Shown here piece by piece: positions 1-42,024 of a DNA stretch of 42,024 nucleotides; positions within the stretch are counted from its first letter, which is position 1, and every line of letters starts with the position of its first letter. The stretch covers positions 1 to 42,024 of the forward strand of contig JACPCG010000015.1 of the NCBI GenBank assembly GCA_016179925.1, written 5' to 3'. A program made the translations under genes and the position numbers. The stretch is from Candidatus Rokuibacteriota bacterium. Its GTDB lineage: Bacteria > Methylomirabilota > Methylomirabilia > Rokubacteriales > CSP1-6. Under the pieces are notes generated by a model, which saw nothing but the letters and a program-made list of their open reading frames with translations, had not been told where the DNA came from and ran no database searches.

Positions 1-2965
1 ACGCGACGTGACTTCGTCAAGGGCGCCGGGACGGGCGCCGCGGTCGTGGCGGCGACCGGGATCGAGGCGCCAGCCGAGGCCTACACCCCCAGGCTCAAGA
101 CGGCGGGGACCAGCCGGGTCAACTCGCTCTGCTACTACTGCGCCGTCGGCTGCGGCATCGTGGCGTCGGTCGCGGACGGCAAGGTCACCGCGATCGAGGG
201 CGACCGCGAGCACCCGATCAACCGCGGCGCGCTCTGCTCCAAGGCCCAGGCCTACATTCAGGTGCTCGACCATCCCCAGCGCCTCACCAAGGTGCTCCAC
301 CGGGCGCCGGGCGCCACCGAGTGGGAGGAGAAGCCGCTCGACTGGGCGCTGGCGGAGATCGCCCAGCGGATCAAGGCGACCCGCGATGCGACGTTCCGGG
401 AGACCGAGGAGGGCGTGACGGTGAACCGGACCGAGGCGCTCGCGGCGCTCGGCTCGGCGGTCATCGCGAACGAGGAGTGCTACCTGCTCACGAAGCTCAT
501 GCGGGGGCTCGGCGTCGTCTGGCTCGAGCACCAGGCCAGGATCTGACACTCCCCCACGGTGCCCGGGCTGGGCACGAGCTTCGGTCGGGGGGCGATGACC
601 AATCACTGGATCGACGTCAAGAACGCCGACGCAATCCTCGTCATGGGCTCCAACGCCGCCGAGAACCATCCGATCGCCTTCAAATGGGTGGAGGCGGCCA
701 GGGAGCGAGGCGCCGTGCTCATCAGCGTGGACCCCCGGTTCACCCGCACCTCCGCGATGGCCGACGTCTACGCTCCGCTGCGCTCGGGCGCGGACATCGT
801 GTTCCTCGGGGGCATGATCAGCCACGTCCTCACCAACAACCTCTTCCACCGGGAGTACGTGGTCGAGTACACCAACGCTTCGTTCCTGCTGGACCCGGCC
901 TTCGGCTTCAAGGATGGCTACTTCTCCGGCTGGGACCCGGACAAGAAGGCGTACGATCGCGCGACCTGGAAGTTCCAGCTCGAGGCCGACGGCACGCCGA
1001 AGCAGGACAAGAGCCTGAAGGATCCCCACACCGTCTTCCAGCACCTGCGGCGGCACTTCGCCCGCTACACGCCCGAGATGGTGGAGCGGGTCTGCGGCAC
1101 GCCCAAGGCCGACTTCCTCCGGGTGGCGGAGGCCTTCGCGCGGACCGGCGCGCCCGGCAAGGCCGGCACGATCATGTACGCCATGGGGGACGCAGCACTC
1201 CAAGGCTACCCAGCTCATCCGCACCGCCGCCATCCTCCAGATGCTCCTGGGCAACATCGGCGTGGCGGGCGGCGGCGTGAACGCCCTGCGCGGTCTCTCC
1301 AACGTCCAGGGCTCCACCGACATGGCCCTGCTCTTCCACATCCTGCCCGGCTACCTCGGCACGCCGACGCGGAAGGACCATCCGACGCTCCAGGCGTACC
1401 TGGAGAAGGAGACTCCCAAGGCCGGCTACTGGGTGAACAAGCCGAAGTTCTTCGTGAGCCTGCTCAAGGCCTGGTACGGGGAGGCCGCCAGGAAGGACAA
1501 CGAGTTCGCCTATCAGTACCTGCCGAAGAACTCCGGCAACTACAGCTACCTGGACCTCTTCGAGGCCATGTACGCGGGCAAGCTCAACGGGTTCATCGTC
1601 TCGGGCCAGAACCCGGCGGTCTCCGGGCCCAACTCCACGCTGGAGCGGAAGGCGCTGGAGCGGCTGGAGTGGCTCGTGGTCCGCGATCTGTTCGAGACCG
1701 AGACGGCGGCGTTCTGGAAGGGGCCCGGCGTGGATCCCGCGAAGGTCGCCACCGAGGTCTTCCTGCTTCCCGCCGCCACGCACCTCGAGCGGGAGGGGAG
1801 CTACACGAACTCGGGGCGCTGGCTCCAGTGGAAGTGGAAGGCGGTGGACCCGCCGGGGGACGCGCGCTCGGACGGCTGGTTCGCGAACCAGCTCGCGCTG
1901 CGGCTCAAGAAGCTCTACGGGGGCTCCAGGGCTCCCAAGGACCAGCCGATCCTCGCCCTGACGTGGGACTACGGCGACGGCGAGCCGAACCTCGAGAAAG
2001 TGCTGGCCGAAGTCAACGGCCACACCGTGGCCGACGGCAAGCCCGTCAAGAGCTTCGCGTTCCTGGCCGACGACGGCTCGACGGCGTGCGGCAACTGGAT
2101 CTACTCGGGCGTCTTCCCGGCGGAGGGTCAGAACCGGGCCAAGTCACGCAAGGCCGACCCGCCGGAGAGCCTCGGCATCAACGCGGGCTGGGGGTTCTCG
2201 TGGCCCGCGAATCGACGGGTTCTCTACAACCGCGCCTCGGCCGACCCGAAGGGCCAGCCGTGGAACAAGGAGAAGGCGCTCATCCAGTGGGATCCGAACG
2301 CGGAGCTTCCCGACGGCAAGAAAGGCAAGTGGGTCGGCCCGGATGTCCCCGACTTCCGGCCCGACCTCGCCCCGGATGCCAAGGGCGGCGGCAACCCATT
2401 CATCATGCGCCCGGACGGCAAAGGGGGCCTCTGGGCCCCGCTGGCCGAGGGGCCCTTTCCGGAGCATTACGAGCCGGTGGAGTCGCCGGTGCGGAACTTG
2501 CTCTCGCGGGTGCAGTTCAATCCGCTCGCGGCGATCTACAAGGCGGACCTCGACCGGCTCGGCGATCCGAAGGAGTTCCCCATCGTCGCCACCACCTACC
2601 GGCTCACCGAGCACCTGCACACGGGCTCGATCACCCGCAATCTTCCCTGGCTCGTGGAGCTGATGCCGAATCTCTTCTGCGAGATGTCGCGGGAGCTGGC
2701 GGCAGAGAAGGGGATCAAGAACGGGGATCCGGTGCTCGTGAAATCGGCGCGCGGCGAGGTCCGCGCCGTGGCCTACGTGACCGGTCGCCTCAAACCATTC
2801 AAGCTCGGCGACCGCGTGGTCCATGAGGTCGGGATCCCCTGGCACTGGGGATTCATGGGGATGGCGAAGGGCGATTCCGCCAACCTGCTCACCCCCCACG
2901 TCGGAGACGCCAACACGCGCATCCAGGAGTCCAAGGCGTTCCTCGTGGACGTGAGAAAGGGTTGA
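1..2965 (+). CDS. fdnG: Formate dehydrogenase alpha subunit, selenocysteine-containing, 5' partial and frameshifted
   Basis: Catalytic molybdopterin subunit of a periplasmic formate dehydrogenase (formate to CO2 plus two electrons). The first visible codons read RRDFVKGAG, the core of a twin-arginine signal, so only a few N-terminal codons lie outside the window. A 4Fe-4S motif CYYCAVGC (nt 130-153) is followed by the fourth Cys in ALCSKAQ. An in-frame TGA at 544-546 falls in the context ARI-TGA-HSPTV, which matches the ARV-U-HGPTV selenocysteine site of E. coli FdnG, and the frame continues as FdnG on both sides. At about 1186-1190 the frame changes: the family sequence YAMGWTQHS is recovered only if two bases are restored between atggg and gacg. 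From there to TGA 2963-2965 the protein is colinear with FdnG, including NSGRWLQW, NRRILYNRAS-like and GDANT motifs. This is either a two-base assembly deletion or a real lesion. The Fe-S subunit follows 10 nt later. Confidence 0.93.
544..592 (+). promoter_or_regulatory. Selenocysteine UGA and bacterial SECIS-like hairpin of the formate dehydrogenase
   Basis: The UGA (544-546) is followed by a perfect 6-bp stem, GTGCCC (559-564) with GGGCAC (570-575), closing a 5-nt loop GGGCT. The loop begins 18 nt after the UGA and opens with two G residues. A C-run at 551-555 can pair with the G-run at 587-592 as a lower stem. Distance and G-rich loop start agree with what is known of bacterial SECIS elements read by SelB. 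Whether this one works is inferred. Confidence 0.75.
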
Positions 2966-2975
2966 GGAGGCGACC

Positions 2976-3731
2976 ATGGCCAGAGCAATTCTCGTGGACA
3001 CCTCCAAGTGCATCGGGTGCCGGGGCTGCCAGGTCGCCTGCAAGCAGTGGCACAGCCTCAAGGCGGAGCCCACGACGTTTTGGGGAACCTACGAGAACCC
3101 GCGAGACCTCTCCGCGAAGACCTGGCGGAAGGTGAAGTTCGTCGAAACCGTGGCACAGGACGGTGCGACGCGCTGGCGCTTCCTCTCGGACGCCTGCAAG
3201 CACTGCACCGACGCGAGCTGCCTTGCCGTCTGCCCCACGGGCGCCCTGTTGCGCCGCCCCTGGGGCGCCGTCGACCTGAACCAGGATGTGTGCAACGGCT
3301 GCCGCTACTGCGTGGCCGCGTGCCCGTTCGGCGTCGTCACCTTCAACGAGGAGACGGGCCGGGCGGACAAGTGCATCCTGTGCCCGGACCGAGTTGAAGC
3401 GGGGCTGGACCCGGCGTGCGTGTCCACGTGCCCCACCGGCGCCCTGACCTTCGGTGAGCGCGACGATCTCCTCGCGCGGGCCAAGCGCCGGCTCGCCGAG
3501 CTTCAGCGGCGCGGCGAGCGCCCGCAGCTCTACGGCGAGCGGGAGCTCTCGGGTCTCCATGCGCTCTACGTTCTGCAGGAGGCTCCCGAAGCCTACGGCC
3601 TGCCTGCCAGGCCGCGGTTCGCCACCGCCAGCGTCCTGCCCGGCTCGCTGCTGAGCATCGCCGCGTCGGCGGTGATGGGCGTCGCCGCGCTCGTCGCCTT
3701 CCGGGAGCGCCGCGCGAGGAAGGGAGAGTAG
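2976..3731 (+). CDS. fdnH: Formate dehydrogenase iron-sulfur (beta) subunit
   Basis: A 251-residue ferredoxin-type subunit that would carry electrons from the Mo/W site to the membrane. Four cysteine clusters are visible: C12-C15-C18-C22 (CIGCRGCQVAC), C74-C77-C82-C86, C106-C109-C112-C116 (CNGCRYCVAAC) and C133-C136-C148-C152, the usual ligands for four 4Fe-4S centres. A hydrophobic stretch at about 221-240 near the C-terminus is the single transmembrane anchor typical of FdnH/FdoH. There is no own signal peptide, as expected for a partner carried across with the Tat-bearing alpha subunit. The ATG lies 10 nt after the alpha stop behind a GAGGAGG ribosome site. The stop is 2 nt before the next start, so the three genes form one operon. 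Confidence 0.93.
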   Translation: MARAILVDTSKCIGCRGCQVACKQWHSLKAEPTTFWGTYENPRDLSAKTWRKVKFVETVAQDGATRWRFLSDACKHCTDASCLAVCPTGALLRRPWGAVDLNQDVCNGCRYCVAACPFGVVTFNEETGRADKCILCPDRVEAGLDPACVSTCPTGALTFGERDDLLARAKRRLAELQRRGERPQLYGERELSGLHALYVLQEAPEAYGLPARPRFATASVLPGSLLSIAASAVMGVAALVAFRERRARKGE

Positions 3732-3733
3732 CC

Positions 3734-4537
3734 ATGGGCAAGAACCCCGCGTGGACCTGGTACATCGTCTGGTACTTCTTCGTCGGCGGGATTGCGGCCG
3801 GGGCCTACATGCTGGCGGCCATCGCCGACCTGTTCGGCCGGGACGACGACCGGCCGATCGCGAAGTTCGGCTACGCGATCGCCTTCCCGCTCGCGCTGCT
3901 CTCCGCGATCCTCCTCACGCTCGACCTGGGCATGCCGATCCGCACGCTGAACATGTTCCGCCTCTTCAAGCTGAGCTCCCCGATGTCGGTGGGCTCCTGG
4001 GCCCTGCTGGGCTTCGGCCTCGCCAGTTTCCTCTCGCTGTCGCTCTTGCTGCGGGACCGACCGGGAGCCCTGCGCATCCGTCGGCTCGTGGCCGTTCCCG
4101 GCGGGCTCCTGGGCTTCTTCATCGCCAGCTACACCGGCGTCCTGCTCGGCGCCACCAACCGCCCGCTCTGGGCGGGCAACAACTGGATCGGCCCGCTCTT
4201 CCTGGTCTCGGCGTGCTCGACCGGCGTGGCGGGCCTGGCGCTGCTCCTGGCGCGCGAGACGTTCCCCAGGCTGCGCCGGTTTCACCTGATCGCCATCGGT
4301 GCCGAGGGGCTGCTGCTGATCGTCTTCCTCGCGAGTCTGGGCTCGCAGGCCGCGCTCTTCCTGAGCGGCTCCTTGGCCGCCTTCTTCTGGGGCGGCGTCG
4401 TGGTGGCAGGGCTGCTGCTGCCCGTTGCGCTCTCGATCGCCGGTCGAACCCGACCCCTCGAGGCCATCGCGGCAATCCTGGTGCTCGTCGGAGGCTTCGC
4501 GCTGCGCTATCTCGTGATCTCGGGGGGCCAGACGTAG
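3734..4537 (+). CDS. NrfD/PsrC-family membrane subunit of the formate dehydrogenase
   Basis: A 267-residue polytopic membrane protein with about eight hydrophobic segments. It opens with TWYIVWYFFVGGIAAGAY, the characteristic first helix of NrfD/PsrC quinone-interacting subunits. It would replace the dihaem cytochrome b (FdnI) of the enteric enzyme: I see no histidine pattern or length match to FdnI, so the quinone link here is probably haem-free. It starts 2 nt after the Fe-S gene and ends the operon. The stop at 4537 faces the convergent cytochrome operon across only 21 nt, with no obvious terminator hairpin between them. The family call is firm; the quinone-reductase role is inferred from neighbours. 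Confidence 0.88.
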   Translation: MGKNPAWTWYIVWYFFVGGIAAGAYMLAAIADLFGRDDDRPIAKFGYAIAFPLALLSAILLTLDLGMPIRTLNMFRLFKLSSPMSVGSWALLGFGLASFLSLSLLLRDRPGALRIRRLVAVPGGLLGFFIASYTGVLLGATNRPLWAGNNWIGPLFLVSACSTGVAGLALLLARETFPRLRRFHLIAIGAEGLLLIVFLASLGSQAALFLSGSLAAFFWGGVVVAGLLLPVALSIAGRTRPLEAIAAILVLVGGFALRYLVISGGQT

Positions 4538-4558
4538 CGACCCACGCGCCACCTCCCG

Positions 4559-5761
4559 CTAGGGCGTAAGAGGCTCCTCGAGCCGCGTCGTCGGGAGCAG
4601 GCGGATCAGCACCGCCAGGATGACGAACGGCAGCGCCAGGAGCACGAGCGCGGCGACGAGCCCCTCGAGTCCCATGACCTCCATCTTGTAGGCCATGAGC
4701 CCGCGGAAGCTCTTCGAGAAGAGCTGGCCGCCGATCACGACGTTCCAGCGCGTGGCGAAGATGCCGATCTGGATCAGGATCACCGCGGTGAAGTAGAGGA
4801 GCTTGCGCAGGTCGTCGTTGAACCCCCGCGCCTTCGCGAGCACCAGGATGCCGAGCGGGATGAACATCCCGAGCAGGATCTGGATGACGAAGAGGCTCAG
4901 GAAGAGCTTGTGGGTGATGAGCTTGCCCAGGATCTTGACCGACTCCTCGCTCTGGTAGAGACGGTGGATGAAGTCGAGCGCCTCCAGCGAGAAGTCCACG
5001 ATGACCGCGTAGAAGAGGTACGAGGTGATCTTGTCCAGGCACGCCATGTCGATCGGCTCCCGCCGGAGCGCCGTCAGCACCATGTAGAGGAAGATGACGA
5101 GGGCGATGCCGGACACGATCGCGGACATGAGGAAGACGATCGGCATGAGCACGCTGCCCCACCACGGGTTGGCCTTGACCGAGCCGAAGATGAAGCCGAC
5201 GTAGCCGTGGAGCAGGAACGCGGACGGGATGCCGATGATGGTGATGACCTGGATCGCCTTCCGGTCGAAGGCCAGGGCCTCCGGGCTCACGTCCTTCGAG
5301 AAGAGGGACAGGACGCGGTAGACCCGGTTCAGCGGGGACCGCGAGGTCTGCGCCAGGACGATGAGGTCGCGCCGGTACTCGAACCAGATCTCGAGGAGCA
5401 GGACGCCCATGAGGTACCAGGCGTACACGAAGCCGAACATCGCCATCGCGGAGCTCGGGTTGGGCGTGAGGAGGATCTCGTAGAAGCGCTGCGGCTGACC
5501 CAGGTGCAGCAGGAGCGGGAGCGGCGCCACCAGGAGGAAGGCGAGGGCGGTCAGCAGGGACAGCCGGTACGTCGGCTGGACCTCCTTGATGGCAAAGACC
5601 TTCACCAGCGAGGCCAGGATGAAGGCGCCCGCGACGAGCCCGGTGACGTACGGATAGACCACGATCAGGATCGACCAGTGGATCTCGATCTCGTTCGGGT
5701 AGATGAACCCCGTGACCTGCTCGAGCAGCTCGTAGAGCCCTTCCCGCGCCTGCGCGGTCAT
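4559..5761 (-). CDS. NrfD-family quinone-interacting membrane subunit
   Basis: A 400-residue integral membrane protein of the NrfD/HybB/DmsC superfamily with roughly ten hydrophobic segments. It begins with a short amphipathic lead and the helix WSILIVVYPYVTGLVAGAF. The first ATG (5761) overlaps the stop of the upstream Fe-S gene in an ATGA junction, which fixes the start and implies translational coupling. It is the membrane partner of a four-gene cytochrome/Fe-S complex, where it should exchange electrons with the quinone pool. It is longer than and clearly different from the NrfD-type anchor of the adjacent formate dehydrogenase, so the two complexes are separate. It closes the operon. Confidence 0.9.
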   Translation of the reverse strand: MTAQAREGLYELLEQVTGFIYPNEIEIHWSILIVVYPYVTGLVAGAFILASLVKVFAIKEVQPTYRLSLLTALAFLLVAPLPLLLHLGQPQRFYEILLTPNPSSAMAMFGFVYAWYLMGVLLLEIWFEYRRDLIVLAQTSRSPLNRVYRVLSLFSKDVSPEALAFDRKAIQVITIIGIPSAFLLHGYVGFIFGSVKANPWWGSVLMPIVFLMSAIVSGIALVIFLYMVLTALRREPIDMACLDKITSYLFYAVIVDFSLEALDFIHRLYQSEESVKILGKLITHKLFLSLFVIQILLGMFIPLGILVLAKARGFNDDLRKLLYFTAVILIQIGIFATRWNVVIGGQLFSKSFRGLMAYKMEVMGLEGLVAALVLLALPFVILAVLIRLLPTTRLEEPLTP

Positions 5762-6534
5762 CGCACTTCTCCATCGAGCTGGGCGTAGTACACCTTGGGC
5801 TCGGTGTTGAGCTGGGGCTTCAGCACGTGGATCTTGTTCATCCGCTTGAAGCGCACGAGCCGGCTCGCCCGGCTCTTGAGGTCGCCGAAGATGCGGGCCT
5901 GGGTCGGGCATACCTCGACGCAGGCGGGTTGGAGCCCCTTGACGATGCGCTGGTAGCAGAACGTGCACTTGTCCGCGGTCCTCGTCGCCGGGTGCAGGTA
6001 GCGCGCACCGTAGGGGCACGCCTGGATGCAGTAGCGACAGCCGATGCAGCGCGTTTCGTCCACGATGACCGCCCCGTCCGGCGTGGTGAAGGTCGCGTTG
6101 ACGGGGCAGACCTGGACGCAGGGCGGGTTCTGACACTGGTTGCACAGCTTCGGGACGAAGAAAGTCCGCACGACCTCGCGGGCATCCGCCATCGTCTCCT
6201 TCTGGGGGCCCAGGCTGATGTTCTCGACGATGACCTCCCCGTCGCGCATGATCGTGTAGCGCTCGACCCAGGTCCGGAAGTAGAAGGGCTCGTCGGGCAC
6301 CCTGTTCTCCGCCTTGCACGCGACGGCGCACAGGTTGCATCCGATGCACTTGTCGATCTCGATCCCCATGCCGTAGAAGTGATCGGCGGGGGTGTAGGGT
6401 TTCGGCGCGTCCTTGGCGCCGGCGTCCTTCGCCGGCGCTTCCCTGCCGGCGACCTCGCGGGCGAGCGCGGCGAGGACCCCGGCGGCGGGAAAGAAGACGA
6501 TGGCGCCCTTCAGGAACTCCCGCCGCTCGTTCAT
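5758..6534 (-). CDS. Periplasmic 4Fe-4S ferredoxin subunit with Tat signal (NrfC/HybA-like)
   Basis: A 258-residue DMSO-reductase-type beta subunit. The N-terminus MNERREFLKGA is a twin-arginine signal followed by a hydrophobic stretch, so the protein is exported folded. Four ferredoxin clusters follow: C63-C66-C69-C73 (CIGCNLCAVAC), then CNQCQNPPCVQVC, CIGCRYCIQAC and CTFCYQR..ACVEVC. The family passes electrons between an NrfD membrane subunit and a periplasmic partner, here most likely the octahaem cytochrome encoded just upstream. Start and stop overlap the neighbours by 4 nt (ATGA) on both sides. No molybdopterin catalytic subunit accompanies it, unlike most complexes of this family. Confidence 0.92.
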   Translation of the reverse strand: MNERREFLKGAIVFFPAAGVLAALAREVAGREAPAKDAGAKDAPKPYTPADHFYGMGIEIDKCIGCNLCAVACKAENRVPDEPFYFRTWVERYTIMRDGEVIVENISLGPQKETMADAREVVRTFFVPKLCNQCQNPPCVQVCPVNATFTTPDGAVIVDETRCIGCRYCIQACPYGARYLHPATRTADKCTFCYQRIVKGLQPACVEVCPTQARIFGDLKSRASRLVRFKRMNKIHVLKPQLNTEPKVYYAQLDGEVR

Positions 6535-7271
6535 GAGCGCCCCTCCGGCAGGTGCGGGTAATGGCACTCCCAGCACAGATTGCGCGCGCCGTGCGTCGAG
6601 AGATCGACCTTCGGCGCCTCCTTCGGCGCGCCCGCGGCCCCCTGACCGTGGCATGCCCCGCAGAAGTCGCGCGAGTCGGGCTTCGAGGGCAGGGCGGTTC
6701 TCGGCGCGGTCTTGTGCCGCTCGGGCGCCTTGTGGCACGTCGTGCACGTGAGAAGCGCGTGGCTCGACACGGCCTTCGCCCGCTCGATCTGGGCGTGGCA
6801 CGCCGCGCACTCCTTCGGCACCTTCGGGGGCACCGGGTCGTGCGGGTTGTGGCAGGTAACGCAGGCCTTCAGCGGGTTGTGGGCCGTCACGTTGATCTGC
6901 GGGAAGCCCGTCGGTCTGGAGGGGTCGTAGGCGTGGCACGTGGCGCAGAGCTTCCGCTCGCGCAGCACCGTGGGCTTGGCGGCCGAGGGGTCCTCGGCGT
7001 GCTTGATGGACGGGGTGTGGCACCCCTCGCACGCCAGGACCCGATGGAAGCTCTTCGCCTTCTTGGCTGCGACGTCCTCGTGGCAGTCCTGGCAAGCCGT
7101 CGAGCCCGCGAACTTCAGCGGCCTGGTCGCCTCCCGCTGCGTGGTTTGCGCCCAGTGCAGCTCGGTCGAGACGAGGGAGCGGGGGATGATGACGAACCTC
7201 GTGAGGAGTGTGCCTCCGATGACGATCGCGAGGACGATCGCGAGCCGGTGGACCTGTTCAGGGATTCTCAC
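6531..7271 (-). CDS. Membrane-anchored octahaem c-type cytochrome
   Basis: A protein of 246 residues with eight CxxCH haem-binding motifs in order: CQDCH, CEGCH, CATCH, CVTCH, CAACH, CTTCH, CGACH and CWECH. A single N-terminal hydrophobic helix (AIVLAIVIGGTLLTRFVII) has no clear cleavage site, so the cytochrome is probably tethered to the inner membrane and faces the periplasm. I chose the GTG at 7271 because it overlaps the upstream dihaem gene by 14 nt and puts the helix at the start; the open frame upstream has no membrane or haem features. Cytochromes of this general kind accept electrons from FeS/NrfD quinol modules. No named family member is recognised, so the exact partner is inferred. 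Confidence 0.87.
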   Translation of the reverse strand: MRIPEQVHRLAIVLAIVIGGTLLTRFVIIPRSLVSTELHWAQTTQREATRPLKFAGSTACQDCHEDVAAKKAKSFHRVLACEGCHTPSIKHAEDPSAAKPTVLRERKLCATCHAYDPSRPTGFPQINVTAHNPLKACVTCHNPHDPVPPKVPKECAACHAQIERAKAVSSHALLTCTTCHKAPERHKTAPRTALPSKPDSRDFCGACHGQGAAGAPKEAPKVDLSTHGARNLCWECHYPHLPEGRS

Positions 7272-7884
7272 GCGCCGTGCTCCGCAGCAGGCCGACCAGG
7301 TTCGCCATCTCGTCGCCCGCGAACCGCGGGTAGGGCACGCCCTGCCGGCTCGCCATCGCCGCCATGCGCGGCGTGTGCGCCCACATCGTGGCGGCCCACG
7401 CGGCCGCCGACGCGTAATCGGACCGCCGCTCGGCAAGGTCCGGCTTGACCGGCCCCCCCTCCCGCCGGAGGCTGTGGCACTTGAGGCACCCTTTCCGCAG
7501 CAGCGTCATTCGCCCCTTGGCGAGATCGGGCTCGGCATCGCGCCGGACATCGGCCCGGAGGTACGCCATCAGATCGCCCATCTCGGCGACGCCGATCTCC
7601 GGCCACTCCGCGCCCTTCCCGGTGACCGACGCGAACATCGCGGGCAGGTGGTTCCAGAGCCGCCCGGCCAGCTCCATCTCGCCCTGCGGGCGGCGAATGT
7701 CCTCGAGCGCCGGTCCGGGGCCCCGCTCGCTCCGCGGCAGATGGCAGCGGACGCACTGCTTCCCGGCGAAGACCGCGCGTCCCGCCTCCGGGTTCCCCGG
7801 CTCGGCGGCGGCCGGCCCGCGCAGGGCCACCGCGCACGCTCCGGCGCCGATCAGCAGCACGGCGAGCGCACGCCTCGAGTTCAT
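7258..7884 (-). CDS. Exported dihaem c-type cytochrome
   Basis: A 208-residue protein with a Sec signal peptide (RRALAVLLIGAGACAVAL, cleavage probably after AAA) and two class-I-like haem sites, CVRCH near residue 49 and CLKCH near residue 136. Each lies in a domain with the hydrophobic and Met residues expected of mono-haem cytochrome c folds. It is the first gene of the leftward operon, with AGGAGAGG just before ATG 7884, and overlaps the octahaem gene at its 3' end. It is a plausible soluble shuttle between the quinol-oxidising complex and the outer-membrane conduit encoded on the other side of the promoter region. That routing is inferred from position only. Confidence 0.85.
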   Translation of the reverse strand: MNSRRALAVLLIGAGACAVALRGPAAAEPGNPEAGRAVFAGKQCVRCHLPRSERGPGPALEDIRRPQGEMELAGRLWNHLPAMFASVTGKGAEWPEIGVAEMGDLMAYLRADVRRDAEPDLAKGRMTLLRKGCLKCHSLRREGGPVKPDLAERRSDYASAAAWAATMWAHTPRMAAMASRQGVPYPRFAGDEMANLVGLLRSTARENP

Positions 7885-8266
7885 TCCTCTCCTGTCGCGC
7901 GTTCGGCGCAAGGCGCGATTCGGCGTCCGACGGAGGGTGTGCATTTCTCGGTCCACCGGATGGAATGCATCAGCTTTCTGAGGTACCAGACCTACGAACA
8001 CTCTTTCCGGAAAGCGCTTCGTACAACCACGCTGCCCCAAATGAGGCACGAGCACCCCATAGGCCGCTTTCCACCTGATGACGGCTGCCGGGCCCGCGCG
8101 GCCCGGGAGCGCGCCGCGACTGCCAGAGCGTAAGCCCGTCTGCGGTCGGCTGATCGAGCGCGGAATGTGGACGCGCGCCCGGGGCGCGTGCTAGATATTT
8201 CCGTCGTCCGAACGCGCGAACGGCATTCCGGGGAGGACACCGGACCGTGAGGAAAGTCCTGTTCAG
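7885..8266. other. Divergent intergenic region, candidate promoters and dyads
   Basis: This 382-bp non-coding stretch lies between the leftward cytochrome operon and the rightward VKOR gene and must hold promoters for both. Visible structure: a perfect 12-bp palindrome CTTTCCGGAAAG (8003-8014), a GCATT..AATGC dyad near 7941-7970, a 7-bp GC hairpin (8088-8106, CCGGGCC/GGCCCGG), and an AT pocket ctagatattt near 8191 that could be a -10 region for VKOR. I see no sigma-54 consensus and no small gene I can support. Confidence 0.45.
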
Positions 8267-9100
8267 GTGACGCGCCCGCCGGCTCCGAGCGGCCCCGACT
8301 GGCCGGCGGCGGCGCTCGCCGTCGCCGGCCTCGCCGTCTCCGCGTATCTCACGTGGACCAAGTGGAGCGGCGCCACCGCGCTCTTCTGCGAGACCGGCAG
8401 CGGCTGTGACGTCGTCCAGGCGAGCCGCTACGCCATGGTCCTCGGCGTGCCGACGGCGGCGTGGGGCGTCGGGCTCTACGCGGTGATCGGCGGGCTCGCG
8501 CTCGCCGGGCTTTCTCCGCGGCGGTGGGTCTGGGCATACGCGCTCGCGGTCGCCGGCGTCGCGTTCTCCGGGTACCTGACCTGGATCTCGCTCGTCGAGC
8601 TCGGCGCCGTCTGCCCGTACTGCCTTGCCGACGCCGCTATCGCCGCGGTGCTCCTCGGATGGCTGCTCGCGCGGCGCCCCGCCCCGACCGGGCGCCGCGC
8701 TGCGACGCGGCGGAGCCGCGTGATCGCGATCGGGGTCGCCGCGGCCGTGGTCACCGTCGTCTTCGGTATGGGTGTCTTCGCCGCCGGCTCCCCCACGGGG
8801 GCGTCCGCCTACCAGGAGTCGCTCGCGCGTCACCTCACTGCGTCGGGCGCGATCTTTTACGGCGCCTACTGGTGACCCGCGTGCACCGAGCAAAAGGCCC
8901 GGTTCGGGCCCGCGGAAAAGCTGCTCCCGTACGTCGAGTGTGACGCGCGCGGGCGCGCGGCTGAGCCCGCGCGCTGCGACCGCGCCGCCGTCAGGCGCTA
9001 TCCCACGTGGCTCATCGCCGGCGCGCGCTACGAAGGCCTGATGACGCTGGACGAGCTGGCGCGCGCCTCGGGGTTTTCCGCGCCGGCGCCGGCGCGCTGA
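8267..9100 (+). CDS. VKOR-thioredoxin fusion, candidate selenoprotein (in-frame UGA at 8873)
   Basis: The N-terminal 200 residues are a bacterial vitamin K epoxide reductase homologue: four to five membrane helices, loop cysteines C41 and C47 in ETGSGCDVVQASRY, and the redox pair C116-P-Y-C119. These enzymes oxidise quinone-linked disulfides and drive periplasmic disulfide formation. A TGA at 8873-8875 seems to end the gene after FYGAYW. The same frame then stays open for 74 codons and encodes the rest of a thioredoxin-like domain: UPACTEQK, PYVECDARG, the cis-proline site RYPTW, and a stop at 9098-9100. Homologues carry CPHC where this gene has TGA-P-A-C, so residue 203 would be selenocysteine. 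Start is GTG 8267 behind GAGGAAAG. The alternative is a single-base nonsense mutation of TGC. Confidence 0.8.
8873..8910 (+). promoter_or_regulatory. Candidate selenocysteine UGA and SECIS-like hairpin in the VKOR gene
   Basis: Downstream of UGA 8873-8875 lies a perfect 6-bp stem, GGCCCG (8896-8901) with CGGGCC (8905-8910), and a GTT loop. The loop starts 26 nt after the UGA and begins with G. As I recall the rules for bacterial SECIS elements (loop about 16-37 nt from UGA, a G in its first two positions, stem of at least 4 bp), this fits, although such GC hairpins are common in a genome this rich in GC. Confidence 0.5.
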
Positions 9101-9253
9101 AGGGGGCGGCGGCGGAGCCTAGCCCGGACTAGGGCAAACGGCTCTGACCCGAATCGACTATTGCCAGCGCAGAGCCCGCTGGTGTAGGTTCGCGCGCGTC
9201 TGGCAACTCGACTCTCGAGGGCTCGAGCCCCTGAGAGCGAAGGAGCGTCGCGC

Positions 9254-10225
9254 ATGGGCATGAAACGGAGTGCCATCCGAGTGCTCGGTGTCGCCGGCGG
9301 GGCGGCGGTCGCGCTGGTCGCCGTGGCCGTCCTCGGCTTACCCGGCCTGGCTCCAGCCCAACAGCCTTCCACGCCGGCGGCGGGCGCCCCGCTTCCCGCC
9401 GGATACGCCGGGGCGGAGGCCTGCAAGGCCTGCCACGAGGAGGTGGACCAGAAGTTCGCCGCGACGAAAATGGGGCGCCTCTTCCTCAAGCACCCCCGAA
9501 ACACACTCGAGCGCCTGGGCTGCGAGACCTGCCACGGCCCCGGGAAGGCCCACGTCGAAGCGGGCGGCGGCAGGGGCGTCGGCGGGATGATCAGCTTCGC
9601 GAAGAACGACAAGACGCCCGTCGAGAAGCGCAACGCCGTCTGCCTGCAGTGCCACCAAAAGTCCGCCCGGCTCTTCTGGCAGGGGAGCCAGCACGAGTCG
9701 CGCGACGTGGCGTGCACCAACTGCCACAAGATCATGGAGGACGCCTCCCCGAAGTTCCAGCTCGCCAAGGAGACCGTCATCGAGACGTGCGGCCAGTGCC
9801 ACCTCCAGAAACGGGCGCAGACCATGCGCTCCTCCCACATGCCGCTCCGCGAGGGCAAGATGACGTGCACCGACTGCCACAACCCCCACGGGACGGTGAC
9901 GCCGACGCTCCTCAAGGAGAACTCCCTCAACGAGACCTGCTACTCCTGCCACGCCGAGAAGCGCGGCCCCTTCCTCTGGGTCCACCCGCCGGTCCAGGAG
10001 AGCTGCGCCAACTGCCACGACCCCCACGGGTCGAACCACGAGAAGATGCTCAAGCTCGCGAAGCCGCGGCTCTGCCAGCAGTGCCACATCGAATCGCGCC
10101 ACCCCACGGAGCCACGCGGCAGGAGCTTCGACCAGGCGCGATTCGTGTTCGGACGCTCGTGCACGAACTGCCATGCGGTGATACACGGCTCCAACCACCC
10201 GTCGGGCAACGCGTTCAAGCGATAG
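9254..10225 (+). CDS. mtrA: Decahaem c-type cytochrome, MtrA/DmsE/PioA family
   Basis: A protein of 323 residues with a Sec signal peptide ending near LAPAQQ and ten CxxCH motifs: CKACH, CETCH, CLQCH, CTNCH, CGQCH, CTDCH, CYSCH, CANCH, CQQCH and CTNCH. Ten haems in about 33 kDa, with the recurrent CxDCHNPHG pattern and a partner barrel gene next door, identify the MtrA/DmsE/PioA group. These cytochromes insert into an MtrB porin and carry electrons across the outer membrane. The ATG at 9254 follows AAGGAGCG; a second ATG at 9260 is equally possible. A mismatched hairpin (9212-9237) sits just before the ribosome site. The next gene begins 10 nt after the stop. Confidence 0.93.
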   Translation: MGMKRSAIRVLGVAGGAAVALVAVAVLGLPGLAPAQQPSTPAAGAPLPAGYAGAEACKACHEEVDQKFAATKMGRLFLKHPRNTLERLGCETCHGPGKAHVEAGGGRGVGGMISFAKNDKTPVEKRNAVCLQCHQKSARLFWQGSQHESRDVACTNCHKIMEDASPKFQLAKETVIETCGQCHLQKRAQTMRSSHMPLREGKMTCTDCHNPHGTVTPTLLKENSLNETCYSCHAEKRGPFLWVHPPVQESCANCHDPHGSNHEKMLKLAKPRLCQQCHIESRHPTEPRGRSFDQARFVFGRSCTNCHAVIHGSNHPSGNAFKR

Positions 10226-10234
10226 GAGGCCGAG

Positions 10235-12490
10235 ATGAAAGCAACGAAAACGGCTCGGCTGCTCGTTGCAGTCTTGGCGATCCTCGGCCTCGCGGCTCCC
10301 GCGTCGGCCCAGACCCAGGTGTTCGGCCTGAACGTGGAAGGTGACATCGAGGCGGGGGGGCGCATCTACGGCCAGAAGCCGTCCAAGAGTGAATCCGCCA
10401 AGTTCGAGGAGTACCGGGACCTCCCCGAGCTGCCCTACCTGGGGCAGTTCCGGCTGAGGCTCTTCACGCCCGACGAGAGCTACTCCTCCGAGTTCGAAGG
10501 TTCCAAGTGGGGGCAGCAGGACCAGGAGTTCTCCCTCAGGACGGGCCGCCTCGGTCTCTGGGAGTTCGGGTTCGACTGGGATCAGACCCGTCACATCTTC
10601 TCGACCAACGCCAGGATGCTCGCGACGGAGTCCGCCCGCGGCGTGTTCACCCTGCCCTTTCCCCGGCCGGCGGGGGCCGCGTACAACACGGCACGGGAGC
10701 TCGACGAGATCAGCACCCGGTGGGACACGGCGCGGATCCTTTTCCGGCTCACCCCCACCCCCGACCTGGAACTGAGGGCGCAATACACGCGCACCCACAA
10801 GGATGGTGACCGCCCGATCGGCGTGCCGTTCGGCTTCAACGTCATCGAGGTGCTGGAGCCGATCGAGCAGACGGTCCACGACTTCAGGCTCCAAGCAGCG
10901 ATCGCGCGGGAGCAGTGGCAGCTCCAGGCCGGGTACACGCTCTCCGTCTTCCAGAACGCGCTGAGCTCCGTGACCGCCGACAACCCGTCGTCGGTTCTTG
11001 CTACTGACACGGCTTTCGTCGTCACGGCCACCGGGGGAACGAGCACGCCCATCGCGGGCCGGCTGTCGCTTCCGCCCGACAACATGGCGCACACGCTGAG
11101 CCTGGCGGGGGGCGTGAACCTCCCGTGGTGGCGGACGCGCGTGACGAGCAATCTCTCCTACAGCCTCTGGCTCCAGAACGACGACTTCCTTCCTCATACC
11201 CGAAACCCCAACATCGCGGCTGCAACTCCCGACCTGACGCTGCCGCAGACGAGCCTGAACGGCAACATCCAGATCTTCCTCCTCAACCTCAACGCCACGA
11301 GCCGGCCGCTACCGCCGCTTACGCTCTCGGCGAAGTACCGGCTCTATGACTACATGGATCTGAGCGACACGATCGTTTTCCCCGGCGTTGCGGAGACCGA
11401 CGCCAGCCTCGTGAGAGAGGTGCACCGCGCGGGCCGGTGGAGCTACATCAAGCACAATGCGGACGTCGACGGCCGGTGGCGGATCGTTCAGCCCGTGGCG
11501 CTCACCCTCGGCGCCGGGTGGGAGCGGTGGGACCGCAGCCCGCATCGGGAAGTCCCCGTGAGCGACGAGGTCTTCGGCAAGGCAGCCCTGGACCTGACCC
11601 CGTGGGACTGGCTCCTGGCGAAGCTCAAGTACATGCCCTCGTTCCGGCGGATCAACCGCTACGACACCCGTGCCCACGCGCTGCATACGACCACGGAGGA
11701 GGACGCGCTGTCCCCGCAGCTCCAGTCGTTTCAGCTCAGGAAGTTCGACGAGGGCGAGCGCGACCGCCAGCGTATCGACCTGCTGGTCCAGCTGATGCCC
11801 ACCGACACCCTCACCGCCACCCCGACGGTCGGCTGGCGGTACGACGACTACATCCGCTCGACCCTCGGCCTCCAGCAGGAGACGAGCTGGTCGGCGGGGC
11901 TGGACCTCAACTGGATGCCCGTCGAGCGCGTCGCGATCTTCGGCGGCTACATGTACGAGAACATTCTCCAGAAGCAGCGCTCCAGGTACCGTCCCGTGGT
12001 GACGACGGTGACGGCGCAATGCCCGGCGCCGCCGTGCACCTTCGACTTCGCCGACTTCGACTGGATCTCGGTCAACACCGACACCGTCGACACTTACCAC
12101 CTCGGGGTCAAGGTCAGCCTGATCCCCAAGGTGCTCGACTGGTCCATGAACGGGAACTACTCCAGCGCGCTCGGGAGGGTCGAGACGCGAAATCCGGTGC
12201 GCCCCGTAACCGGGACGGCCGCGCAGAACACGGCCGCCATCGCCAAGCGATGGCCGGCGTTCGAGGACACCCTGGTGAGGCTGGAGACCGGGCTCAAGTA
12301 CCACTTCTGGAAGAACTGGACCGCGGGCGTCGCCTACATCTTCGAGTCGTTCGAGAAGCACGACTGGCGGACCGACACGCTCAACCCCTTCTTCCCCGCG
12401 GTGGGACTGGGGGGCATCTGGCTCGGCAACGACCTGAAGGACTACACCGCGCACATCGTCGGCCTCACGCTCGCGTATCGTTTCAAGTAG
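10235..12490 (+). CDS. mtrB: Outer-membrane beta-barrel porin of the MtrB/PioB family
   Basis: A 751-residue protein with a Sec signal peptide (ARLLVAVLAILGLAAPASAQ) followed by about 26 alternating polar/hydrophobic strands rich in aromatic residues. It ends in LTLAYRFK, with aromatic Tyr and Phe close to the C-terminus as usual for barrel assembly. The immediately preceding decahaem gene gives the standard mtrAB/pioAB pair. The barrel sheathes MtrA so that electrons can pass between periplasm and outside. No surface MtrC/OmcA-type cytochrome follows, which resembles PioAB and simple MtrAB conduits. The N-terminus lacks the CxxC reported for Shewanella MtrB; one Cys pair (CPAPPC) occurs near nt 12018-12037 in a probable loop. 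Confidence 0.92.
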   Translation: MKATKTARLLVAVLAILGLAAPASAQTQVFGLNVEGDIEAGGRIYGQKPSKSESAKFEEYRDLPELPYLGQFRLRLFTPDESYSSEFEGSKWGQQDQEFSLRTGRLGLWEFGFDWDQTRHIFSTNARMLATESARGVFTLPFPRPAGAAYNTARELDEISTRWDTARILFRLTPTPDLELRAQYTRTHKDGDRPIGVPFGFNVIEVLEPIEQTVHDFRLQAAIAREQWQLQAGYTLSVFQNALSSVTADNPSSVLATDTAFVVTATGGTSTPIAGRLSLPPDNMAHTLSLAGGVNLPWWRTRVTSNLSYSLWLQNDDFLPHTRNPNIAAATPDLTLPQTSLNGNIQIFLLNLNATSRPLPPLTLSAKYRLYDYMDLSDTIVFPGVAETDASLVREVHRAGRWSYIKHNADVDGRWRIVQPVALTLGAGWERWDRSPHREVPVSDEVFGKAALDLTPWDWLLAKLKYMPSFRRINRYDTRAHALHTTTEEDALSPQLQSFQLRKFDEGERDRQRIDLLVQLMPTDTLTATPTVGWRYDDYIRSTLGLQQETSWSAGLDLNWMPVERVAIFGGYMYENILQKQRSRYRPVVTTVTAQCPAPPCTFDFADFDWISVNTDTVDTYHLGVKVSLIPKVLDWSMNGNYSSALGRVETRNPVRPVTGTAAQNTAAIAKRWPAFEDTLVRLETGLKYHFWKNWTAGVAYIFESFEKHDWRTDTLNPFFPAVGLGGIWLGNDLKDYTAHIVGLTLAYRFK

Positions 12491-12511
12491 GCAGCCTCCA
12501 TCGGGCGCCCT

Positions 12512-12547
12512 CGACATCATCGTCGAGGGCGTTCGACAACATCGTCG
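12512..12547 (+). promoter_or_regulatory. Tandem CGAC-N6-GTCG dyads, candidate activator sites
   Basis: Two copies of a 15-bp sequence (TCGACATCATCGTCG at 12511 and TCGACAACATCGTCG at 12533) lie 22 bp apart, about two helical turns. Each contains the dyad CGAC-N6-GTCG. They sit about 80-100 bp upstream of a sigma-54 promoter, the usual place for enhancer sites. The first copy extends to a 10-bp perfect hairpin (12506-12531), which could instead act as a weak mtrB terminator. Confidence 0.5.
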
Positions 12548-12620
12548 CTCGGCGACTTCCTCACCATGACGGGCGCTCGCCAAGTCCTCGTCGTTCCTGC
12601 CGTCCTCGTTTCGCCGGCGC

Positions 12621-12635
12621 TGGCACGGCTCATGC
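12621..12635 (+). promoter_or_regulatory. Sigma-54 (-24/-12) promoter
   Basis: TGGCACGGCTCATGC matches the consensus TGGCACG-N4-TTGC with one mismatch; the invariant GG and GC are correctly spaced. The start of transcription would be near 12646, followed by GGAAAGGAGG and the ATG of the Met-rich gene at 12669. A sigma-54 activator gene lies 2.3 kb downstream. Confidence 0.75.
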
Positions 12636-12668
12636 GAGGTCCAAGCGGCAGGAAAGGAGGCAACGACG

Positions 12669-13103
12669 ATGAAACGATTCATGAGCATGACCCTGGTCGT
12701 GGCGCTGGTGCTCGGCCTGGCCGGCGCGGCGCTCGCCTGGGGCCCGCGCGGCGCGATGATGGGCGGCGGGATGGGCCCGCAGATGATGGGCCCGGGCTGG
12801 CAAGGCGGCGCGATGGGCCCAGGCTGGATGGGTGGCGGCGCCGGCTGCCCGGGGATGGCTGGCGCGCCGGGCGCGGCTGAGACGCCGCAGGCGGTCACCG
12901 AGGAGAAGGCGAAGGAGCTGGCGACCGCGTACGCCGGCAAGTACCTCAAAGGCTTCACGGTCGAGCGGGTGCTGCCGTTCGAGGGCCGCTGGGGCACGGC
13001 CTATCAGATCGAACTGAAGGGCCCCAAGGGCGAGACGAAGGTCCTCCACGTCAACCCGTGGGGCGCCGTGCGACCCTTCGGCCCGCTGGCGGCGACCGAG
13101 TAG
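12669..13103 (+). CDS. Small exported Met/Gly-rich protein with PepSY-like C-terminal domain
   Basis: A 144-residue protein with a Sec signal peptide (TLVVALVLGLAGAALAW). Residues 24-66 are low-complexity and rich in Met, Gly and Pro (repeats such as GAMMGGGMGPQMMGPG). A compact domain of about 65 residues follows, beginning VTEEKAKELATAYAG, whose helix-strand pattern and Trp/Gly ending recall PepSY-like periplasmic domains; that resemblance is from pattern only. Methionine-rich periplasmic segments often bind soft metals such as Cu(I) or Ag(I), but no metal is shown here. It has a strong ribosome site, its own sigma-54 promoter and an intrinsic terminator, so it is transcribed as a single gene. 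The sensor kinase downstream has a similar Met-rich patch. Confidence 0.78.
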   Translation: MKRFMSMTLVVALVLGLAGAALAWGPRGAMMGGGMGPQMMGPGWQGGAMGPGWMGGGAGCPGMAGAPGAAETPQAVTEEKAKELATAYAGKYLKGFTVERVLPFEGRWGTAYQIELKGPKGETKVLHVNPWGAVRPFGPLAATE

Positions 13104-13131
13104 CGTACGACCGTCGCGCGAACCGCTCTCC

Positions 13132-13171
13132 CCGGCCCCCGGGCTCTCGAGTCCGGGGGCCGGCGCTTTTT
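13132..13171 (+). terminator. Rho-independent terminator after the Met-rich gene
   Basis: A perfect 11-bp GC stem, CCGGCCCCCGG (13132-13142) with CCGGGGGCCGG (13153-13163), a 10-nt loop, then cgc and five T residues (13167-13171). It separates the Met-rich gene from the two-component genes. Confidence 0.88.
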
Positions 13172-13225
13172 CGTCGGGGCCGCGGGAGGTTTGCTCCGGG
13201 GCGGCGAATGGCGGAGGATGAGGGC

Positions 13226-14946
13226 GTGAGCCCGCGCTTCTCGGCCCGTTACTTTCTCGCATCCATCGCGCTCCTGATGGTGCTCGTCGCGCTCTACGCG
13301 GGGACGACGGCGCGGCGGACGCAGGCGGAGCTCCGGGCGCAGCTCGAGCGGCAGGGGCTCGCTCTCGCGGAGGCCGTCGAGGCCTGGAGCCGCAACGCGA
13401 TCCGCAGCAACGCGCTGATCGAGGCGATGATCGCCGCGCGCCTCACCGACAACGCGCGGCTGATCGACGAGCTGCTCCGGCGCCCGCTCGACCTCGCCGA
13501 GCTCACCCGGATCGCCGAGCGGAATCGTCTCCGCCGCGTGGACCTGCTGGACCTCGAGGGCCGGCCCTGGACGCCTCCGGCCCCGCCGCGCGGCATGGGC
13601 ATGATGGGCATGATGCGGCCGCGCGCCGAAGGCGAGACGCCGCGGCTCGAGCCTCCGATGATGCGGTACATGTGGGGACACCGTTGGGGCCATCAGAGCG
13701 AGGTGGGCGAGGCGACGCGAGAGGCGCCCAGCGCGATCAGGGACCGTAAGTTCTGGGAGGGGAGTGTCTTCGGCGTCGCGGTCGGGGCGGCGAGCTTCAA
13801 GGGGATCATCGCCGTCCACGCCGACGCCGACTACATCCTGAACTTCCGCCGCGAGATCGGCGTCGAGCGGCAGATCGAGGAGCTGGGTCGCCAGTCGGGC
13901 GTGCGGGCGGTGGCCCTGCTGGGGCCGGACCTCACCGTGCTCGCCCACTCCGACGCCGCGCGCGTGGGCCGGCGCCTGGAGGAGCCGGCGCTGGCCGCGG
14001 CGCTCGCCGGGCGGCAGAGTACCAGCCGGTTCGTCGAAACAGGGGGCGTGAAGGTCTTCGAGGTCGCGCGCCCGCTCACGCTCGACGGCGCGCGCGTGGG
14101 CCTCCTCGCCATCGACTTCTCGACGGCGGCGATGGAGCGGGCGTGGAAGGAGGATCTGCGCGCCGGCGTCCTGCTCGGCCTGGCGGTCCTCCTCGTCGGC
14201 GCGCTCGGCCTCGGGCTCATCTTCTGGGCCCAGCAGCGCCACTTGCGCGAGGTGCGCGCGCTCGAGGCTTCGAGCGCGCGCCGCGAGCGGCTCGCCGCGC
14301 TCGGCGACGTCGCGGCGGCGTTCGCCCACGAGGTGAGAAACCCGTTGAACGCGGTGTCCATGGGGCTCCAGCGCCTGCGGGCGGAGTTCAAGCCGGAGCC
14401 CGGCGAGGCGTACGCGCGGTTCGTGAACCTCATGCAGGGCGAGGTGCGCCGGCTCAACGCGATCGTCGAGCAGTTCATCGCGCTCGCCCGCCCGCTCCCG
14501 CTCAAGCCCGCGCCCGTCGACCTCCGCGAGCTCCTGCGCGAGCTTGCCGCGCTGGTCGAGCCCGAGGCCCGCCAGGCGCGCGTCGCCGTGCATTTGGCGG
14601 TGGGAGCGCTGCCGCCGGTCAATGCCGACCGCGATCACGTGAAACAGGTCCTGCTGAATCTCATGCTCAACGCGGTGCAGGCGATGACCTCCGGCGGGAC
14701 GCTGTCCCTCGGGGCCGCCGCCGCGCGGGACGCGGTGACGATCACGGTGGCCGACACCGGCCCCGGCATCGCGCCCGACGTCCTGCCGCGGGTCTTCGAC
14801 CCGTACTTCACGACGAAGCCCGGCGGACTCGGTCTCGGCCTCCCCATCGCGCGCCGGATCGTCGAAGCCCACGGCGGCGCGCTCACCGTCGAGAGCGCAC
14901 CGGGGCGCGGGAGCCGCTTCAGCGTGACGCTTCCCCTGGGCCGGGT

Positions 14947-14950
<4 letters not shown>
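13226..14950 (+). CDS. Sensor histidine kinase with Met/His-rich periplasmic insert
   Basis: A membrane sensor kinase of 574 residues. Helix 1 is at about 9-27, a periplasmic sensor region spans about 28-312 and helix 2 is at about 313-334. The HisKA box AFAHEVRNPLNAV has the phospho-acceptor at H368. The ATPase domain shows NLMLNAVQAM, DTGPGIAP and GLGLGLPIARRIV. The sensor holds a Met cluster MGMMGMM (residues 124-130) and, soon after, MMRYMWGHRWGHQ, both unusual and suited to soft-metal binding. GTG 13226 is preferred because GGAGG lies 8 nt upstream; ATG 13208 is in frame but poorly placed. The stop overlaps the GTG start of its response regulator. The kinase call is firm; the ligand is unknown. 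Confidence 0.9.
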
Positions 14951-16308
<1,358 letters not shown>

Positions 16309-16326
16309 GCCGAGGCCCGCGCGGCG

Positions 16327-16713
16327 TCACCCCTCGCCAGGCAGGAAGAGCCGCAGGCCCGGGATGTCGCGGAAGTCGGAGACGTTCAGCGTCCACAGCG
16401 CGGCGTCGTGCGTCATGGCGCAGGCGGCGACGCAGAGATCGAACTCGCGCTGGCGCGCGCCGGGCAGCGTCCGATAGAGCCGCGCGGCAACCTCGGCCTC
16501 CTCAGGCCCGAACGCGACCGCCGACTCGCGAGGAAACAGCGTGTCCTGCGCTGCGATCTCGTCGGGGGCGCGCGGCCCCCGCAGCCACTCGTAGAGGACC
16601 AGCGTGCTGAGCACGATCCGCTCGCCGCGCTCGATGACGCTCCGGAGCCGAGGCGCGGAGCGGCGAGGGCCTGTCAGGGCGTCAACGAGGACGGACGTGT
16701 CGAGAACGATCAC
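16327..16713 (-). CDS. vapC: PIN-domain toxin, VapC family
   Basis: A 128-residue PIN-domain ribonuclease. The acidic metal-binding residues are visible: Asp in VLDTSVLVDAL near the start, Glu in LYEWLRG, Asp in FDLCVAACA and Asp in LNVSDF near the end. VapC toxins cut tRNA or rRNA when freed from the antitoxin. GTG 16713 was chosen because the PIN fold starts there and it overlaps the antitoxin gene by 32 nt, a common VapBC arrangement. The gene is complete, ending in RLFLPGEG. It lies convergent to the response regulator. The target RNA cannot be told from sequence. Confidence 0.87.
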   Translation of the reverse strand: MIVLDTSVLVDALTGPRRSAPRLRSVIERGERIVLSTLVLYEWLRGPRAPDEIAAQDTLFPRESAVAFGPEEAEVAARLYRTLPGARQREFDLCVAACAMTHDAALWTLNVSDFRDIPGLRLFLPGEG

Positions 16714-16996
16714 GGGCCCTCGTCGGCTCTCGCCGTCCCCAGCGGCGCCGGGCCGCGCGGATCTCCCCGAGCTCGGCATCGACCGCGCGCGCCGGCCGGG
16801 GCTGGATCGCCGGGACGACGGTGTCGAAGATCTTCAGGAGATGGACCCGCTCCTCTTCGCTCAGCTTGCCGACGCGCGTGGCGTAGTCCCGGATCGCCTC
16901 GCGGACGACCTGACTCTGAGGCTTGCGCAGCCGGTCGGCGGCGCGCCGGAGCTCGGCGACCGTGGCGTCATCGAGGGTGAACGTGACTTTGACCAT
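16682..16996 (-). CDS. vapB: Ribbon-helix-helix antitoxin, VapB-like
   Basis: A 104-residue protein starting VKVTFTLDDATVAELRRAA, the strand and first helix of an RHH (CopG/Arc-type) DNA-binding domain, then a second helix with SQVVREAIRDYA. The charged C-terminal half would wrap the toxin. The PIN toxin gene overlaps its 3' end. As with other RHH antitoxins it probably represses its own promoter; three CCATAC repeats and a 12-bp palindrome lie directly upstream and overlap the start codon. The C-terminal tail is rich in Arg and may be partly a by-product of the long overlap with vapC. Confidence 0.82.
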   Translation of the reverse strand: MVKVTFTLDDATVAELRRAADRLRKPQSQVVREAIRDYATRVGKLSEEERVHLLKIFDTVVPAIQPRPARAVDAELGEIRAARRRWGRREPTRARDRSRHVRPR

Positions 16997-17026
16997 ACCG
17001 ATGCCATACTACCATACTCCGGAGTA
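16993..17026 (-). promoter_or_regulatory. Operator-like iterons and palindrome before vapB
   Basis: CCATAC occurs three times (16993-16998, 17004-17009, 17012-17017). The array runs into the perfect palindrome TACTCCGGAGTA (17015-17026). The first repeat covers the vapB start codon. Short direct repeats at this position are typical RHH-antitoxin operators. Confidence 0.55.
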
Positions 17027-17079
17027 ACCGCCGTTCGAGCGCCGGCTCCGCCGGCGCAATCGAATCCGGGGGAGGTTTC

Positions 17080-17103
17080 GGAGGGGGCCGTCGAGGCCCC
17101 TCC
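17080..17103 (-). terminator. GC-rich hairpin after typA, possible terminator
   Basis: GGAGGGGGCC pairs with GGCCCCTCC across a short loop with one bulged base, 8 nt past the typA stop. There is no T run, so termination is uncertain. A second stem, GCCGGC/GCCGGC, lies at 17041-17055. Confidence 0.4.
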
Positions 17104-17110
17104 GAGGACA

Positions 17111-18913
17111 CTAGAAGCGGCGGCGGCCGGCGAGCGCGCGCTTGCGCAGGCGGAGCGACTTCGGCGTCACCTCGAGCAGCTCGTCCTCGCGGACCCACTC
17201 GAGGCACTGCTCGAGGTTCATGCTGCGCGGCGGGGTGAGCTTCACGGCCTCGTCCGAGGTCGACGCGCGCATGTTCGTGAGCTTCTTCTCCTTCGTGATG
17301 TTGACGTCCATGTCCGTGTCGCGCGCGTTCTCGCCGACGATCATCCCTTCGTAGACCTCGGCGCCGGGGCCGAGGAACATGACGCCGCGCGCCTGGAGGT
17401 TGTCGATCGCGTAGGAGGTCGTGCGCCCCGCGCGGTCGGCGACGAGCGCGCCGTTCTGTCGGTGTGCGATCTCGCCCTGCCAGTCATCCCACCCATCGAA
17501 CAGGTGGTTGAGGAGTCCGGTCCCGCGGGTATCCGTCAGGAACTCGGTCCGGTAGCCGATCAGGCCACGTGACGGGATCCTGTATTCGAGCCGCACCCGC
17601 CCGGTGCCGTGGTTCACGAGCTTCACCATCGTTCCCCGCCGCGGCCCGACCTTCTGCGTGACGGCGCCGATGTGCTCCTCGGGGATATCGATGACGAGGG
17701 ACTCCATCGGCTCGAGGGTGCGCCCGGGCTCCTCGCGCGTGATGATCGTGGGCTTGCCCACCTCCATCTCGTACCCCTCGCGCCGCATCATCTCGATCAG
17801 GATCGCGAGCTGGAGCTCGCCGCGGCCCGACACGCGGAGGGTATCGGGCGAATCGGTCTCCTCGACGCGGATGCCGACGTTGACCCGCCGCTCCTTGAAG
17901 AGCCGGTCGCGGAGCTGCGGCGACGTCACGAACTTCCCTTCCCTGCCGGCGAACGGCGAGACATTCGCGGAGAAGAGCATGGCAACGGTCGGCTCGTCGA
18001 TACGGATCAGCGGGAGGGCTTGCGGGTATTCGGGATCGGCGATTGTTTCACCGATTTCGATGGCGTCAATACCTGCAATTGCCACCAGCTCTCCCGCGCT
18101 CGCCTCCGGCACCTCGATCCTCTTGAGCCCTTCGTACCCGTAGAGGACGGTCACCTTCGCGGACTCGACGGCGCCATCGCGGTGGACGACGGCCACGCGG
18201 TCGGCCTGACGGACCCGGCCGTTGACGATGCGGCCGATGATCAGTCGCCCGACGTAGTCGTCCCAGTCGAGCATCGCGACGCGGACCTGGAGCCCCATCG
18301 CGGGATCGAAGCGCGGCGGCGGCACCGTGGCCAGGATCGTCTCGAACAGCGGCTCGAGCGATTGTCCGGGCTCCTTCAGCTCATGGGTCGCGGTTCCGGT
18401 CCTGGCGTTCGTGTAGAGCACGGGGAACTCGAGCTGGTCCTCGGCCGCGTCGAGGTCGATGAAGAGGTCGTAGACTTCGTCCAGCACCTCGGCCGGGCGC
18501 GCGTCGGACCGATCGATCTTGTTGATCACGACGATCGGCGGCAGCTCCGCCTCGAGCGCCTTCTTGAGGACGAAGCGCGTCTGCGGGAGCGGCCCCTCGG
18601 CGGCGTCCACGAGCAGCAGCACGCCGTCCACCAGCGTCAGCGTCCGCTCGACCTCCGAGCCGAAATCCGCGTGCCCGGGCGTGTCCACGATGTTGACGTG
18701 GACGCCCCGGTACGCGATGGCCGTGTTCTTGGCCATGATCGTGATGCCCTTCTCGCGCTCGAGGTCGATCGAGTCCATGATGCGCTCGGGGACCGACTCG
18801 TTCTGCCGGAAGAGGCCGGACTGCCAGAGCATGCCGTCCACGAGCGTCGTCTTGCCGTGGTCGACGTGGGCGATGATCGCGATGTTGCGGATGTCCTCGC
18901 GCCGCTGCATCAA
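17111..18913 (-). CDS. typA: Ribosome-associated GTPase TypA/BipA
   Basis: A 600-residue translational GTPase. G1 is AHVDHGKTT, switch I carries GITI, G3 is DTPGHADF and G4 is NKID. The beta-barrel, EF-G-like domains III and V and the unique C-terminal domain follow, at the family's usual length of about 600. TypA binds the 70S ribosome and helps with growth in the cold or under stress and with 50S assembly. Start is ATG 18913, with a second ATG directly after. The gene stands alone: the PilZ gene diverges from its start and vapBC lies beyond its end. Confidence 0.97.
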
Positions 18914-18971
18914 TTCATCCTACCACGCCAGGAATGATCGCCTACCACGTCCGGGATGATAGCCTTGCTCT

Positions 18972-19619
18972 ATGGGCGGTCTCCGGTGCCCGAAGTGCGG
19001 CCGGCACATCGTGCAGCGCGCTCACCGGATCGGCGTGGTGGAGCACGTGCTGAGCGCCGTCTACGTCTACCCGTTTCGCTGCCAGCTCTGCGGCCGGCGG
19101 TTCAGGGCGCTCCGGTGGAGGAAGCGCTACGTCGTGCAGTCGGCCGAGCGCCGCGAGTACGAGCGCGTCGGCCTCCGCGCGCCGGTCATCGTCGTGAGCA
19201 GTCGCGACACCGTGCAGGGCGAGGTCACCGAGCTCTCCATGGAGGGCTGCACGGTGACGATGACCGCGCCGCTCAGCGAGGGCGCGACCGTGCAGGCGGA
19301 GCTCCATCTCCTGCCCGGCGAGCGCCCCGTCTCCGTCGCGGCGGCCGTCGTTCGTTCGGTCCGCACTACGACGTGCGGCCTCGGCTTCACGCGCATCCGG
19401 GCCGAGGAGAGGATCCGCCTGGGCGGGGTCGTCGCCGGCCTCCTGCGCAGCCAGCACGACGCCTCCGTGCCCGAGGGCCCGAAGCTCGCGGACCGGCGGA
19501 TCCCGTACCTCCGCTCCGCGGACTTCTGGCTGGCCGTGGCCTTTCTGGTCTTCCTCGCCCTCGTCCTCGCGGCGCTGCTTCCCAGGTTCTCGCTCTGCAC
19601 GTGGGGCGTCAATTGTTGA
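18972..19619 (+). CDS. Zinc-ribbon / PilZ-domain membrane protein
   Basis: A 215-residue protein with an unusual layout. Residues 6-40 hold two CxxC knuckles (CPKC and CQLC), a likely zinc ribbon. Residues about 57-155 form a PilZ domain with the c-di-GMP motif RxxxR (in RREYERVG) and the second motif ELSMEGC, in which Glu replaces the common Asp/Asn. Residues about 185-205 (FWLAVAFLVFLALVLAALL) are a C-terminal membrane helix. It could tie c-di-GMP level to a membrane process, but no partner is visible. It diverges from typA with 58 nt between, and is followed closely by a promoter-like TATAAT and the cyclophilin pair. Confidence 0.8.
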   Translation: MGGLRCPKCGRHIVQRAHRIGVVEHVLSAVYVYPFRCQLCGRRFRALRWRKRYVVQSAERREYERVGLRAPVIVVSSRDTVQGEVTELSMEGCTVTMTAPLSEGATVQAELHLLPGERPVSVAAAVVRSVRTTTCGLGFTRIRAEERIRLGGVVAGLLRSQHDASVPEGPKLADRRIPYLRSADFWLAVAFLVFLALVLAALLPRFSLCTWGVNC

Positions 19620-19620
19620 G

Positions 19621-19626
19621 TATAAT
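19621..19626 (+). promoter_or_regulatory. Candidate -10 box for the cyclophilin pair
   Basis: A perfect TATAAT starts 2 nt after the PilZ stop, 35 nt before the preferred cyclophilin start. There is no good -35 box. Its last two bases are part of an in-frame ATG (19625), which argues against that ATG being the true start. Confidence 0.4.
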
Positions 19627-19660
19627 GGCGGCTATTCTCACGTCGCCGGAGGTCCGCCGC

Positions 19661-20251
19661 ATGATCCGTCGCGCGCTCGCATTTGCCGTAGCGCTGGCGC
19701 TCGCCGCCGGGACCTCGTCGCTGGCCCAGACCACCCCGCCGGCGGCCGCGCCGGCGAAACCCGCGCCGGCGCCGGCGAAGCCCCGGCCGACGACTCAGCA
19801 GGCGGTCATCACGCTGGAGCGCGGCGGCCGGATCACGCTCGAGTTCTTCCCCGCGGAGGCCCCGAAGCACGTCGAGAACTTCGTGAAGCTCGCCCGGAAG
19901 GGGTTCTACGACGGCCAGCGCTTCCACCGCGTGGAGGCGGGCTTCGTCGTCCAGCTCGGCGACCCGCAGTCGAAGAAGCTGCCGATGGACCACCCCGACA
20001 TGGGCACGGGCGGCCCGGGCTACACGCTCAAGGCGGAGTTCAACCAGCGGCCGTTCGACCGGGGCGCGCTCGGCATGGCCCGCGGGGGGGACCCGGACTC
20101 CGCGGGGAGCCAGTTCTACATCATGCTCGGCCCCGCGCACTTCCTGAACGGCCAGTACACGGCCTTCGGGCGCGTCGTAGACGGGATGGACGTCGTGGAC
20201 CGGATCAAGGTCGGGGACCGCGTGAAGACCATCACGATCGTCGCGAAATGA
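19661..20251 (+). CDS. Exported peptidyl-prolyl cis-trans isomerase (cyclophilin)
   Basis: A 196-residue cyclophilin-type isomerase. A Sec signal peptide (RRALAFAVALALAAGTSSLA) and a Pro/Ala linker precede the catalytic domain, which has FHRV with the catalytic Arg, the GTGGPGYTL loop, GMARGGDPDSAGSQFYI and FGRVVDGMDVV. It would assist folding of exported proteins. I chose ATG 19661 because GGAGG lies 8 nt upstream and the signal peptide then begins normally; ATG 19625 overlaps a TATAAT. A cytosolic paralogue follows after 10 nt. The overall length is normal for the periplasmic class. Confidence 0.92.
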   Translation: MIRRALAFAVALALAAGTSSLAQTTPPAAAPAKPAPAPAKPRPTTQQAVITLERGGRITLEFFPAEAPKHVENFVKLARKGFYDGQRFHRVEAGFVVQLGDPQSKKLPMDHPDMGTGGPGYTLKAEFNQRPFDRGALGMARGGDPDSAGSQFYIMLGPAHFLNGQYTAFGRVVDGMDVVDRIKVGDRVKTITIVAK

Positions 20252-20261
20252 GGAGACACGC

Positions 20262-20696
20262 GTGAAGCAGACCGGCGTCATCACGCTCGAGAAGGGCGGC
20301 GAGATCCGGCTGGAGCTCTATCCCAAGGACGCGCCGAAGACGGTCGAGAACTTCGTCGCCCTCGCGAAGAAGGGGTTCTACAACGGACTCACCTTCCACC
20401 GCGTCGTTCCCGACTTCGTCGTCCAGGGTGGCTGCCCGAACGGCAACGGCACGGGCGGCCCCGGCTACACGATCAAGGCGGAGTTCAACACGCAGAAGCA
20501 CCTGCGCGGGACCGTCGCGATGGCGCGGAGCCAGCACGCGGACTCCGCCGGGAGCCAGTTCTACATCTGCTACGGACCGACGCCGCACCTCGACGGAAGC
20601 TACACGGTGTTCGGGCGCGTCGTCGCGGGCATGGAGCACGTGGACCGCATCACGCAGGGCGACCGCATGACGTCGGTGACGATCGTCGAGGCCTAG
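20262..20696 (+). CDS. Cytosolic peptidyl-prolyl cis-trans isomerase (cyclophilin)
   Basis: A 144-residue cyclophilin without a signal peptide, starting at GTG 20262 behind GAGGAG. It shows the same core as its neighbour: FHRVVPDFVVQGGCPNGNG, GTGGPGYTIKAEF, MARSQHADSAGSQFYI and VFGRVVAGMEHV. The two genes look like a tandem duplication in which one copy gained or kept an export signal. It lacks the extra KLPMDHPD insert of the exported copy. It is followed directly by the hairpin element at about 20703. Confidence 0.93.
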   Translation: MKQTGVITLEKGGEIRLELYPKDAPKTVENFVALAKKGFYNGLTFHRVVPDFVVQGGCPNGNGTGGPGYTIKAEFNTQKHLRGTVAMARSQHADSAGSQFYICYGPTPHLDGSYTVFGRVVAGMEHVDRITQGDRMTSVTIVEA

Positions 20697-20702
20697 CCCG
20701 GC

Positions 20703-20933
20703 CTAGCCCAGGCCTAGCCCGGAGTATTCATGAACGCCGAACGCGCGAGACGAGCGGGTCCTGGCGCAGGGTGTGGCTCCCGGGGGGCGGGCTCCATCAC
20801 CCGTCGACCGCACCCGCCATTCTCCGAACGGCGAGCGGTCGAGGGAACCCACTCCGCCCGCCCCGCGGGAGCCACACCCTGCACCACCGGCTCGGTCGCC
20901 GCCGGCCCGTTCATGGATAGTTCAGGCTAGCCC
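20703..20933 (+). repeat. Giant hairpin element A, with a spanning 66-codon frame
   Basis: A non-genic stretch forming a long interrupted palindrome. Main arms: 27 bp at 20766-20792 and 20856-20882, one mismatch. Inner arms: TCGACCGC 20804-20811 with GCGGTCGA 20835-20842. Outer arms: TATTCATGAACG 20725-20736 with CGTTCATGGATA 20908-20919, one mismatch. The left edge carries tandem CCTAGCCC units. A frame from ATG 20730 to TAG 20928-20930 crosses the whole palindrome and ends 3 nt before the GTG of the next gene. I recognise no protein family in it. It resembles a MITE or REP-like repeat; a second element of like design is at 28081-28328. Confidence 0.7.
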
Positions 20934-22538
20934 GTGGCCTGGTCGCTGCTGATCCGGAACGGCTCGCTGGTGGACGGCACCGGCGCGCCGGCGCGCGCCG
21001 CCGACGTCGCCGTCGAGGGCGACCGGATCGCGGCCGTCGGGTCCGGGCTCCAGGGGGAGGCCCTGCGGGTGATCGACGCGGCCGGCTGCGTCGTGGCGCC
21101 GGGCTTCATCGACGTCCATTCGCACTCCGACCTCTTCTATCTCGAGTGCCCCTCGGCGGAGTCGAAGGTGCGGCAGGGCTGCACCACCGAGGTCGTCGGC
21201 ATGTGCTCGTTCTCTCCGGCGCCCGTCCACCCGTCCCGCCGGGACGTGATGCGGGCGTGGGCGGGAGGCGTCGGCGCGAGCCTCGACTTGCGCTGGGAGA
21301 CGTTCGGCCAGTACCTCGACGCGCTGCGGGCGGCGAGGCCCTCCGTCAACGTCGTCCACTTCGTCGGCCATGGCGCCCTCCGCCTGGCGGCGATCGGTCC
21401 GGAGGATCGGCAGGCTGCGCCCGACGACCTCCGCGCGATGGAGCGGCTCCTCGCCGAGGCGCTGGAGGCGGGGGCGTTCGGCTACTCGACCGGGCTCGTC
21501 TATCCGCCGAGCGCGTATGGCACCACCGGCGAGCTGATCGCGCTCGCCCGGTCCATGGCGAGGTCCCGCGGCCTCTACTTCTCGCACATCCGCGGCGAGT
21601 CCTCGATGGTGGCGGACTCGATCGCCGAGGCGATCCGGATCGGCGAGGAGGGCGGCGTCGGGGTCCAGATCGCGCACGTGAAGGCCGCAGGGCGTGAAAA
21701 CTGGTCGCGGATGGACGCCGTGCTCGCGATGATCGCGCGGGCGCGCGAGCGGGGGCTCGACGTGGCCGGCGACGTCTACCCGTACGCCGCGGGCTCCACC
21801 AAGATGGACAACCTGCTGCCCGCGTGGGCGCACGACGGCGGGATCGCGAAGCTGCTCGAGCGGATCGCGGACCGGCCGACGCGGCGGCGCATCGTCGAAG
21901 AGTGCCTGGTGGACGGCGAGCGCTGGCGTACGGTCTCGATGGGCGCGGTCGGCTTCGACGAGGTCCAGATCGCGACCTGTGCGCGGCGCGAGGTCGAAGG
22001 GATGACCCTCGCCGGGCTCGCCCGCCAGACCTCCACGACGCCCGCCGAGGCGATGCTCGATCTGCTGTCCGAGCAGCGGGCGACGGTCGCGATGGTGGTG
22101 TTCTCCCAGAGCCCTGACAACGTGGCGAAGGTCCTCGCCCACCCGGCTATCATGATCGGCTCCGACTCGATCGGCCTCTTCGCGGGCGACGGGGCGAGGC
22201 CCGGCAAGCCGCACCCCCGCGCCTACGGCACCTTCCCGCGCGTGCTCGGCCTCTACGCGCGCGAGCAGAAGCTCTTCCCGCTCGAGACGGCGGTGCACAA
22301 GATGACCGGCATGCCGTCGGCGCGGCTCCGGCTCCGCGACCGTGGCCTCGTCCGCGAGCGGTGGGCGGCCGACCTCGTCGTCTTCGACCCCGTGGCCGTG
22401 AAGGATGAGGCGACCTTCGCCGAGCCTCACCGGTACCCCCGCGGGATTCCGTACGTCATCGTCAACGGCACGCCGGTCGTGGACGGCGGCAGGTTCCGCG
22501 CCGCCGGCGGTGGCCGGGTGCTCACCCCCGGGCGATGA
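20934..22538 (+). CDS. N-acyl-D-amino-acid deacylase (D-aminoacylase), amidohydrolase family
   Basis: A 534-residue zinc amidohydrolase that removes acyl groups from N-acyl-D-amino acids. It shows the metal motif GFIDVHSHSD, the family's zinc-ligand Cys in EVVGMCSFSPAP, then STGLVYPP, FSHIRGES, IAHVKAAG and the C-terminal metal site MIGSDSIG. It closes with a Pro/Gly-rich amidohydrolase tail. The GTG start at 20934 directly abuts the hairpin element and has no clear Shine-Dalgarno of its own. The stop overlaps the next ATG (ATGA). With the aldehyde dehydrogenase and NagB-like genes it may serve breakdown of cell-wall or amino-sugar derived compounds; that link is inferred. Confidence 0.9.
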   Translation: MAWSLLIRNGSLVDGTGAPARAADVAVEGDRIAAVGSGLQGEALRVIDAAGCVVAPGFIDVHSHSDLFYLECPSAESKVRQGCTTEVVGMCSFSPAPVHPSRRDVMRAWAGGVGASLDLRWETFGQYLDALRAARPSVNVVHFVGHGALRLAAIGPEDRQAAPDDLRAMERLLAEALEAGAFGYSTGLVYPPSAYGTTGELIALARSMARSRGLYFSHIRGESSMVADSIAEAIRIGEEGGVGVQIAHVKAAGRENWSRMDAVLAMIARARERGLDVAGDVYPYAAGSTKMDNLLPAWAHDGGIAKLLERIADRPTRRRIVEECLVDGERWRTVSMGAVGFDEVQIATCARREVEGMTLAGLARQTSTTPAEAMLDLLSEQRATVAMVVFSQSPDNVAKVLAHPAIMIGSDSIGLFAGDGARPGKPHPRAYGTFPRVLGLYAREQKLFPLETAVHKMTGMPSARLRLRDRGLVRERWAADLVVFDPVAVKDEATFAEPHRYPRGIPYVIVNGTPVVDGGRFRAAGGGRVLTPGR

Positions 22539-22732
22539 CGCGCTTCGCGCGCCACCTGCTCTGGATCGCCGCCGCCGCGCCGGTGATGGCCGGCGTCGAG
22601 CTCGGACGCCGGATCTTCGCGAACAACGACGACGCGCGCTTCGCCGTGCTCGCCCGGGGCGTGCTCTCGCAGGGCGTGCGGTTCTTCCCCGAGCTCGACG
22701 GCGCGCCGTACTCGCTCGTCAGGAAGGAATAA
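22535..22732 (+). pseudogene. N-terminal remnant of a membrane glycosyltransferase (ArnT/PMT-like)
   Basis: A 65-residue frame coupled to the previous stop by ATGA. It has one hydrophobic N-terminal helix and then NNDDARFAVLARGVLSQG..FFPELDGAPYSL. This recalls the first periplasmic loop of GT39/GT83-type lipid-linked sugar transferases, where an acidic pair precedes ARFA/RYAEIA and L-N-G-x-P-Y. Such enzymes exceed 450 residues and have about a dozen helices; here everything after the first loop is missing, and the aldehyde dehydrogenase begins 42 nt later. A real small protein cannot be excluded. Confidence 0.5.
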
Positions 22733-22773
22733 CCCCCGCACCGCCGCCCGCCGCGGGCGGCACAGGAGGCACC

Positions 22774-24219
22774 ATGCCGGCAGGACAACTCTTCATCGGA
22801 GGCGCCTGGCGTGCGCCGGTGTCCGGCGAGACCTACAAGACCATCAACCCCGCCAACGAGGAGCCGAGCGCGGAGGTCGGCAAGGGCGACGAGCGCGACA
22901 TCGACCTCGCCATCGCCGCCGCTCGCAAGGCGTTCGACCAGGGCCCGTGGCCCCGGATGAGCGCGGCCGACCGCGGCCGGATCGTCTGGAAGCTCGGCGA
23001 GCTGATCCAGCAGAACCTCGACGAGATGGCGCGGCTCGAGAGCCTCAACACCGGGAAGACCATGTTCGACTCGGGCAAGGTCGAGATCCCGTTCGCGGCA
23101 GAGGTGTTCCGCTACTACGCTGGCTGGGCCACGAAGATCCACGGGGAGACGCTCGCGCTCCGGGACAATGCCTTCACGTTCACGCTCCGCCAGCCCGTCG
23201 GGGTGGTGGGGGCGATCGTGCCGTGGAACTTCCCGTTCCTCCTCTCGTCGTGGAAGATCGCCCCGGCGCTCGCCGCGGGCAACACGGTGGTCCTGAAGCC
23301 GGCCTCGCTGACGCCGCTCACCGCGCTCAAGTTCGCCGAGCTCTGCCAGCAGGCGGCGCTGCCCGAGGGCGTGTTCAACGTCGTCACCGGCCCGGGCGGC
23401 ACGGTGGGCATGGCGATGGTGCGCGATCCGAGGGTGGACAAGATCGCCTTCACGGGCTCCACGGAAGTCGGCAAGGCGATCATGCGCGAAGCGGCGGGAA
23501 CGCTGAAGCGGCTGTCGCTCGAGCTCGGGGGCAAGTCACCGAACATCGTGTTCGCCGACGCCGACATGGACGCCGCGGTGAAGGGCGCGATGACGGGCAT
23601 CTTCTACAACAAGGGCGAGGTGTGCGCCGCCGGCTCGCGGCTCTTCGTCGAGGAGAAGATCCACGCCGAGTTCATGGCGCAGCTCACGGAGCGGGTCAAG
23701 GGCCTCAAGGTGGGCGACCCGATGGACAAGGCGACGCGCATGGGCCCGGTCGTGTCCCGGCAGCAGATGGAGACCGTGCTCGGCTACATCGAGGCGGGGA
23801 AGCACGAGGGCGCGCGCCTCGTCGCGGGCGGTGGCCGCGCGAACGTCGGGAGCGGCAAGGGCTACTTCGTCGAGCCCACGATCTTCGACGGCGTCACCAA
23901 CCGGATGAAGATCGCCCGCGAGGAGATCTTCGGGCCGGTCCTCTCGGTCATCCCGTTCACATCGGTCGATGACGGGCTCGCGCTGGGCAACGAGACGACC
24001 TACGGGCTCGCCGCCGCCGTGTGGACGCGCGACGTGGCGAAGGCGCTCCGTGCGGCGCGCGCCATCCGCGCCGGGACCGTGTGGGTGAACGCCTACAACC
24101 TGTTCGATGCGGCACTGCCGTTCGGCGGGTTCAAGGAGTCGGGGTTCGGCCGCGAGATGGGCTCGGTCGGCCTCGACCACTACACCGAGGTCAAGACCGT
24201 CTGGGTCGATCTCTCCTGA
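22774..24219 (+). CDS. NAD(P)-dependent aldehyde dehydrogenase
   Basis: A 481-residue class-1/2-type aldehyde dehydrogenase that oxidises an aldehyde to the acid. Visible are the cofactor-binding PWNFP and KPASLTPLTAL, the FTGSTEVGK turn, the general base in LELGGKSPN, the catalytic Cys in NKGEVCAAGSRLF, and the EEIFGPVL and PFGGFKESGFGRE motifs. The overall pattern is nearest to betaine- or phenylacetaldehyde-type enzymes, but the substrate cannot be told from sequence. AGGAGG lies 7 nt before ATG 22774. It ends 12 nt before the convergent NagB-like gene. Confidence 0.95.
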   Translation: MPAGQLFIGGAWRAPVSGETYKTINPANEEPSAEVGKGDERDIDLAIAAARKAFDQGPWPRMSAADRGRIVWKLGELIQQNLDEMARLESLNTGKTMFDSGKVEIPFAAEVFRYYAGWATKIHGETLALRDNAFTFTLRQPVGVVGAIVPWNFPFLLSSWKIAPALAAGNTVVLKPASLTPLTALKFAELCQQAALPEGVFNVVTGPGGTVGMAMVRDPRVDKIAFTGSTEVGKAIMREAAGTLKRLSLELGGKSPNIVFADADMDAAVKGAMTGIFYNKGEVCAAGSRLFVEEKIHAEFMAQLTERVKGLKVGDPMDKATRMGPVVSRQQMETVLGYIEAGKHEGARLVAGGGRANVGSGKGYFVEPTIFDGVTNRMKIAREEIFGPVLSVIPFTSVDDGLALGNETTYGLAAAVWTRDVAKALRAARAIRAGTVWVNAYNLFDAALPFGGFKESGFGREMGSVGLDHYTEVKTVWVDLS

Positions 24220-24231
24220 CCTCGCCGCCGG

Positions 24232-24948
24232 TCAGGGGCTCGCGTCACGGTCGGCGAGGATCGTGCAGCGGGCGTGCAGGCGCAGCGCCGAGGCGGGGAC
24301 CGCGGGGTCGATGGGCCCCTCGAGGAGTCTCGCGAGCGGCGCCCGCTTGCCGCGCCCGCTGACGAGCACCACCACCTCGCGCGCGGCGAGGATCGTGGCG
24401 ATGCCGAGCGTGACCGCCCGGTCGCTCACGCATCCCTGCAGCGTCTCGTCGGTGAGGATGTACTCCACCGTCTCCGGCCGGAGGCGTACCGGGCGCGTCG
24501 GCGAGTCGAACGCGCTGCCCGGCTCGTTCGACGCGATGTGGGCGTTCGGCCCGAGCCCCAGCATGACGAGGTCGAGGCCGCCGGCCTTCGCGATCGTCGC
24601 CTCGTACGCGCGGCACATCGCCTCGAGGTCCGCCGCGGCGACGTCGAATGGATGACACCGCTCGGCCGGCACCGGCGCCCAGGACAGGAACTCGCTCCGC
24701 ACCTGCCGCCAGAAGTAGCCGTCGCTCGGCGCCGGCGGGCAGAGCTCGTCCACCGAGAAGACGCGCATGCGCCCGTACTCGAGGGGCTCGCGGGCCTGCC
24801 GCTTCCGCAGGAGACCGTACATCCGCCGCGGGGTGCGCCCGGCCGGCACCGCCATCGCGAGGTCGGGCTTGGCCGCGAGACGGGCCCGGAACAGCTCGGC
24901 CGCCGCCTCGCTGAGCTCGGCCGCATCACGGTGGACGACGACTTTCAC
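24232..24948 (-). CDS. nagB: Glucosamine-6-phosphate deaminase / 6-phosphogluconolactonase family
   Basis: A 238-residue sugar-phosphate isomerase/deaminase-fold protein. FSVDELCPP matches the active-site FNMDEY region of NagB, and GLGPNAHIASNEPGSAF matches the NagB loop GIGxDGHIAFNEPGSSF, which favours deaminase over lactonase. NagB converts glucosamine-6-phosphate to fructose-6-phosphate and ammonia. GTG 24948 is chosen because the family's first strand (VKVVVHRDAAEL) starts there. A -10-like TATACT lies only 7 nt upstream, so the message may be leaderless. It is convergent with the aldehyde dehydrogenase. The substrate is probable, not proved. Confidence 0.83.
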   Translation of the reverse strand: MKVVVHRDAAELSEAAAELFRARLAAKPDLAMAVPAGRTPRRMYGLLRKRQAREPLEYGRMRVFSVDELCPPAPSDGYFWRQVRSEFLSWAPVPAERCHPFDVAAADLEAMCRAYEATIAKAGGLDLVMLGLGPNAHIASNEPGSAFDSPTRPVRLRPETVEYILTDETLQGCVSDRAVTLGIATILAAREVVVLVSGRGKRAPLARLLEGPIDPAVPASALRLHARCTILADRDASP

Positions 24949-24955
24949 GCGCCTG

Positions 24956-24961
24956 AGTATA
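24956..24961 (-). promoter_or_regulatory. Candidate -10 box for a leaderless nagB-like transcript
   Basis: On the minus strand TATACT is followed by seven bases and then the GTG start at 24948, so transcription would begin at or near the start codon. On the plus strand the same bases form part of TATAAT (24958-24963). No clear -35 box is seen. Confidence 0.35.
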
Positions 24962-25032
24962 ATCAAACCCCTCACGCGGCGATCCCAGCGGTAGACTGCG
25001 GGCGCGATGGCGCGTCCGCGGCTCCGCGTGAA

Positions 25033-25050
25033 TATGTCTGTTCAGACATA
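25033..25050. promoter_or_regulatory. Perfect 8-bp inverted repeat upstream of tupA, candidate operator
   Basis: TATGTCTG-TT-CAGACATA is a perfect dyad in the 151-bp gap before tupA, 49 nt ahead of its GTG. It is AT-rich in a very GC-rich setting, so a repressor site for the tungstate/molybdate operon is likely. It does not match the ModE consensus I know. Confidence 0.55.
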
Positions 25051-25099
25051 ACGAGCCGAACGACAGAGCGACGCAGGGAGCGCGGGGAAAGGAGACGGG

Positions 25100-25930
25100 G
25101 TGGGCATTCGCTGGCTCGGGGCCCTGGCCGTGCTGCTCGGGCTCGCCGCGGCGGCGGCGGCGCAGTCGCGGGTCGTGATTCTCGCGACGACGACGTCCAC
25201 ACAGGACGCGGGGCTCCTCGAGGTCCTGGTTCCGGCGTTCGAGCGGCGGACGGGCTACACGGTGAAGACGATCGCGGTCGGCACGGGCCAGGCCCTGGCG
25301 CTCGCGGCGCGCGGCGAGGCGGACGTGGCGTTCGCTCACGCGCCGGAGCTCGAGAAGAAGTACGTCGCCGAGGGCCGGCTCGCCAACCGGCGGCTCGTCA
25401 TGGTCAACGACTTCGTCCTCGTGGGCCCCGAGGCCGACCCCGCGAAGATCGAGGGCGAGAAGAGCGCTGTCGCCGCCTTCCGGCGCATCGCCGCGGCGCG
25501 CGCCCGGTTCGTCTCGCGGGGCGACAAGTCGGGCACCCACACGCTCGAGCTCGCCCTCTGGCGCCGCGCGGGCGTCGAGCCGGCGGCGCCGTGGTACATC
25601 GAGTCCGGCCAGGGCATGGGCGCCACGCTCGGCCTCGCCGATGACCGGCGCGCCTACACGCTGAGCGACCGCGCAACCCTGCTGGCGCTCGGCCGGCGCC
25701 TCACGCTCAAGCTCATGGTCGAGGGCGACCGGGCGCTCCTGAATGTCTACGCCGTCCTCGAGGTCAATCCCGCCAACGGGCCGCGGGTCAACGCCGCCGG
25801 TGGGAAGGCGCTCGCCGACTTCCTGCTCTCGCCCGAGGCGCAAGCGGCCATGCGGGCGTTCGGCGCCGACCGCTACGGCCGGGCGCTCTTCGTCCCTGTC
25901 GCCGGCAAGACCGACGAGGACTTCAAGTAG
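25100..25930 (+). CDS. tupA: Tungstate ABC transporter substrate-binding protein
   Basis: A periplasmic oxyanion-binding protein of 276 residues. A short signal peptide ends near AAAAAQS. The family signature TTTSTQDAGLL follows at once, typical of TupA, and further motifs are GTGQALALAARGEADV, SRGDKSGTHTLE and the C-terminal YGRALFVP. TupA binds tungstate with very high affinity. GTG 25100 is preceded by AAGGAG. The permease gene starts directly at the stop. Tungstate import fits the selenocysteine formate dehydrogenase of this window, since many such enzymes use W in place of Mo. Tup rather than sulfate or phosphate binding is judged from the signature. Confidence 0.92.
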   Translation: MGIRWLGALAVLLGLAAAAAAQSRVVILATTTSTQDAGLLEVLVPAFERRTGYTVKTIAVGTGQALALAARGEADVAFAHAPELEKKYVAEGRLANRRLVMVNDFVLVGPEADPAKIEGEKSAVAAFRRIAAARARFVSRGDKSGTHTLELALWRRAGVEPAAPWYIESGQGMGATLGLADDRRAYTLSDRATLLALGRRLTLKLMVEGDRALLNVYAVLEVNPANGPRVNAAGGKALADFLLSPEAQAAMRAFGADRYGRALFVPVAGKTDEDFK

Positions 25931-26626
25931 GTGGACCTGCTCCTCGAGGGTGTCCGCCAGGCACTCACGCTCGTCCTCGCGGGCGACAGCGAGATCTGGG
26001 CGATCCTCCTGCTCTCGCTCCAGGTGTCGGGCAGTGCGACGCTCGTCTCGCTCGCGACCGGCATCCCGGCGGGCGCGGCGCTCGCCCTGGCGCGCTTCCC
26101 CGGCCGCTCCCTCGTCGTCAGCGCCGTGAACTCGGGGATGGGGCTGCCGCCGGTCGTGGCGGGCCTCTTCGTGACGATCATGTTGTGGCGCAGCGGCCCG
26201 CTCGGCGGGCTCGAGATCCTCTACACGCCCGCGGCGATCATCGTCGCCCAGGCCGTGATCGCGGCGCCGATCGTCACCGGGATCACCCTCGCCGCCGTCC
26301 AGCAGGTGCCGGCGGAGTTCCGCCTGCAGCTCCTGGCGCTCGGCGCCTCGCGCGTCCAGATGGTGTGGGTCGTGCTCCGCGAGGCGCGGCTCCCGATGCT
26401 CGCCGCCGTCATGGCGGGGTTCGGCGGCGTCATCTCGGAGATCGGCGCCTCCATGATGGTGGGCGGCAACGTGAAGGGCCAGACGCGGACCCTGACGACG
26501 GCGATGGTGCTCGAGACGGGCAAGGGGAACTTCGAGGTCGCGATCGCGCTCGCGCTGCTCCTGCTCGTCCTCGTCTTCCTCGTCAACTGGGCGCTGACCT
26601 CGATCCAGCAGCGCCGGGCCTTCTGA
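25931..26626 (+). CDS. tupB: Tungstate ABC transporter permease
   Basis: A 231-residue inner-membrane permease with about five or six helices. The cytoplasmic EAA-type loop reads ALGASRVQMVWVVLREARLP, which docks the ATPase. The ending GFGGVISEIGASMMVGGNV is the usual TupB pattern. GTG 25931 begins on the base after the tupA stop. Its ATPase partner is not next to it: molybdate genes intervene and tupC comes last. The next gene begins 27 nt downstream. Confidence 0.92.
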   Translation: MDLLLEGVRQALTLVLAGDSEIWAILLLSLQVSGSATLVSLATGIPAGAALALARFPGRSLVVSAVNSGMGLPPVVAGLFVTIMLWRSGPLGGLEILYTPAAIIVAQAVIAAPIVTGITLAAVQQVPAEFRLQLLALGASRVQMVWVVLREARLPMLAAVMAGFGGVISEIGASMMVGGNVKGQTRTLTTAMVLETGKGNFEVAIALALLLLVLVFLVNWALTSIQQRRAF

Positions 26627-26653
26627 GGGGCCCGCCTGTAAGATAGGGGTCTG

Positions 26654-27421
26654 ATGCGCCGCCCGCGCCTCGCCTCCTTCGCCCTCGCGTGGCTCGCCCT
26701 GGGGGCCGGCCCGGCCGGCGCCGTGCCGGTGCCGTCGGTGACCGTCTTCGCCGCGGCCGACCTCGCCTTCGCGTTCAAGGAGCTCGCCCCGCGCTTCGAG
26801 AAAGCCACGGGCGCGCGCGTCACCCTCGTGTTCGGCTCGACGGGGAACTTCGCTCACCAGATCCGGCAGGGCGGCCCGGCCGATGTCTTCTTCGCCGCCG
26901 ACCAGTCGTTCGTGGACGCGCTGGTGGCCGAGCGTGTGCTGCTTGGCGAGACGCGGACGCTCTACGCGCGGGGCCGGATCGTGCTTGCCACGGCGACGGC
27001 GTTCGGGCCGAAGCTGACCGGGCTGCGAAGCCTGCTCGCCGCGCGGATCCGCCACGTGGCGATCGCCAACCCCGCCCACGCGCCGTACGGCCGGGCGGCC
27101 GAAGAGGCGCTGCGGAAGTCCGGGGTCTGGGAGGCGGTGAGGCCCAAGCTCGTCTACGGCGAGAACATCCGGCACACGCTCCAGTTCATTCAGACGGGCG
27201 CGGTGGACGCCGGCATCATCGCGTTGTCCATCGCGAGCGTTCCCGAAGTGGAGTGGATCCTGATCGATGCGAGCCTGCACGCGCCGCTCGATCAGGCCGC
27301 CGCGGTGGTGCACCGGAGTCCGCGGCCCGAGCTCGCGCTCGCGTTCATCCAGTTCGTGAACGGTCCGGAGGGGCGGCCGATCATGAAGCGCCACGGGTTT
27401 CTCCTGCCCGGGGAGTTCTGA
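26654..27421 (+). CDS. modA: Molybdate ABC transporter substrate-binding protein
   Basis: A 255-residue exported binding protein. The signal peptide ends near AGAVPVPS. The ModA core follows: VFAAADLAFAFKELAP, the oxyanion loop FGSTGNFAHQI, GGPADVFFAAD, IANPAHAPYGRAAEEAL and IQTGAVDAGIIALS. It binds molybdate, and often tungstate, in the periplasm. ATG 26654 lies 27 nt after tupB, and modB follows after 6 nt. That a second oxyanion receptor sits inside the tup gene order suggests that both metals are supplied from one transcript. Confidence 0.94.
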   Translation: MRRPRLASFALAWLALGAGPAGAVPVPSVTVFAAADLAFAFKELAPRFEKATGARVTLVFGSTGNFAHQIRQGGPADVFFAADQSFVDALVAERVLLGETRTLYARGRIVLATATAFGPKLTGLRSLLAARIRHVAIANPAHAPYGRAAEEALRKSGVWEAVRPKLVYGENIRHTLQFIQTGAVDAGIIALSIASVPEVEWILIDASLHAPLDQAAAVVHRSPRPELALAFIQFVNGPEGRPIMKRHGFLLPGEF

Positions 27422-27427
27422 GCCGCG

Positions 27428-28081
27428 ATGGACCTCTTCCCCGTCTGGCTCTCCCTGCGCGTCTCGCTCACCGCAACTGCGCTGACGCTCGTCGTGGGTG
27501 TCCCGCTCGCCTGGCTCCTCGCGCGACGGCGCTTCCCCGGGCGGAACCTCCTCGAGGCGGCGGTGGTCCTGCCGCTCGTGCTGCCGCCGACCGTGCTCGG
27601 CTACTACCTGCTCCTCGCTGTCGGGCGCCGCGGGCCCGTCGGGCAAGCGCTCGCCTCTGTCGGGCTCGAGCTCGCGTTCACCTGGGGCGCCGCCGTGCTC
27701 GCCGCGTGCGTCGGCTCGATCGCGCTCGTGATCAAGTCGGCGCAGGCGGGGTTCGAGACGGTGGACCGTCAGCTCGAGCAGGCGGCCCGCACGCTCGGAC
27801 GCTCGGAGTGGTCCGTCTTCTGGCGCGTGACGCTGCCGCTCGCCTGGCGTTCCGTGCTGGCCGGCACGGTGCTCGCCTTCTGCCGGGCCCTCGGGGAGTT
27901 CGGGATCACGCTCATGGTGGCGGGGAACATCCCCGGGCGGACCCAGACGCTGCCGCTGGCGATCTACGACCGCGTGCAGGCCGCGCAGATGGACGAGGCG
28001 AACGCGCTCGCGCTCGTCGCCGTCGGGATCGTCGGCGTCCTGCTGTTCGTGCTGGGCCGCCTCGCCAGGCTCCGCTACTGA
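27428..28081 (+). CDS. modB: Molybdate ABC transporter permease
   Basis: A 217-residue permease with five to six helices. Family marks are [15 protein letters not shown], the EAA loop with [19 protein letters not shown], and [17 protein letters not shown] near the end. It forms the channel for ModA-delivered molybdate. Its stop overlaps an ATG (TGATG, 28079-28083) that opens an 81-codon frame running through the hairpin element up to the modC start, so the ancestral modB-modC coupling seems to have been split by the element. Confidence 0.94.
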
Positions 28082-28328
28082 TGACCAGCGTCACGTCTGC
28101 GACATCGCGTGCACGATCGCGCGGCGGGGCCGACGGGCGCGTGGGACAGGGGTCGCGGGACCACGCGGCACGCGTCCGCTGCCTCGTTGCGGCTGGGCTC
28201 CATCCGGGCGCGCGAGGTCCGCGTTCCGCGCGGCGGGAACGGGCTCCCGCGACCCCTGTCCCACGCGCCCGTCGGCCCCGCCCCGTGGCGGCAGGTGTTC
28301 ACATGATGTCGGCGACGGAACGCTAGCC
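28081..28328 (+). repeat. Giant hairpin element B inside the mod operon, with a spanning 81-codon frame
   Basis: A perfect 36-bp inverted repeat (28125-28160 with 28245-28280) encloses an 84-nt loop holding an inner CCTCG/CGAGG pair (28182, 28213). Weaker outer pairing CGACATC (28100) with GATGTCG (28305) extends it to about 212 bp. A frame from ATG 28081, overlapping the modB stop, reads through the whole structure to TAG 28324-28326, two bases before modC. The predicted peptide is Arg/Pro/Ala-rich with no recognised domain. The RNA would fold into a very stable hairpin between modB and modC. Confidence 0.72.
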
Positions 28329-29447
28329 GTGGTCTCCGTCGAGATCACCAAGCGCTACCCCGGATTCACGCTGGCGGTGCGCTGGAGCGCCGAGAAGTCG
28401 GTCGTCGGCCTCTTCGGCCCGTCGGGCGCCGGCAAGACGCTGACGCTCCAGTGCCTGGCGGGCCTGATCCGGCCGGACGCCGGACGCATCGCCGTGGGCG
28501 ACCGCGTGTTCTTCGACGCGGCGGCCGGCGTGGACCTGCCGCCGCAAGCCCGGCGCCTCGGCTACGTCTTCCAGGGCCTGGCGCTCTTCCCGCATCTCAC
28601 GGTGGCGAAGAACGTCGCGTTCGGGCTCGCCGACCGGCCGTCCCGGGAGCGGGCGCGGCGCACGGCGGAGGTCATCGAGCGGCTCGGGCTCGCGGGCCTC
28701 GAGCACCGCTATCCACGCGAGCTTTCGGGCGGGCAGCGGCAGCGCGTGGCGCTCGGGCGCGCGCTCGCGATCGATCCCGCGCTGCTCCTGCTCGACGAGC
28801 CGCTCTCGGCCCTCGACGCGCCCCTGCGGCTGGCGCTGCGCGACGAGCTGCGCGAGATCCTGACGGGGTGGGGAACCGCCGCCGTCGTCGTCACCCACGA
28901 CTTCACCGAGGCGTACCGGCTCGCCGACCGGATCGTCGTGTACGAGGGAGGGCGCGTCATCCAGTCGGCCCCGCGCGCGGAGCTCTTGTGGCAGCCCGCG
29001 TCCGAAGCGGTCGCGCGCATCATGGGGCTCAGGAACATCCTGCGCGGCACCGTCGTGAAGGCGATGCCCGACCGCATCCAGATCGGCTGGCGCGGCCAGA
29101 CGCTCGAGGCGGTGAACTCCCCGACGCGCTCCTATCTGCCGCCGCCCGGGAGCCCGATCGCCTTCTTCATCCGGCCGGAGTACGTGCGGCTCATCCGGAA
29201 GGACCGCGGCGCGCCCGACCCGCTCCACCACATGAACCTCATGCGGGGACGGCTCGTGGGCGAGGCCGACTTCGGCACCGTCTGGTCGCTGCGCCTGCGG
29301 CTGGAGGAGCCCGGCGAGCCCGCGCAGGGCGACTGGGACCTCGAGGTCGAGGTGCCCCAGCTCGTGTACCAGATCCTCGAGATCGAGCGCGACCGGCGGT
29401 GGGATCTCTCGGTCCACCGCGGCTCGATCCACGTGCTGCCGTCGTGA
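28329..29447 (+). CDS. modC: Molybdate ABC transporter ATP-binding protein
   Basis: A 372-residue ABC ATPase. Walker A is GPSGAGKT, the Q-loop is VFQGLALFP, the signature is LSGGQRQRV and Walker B is LLLDEPLSALD, with the switch His in VVTHDFTEA. Residues beyond about 240 form a long C-terminal regulatory part that differs from the short ModC Mop domain, perhaps a TOBE-type domain. GTG 28329 lies directly after hairpin element B, within the sequence GCTAGCCGTG. The stop overlaps the GTG of tupC. Assignment as ModC rests on position after modAB; an ATPase shared with Tup is possible. Confidence 0.88.
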   Translation: MVSVEITKRYPGFTLAVRWSAEKSVVGLFGPSGAGKTLTLQCLAGLIRPDAGRIAVGDRVFFDAAAGVDLPPQARRLGYVFQGLALFPHLTVAKNVAFGLADRPSRERARRTAEVIERLGLAGLEHRYPRELSGGQRQRVALGRALAIDPALLLLDEPLSALDAPLRLALRDELREILTGWGTAAVVVTHDFTEAYRLADRIVVYEGGRVIQSAPRAELLWQPASEAVARIMGLRNILRGTVVKAMPDRIQIGWRGQTLEAVNSPTRSYLPPPGSPIAFFIRPEYVRLIRKDRGAPDPLHHMNLMRGRLVGEADFGTVWSLRLRLEEPGEPAQGDWDLEVEVPQLVYQILEIERDRRWDLSVHRGSIHVLPS

Positions 29448-30535
29448 CGAGGTCCCCGGTCCTGGCGCTCGCGCAGGTCGGCGTGAGCTACGGCGGCGGC
29501 GAGGTCCTCTCGGTGGAGGCGCTCGAGGCGCTCGAGGGCGAGGTCCTCGGGGTGATCGGGCCGAACGGCAGCGGGAAGTCCACGCTCCTGCGGGTGCTCG
29601 GGCTGCTCGAGCGGCCCACCCGGGGCGAGGTAAGCTTCCGCGGCCGGCCCGTGGACGCCCGAAGCGCGCTCGCCGAGCGGCGCCGGATGGCAATGGTGTT
29701 CCAGCAGCCCTTGCTCGCCGACATGACCGTCGCCGAGAACGTCGCCCTCGGGCTCGCCTTCCGCGGCGCGGCCGGCGACGGGACCGAGAGGCGCGTCGCG
29801 CACTGGCTCGAGCGGCTCAACATCGCGCCGCTCCGCGACCAGCGCGCGCGGACGCTCTCCGGCGGCCAGGCGCAGCGCGTGGCCCTGGCGCGGGCGCTCG
29901 TCCTCGCGCCCGAGGTGCTGCTGCTCGACGAGCCGTTCTCCGGGCTCGACGAGCCGACCCGCGCGGCGCTCCTGCCCGACGTCGCCGCGATCCTGAGATC
30001 GGACCGTGTCACGACGGTCTTCGTCACGCACGACCGGGGTGAGGCGCAGGCTCTCGCCGACCGTGTCGCGGTGTTGATCGGGGGCCGCGTGCTGCAGCTC
30101 GACGAGACCGCGCGCGTGTTCCATGCGCCGGCCTCCGAGGAGGTGGCGCGCTTCGTCGGCGTCGAGACGATCGTCACCGGCCGGGTGCTCGCCCGCGACC
30201 ACGGCGTCACGGTCGTGGACGTCGCGGGCCATAAGCTCGAAGTCGCCGCCGCCGGGCGGCCGGGAGACCTCGTCAGGCTCGGCATCCGTCCCGAGGACGT
30301 CACGCTGATGCCGCCCACCGACGCCGCGCCACTCTCGAGCGCGCGCAACCGCCTCACCGGGACGATCGCGCGCCTCGTACCCTCGACGCCGGGGACCCGC
30401 GTCGTCGTCGACGTCGGGTTTCCCCTCGTGGCGACCGTCACCACGCGCTCGATTCAGGACCTCGGCCTCGTCGAGGGCGTCCCGATCACCGCGGTCTTCA
30501 AGGCGAGCGCCCCGCACCTCATCGGCCCCGCGTAG
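29444..30535 (+). CDS. tupC: Tungstate ABC transporter ATP-binding protein with TOBE domain
   Basis: A 363-residue ABC ATPase: Walker A GPNGSGKS, signature LSGGQAQRV, Walker B LLLDEPFSGLD and the switch His in FVTHDRGEA. The preferred partner is TupB, because the N-terminal half resembles TupC-type subunits. Beyond residue about 235 lies a TOBE-like region (ARNRLTGTIARLVPSTPGTR), able to bind oxyanion as a feedback signal. GTG 29444 overlaps the modC stop by 4 nt. It is the last gene of the transporter operon and is separated from tupAB by modABC. Confidence 0.87.
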   Translation: MTRSPVLALAQVGVSYGGGEVLSVEALEALEGEVLGVIGPNGSGKSTLLRVLGLLERPTRGEVSFRGRPVDARSALAERRRMAMVFQQPLLADMTVAENVALGLAFRGAAGDGTERRVAHWLERLNIAPLRDQRARTLSGGQAQRVALARALVLAPEVLLLDEPFSGLDEPTRAALLPDVAAILRSDRVTTVFVTHDRGEAQALADRVAVLIGGRVLQLDETARVFHAPASEEVARFVGVETIVTGRVLARDHGVTVVDVAGHKLEVAAAGRPGDLVRLGIRPEDVTLMPPTDAAPLSSARNRLTGTIARLVPSTPGTRVVVDVGFPLVATVTTRSIQDLGLVEGVPITAVFKASAPHLIGPA

Positions 30536-30563
30536 TGAGATCGCGCCAGTGCCCCGCCTTTGC

Positions 30564-30593
30564 TTGACACTACCCGTCGTCCGGCGCTATAAG
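30564..30593 (+). promoter_or_regulatory. Sigma-70 promoter of the DUF465 gene
   Basis: A perfect -35 TTGACA (30564-30569), an 18-bp spacer and a -10 TATAAG (30588-30593). Transcription would start near 30600, followed by AAGGAGG and ATG 30644. It is the clearest housekeeping promoter in the window and probably also drives moaC. Confidence 0.75.
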
Positions 30594-30643
30594 GAGGCCG
30601 GGAGCCTCGCGAGATTCGAACCCTCCACCCAAGGAGGCCTCGC

Positions 30644-30871
30644 ATGGACCAGGAGACCCTCATCGAGCGACTGATCGCCGAGAACGAGGAGTTCCGTCGC
30701 CTCCGCACCGAGCACCAGTCCTATGATCGCGAGCTCGAGGCGCTCAAGCGGACGTCCCCGCTCTCGGCGGACCAGCAGTGGCGGATGAGCGAGCTGAAGA
30801 AGCTGAAGCTGATGGCCAAGGACCGGATGGAGGCCATCCTCAAGCACGCCCGGCCCGGCGTCACGGCCTGA
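30644..30871 (+). CDS. DUF465 (YdcH-like) small coiled-coil protein
   Basis: A 75-residue, charged, wholly helical protein. The pattern [20 protein letters not shown] followed by a helix ending [16 protein letters not shown] is the DUF465/YdcH pattern: two antiparallel helices. Its function is unknown across bacteria. ATG 30644 follows AAGGAGG at 8 nt spacing behind a strong promoter. The TGA stop overlaps a possible CTG start of moaC. Confidence 0.88.
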
Positions 30872-30933
30872 CGAAGCCCCGGGCGGGATCGTTTCGCGGC
30901 CTCTCCCACCTCTCGACGGAGGGCGCCGCGCGC

Positions 30934-31425
30934 ATGGTGGACGTCTCCGGCAAGCAGGAGACGGCCCGCGAAGCGGTCGCCCGGGCGATCGTGCGGATGA
31001 AGCCCGCCACCCTCCGGGTGGTCCGGCGCGGCAACGCGCCCAAGGGCGATGTCCTCGGCGTCGCTCGGACGGCCGGCATCCTGGCGGCCAAGCGCACCCC
31101 GCAGCTCATCCCCCTCTGCCACCCGCTCCGCATCACCGGGGTCGACGTCGCCTTCGACGACGACCTGCGCCGCGGCGAGCTCACCATCGAGGCGCGGGTG
31201 AAGACCGTGGACAAGACGGGCGTCGAGATGGAGGCGCTCACGGCGGTGAGCGTCGCGGCGCTGACGGTCTACGACATGGTCAAGGCGGTGGAGCGCGGCG
31301 TGACGATCGCCAGGATCCAGCTCGTGGAGAAATCCGGCGGCAAGTCCGGAACATGGAAGCGCAGCGTGTCTGTCTCAGGCCACCCACGGCGCAAGCCGGC
31401 CTCGCGGCCCCCGCGACAAAGGTAG
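30934..31425 (+). CDS. moaC: Cyclic pyranopterin monophosphate synthase
   Basis: MoaC converts the GTP-derived precursor to cyclic pyranopterin monophosphate in molybdenum cofactor synthesis. Seen are [56 protein letters not shown] with the catalytic Asp and Lys, and [10 protein letters not shown]. Homology begins before ATG 30934: the codons just upstream read [11 protein letters not shown], which matches the usual MoaC lead LTHLxxxGxAxMVDVS. No ATG, GTG or TTG exists in that stretch, but CTG 30868 overlaps the DUF465 stop (CTGA) and would give 185 residues. The C-terminus is extended by about 15 residues by the first copy of a tandem repeat. It supplies cofactor for enzymes such as the formate dehydrogenase here. 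Confidence 0.9.
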
Positions 31426-31483
31426 CAGCGTGTCTGTCTCAGGCCACCCACGACCCGAGCCGGCCTCGCGGCCCCCGCTACAA
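31361..31483 (+). repeat. Tandem duplication, 59-bp units at 64-bp period
   Basis: Copy 1 (31361-31419) and copy 2 (31425-31483) both run from GCAGCGTGTCTGTC to a CAA end and differ at four positions. Copy 1 encodes the extra tail of MoaC; the moaC stop TAG lies in the spacer. Copy 2 ends just before ATG 31486 of the deacetylase gene, so its 3' end is that gene's leader. Confidence 0.85.
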
Positions 31484-31485
31484 CA

Positions 31486-32613
31486 ATGAAGACCGCGCTG
31501 ATCCACTCCGACGCCTACACGCGCTTCGACTACGGGCCCGAGCACCCGCTGCGGATGGAGCGCCTGGGGCTCACGTGGCGGCTCATGGAGGCCTACGGCC
31601 TCACGCAGCTCCCGGACGCGACGGTCCTGGGACCCGAGCCGGCGACCGAGCGCGCGATCGCCCTCTATCATGCCGAACCTTACCTCGACGTGCTGAAGGC
31701 CGCCAACGGCGGCGAGGTACCGAAGCACGCCGAGCGTTACGGCCTCGGCCCCGGCGACAACCCCGTGTTCCCCGGGCTCTGGGACGCGGCGCGCCTCTGC
31801 GCCGGCGGCTCCCTGCTCGCCGCCGAGCTCGTCGCCTCCCGCAAGGCCGCGCGCGCCTTCCACTTCGCCGGCGGCCTCCACCACGCGCTCCCGGCGCGCG
31901 CGTCGGGCTTCTGCTACGTGAACGACGCGGTGCTCGCGATTCTCTACCTCAAGTCGCGCGGCCTGCGCGTGCTCTATGTGGACATCGACGCGCATCACGG
32001 TGACGGCGTGCAGCACGCGTTCTACAGCGACCCGACCGTCATGACGATCTCCACGCACGAGCGCGGCGACTACCTCTTCCCGGGCACGGGGTTCGTCGAG
32101 GAGGTGGGGGAGGGGGACGGCGCCGGCTACTCGGTGAACCTCCCGCTCGAGCCGTACACCGACTCGGCGATCTACCTTCCGGCGTTCGAGCGGGTCGTCC
32201 CGCCGCTGATCGGCGCCTTCCGCCCCGACGTCGTCGTGGCGCAGCTCGGCATCGACTCGCACCGCACCGACCCGCTCACGCACCTCGGGCTCGACGTGCA
32301 GGGGTTCGCGCGCGCCGTCGCGCGGATCGCGGAGCTGGCGCCGAGGCTCCTCTGCCTGGGCGGCGGCGGCTACGACCTCCAGAACGTGGCGCGCGCGTGG
32401 ACCGCCGCCTGGGCCATCCTGAACGGCGTCGAGCTGCCGGCCGAGCTGCCGGCGTCCTTCGCGGAGGAGGCGCGCCGATATCAGTTCGAGGCCCGGACGC
32501 TGTGGGACCCGCCGGAGCCGCTGCCCGAGCACCGGCGGTTGCGCGCCGAGGAGTACGTCCAGCGGCAGGTGGCCGCGATCCGGCGCCTCATCTTTCCGAT
32601 CCACCGGCTATAG
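31486..32613 (+). CDS. acuC: Acetoin utilisation/histone deacetylase family protein (AcuC-like)
   Basis: A 375-residue zinc deacetylase of the arginase/HDAC fold. Signatures: GGLHHALPARASGFCYVND, the metal site DIDAHHGDGVQ, STHERGDYLFPGTG, IDSHRTDPLTHLGL with the second Asp, and LGGGGYD with the catalytic Tyr. Bacterial AcuC removes acetyl groups from acetyl-CoA synthetase, switching it on; other members act on polyamines or other acetyl-lysines. There is no signal peptide. Its leader is the second unit of a tandem repeat, and I see no strong Shine-Dalgarno. No acetoin or acs gene is near, so the substrate is open. Confidence 0.9.
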   Translation: MKTALIHSDAYTRFDYGPEHPLRMERLGLTWRLMEAYGLTQLPDATVLGPEPATERAIALYHAEPYLDVLKAANGGEVPKHAERYGLGPGDNPVFPGLWDAARLCAGGSLLAAELVASRKAARAFHFAGGLHHALPARASGFCYVNDAVLAILYLKSRGLRVLYVDIDAHHGDGVQHAFYSDPTVMTISTHERGDYLFPGTGFVEEVGEGDGAGYSVNLPLEPYTDSAIYLPAFERVVPPLIGAFRPDVVVAQLGIDSHRTDPLTHLGLDVQGFARAVARIAELAPRLLCLGGGGYDLQNVARAWTAAWAILNGVELPAELPASFAEEARRYQFEARTLWDPPEPLPEHRRLRAEEYVQRQVAAIRRLIFPIHRL

Positions 32614-32620
32614 CCCTCGT

Positions 32621-32657
32621 CGCACCGCTTTGGTGCAGCCTGCACCAAACTGGTGCA
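32621..32657 (+). promoter_or_regulatory. Tandem NtrC-like enhancer sites
   Basis: CGCACC-GCTTT-GGTGCA (32621-32637) and TGCACC-AAACT-GGTGCA (32641-32657) lie 20 bp apart. The second is an exact match to the TGCACC-N5-GGTGCA pattern of NtrC sites as I know it from glnA. The inner half-sites also form the palindrome TTTGGTGCAG-C-CTGCACCAAA (32629-32649). Confidence 0.6.
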
Positions 32658-32740
32658 ACTCGCGGTTCCTATCCGGCTGACGGCGCGGGAACCCGGCGCT
32701 CGTTCTCGGCGAGCTTGTCCGCCGCGCAGGCCCGGATCAT

Positions 32741-32755
32741 CGGCACGTCCGCGGC
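32741..32755 (+). promoter_or_regulatory. Weak sigma-54 promoter candidate before the OtsA fusion
   Basis: CGGCACGTCCGCGGC has the invariant GG-N10-GC spacing of -24/-12 promoters but departs from consensus elsewhere (CGGC where TTGC is expected). It lies about 90-110 bp downstream of the two NtrC-like sites and 100 bp before ATG 32857. The rest of the 243-bp gap shows nothing else I can support. Confidence 0.35.
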
Positions 32756-32856
32756 CATGAGCGGCGGCGCAGTCGCGAGCGCTGCGAAACGGGCTGCGTT
32801 ACGCGACGATCCACGGTAGACTACGGACGTTCGGCGCGGGTCACGATCTTACGACC

Positions 32857-35091
32857 ATGAAAGTCACGCTGCGCCTCGTCGCTGCGATCTGGATCTCTGC
32901 GTTGCTCGTCATCGCGGGCTTCGCGTTTCTGCAGGTGCGTGAGGAGCGCGAGCGGCTCGTCGGCGACCTCGAACGGCGCGCGCTGCTCCTCGGCGAGGGG
33001 CTCCGGGAGGCGATCCAGCCCGTCGTCGCCCGGGGCTCCACGGCCGGCGTCGAGCGGATCCTCAAGCGGTTCGCCAAACCGACACGCGGGATCGCGGTCT
33101 ACGACCGGTTCGCGGTGCTTATGGTCGCGACACCGGACCTGGCGCCCGTCCTGCCGCCGTCGTTGCCCGAGGTCACCGAGGCCATCAGCCAGAACGAGGT
33201 CAGCCGGGGCTTTCGGCTCCTGAACGCCCGCCAGACCTACGTCTACGCCACCCCCCTCGCGCGCGACGAGCGGCCGGTTGGCGCGCTCGCGGTCGTGCTC
33301 GACGCCTCGCACCTCGACGAGGCCGAGTGGGCCCTGTGGCAGGCCCACGCCCTCCGCTTCCTCGTCCTGGCGCTCGTCGTGTCGCTCATCGCGCTGGTCG
33401 TCGTCCGCACGAGCGTCACGCAGCCGATGGCGAAGATGTCGGAGTGGACGCGCGCGCTCCGGACCGGCCGCCAGGTGGCGCCACCCGCGATTCCGGACGC
33501 AAACCTCTTCGGCCCGCTCGCCAGCGAAGTCGCCCACCTCGCGCGGAGCATGCAGCGGGCGCAGGCCGCCGCCGAGGAAGAAGCGGCGCTCCGCCTCGCG
33601 GGCGAGAGCGTCTGGACCGAGGAGCGGCTCAAGCAGTTCGTCAACGCGCGGCTGCAGGGGCGCTCGCTGGTCGTCGTGTCGAACCGCGAGCCCGTGTTCC
33701 ACGTGAGGGTGGGCGGCAGGATCCAGACGCAGACGCCCGCCAGCGGGCTCGTGACCGCGATGGATCCGGTGATGCGGGCCTGCGGAGGCGTCTGGGTCGC
33801 GCACGGAAGCGGGGACGCCGACCGCGAGACGGCCGACGCGCAGGGACGGCTCGGCGTGCCGGTTGACGATCCGCGGTACACGCTACGCCGGGTGTGGCTC
33901 ACGAAGGAGGAGGAGCAGGGCTACTACTATGGCTTCGCCAACGAGGGCCTGTGGCCGCTCTGCCACATCGTGCACACCCGTCCGGTGTTCCGCCCGGACG
34001 ACTGGACCTACTACGCGGAGGTGAACCGGACGTTCGCCGAGACCGTGGTGGACGAGATCCGGGACGCCGAGGCGCCGCTCGTCCTGCTCCAGGACTACCA
34101 CTTCGCGCTGCTCCCGGCGCTCGTCAAGACGGCGCGCCCCGACGCCCGCGTGGCGATCTTCTGGCACATCCCGTGGCCGAACCCCGAGGCGTTCGGCATC
34201 TGCCCGTGGCAGCGCGAGCTGCTCCTGGGCATGCTGGGCGCCGACCTGATCGGCTTCCACACCCAGTACTACTGCAACAACTTCCTCGAGACGGTGGACC
34301 GGACGCTCGAGACGCGCATCGACTGGGAGCACTTCGCCGTGTCGCGGGGCGAGCACGCGACGTACGTCAAGCCGTTCCCGATCAGCGTCGCGCCGGCCTT
34401 CGTGGACGATCCGCCCGACCTCTCGCGCGAGGCGCTCCTGCGCGGGCTCGGCATCTCCGCCGAGTTCCTCGGCGTCGGCGTGGAGCGTGTGGACTACACC
34501 AAGGGCCTGCCGGAGCGCTTCCGCGCGCTCCGGTGGTTCTTCGAGCGCTACCCGGAGTACCGCGAGCGGCTCGTGTTCGTGCAGCTCGGCGCGCCGAGCC
34601 GCTCCACCATCAAGCGCTACCAGGAGCTCCAGGCGGAGGTCGAGCAGACGGTCAGGGAGGTGAACCAGGCGCTCCAGACCCGGAGCTGGCGCCCGATCCT
34701 CTACCTCGACCACCACCACGAGCACCGCGACATCTGGGCGTACTACCGGCACGCCGATTTCTGCATGGTCACCTCGCTCCACGACGGCATGAACCTCGTC
34801 GCCAAGGAGTTCGTCTCGGTCCGCGACGACGAGGACGGCGTGCTCGTCCTCAGCCGGTTCGCCGGCGCCTCCTACGAGCTGCGCGACGCGCTGATCGTCA
34901 ACCCCTACGACCTCGCCGAGACCGCCGAGGCGATCCGCGCGGCCGTGGAGATGCCGAAGGAGGAGCGGCAGGCCCGCATGGCGCGGATGCGCCATATCGT
35001 CCGCGAGCACAACATCTATCGGTGGGCGGGGCTGCTGCTGAGCGAGCTGTCGCGGATCCCGGTCGAGGCGACGGCGGTCAAGGCGTCCTGA
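32857..35091 (+). CDS. otsA: Membrane sensor-HAMP-trehalose-6-phosphate synthase fusion
   Basis: A 744-residue protein. Residues 7-26 and about 168-187 are membrane helices enclosing a periplasmic region of about 140 residues, and a HAMP-like segment follows (about 188-245). From about 270 to the end lies a GT20 glycosyltransferase: [36 protein letters not shown] and [15 protein letters not shown] carry the nucleotide-sugar and acceptor residues. The usual HDYHL reads QDYHF, and the FGWSG region reads VAHGSGDAD, so acceptor choice may differ from the E. coli enzyme. OtsB directly downstream supports trehalose-6-phosphate as product. A plain OtsA is about 470 residues and soluble, so the receptor-like front half is the unusual part. 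It has a single start at ATG 32857 and overlaps the next gene. Confidence 0.88.
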
Positions 35092-35867
35092 GCCTCCCGT
35101 CCGGTCTCCTCGCGCGTCTCGAGCGCGAGCTCGGTCGCGGCGCCGGCCTCGTGGCGATCCTGGACTACGACGGAACCCTGACGCCGATCGTCGCCTCTCC
35201 GCGGGCCGCGGCGCTCGCGCCATCGGTCCGGCGGACGCTCGCACGCCTGGCGGCGAACGAGCGAGTTCGGCTCGCGATCCTGTCGGGCCGCGCGCTCGGG
35301 GACGTGCGGGCGCGCGTCCGCCTCGACGACGTCATCTATGGCGGCTGCCACGGCCTCGAGATCGAGGGCAGCGGACTGCGCTTTCGCCACCCCCGGGCCA
35401 GCACCGCGCGCGTCGCCGCCGCGCGGCGCGCGCTCGGGGCGGGTGCTGCGTCGATTCCCGGCGCGCACGTCGAGTTCAAGGGGCTCGCGGTGAGCTTCCA
35501 CTACCGGCGGGTGGCGCCGTCGCGCCACGCGGAGGCCCGGGCGCTCGCGGCGCATGTCGCGCAGCGCATGCCCGACCTCCGGATGATCCCCGGCCGCGCC
35601 GTGTTCGACTTCGTCCCGCGCGTCCGGTGGAGCAAGGGCGCGGCCGCACGCTGGATCATCGATGGCGTCGGACGCTCCCTCGGGCCGGGCGCGCCCGTCA
35701 TCGTCTACGCGGGAGACGACACCACCGACGAGACGGCGTTCACCGCGCTCCGGCGGCGCGGCCTGACGGTGCGGGTCGGGCGCAGGGCGCGGGAGGCGGA
35801 GTACGCCGTGTCCGGCGTGCGGCAGATGCACGCGCTGCTCCGATGGATCGACCGCGCGCTCGGCTGA
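35088..35867 (+). CDS. otsB: Trehalose-6-phosphate phosphatase
   Basis: A HAD-family phosphatase of about 259 residues that removes the phosphate from trehalose-6-phosphate. Motif I is LDYDGTLTPI, motif II SGRALGDV, motif III has the Lys in RWSKGAAARW, and motif IV is AGDDTTDETAF. The start is unclear: no ATG, GTG or TTG lies before the domain except GTG 35151, which leaves only four residues ahead of the catalytic Asp. CTG 35088 overlaps the otsA stop (CTGA) and gives the expected 20-25 residue lead, so I use it. The gene is the partner of the otsA fusion upstream. A 168-nt gap without visible genes separates it from treZ. Confidence 0.87.
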   Translation: MSLPSGLLARLERELGRGAGLVAILDYDGTLTPIVASPRAAALAPSVRRTLARLAANERVRLAILSGRALGDVRARVRLDDVIYGGCHGLEIEGSGLRFRHPRASTARVAAARRALGAGAASIPGAHVEFKGLAVSFHYRRVAPSRHAEARALAAHVAQRMPDLRMIPGRAVFDFVPRVRWSKGAAARWIIDGVGRSLGPGAPVIVYAGDDTTDETAFTALRRRGLTVRVGRRAREAEYAVSGVRQMHALLRWIDRALG

Positions 35868-36035
35868 CCCCGCGCCCGGCGCTGGCGTCAGGGTGTCCGC
35901 GACGGCGACAGCGTGTCGTCGGCGCGCGACGCGCGGCCCGCCCGCGCCAACGGGAACCCGCCGCTCGCGCGGGCCTTTCGACCGCGCGCGAGGCTGGCAC
36001 CGAGGTTGCGTGCTCACCGCCGGAGGTCACCGCTC

Positions 36036-37844
36036 GTGAGATCTGGGCACACGATGCCCTTCGGCGCGGAAGTACTCTCGCGCGGAAGAGTGAGGTTCGC
36101 GCTCTGGGCGCCCGGGGCCCGGCAGGTCGAGCTGTGTCTGGAGGACGCGGGCGCGCCGGTCCCGACGGACCGCGGCGCCGACGGCTGGGTCCGCGTGGTG
36201 GTCGAGGACGCGCGCCCCGGCAGCCGCTACCGCTACCGCATCGACGGCCGTCTCCTCGTGCCCGACCCGGCCTCGCGCTTCCAGCCGGACGACGTGCACG
36301 GGCCGAGCGAGGTCGTGGATCCCTTCGCGTTCGAGTGGACTGACGGCGGCTGGCCCGGCCGGCCCTGGGAGGAGATGGTCTTCTACGAGCTGCACGTGGG
36401 CACCTTCACCCGGCAGGGGACGTTCGCGGCGGCCGAGGCGCGGCTCGACCATCTCGCCGACCTGGGGATCACCGCGGTCCAGCTCATGCCCGTCGGCGAT
36501 TTTCCGGGGCGGTGGAACTGGGGCTACGACGGGGTGCTCCCCTTCGCTCCCGACAGCCGCTACGGCCGCCCCGAGGCGCTCAAGGCGTTCGTGCAGGCGT
36601 GCCACGTCCGCGGGCTCGCCGTCTTCCTCGACGTCGTCTACAACCACTTCGGGCCCGAGGGGAACTACCTGGCCGCGTACGCGCCGCAGTTCTTCAGCGC
36701 GCGCCACCGGACCCCCTGGGGCGGCGCGGTCGACTTCGACGGCGCGATGAGCGCGGAAGTCCGCGCGTTCTTCCGCGAGAACGCGCTCTACTGGCTGGAG
36801 GAATACCACCTCGACGGCCTCCGGCTCGACGCCGTTCACGCGATCCACGACGAGTCGCCGACGCACATCCTCGACGAGCTGGCCGAGGCAGTGCAGGCGG
36901 GGCCGGGCGCCTCCCGGCACGTGCACCTGGTGCTCGAGAACGACGCGAACGAGGCGCGCTACCTCCGCCCGGACGCCGCGGGCCGGCGGCGCTACGCCGC
37001 GCAGTGGAACGACGACATCCACCACGCGCTGCACGTGCTGGCGACCGGCGAGCGCGAGGGATACTACGCCGACTATCCGGACCCGGTGGGCGCTCTCGCG
37101 CGGTGCCTGACCGAGGGCTTCGCCTACCAGGGCGATTATTCGCCGTATCGCGACCGGGCCCGGGGCGAGCGGACCGCCGGGGTGCCGCTGACGGCCTTCG
37201 TCGCCTTCCTGCAGAATCACGACCAGATCGGCAACCGCGCGTTCGGCGGGCGCCTCACCACGCTGGCCCCTGCGGCGGCGATCCGGGCCGTGACGGCGCT
37301 GACGCTGCTCGCGCCGTCGCCGCCGCTCCTGTTCATGGGCGACGAGTGGGGAGCGGCGGAGCCGTTCCTCTTCTTCTGCGATTTCGGGCCGGACCTCGCG
37401 CCGAGCGTGGTGGAGGGACGGAGGAAGGAGTTCGCGCGCTTCCCGGCCTTCCGGGATCCGGCGAGGCGGACGCGGATCCCCGACCCCCAGGACGAGGCAA
37501 CCGTGCGCCGCTCGACGCTCGAGTGGCGGACGCTCGCGCGACCCGAGCCCCGACGTCGCCTGGCGTGGACGCGCCGCCTCCTGCGCCTGCGCCAGCGGGA
37601 AGTCGTGCCGCTGCTCGCGCAGGGGCCGATCACGGGGAGGGCCACCCGGCTGGGCGCGACCGGGCTCACCGCCGAATGGTCATTCGCCGGCGGCGCCACG
37701 CTCCGGCTCGTCGCGAATCTCGGTGCGGCGCCCTGCCCCGTGCCGCCCGGATGGGCCCCGGCCGGCCGGCGCCTGGCCGCCGTCGGCTCCGCGAGCGCCG
37801 GCGCGCTCGGCCCGTGGCACGTGGCGTACTATCTGGCCGAGTAG
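36036..37844 (+). CDS. treZ: Malto-oligosyltrehalose trehalohydrolase
   Basis: A 602-residue GH13 enzyme that releases trehalose from the end of maltooligosyl-trehalose. The N-terminal carbohydrate-binding part has FALWAPGARQVEL. The barrel then shows MVFYELHVGTFT, VYNHFGPEGNY, the nucleophile region DGLRLDAVHAI, the acid/base Glu in LVLENDAN, and FLQNHDQIGNR; FMGDEWG follows. GTG 36036 is chosen because GGAGG lies 9 nt upstream; ATG 36054 is in frame but lacks a site. It is followed by its partner treY after 4 nt. Together they turn glycogen or maltodextrin into trehalose. Confidence 0.94.
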   Translation: MRSGHTMPFGAEVLSRGRVRFALWAPGARQVELCLEDAGAPVPTDRGADGWVRVVVEDARPGSRYRYRIDGRLLVPDPASRFQPDDVHGPSEVVDPFAFEWTDGGWPGRPWEEMVFYELHVGTFTRQGTFAAAEARLDHLADLGITAVQLMPVGDFPGRWNWGYDGVLPFAPDSRYGRPEALKAFVQACHVRGLAVFLDVVYNHFGPEGNYLAAYAPQFFSARHRTPWGGAVDFDGAMSAEVRAFFRENALYWLEEYHLDGLRLDAVHAIHDESPTHILDELAEAVQAGPGASRHVHLVLENDANEARYLRPDAAGRRRYAAQWNDDIHHALHVLATGEREGYYADYPDPVGALARCLTEGFAYQGDYSPYRDRARGERTAGVPLTAFVAFLQNHDQIGNRAFGGRLTTLAPAAAIRAVTALTLLAPSPPLLFMGDEWGAAEPFLFFCDFGPDLAPSVVEGRRKEFARFPAFRDPARRTRIPDPQDEATVRRSTLEWRTLARPEPRRRLAWTRRLLRLRQREVVPLLAQGPITGRATRLGATGLTAEWSFAGGATLRLVANLGAAPCPVPPGWAPAGRRLAAVGSASAGALGPWHVAYYLAE

Positions 37845-37848
37845 CCCG

Positions 37849-40800
37849 ATGATGCCGCCGGATCAGGTCTTCGAGCTCTTCGACCGCCAGCCGCAGACGT
37901 TCCGTCGGATCCCGGTGGCCACCTACCGGCTCCAGCTCGATCGGACGCTGACGTTCGCGGCTGCCCGCGAGATCGTGCCGTACCTCGACGCCCTCGGGGT
38001 GACCGACTGCTACCTCTCTCCGTTCTTCCAGGCGAGCTCGGGCGAGTCCCACGGCTACGACGTGTCCGACCACGGGCGCTTCGACGCCACGCTGGGGACG
38101 GAGGCGGAGTACCGGGCGTTCGCCGACGCGCTCCGCGCGCGGGGGATGGGCCAGCTGATCGACGTCGTGCCCAACCACATGGGCATCGCGGGGAGCCGGA
38201 ACGCGTGGTGGTCGGACGTCCTGGAGAACGGGCCGGCGTCGCCGTACGCCTCGTACTTCGACATCGACTGGGATCCCGCCGAGCCCGGGCTCGAGGGAAA
38301 GATCCTCCTGCCGATCCTCGGCGACCAGTACGGGCGGGTGCTCGAGAACGGCGAGCTCACGCTCGAGTTCCGCGACGGCGCCTTCGTCGTCAGGTACTGG
38401 GAGACCGTTCTCCCGGTCTCGCCGCGCTCCTCGGCGCTCGTGCTTCGCCTGCGCCTCGACGAGCTCGCGAAGACGCTCGGCGAGGGCAGCGCGCACGTCC
38501 TCGAGCTCACCAGCATCCTCACGGCGCTGACGCACCTCCCGCCCCGGACGGAGACGGACCCCGAGCGGCTCGCCGAGCGCACCCGCGAGCGGCAGGTCAT
38601 CAGGCGCCGCTTGGCGACGCTGACCGCCGAATCGCCGGACGTCCGCGCGTTCATCGAGGAGAACGTGCGCATCCTCAACGGCAGCAAGGGCGAGCCGGCG
38701 GGTTTCGACCGGCTGGACGAGCTCCTGGGCGCCCAGGTGTATCGCCTCGCCTTCTGGCAGGTCGCGGCGGACGAGATCAACTACCGCCGGTTCTTCGACA
38801 TCAACACCCTCGCGGCGATTCGCGTGGAGGAGCCCGCGGTCTTCGAGGAGGCGCACAGGCTGATCTTCCGCCTGGTCCGCGACGGCTGTGTCACCGGCCT
38901 CCGCGTCGACCATCCGGACGGTCTCTTCGCGCCCGGCGAGTACTTCCGTCAGCTCCAGCGGCGCTGCTTTCTGGAGATGGCGCACGCGCGCGCGGGGATC
39001 GAGGCGGCGTCCGAGGGAGAGCGGAACGCCTGGCGGGACGCGGTGCTGGTGGAGCTCGACCGCCGGGTGCAGGAGGGCGCGGCCGAGATGTCGCGGCCGT
39101 TCTACATCGTCGCCGAGAAAATCCTCACGGCGGGCGAGCGCCTGCCGGCCGAGTGGCCCATCCATGGCACCACGGGCTACGACTTCTTGAACGCGGTGAA
39201 CGGGATCCTCGTGGACACGGCCGCCGCGCGGGCGCTCGACGAGACCTACGCCCGATTCGTCGGCGCCCGCATCGCCTTCCGCGAGCTGGCCTACGAATCG
39301 AAGAAGCTCATCATCGAGGCGTCGATGGCCAGCGAGATCAACATGCTCGGTCACCGGCTGGCACGGCTCGCGCAGAGCCACCGGGCCTCGCGGGACTTCA
39401 CGCGGCGGAGCCTCACGACCGCGCTGCGGGAGATCATCGCGTGCTTTCCGGTGTATCGCACCTACGTCGGGGAGGCCGGCACCGGTGTCGCCGAGCGCGA
39501 CCAGTGGTATGTGGACCTCGCCGTGGCGATGGCCAAGCGGCGGAACCCGACGATCAGCAAGTCCATCTTCGACTTCATCGCCGACCTTCTCTGCCTCCGG
39601 TTCCCGGAGGCTCGGAGCGAGGCGGACCGGCTGGCCCAGCGCACGTTCGTGGGGAAGTTCCAGCAGCTCACCGGGCCGATCACCGCCAAGGGGCTCGAGG
39701 ACACCGCGTTCTACCGGTACAACCGTCTGATCTCGCTGAACGAGGTCGGCGGCGCTCCCGACCGGTTCGGCATCTCCGTCGCCGAGTTCCACCGCGTCAA
39801 CGCCGAGCGCGGGGCCGCGTGGCCGGGGTCGCTCTCGGCGACCTCGACGCACGACACCAAGCGCGGCGAGGACGTCCGGGCCAGGATCGACGTGCTGTCG
39901 GAGATCCCCCGGGAGTGGCGGACCCGCGTCCGCCGGTGGCACCGGATCAACCGGCGCCGGAAGGCCACGGTGGACGGGCAGCCCGCGCCGGACACGAACG
40001 AGGAGTACCTCCTGTACCAGACGCTCGTGGGCGCGTGGCCCATCGGCTCCGTGTCGGATGCGGAATACGCGGACTTCACCGAGCGTATCCAGCGCTTCAT
40101 GTTCAAGGCGCTGCGCGAGGCCAAGGTGAACGTGAGCTGGATCAACCCGCGGCCCGAGTACGACGACGCCGTCCGGCAGTTCATCGACGCGATCCTCGAC
40201 CGCTCGGCGCCGAACCCGTTCCTGGACGACTTCCTGCCGTTCCAGGGGCCGGTCGCCCGGTGGGGGATGTTCAACGCGCTCTCGCAGACGCTCCTGAAGC
40301 TCACGGCGCCCGGCGTCCCGGACCTCTATCAGGGCAGCGAGCTGTGGGACCTGAGCCTCGTGGATCCCGACAACCGCCGGCCCGTCGACTTCGCGCTGCG
40401 GCGGCGACTTCTCCAGACGCTCGACGCCGCGATCCGGGCGACCCCGGATCTCGCCGCGCTCGCCCGCCTCCTGGTGGAGGCCCTCGCGGACGGGCGCGCG
40501 AAGCTCTACCTGATCCGGCAGGCGCTCGCGTTCCGGCGTGCCCGCGCGGCCCTGTTCCGCGACGGCGACTACAAGCCCATCGACCTCGCGGGGCCGCTGG
40601 CGGAGCATGTCTGCGCCTTCGCACGCACGCTCGGCTCGGAGGCGGCGCTGACGCTGGTGCCGCGGCTCCTCGCCCGGCGCGGCGTGGAGGGGCCGCCGCT
40701 CGGGCGCGACTGGTGGGGGAGCGAGACGGGCGCGCTGGTGCCGGGAGGGACCGGCGCCCGGTTCCGCAACGTGCTGACGGGCGAGCGCCTCGAGGCGCGC

Positions 40801-40869
40801 GACGGCGCGCTGGCGCTCGGCGACGTCCTCGCGAGCTTTCCCGTGGCCCTGCTGGCGCGGGAGGACTGA
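37849..40869 (+). CDS. treY: Malto-oligosyltrehalose synthase
   Basis: A 1006-residue GH13 enzyme that isomerises the reducing-end alpha-1,4 bond of maltodextrin to the alpha,alpha-1,1 bond. It begins VATYRLQLDRTLTF, and YLSPFFQASSGESHGYDV and VVPNHMGI follow. The catalytic set is the Asp in GLRVDHPDGL, the Glu in YIVAEKIL and the Asp in TSTHDTKRGEDVRAR. The long insert between barrel motifs is normal; the family is 700-1000 residues, so this is at the long end. Two ATGs stand in tandem (37849 and 37852). The C-terminal 250 residues include PDLYQGSELWDLSLVDPDNRR. Confidence 0.95.
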   Translation: MMPPDQVFELFDRQPQTFRRIPVATYRLQLDRTLTFAAAREIVPYLDALGVTDCYLSPFFQASSGESHGYDVSDHGRFDATLGTEAEYRAFADALRARGMGQLIDVVPNHMGIAGSRNAWWSDVLENGPASPYASYFDIDWDPAEPGLEGKILLPILGDQYGRVLENGELTLEFRDGAFVVRYWETVLPVSPRSSALVLRLRLDELAKTLGEGSAHVLELTSILTALTHLPPRTETDPERLAERTRERQVIRRRLATLTAESPDVRAFIEENVRILNGSKGEPAGFDRLDELLGAQVYRLAFWQVAADEINYRRFFDINTLAAIRVEEPAVFEEAHRLIFRLVRDGCVTGLRVDHPDGLFAPGEYFRQLQRRCFLEMAHARAGIEAASEGERNAWRDAVLVELDRRVQEGAAEMSRPFYIVAEKILTAGERLPAEWPIHGTTGYDFLNAVNGILVDTAAARALDETYARFVGARIAFRELAYESKKLIIEASMASEINMLGHRLARLAQSHRASRDFTRRSLTTALREIIACFPVYRTYVGEAGTGVAERDQWYVDLAVAMAKRRNPTISKSIFDFIADLLCLRFPEARSEADRLAQRTFVGKFQQLTGPITAKGLEDTAFYRYNRLISLNEVGGAPDRFGISVAEFHRVNAERGAAWPGSLSATSTHDTKRGEDVRARIDVLSEIPREWRTRVRRWHRINRRRKATVDGQPAPDTNEEYLLYQTLVGAWPIGSVSDAEYADFTERIQRFMFKALREAKVNVSWINPRPEYDDAVRQFIDAILDRSAPNPFLDDFLPFQGPVARWGMFNALSQTLLKLTAPGVPDLYQGSELWDLSLVDPDNRRPVDFALRRRLLQTLDAAIRATPDLAALARLLVEALADGRAKLYLIRQALAFRRARAALFRDGDYKPIDLAGPLAEHVCAFARTLGSEAALTLVPRLLARRGVEGPPLGRDWWGSETGALVPGGTGARFRNVLTGERLEARDGALALGDVLASFPVALLARED

Positions 40870-40871
40870 GG

Positions 40872-41537
40872 GTGCGCACGGCGAGCCAGCCCTTCGTCTT
40901 CATGGGCTGCGTCGAGCTGCGGCAGGCGCTCGATTTCCACGCGCTCGACGAGCGTGAGCTGGTCGACTGCGTGCGGGAGGTGCCCCGCGACTCGGTCTTC
41001 TTCCATACCTACGGCTACTTCCTGCGCCACCGTCCGTTCGCCACCGCGTACGGCAACGACTTCGCCCGGTGGGCCGCCGTCGAGCTGCGGGATCAGGTCC
41101 TCGCCGAGCGCCTCGCGGTGGTGGATCCGTTCTCCTTCCCGACGCTCGACGAGCTGCGCGAGGAGCTGGTGACGATCGTCCAGGACCACGTGCGCGGCGT
41201 GGAGACGGTCGTGCGGCTCCCGTTCGCGCGCGGCTTCCACTTCCAGCAGTCGCACCTCATCGAGGTGCCGCTGGGCCCCAGCGCCCGCACCCTGCGCGAG
41301 TTCCGCGACGGCCTGGCCATGGTGGACGCCAGCGCGATCTACCTGCACATGGTGGCCGCACGCGCCCGCCGCGGACGGGGCGCGGGCGACTTCGCCGAGT
41401 GGCTGCGCACCTCCCTCGGGATGGAGGCGCTCGCCGAGAAGATCGTGCGGATCGACGCCTTTCTCACGACGCTCGAGCGGGTCCGGGGCCACCTGCTGAA
41501 CCTCGTCGACGCGGCGCTGGAGGAGGGCGGCGAGTGA
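40872..41537 (+). CDS. DUF5752-family protein
   Basis: A 221-residue soluble, mostly helical protein. It begins PFVFMGCVELRQALDF and has FFHTYGYFLRH, NDFARWAA and FHFQQSHLIEVPLG. I recognise it as DUF5752, a family of unknown function usually found beside TreT-like trehalose synthase genes; that recollection is not checked. GTG 40872 lies 2 nt after the treY stop, and the stop overlaps the next GTG by 4 nt, so it is co-translated with the synthase. It has no catalytic motif that I can identify. A regulatory or adaptor role in trehalose synthesis would fit the coupling but is a guess. Confidence 0.75.
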   Translation: MRTASQPFVFMGCVELRQALDFHALDERELVDCVREVPRDSVFFHTYGYFLRHRPFATAYGNDFARWAAVELRDQVLAERLAVVDPFSFPTLDELREELVTIVQDHVRGVETVVRLPFARGFHFQQSHLIEVPLGPSARTLREFRDGLAMVDASAIYLHMVAARARRGRGAGDFAEWLRTSLGMEALAEKIVRIDAFLTTLERVRGHLLNLVDAALEEGGE

Positions 41538-42024
41538 GCCGGATCGCCGACTACCGACAGGTCGCGCCGCGGGGCACCGTGGACATCATCGAGCGCCTGG
41601 CCGAGCGGGTGCGCGGCCGCCGGTTCGTGCACGTGAGCGGCGGCCGGCTGGGCAGCGGCCCGGCCCAGGTCCTGCGCGCGGCGGTCCCGGTCCTCAACGA
41701 CCTCGGCGTCGACACGCGCTGGGAGGTCACCGGCGGCGACTCCGCCTACTACGCGACGGCCCGGGCGCTCCAGGCGGCGCTGGAGGGCACCGAGCGCGTG
41801 TTCACGCAGGAAGGGGTCGGCCACTACCTCGAGATGAACCGTCTGAACGCCGGGAAGCTCGACCTCGGCGCCGACTTCGTCCTGGTCCACGACGTCCAGC
41901 CCGCGAGCCTGGTGACGGCACGCGCCGGCGGCCGCTGGGTCTGGCGGTGCCACTTCGACTGCTCGGCGCCGCAGCACGGCGCGTGGGCCTTCTTCCGGCC
42001 CCTCGTCAACCAGTTCGACGCCGC
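41534..42024 (+). CDS. treT: Trehalose synthase, TreT-like GT4 glycosyltransferase (3' partial)
   Basis: Only the first 163 codons are in the window. The N-terminal Rossmann domain reads GRRFVHVSGGRLGSGPAQVL, VPVLNDLGVDTRWEV, the NRLNAGKL stretch, DFVLVHDVQPASL and WVWRCHFDCSAPQ, ending FFRPLVNQFDA. This matches TreT/trehalose-phosphorylase-type GT4 enzymes, which join NDP-glucose and glucose directly to trehalose, reversibly. The C-terminal nucleotide-binding domain, needed to separate synthase from phosphorylase, lies outside. GTG 41534 overlaps the DUF5752 stop. It is the third trehalose route of the cluster. Confidence 0.85.
   Translation, partial: MSRIADYRQVAPRGTVDIIERLAERVRGRRFVHVSGGRLGSGPAQVLRAAVPVLNDLGVDTRWEVTGGDSAYYATARALQAALEGTERVFTQEGVGHYLEMNRLNAGKLDLGADFVLVHDVQPASLVTARAGGRWVWRCHFDCSAPQHGAWAFFRPLVNQFDA

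Follow-up and report, generated by a model that had tools for sequence, protein, structure and literature searches.

The gene at positions 8267 to 9100 of the window, the whole stretch of 42,024 nucleotides that was analysed, very probably (probability of about 0.95) encodes a selenoprotein. From its sequence, the product is predicted to join a membrane VKOR domain to a periplasmic thioredoxin domain whose CxxC motif would carry selenocysteine (Sec) as its attacking residue. This Sec-VKOR represents a broad family rather than a single gene. The selenoprotein interpretation had been put forward in a first-pass annotation of this DNA; it is supported by the presence of TGA in 21 of the 24 same-phylum homologues that reach the site (TGT or TGC in the remaining three), by SECIS-type hairpins in 47 out of 47 Sec forms and by the occurrence of SelB in the lineage. 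The genome bin from which the window comes has 3.57 Mb in 223 contigs and is 81% complete. The features involved are the following:

8267 to 9100, + strand: Sec-VKOR gene, a VKOR-thioredoxin fusion with a GTG start, 277 residues, predicted Sec at residue 203, terminal stop TGA at 9098-9100
8267 to 8872, + strand: VKOR domain, transmembrane helix 5 and start of the thioredoxin domain, with the catalytic cysteines C41, C47, C116 and C119
8873 to 8875, + strand: UGA predicted to be read as selenocysteine (U203), position 1 of the U-P-A-C redox motif, corresponding to C209 of the Synechococcus enzyme
8876 to 9097, + strand: remainder of the thioredoxin domain, 74 codons, with the resolving C206, an extra pair C225/C237 and the cis-Pro motif YPTW
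8896 to 8910, + strand: core of the putative bSECIS hairpin, GGCCCG[GUU]CGGGCC, loop 26 nt past the UGA, synonymous positions frozen in 21 relatives
9254 to 10225, + strand: DmsE-family decaheme c-type cytochrome, a neighbour and possible client or partner
10235 to 12490, + strand: MtrB/PioB-family outer-membrane protein, a neighbour
544 to 546, + strand: UGA (Sec) in fdhA, which encodes formate dehydrogenase alpha, motif U-H-S-P, an internal control

As described in the first-pass annotation, the frame is interrupted only once, by the TGA at 8873-8875, which follows FYGAYW and precedes PACTEQKARFG. The 74 codons located beyond this TGA are intact, include the RYPTW motif and end at a stop of their own, and the UGA replaces the first cysteine of the thioredoxin CxxC. 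With a Sec codon at this position, the protein departs from the standard CxxC of thioredoxins and carries a UxxC variant. The N-terminal part of the product matches the Pfam VKOR domain (E 4e-25). In an alignment of 19 sequences, C41 and C47, the cysteine pair of the VKOR loop, are invariant, as are C116 and C119, the CXXC at the VKOR quinone site; all eight catalytic or paired positions, including U203, C225 and C237, are invariant in this alignment. The fold predicted for the read-through protein is complete (mean pLDDT of 91.5), and a Foldseek search with it returns the VKOR-Trx protein of Synechococcus first (E 1e-15). In another family of the same class (L022-L031), a different VKOR domain is found in open frames of 555-605 residues whose thioredoxin half remained unmatched.

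The UGA column was read directly for 16 of the same-phylum homologues. Scanning about 85,000 species genomes for the pattern Y-G-A-x-W-UGA-P-x-C led to 41 matches, 40 of which are genuine VKOR-Trx genes with frames intact on both sides of the UGA; the last one, from Verrucomicrobia (L088), was rejected as a chance match with short frames, without VKOR and without selB. The 40 TGA forms belong to Rokubacteria/NC10, Nitrospirota, Desulfobacterota, other deltaproteobacterial records and SAR324. They span 37-72% G+C, and three of the assemblies are recorded as chromosomes. For example, Malonomonas rubra DSM 5091, a named strain, has both a TGA form of Sec-VKOR and SelB. In a sample of 396 Nitrospirota genomes, the protein is present in 37, with one TGA in 12 and none in 25. 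Altogether, the U203 column holds UGA in 47 non-redundant forms and Cys in 23, and on a tree of 69 proteins Sec and Cys must have replaced one another at least twice. An exchange of Cys and UGA at this column, which the first-pass annotation had proposed to look for, is seen within the window's own family, to which the Cys form G002 belongs. The residues surrounding this position also differ within the phylum, the Sec forms being almost all U-P-A-C whereas the Cys forms are C-P-H-C.

VKOR enzymes accept electrons from thioredoxin-like partners and pass them to quinones (PMC4555120). In Sec-VKOR, SelB and tRNA-Sec would read the UGA at 8873-8875, assisted by the hairpin located just downstream. 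The oxidised U203-C206 selenylsulfide would then accept electrons from periplasmic protein thiols, and the reduced thioredoxin domain would pass them through the loop cysteines C41/C47 to C116/C119, which could in turn deliver them to a membrane quinone. The selenylsulfide would thus act as the oxidant of client proteins and be regenerated through the loop cysteines. We infer the insertion of Sec, the direction of electron flow, the use of quinone and the kinetic gain. From chemistry alone, Sec would not be the evident choice for an oxidising relay, since selenium lowers the redox potential. Selenium at position 203 might speed up the exchange steps and make regeneration of the site easier. 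Replacement of Cys by Sec was reported to raise the rates of oxidative protein folding (PMC5514408), which would fit such a kinetic reason for Sec in VKOR-Trx. It could also be imagined that the UGA acts as a selenium switch, giving the full VKOR-Sec-thioredoxin relay when selenium is available and a stop at W202 when it is not, but this is a long shot. If it were true, the membrane VKOR ending at W202 would have to use separate thioredoxin-like partners, and the supply of selenium would determine by which route periplasmic disulfides are formed.

A gene for a cytochrome with ten CxxCH motifs adjoins Sec-VKOR in five Rokubacteria/NC10 loci (the window, L170, L176, L178 and L180), and in most of them a gene for a large outer-membrane protein lies beside that of the decaheme cytochrome; the families of the neighbours were tested in the window, the other loci being read by CxxCH count and length. 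The MtrB-like frame of the window has no internal stop. These cytochromes or porins may be clients of Sec-VKOR. The c-type cytochromes require reduced CxxCH motifs. This neighbourhood and the UxxC motifs of known Sec thioredoxin-like proteins (PMC13188914) would both suit a selenoprotein whose thioredoxin domain acts chiefly in reduction or isomerisation, for instance in the maturation of multiheme cytochromes, instead of feeding VKOR as an oxidant. Such a function seems unlikely: the four invariant catalytic cysteines of VKOR fit a complete relay for de novo disulfide formation, and the arrangement of cytochrome and outer-membrane protein genes is absent from the Nitrospirota loci that were read.

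The hairpin noticed downstream of the UGA is present as first annotated, i.e., GGCCCG[GTT]CGGGCC with its loop at 26 nt. Taken alone, it is weak evidence because 44 of the 814 TGAs of this GC-rich window have a hairpin as strong, and it is its conservation across relatives that carries weight. All 47 non-redundant Sec forms have a SECIS-type hairpin, of two lineage-specific kinds, neither of which is found in the Cys forms. In Rokubacteria/NC10, this hairpin is AGGCCCG[GUU]CGGGCCU or a near variant, with the loop 26 nt past the UGA; in the remaining Sec forms, it is GAACAGA[AGGA]UCUGUUC or a near variant, with the loop 19 nt past the UGA. The published bSECIS rules place the hairpin 16-37 nt past the UGA with a loop of 3-9 nt and a G in the first two loop positions (PMC13188914), and the 47 hairpins all agree with the rules for spacing, loop and stem. 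The family (L066-L106) has two main branches, in which one codon is served by hairpins that differ in kind and in distance (19 and 26 nt).

Codon usage also indicates that this hairpin is under selection. In the two Sec groups, pairs of sequences with the same residue show a codon identity of 0.956 and 0.976 over codons +6 to +11, compared with at most 0.80 and 0.72 in six-codon windows away from the UGA site. In the Cys forms, codons +6 to +11 show an ordinary value of 0.57. In the same way, codon +8 in hairpins of the second kind specifies different residues (D, F, S, V, A) yet always ends in T, because this last base is paired in the stem. Isolated, the hairpin of the window has an energy of -10.3 kcal/mol, beyond the published SECIS threshold of -7.5 kcal/mol, whereas most hairpins of the second kind have -6.8 to -7.0 kcal/mol. 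The 50-nt folds of two examples of the second kind reach -15.9 and -17.7 kcal/mol and include the SECIS hairpin; the free 50-nt fold of the window favours a competing pairing (-21.4 kcal/mol) over the conserved hairpin. Folds of two Cys forms (L018 and L137), excised at wrong coordinates, were disregarded, and the contrast between Cys and Sec hairpins comes from the search by spacing, loop and stem. Rfam has no family at the window hairpin, with only three sub-threshold chance matches. In one Cys form of the window's family (L018), CCGAGCA[8 nt]TGTTCGG (-8.3 kcal/mol) makes up an imperfect hairpin that may be what is left of a SECIS after replacement of Sec by Cys.

Stand-alone VKORs devoid of thioredoxin domain exist (PMC4555120), and the UGA could be viewed as a purposeful stop producing such an enzyme, with a near-cognate tRNA reading through it now and then. 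This is very improbable: termination would cut the predicted thioredoxin fold past its first strand, and the UGA lies on the first Cys of the CxxC, followed by a frozen SECIS-like hairpin, in genomes having SelB.

The Sec decoding machinery is widespread in the lineage. SelB was found in 83 of 95 genomes of the window's phylum, including 18 of the 21 same-phylum UGA carriers (one as a split match), and tRNA-Sec in 22 of the 25 genomes tested. The nearest relative has selC, selA and selB clustered within 5 kb. Outside the phylum, 12 of the 13 Sec-VKOR genomes tested have SelB; the chance-match genome lacks it. In the window's own bin, the search for sel genes advised in the first-pass annotation gave selD but no selA, selB or selC over the cut-off, which probably reflects the incompleteness of the bin (81% complete). 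Most simply, a single sel cluster would be missing from the assembly. The best SelB-like match in the own genome (L001) was rejected, its sequence being read as that of translation factor IF-2. A gene flanking selB in the nearest relative has no match in the own genome, in a search without control that says nothing on an assembly gap.

The selD of the own bin scores over the cut-off and has an in-frame UGA in the motif GUASK, at the known Sec position. This UGA (L182; own genome C102) falls at residue 511 of frame 1, in the active site, and a strong hairpin, CTCCTGGA[GATC]TCCAGGAG, lies behind it. Furthermore, the claim that the same organism has a formate dehydrogenase with a Sec codon holds: the UGA of fdhA, in the motif UHSP, is followed by the bSECIS-like hairpin GTGCCC[GGGCT]GGGCAC, whose loop is located 18 nt past the UGA. 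The fdhA gene shifts frame near a G run at window positions 1186-1240, its two parts being matched by a single NCBIfam model, each in a frame of its own; this change probably results from an assembly or sequencing slip.

The missing selA, selB and selC of the own bin could be explained if an altered tRNA, not the Sec machinery, recoded UGA to Trp, Cys or another amino acid. This is scarcely conceivable. In 27 of the 47 Sec genes, the window's included, UGA is also the terminal codon, so UGA still acts as a stop elsewhere in the same genes, without global reassignment. SelB and tRNA-Sec occur generally across the lineage, and fdhA and selD, the further UGA genes detected in the bin, are textbook Sec genes.

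The last alternative is a pseudogene or a sequencing error, in which a Cys-type VKOR-Trx acquired a nonsense mutation and everything beyond it is a decaying remnant. The bin is incomplete, and the fdhA frameshift of the same window indicates that local errors exist. The first-pass annotation had named close relatives with TGC as evidence against Sec; the nearest homologues (73, 70 and 68% identity) instead have TGA with an intact downstream frame. All 47 non-redundant Sec forms have an open frame of at least 60 codons downstream of the UGA. The pN/pS ratio of the Rokubacteria group is 0.58 downstream of the UGA vs 0.59 upstream, and since the downstream value is not above the upstream one, there is no decay past the UGA; in the Nitrospirota/Desulfobacterota group, it is somewhat higher downstream (0.40 vs 0.32 upstream). 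A TGA at the same codon in 47 genes from several phyla, all with an open downstream frame, refutes the pseudogene or error explanation; the lack of relaxation in the Rokubacteria group also speaks against it. The region of Sec-VKOR past the UGA is neither decay nor REASSIGNMENT.

A selenoprotein of this type appears to be new. A review of May 2026 lists 119 prokaryotic selenoprotein families or subfamilies, none of them VKOR, and its text contains neither VKOR nor vitamin K (PMC13188914). NCBIfam release 20 has no model reaching its cut-off for Sec-VKOR. In openly available full-text literature, only ferroptosis and unrelated papers were found; within these sources, the opinion of the first-pass annotation that no Sec-VKOR had been described stands. 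Sec-VKOR is thus most likely a real, apparently undescribed selenoprotein family, which would act as a quinone-linked disulfide generator with a Sec-Cys selenylsulfide. The prokaryotic selenoproteome would gain a widespread and apparently unlisted family. By homology, selenium would be placed in the machinery that forms new disulfide bonds and sends electrons to quinone, which raises the question of the reason for selenium in an oxidising, periplasmic reaction. The two kinds of hairpin found at one codon could show how SECIS elements arise or get replaced. From a practical point of view, gene callers reading UGA as a stop would shorten the VKOR product and drop an entire domain.

Several known systems can be compared with Sec-VKOR. 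The MtrB/PioB-like GSU2204 and the ExtKL selenoproteins likewise use selenium near multiheme-cytochrome systems (PMC13188914), but these proteins are unrelated to Sec-VKOR, and the MtrB/PioB neighbour of the window reaches just 34.5 bits with the GSU2204 (seleno)protein model, a weak match given the cut-off of 350. Sec is also the first residue of the UxxC motif in Sec Trx, DsbA-like form 1, DsbG-like and thiol:disulfide interchange proteins (PMC13188914, Table 1); unlike these known thioredoxin-like families, Sec-VKOR includes a VKOR domain, and there is no VKOR among the 119 families or subfamilies of that list. The closest solved protein is the VKOR/thioredoxin protein of Synechococcus (PDB 3kp9, 4nv2, 4nv5, 4nv6), which aligns with residues 15-271, i.e., nearly the whole length (E 9e-39). 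Both proteins have a transmembrane VKOR domain, helix 5, a C-terminal thioredoxin domain and all the relay cysteines, C41/C47 corresponding to C50/C56, C116/C119 to C130/C133, U203 to C209 and C206 to C212. Where the Synechococcus enzyme has C209-P-H-C212, the window protein would have Sec-P-A-C, with a SECIS hairpin inside its coding sequence. Sec-VKOR is a new Sec form of a known enzyme, and its chemistry is not of a new kind.
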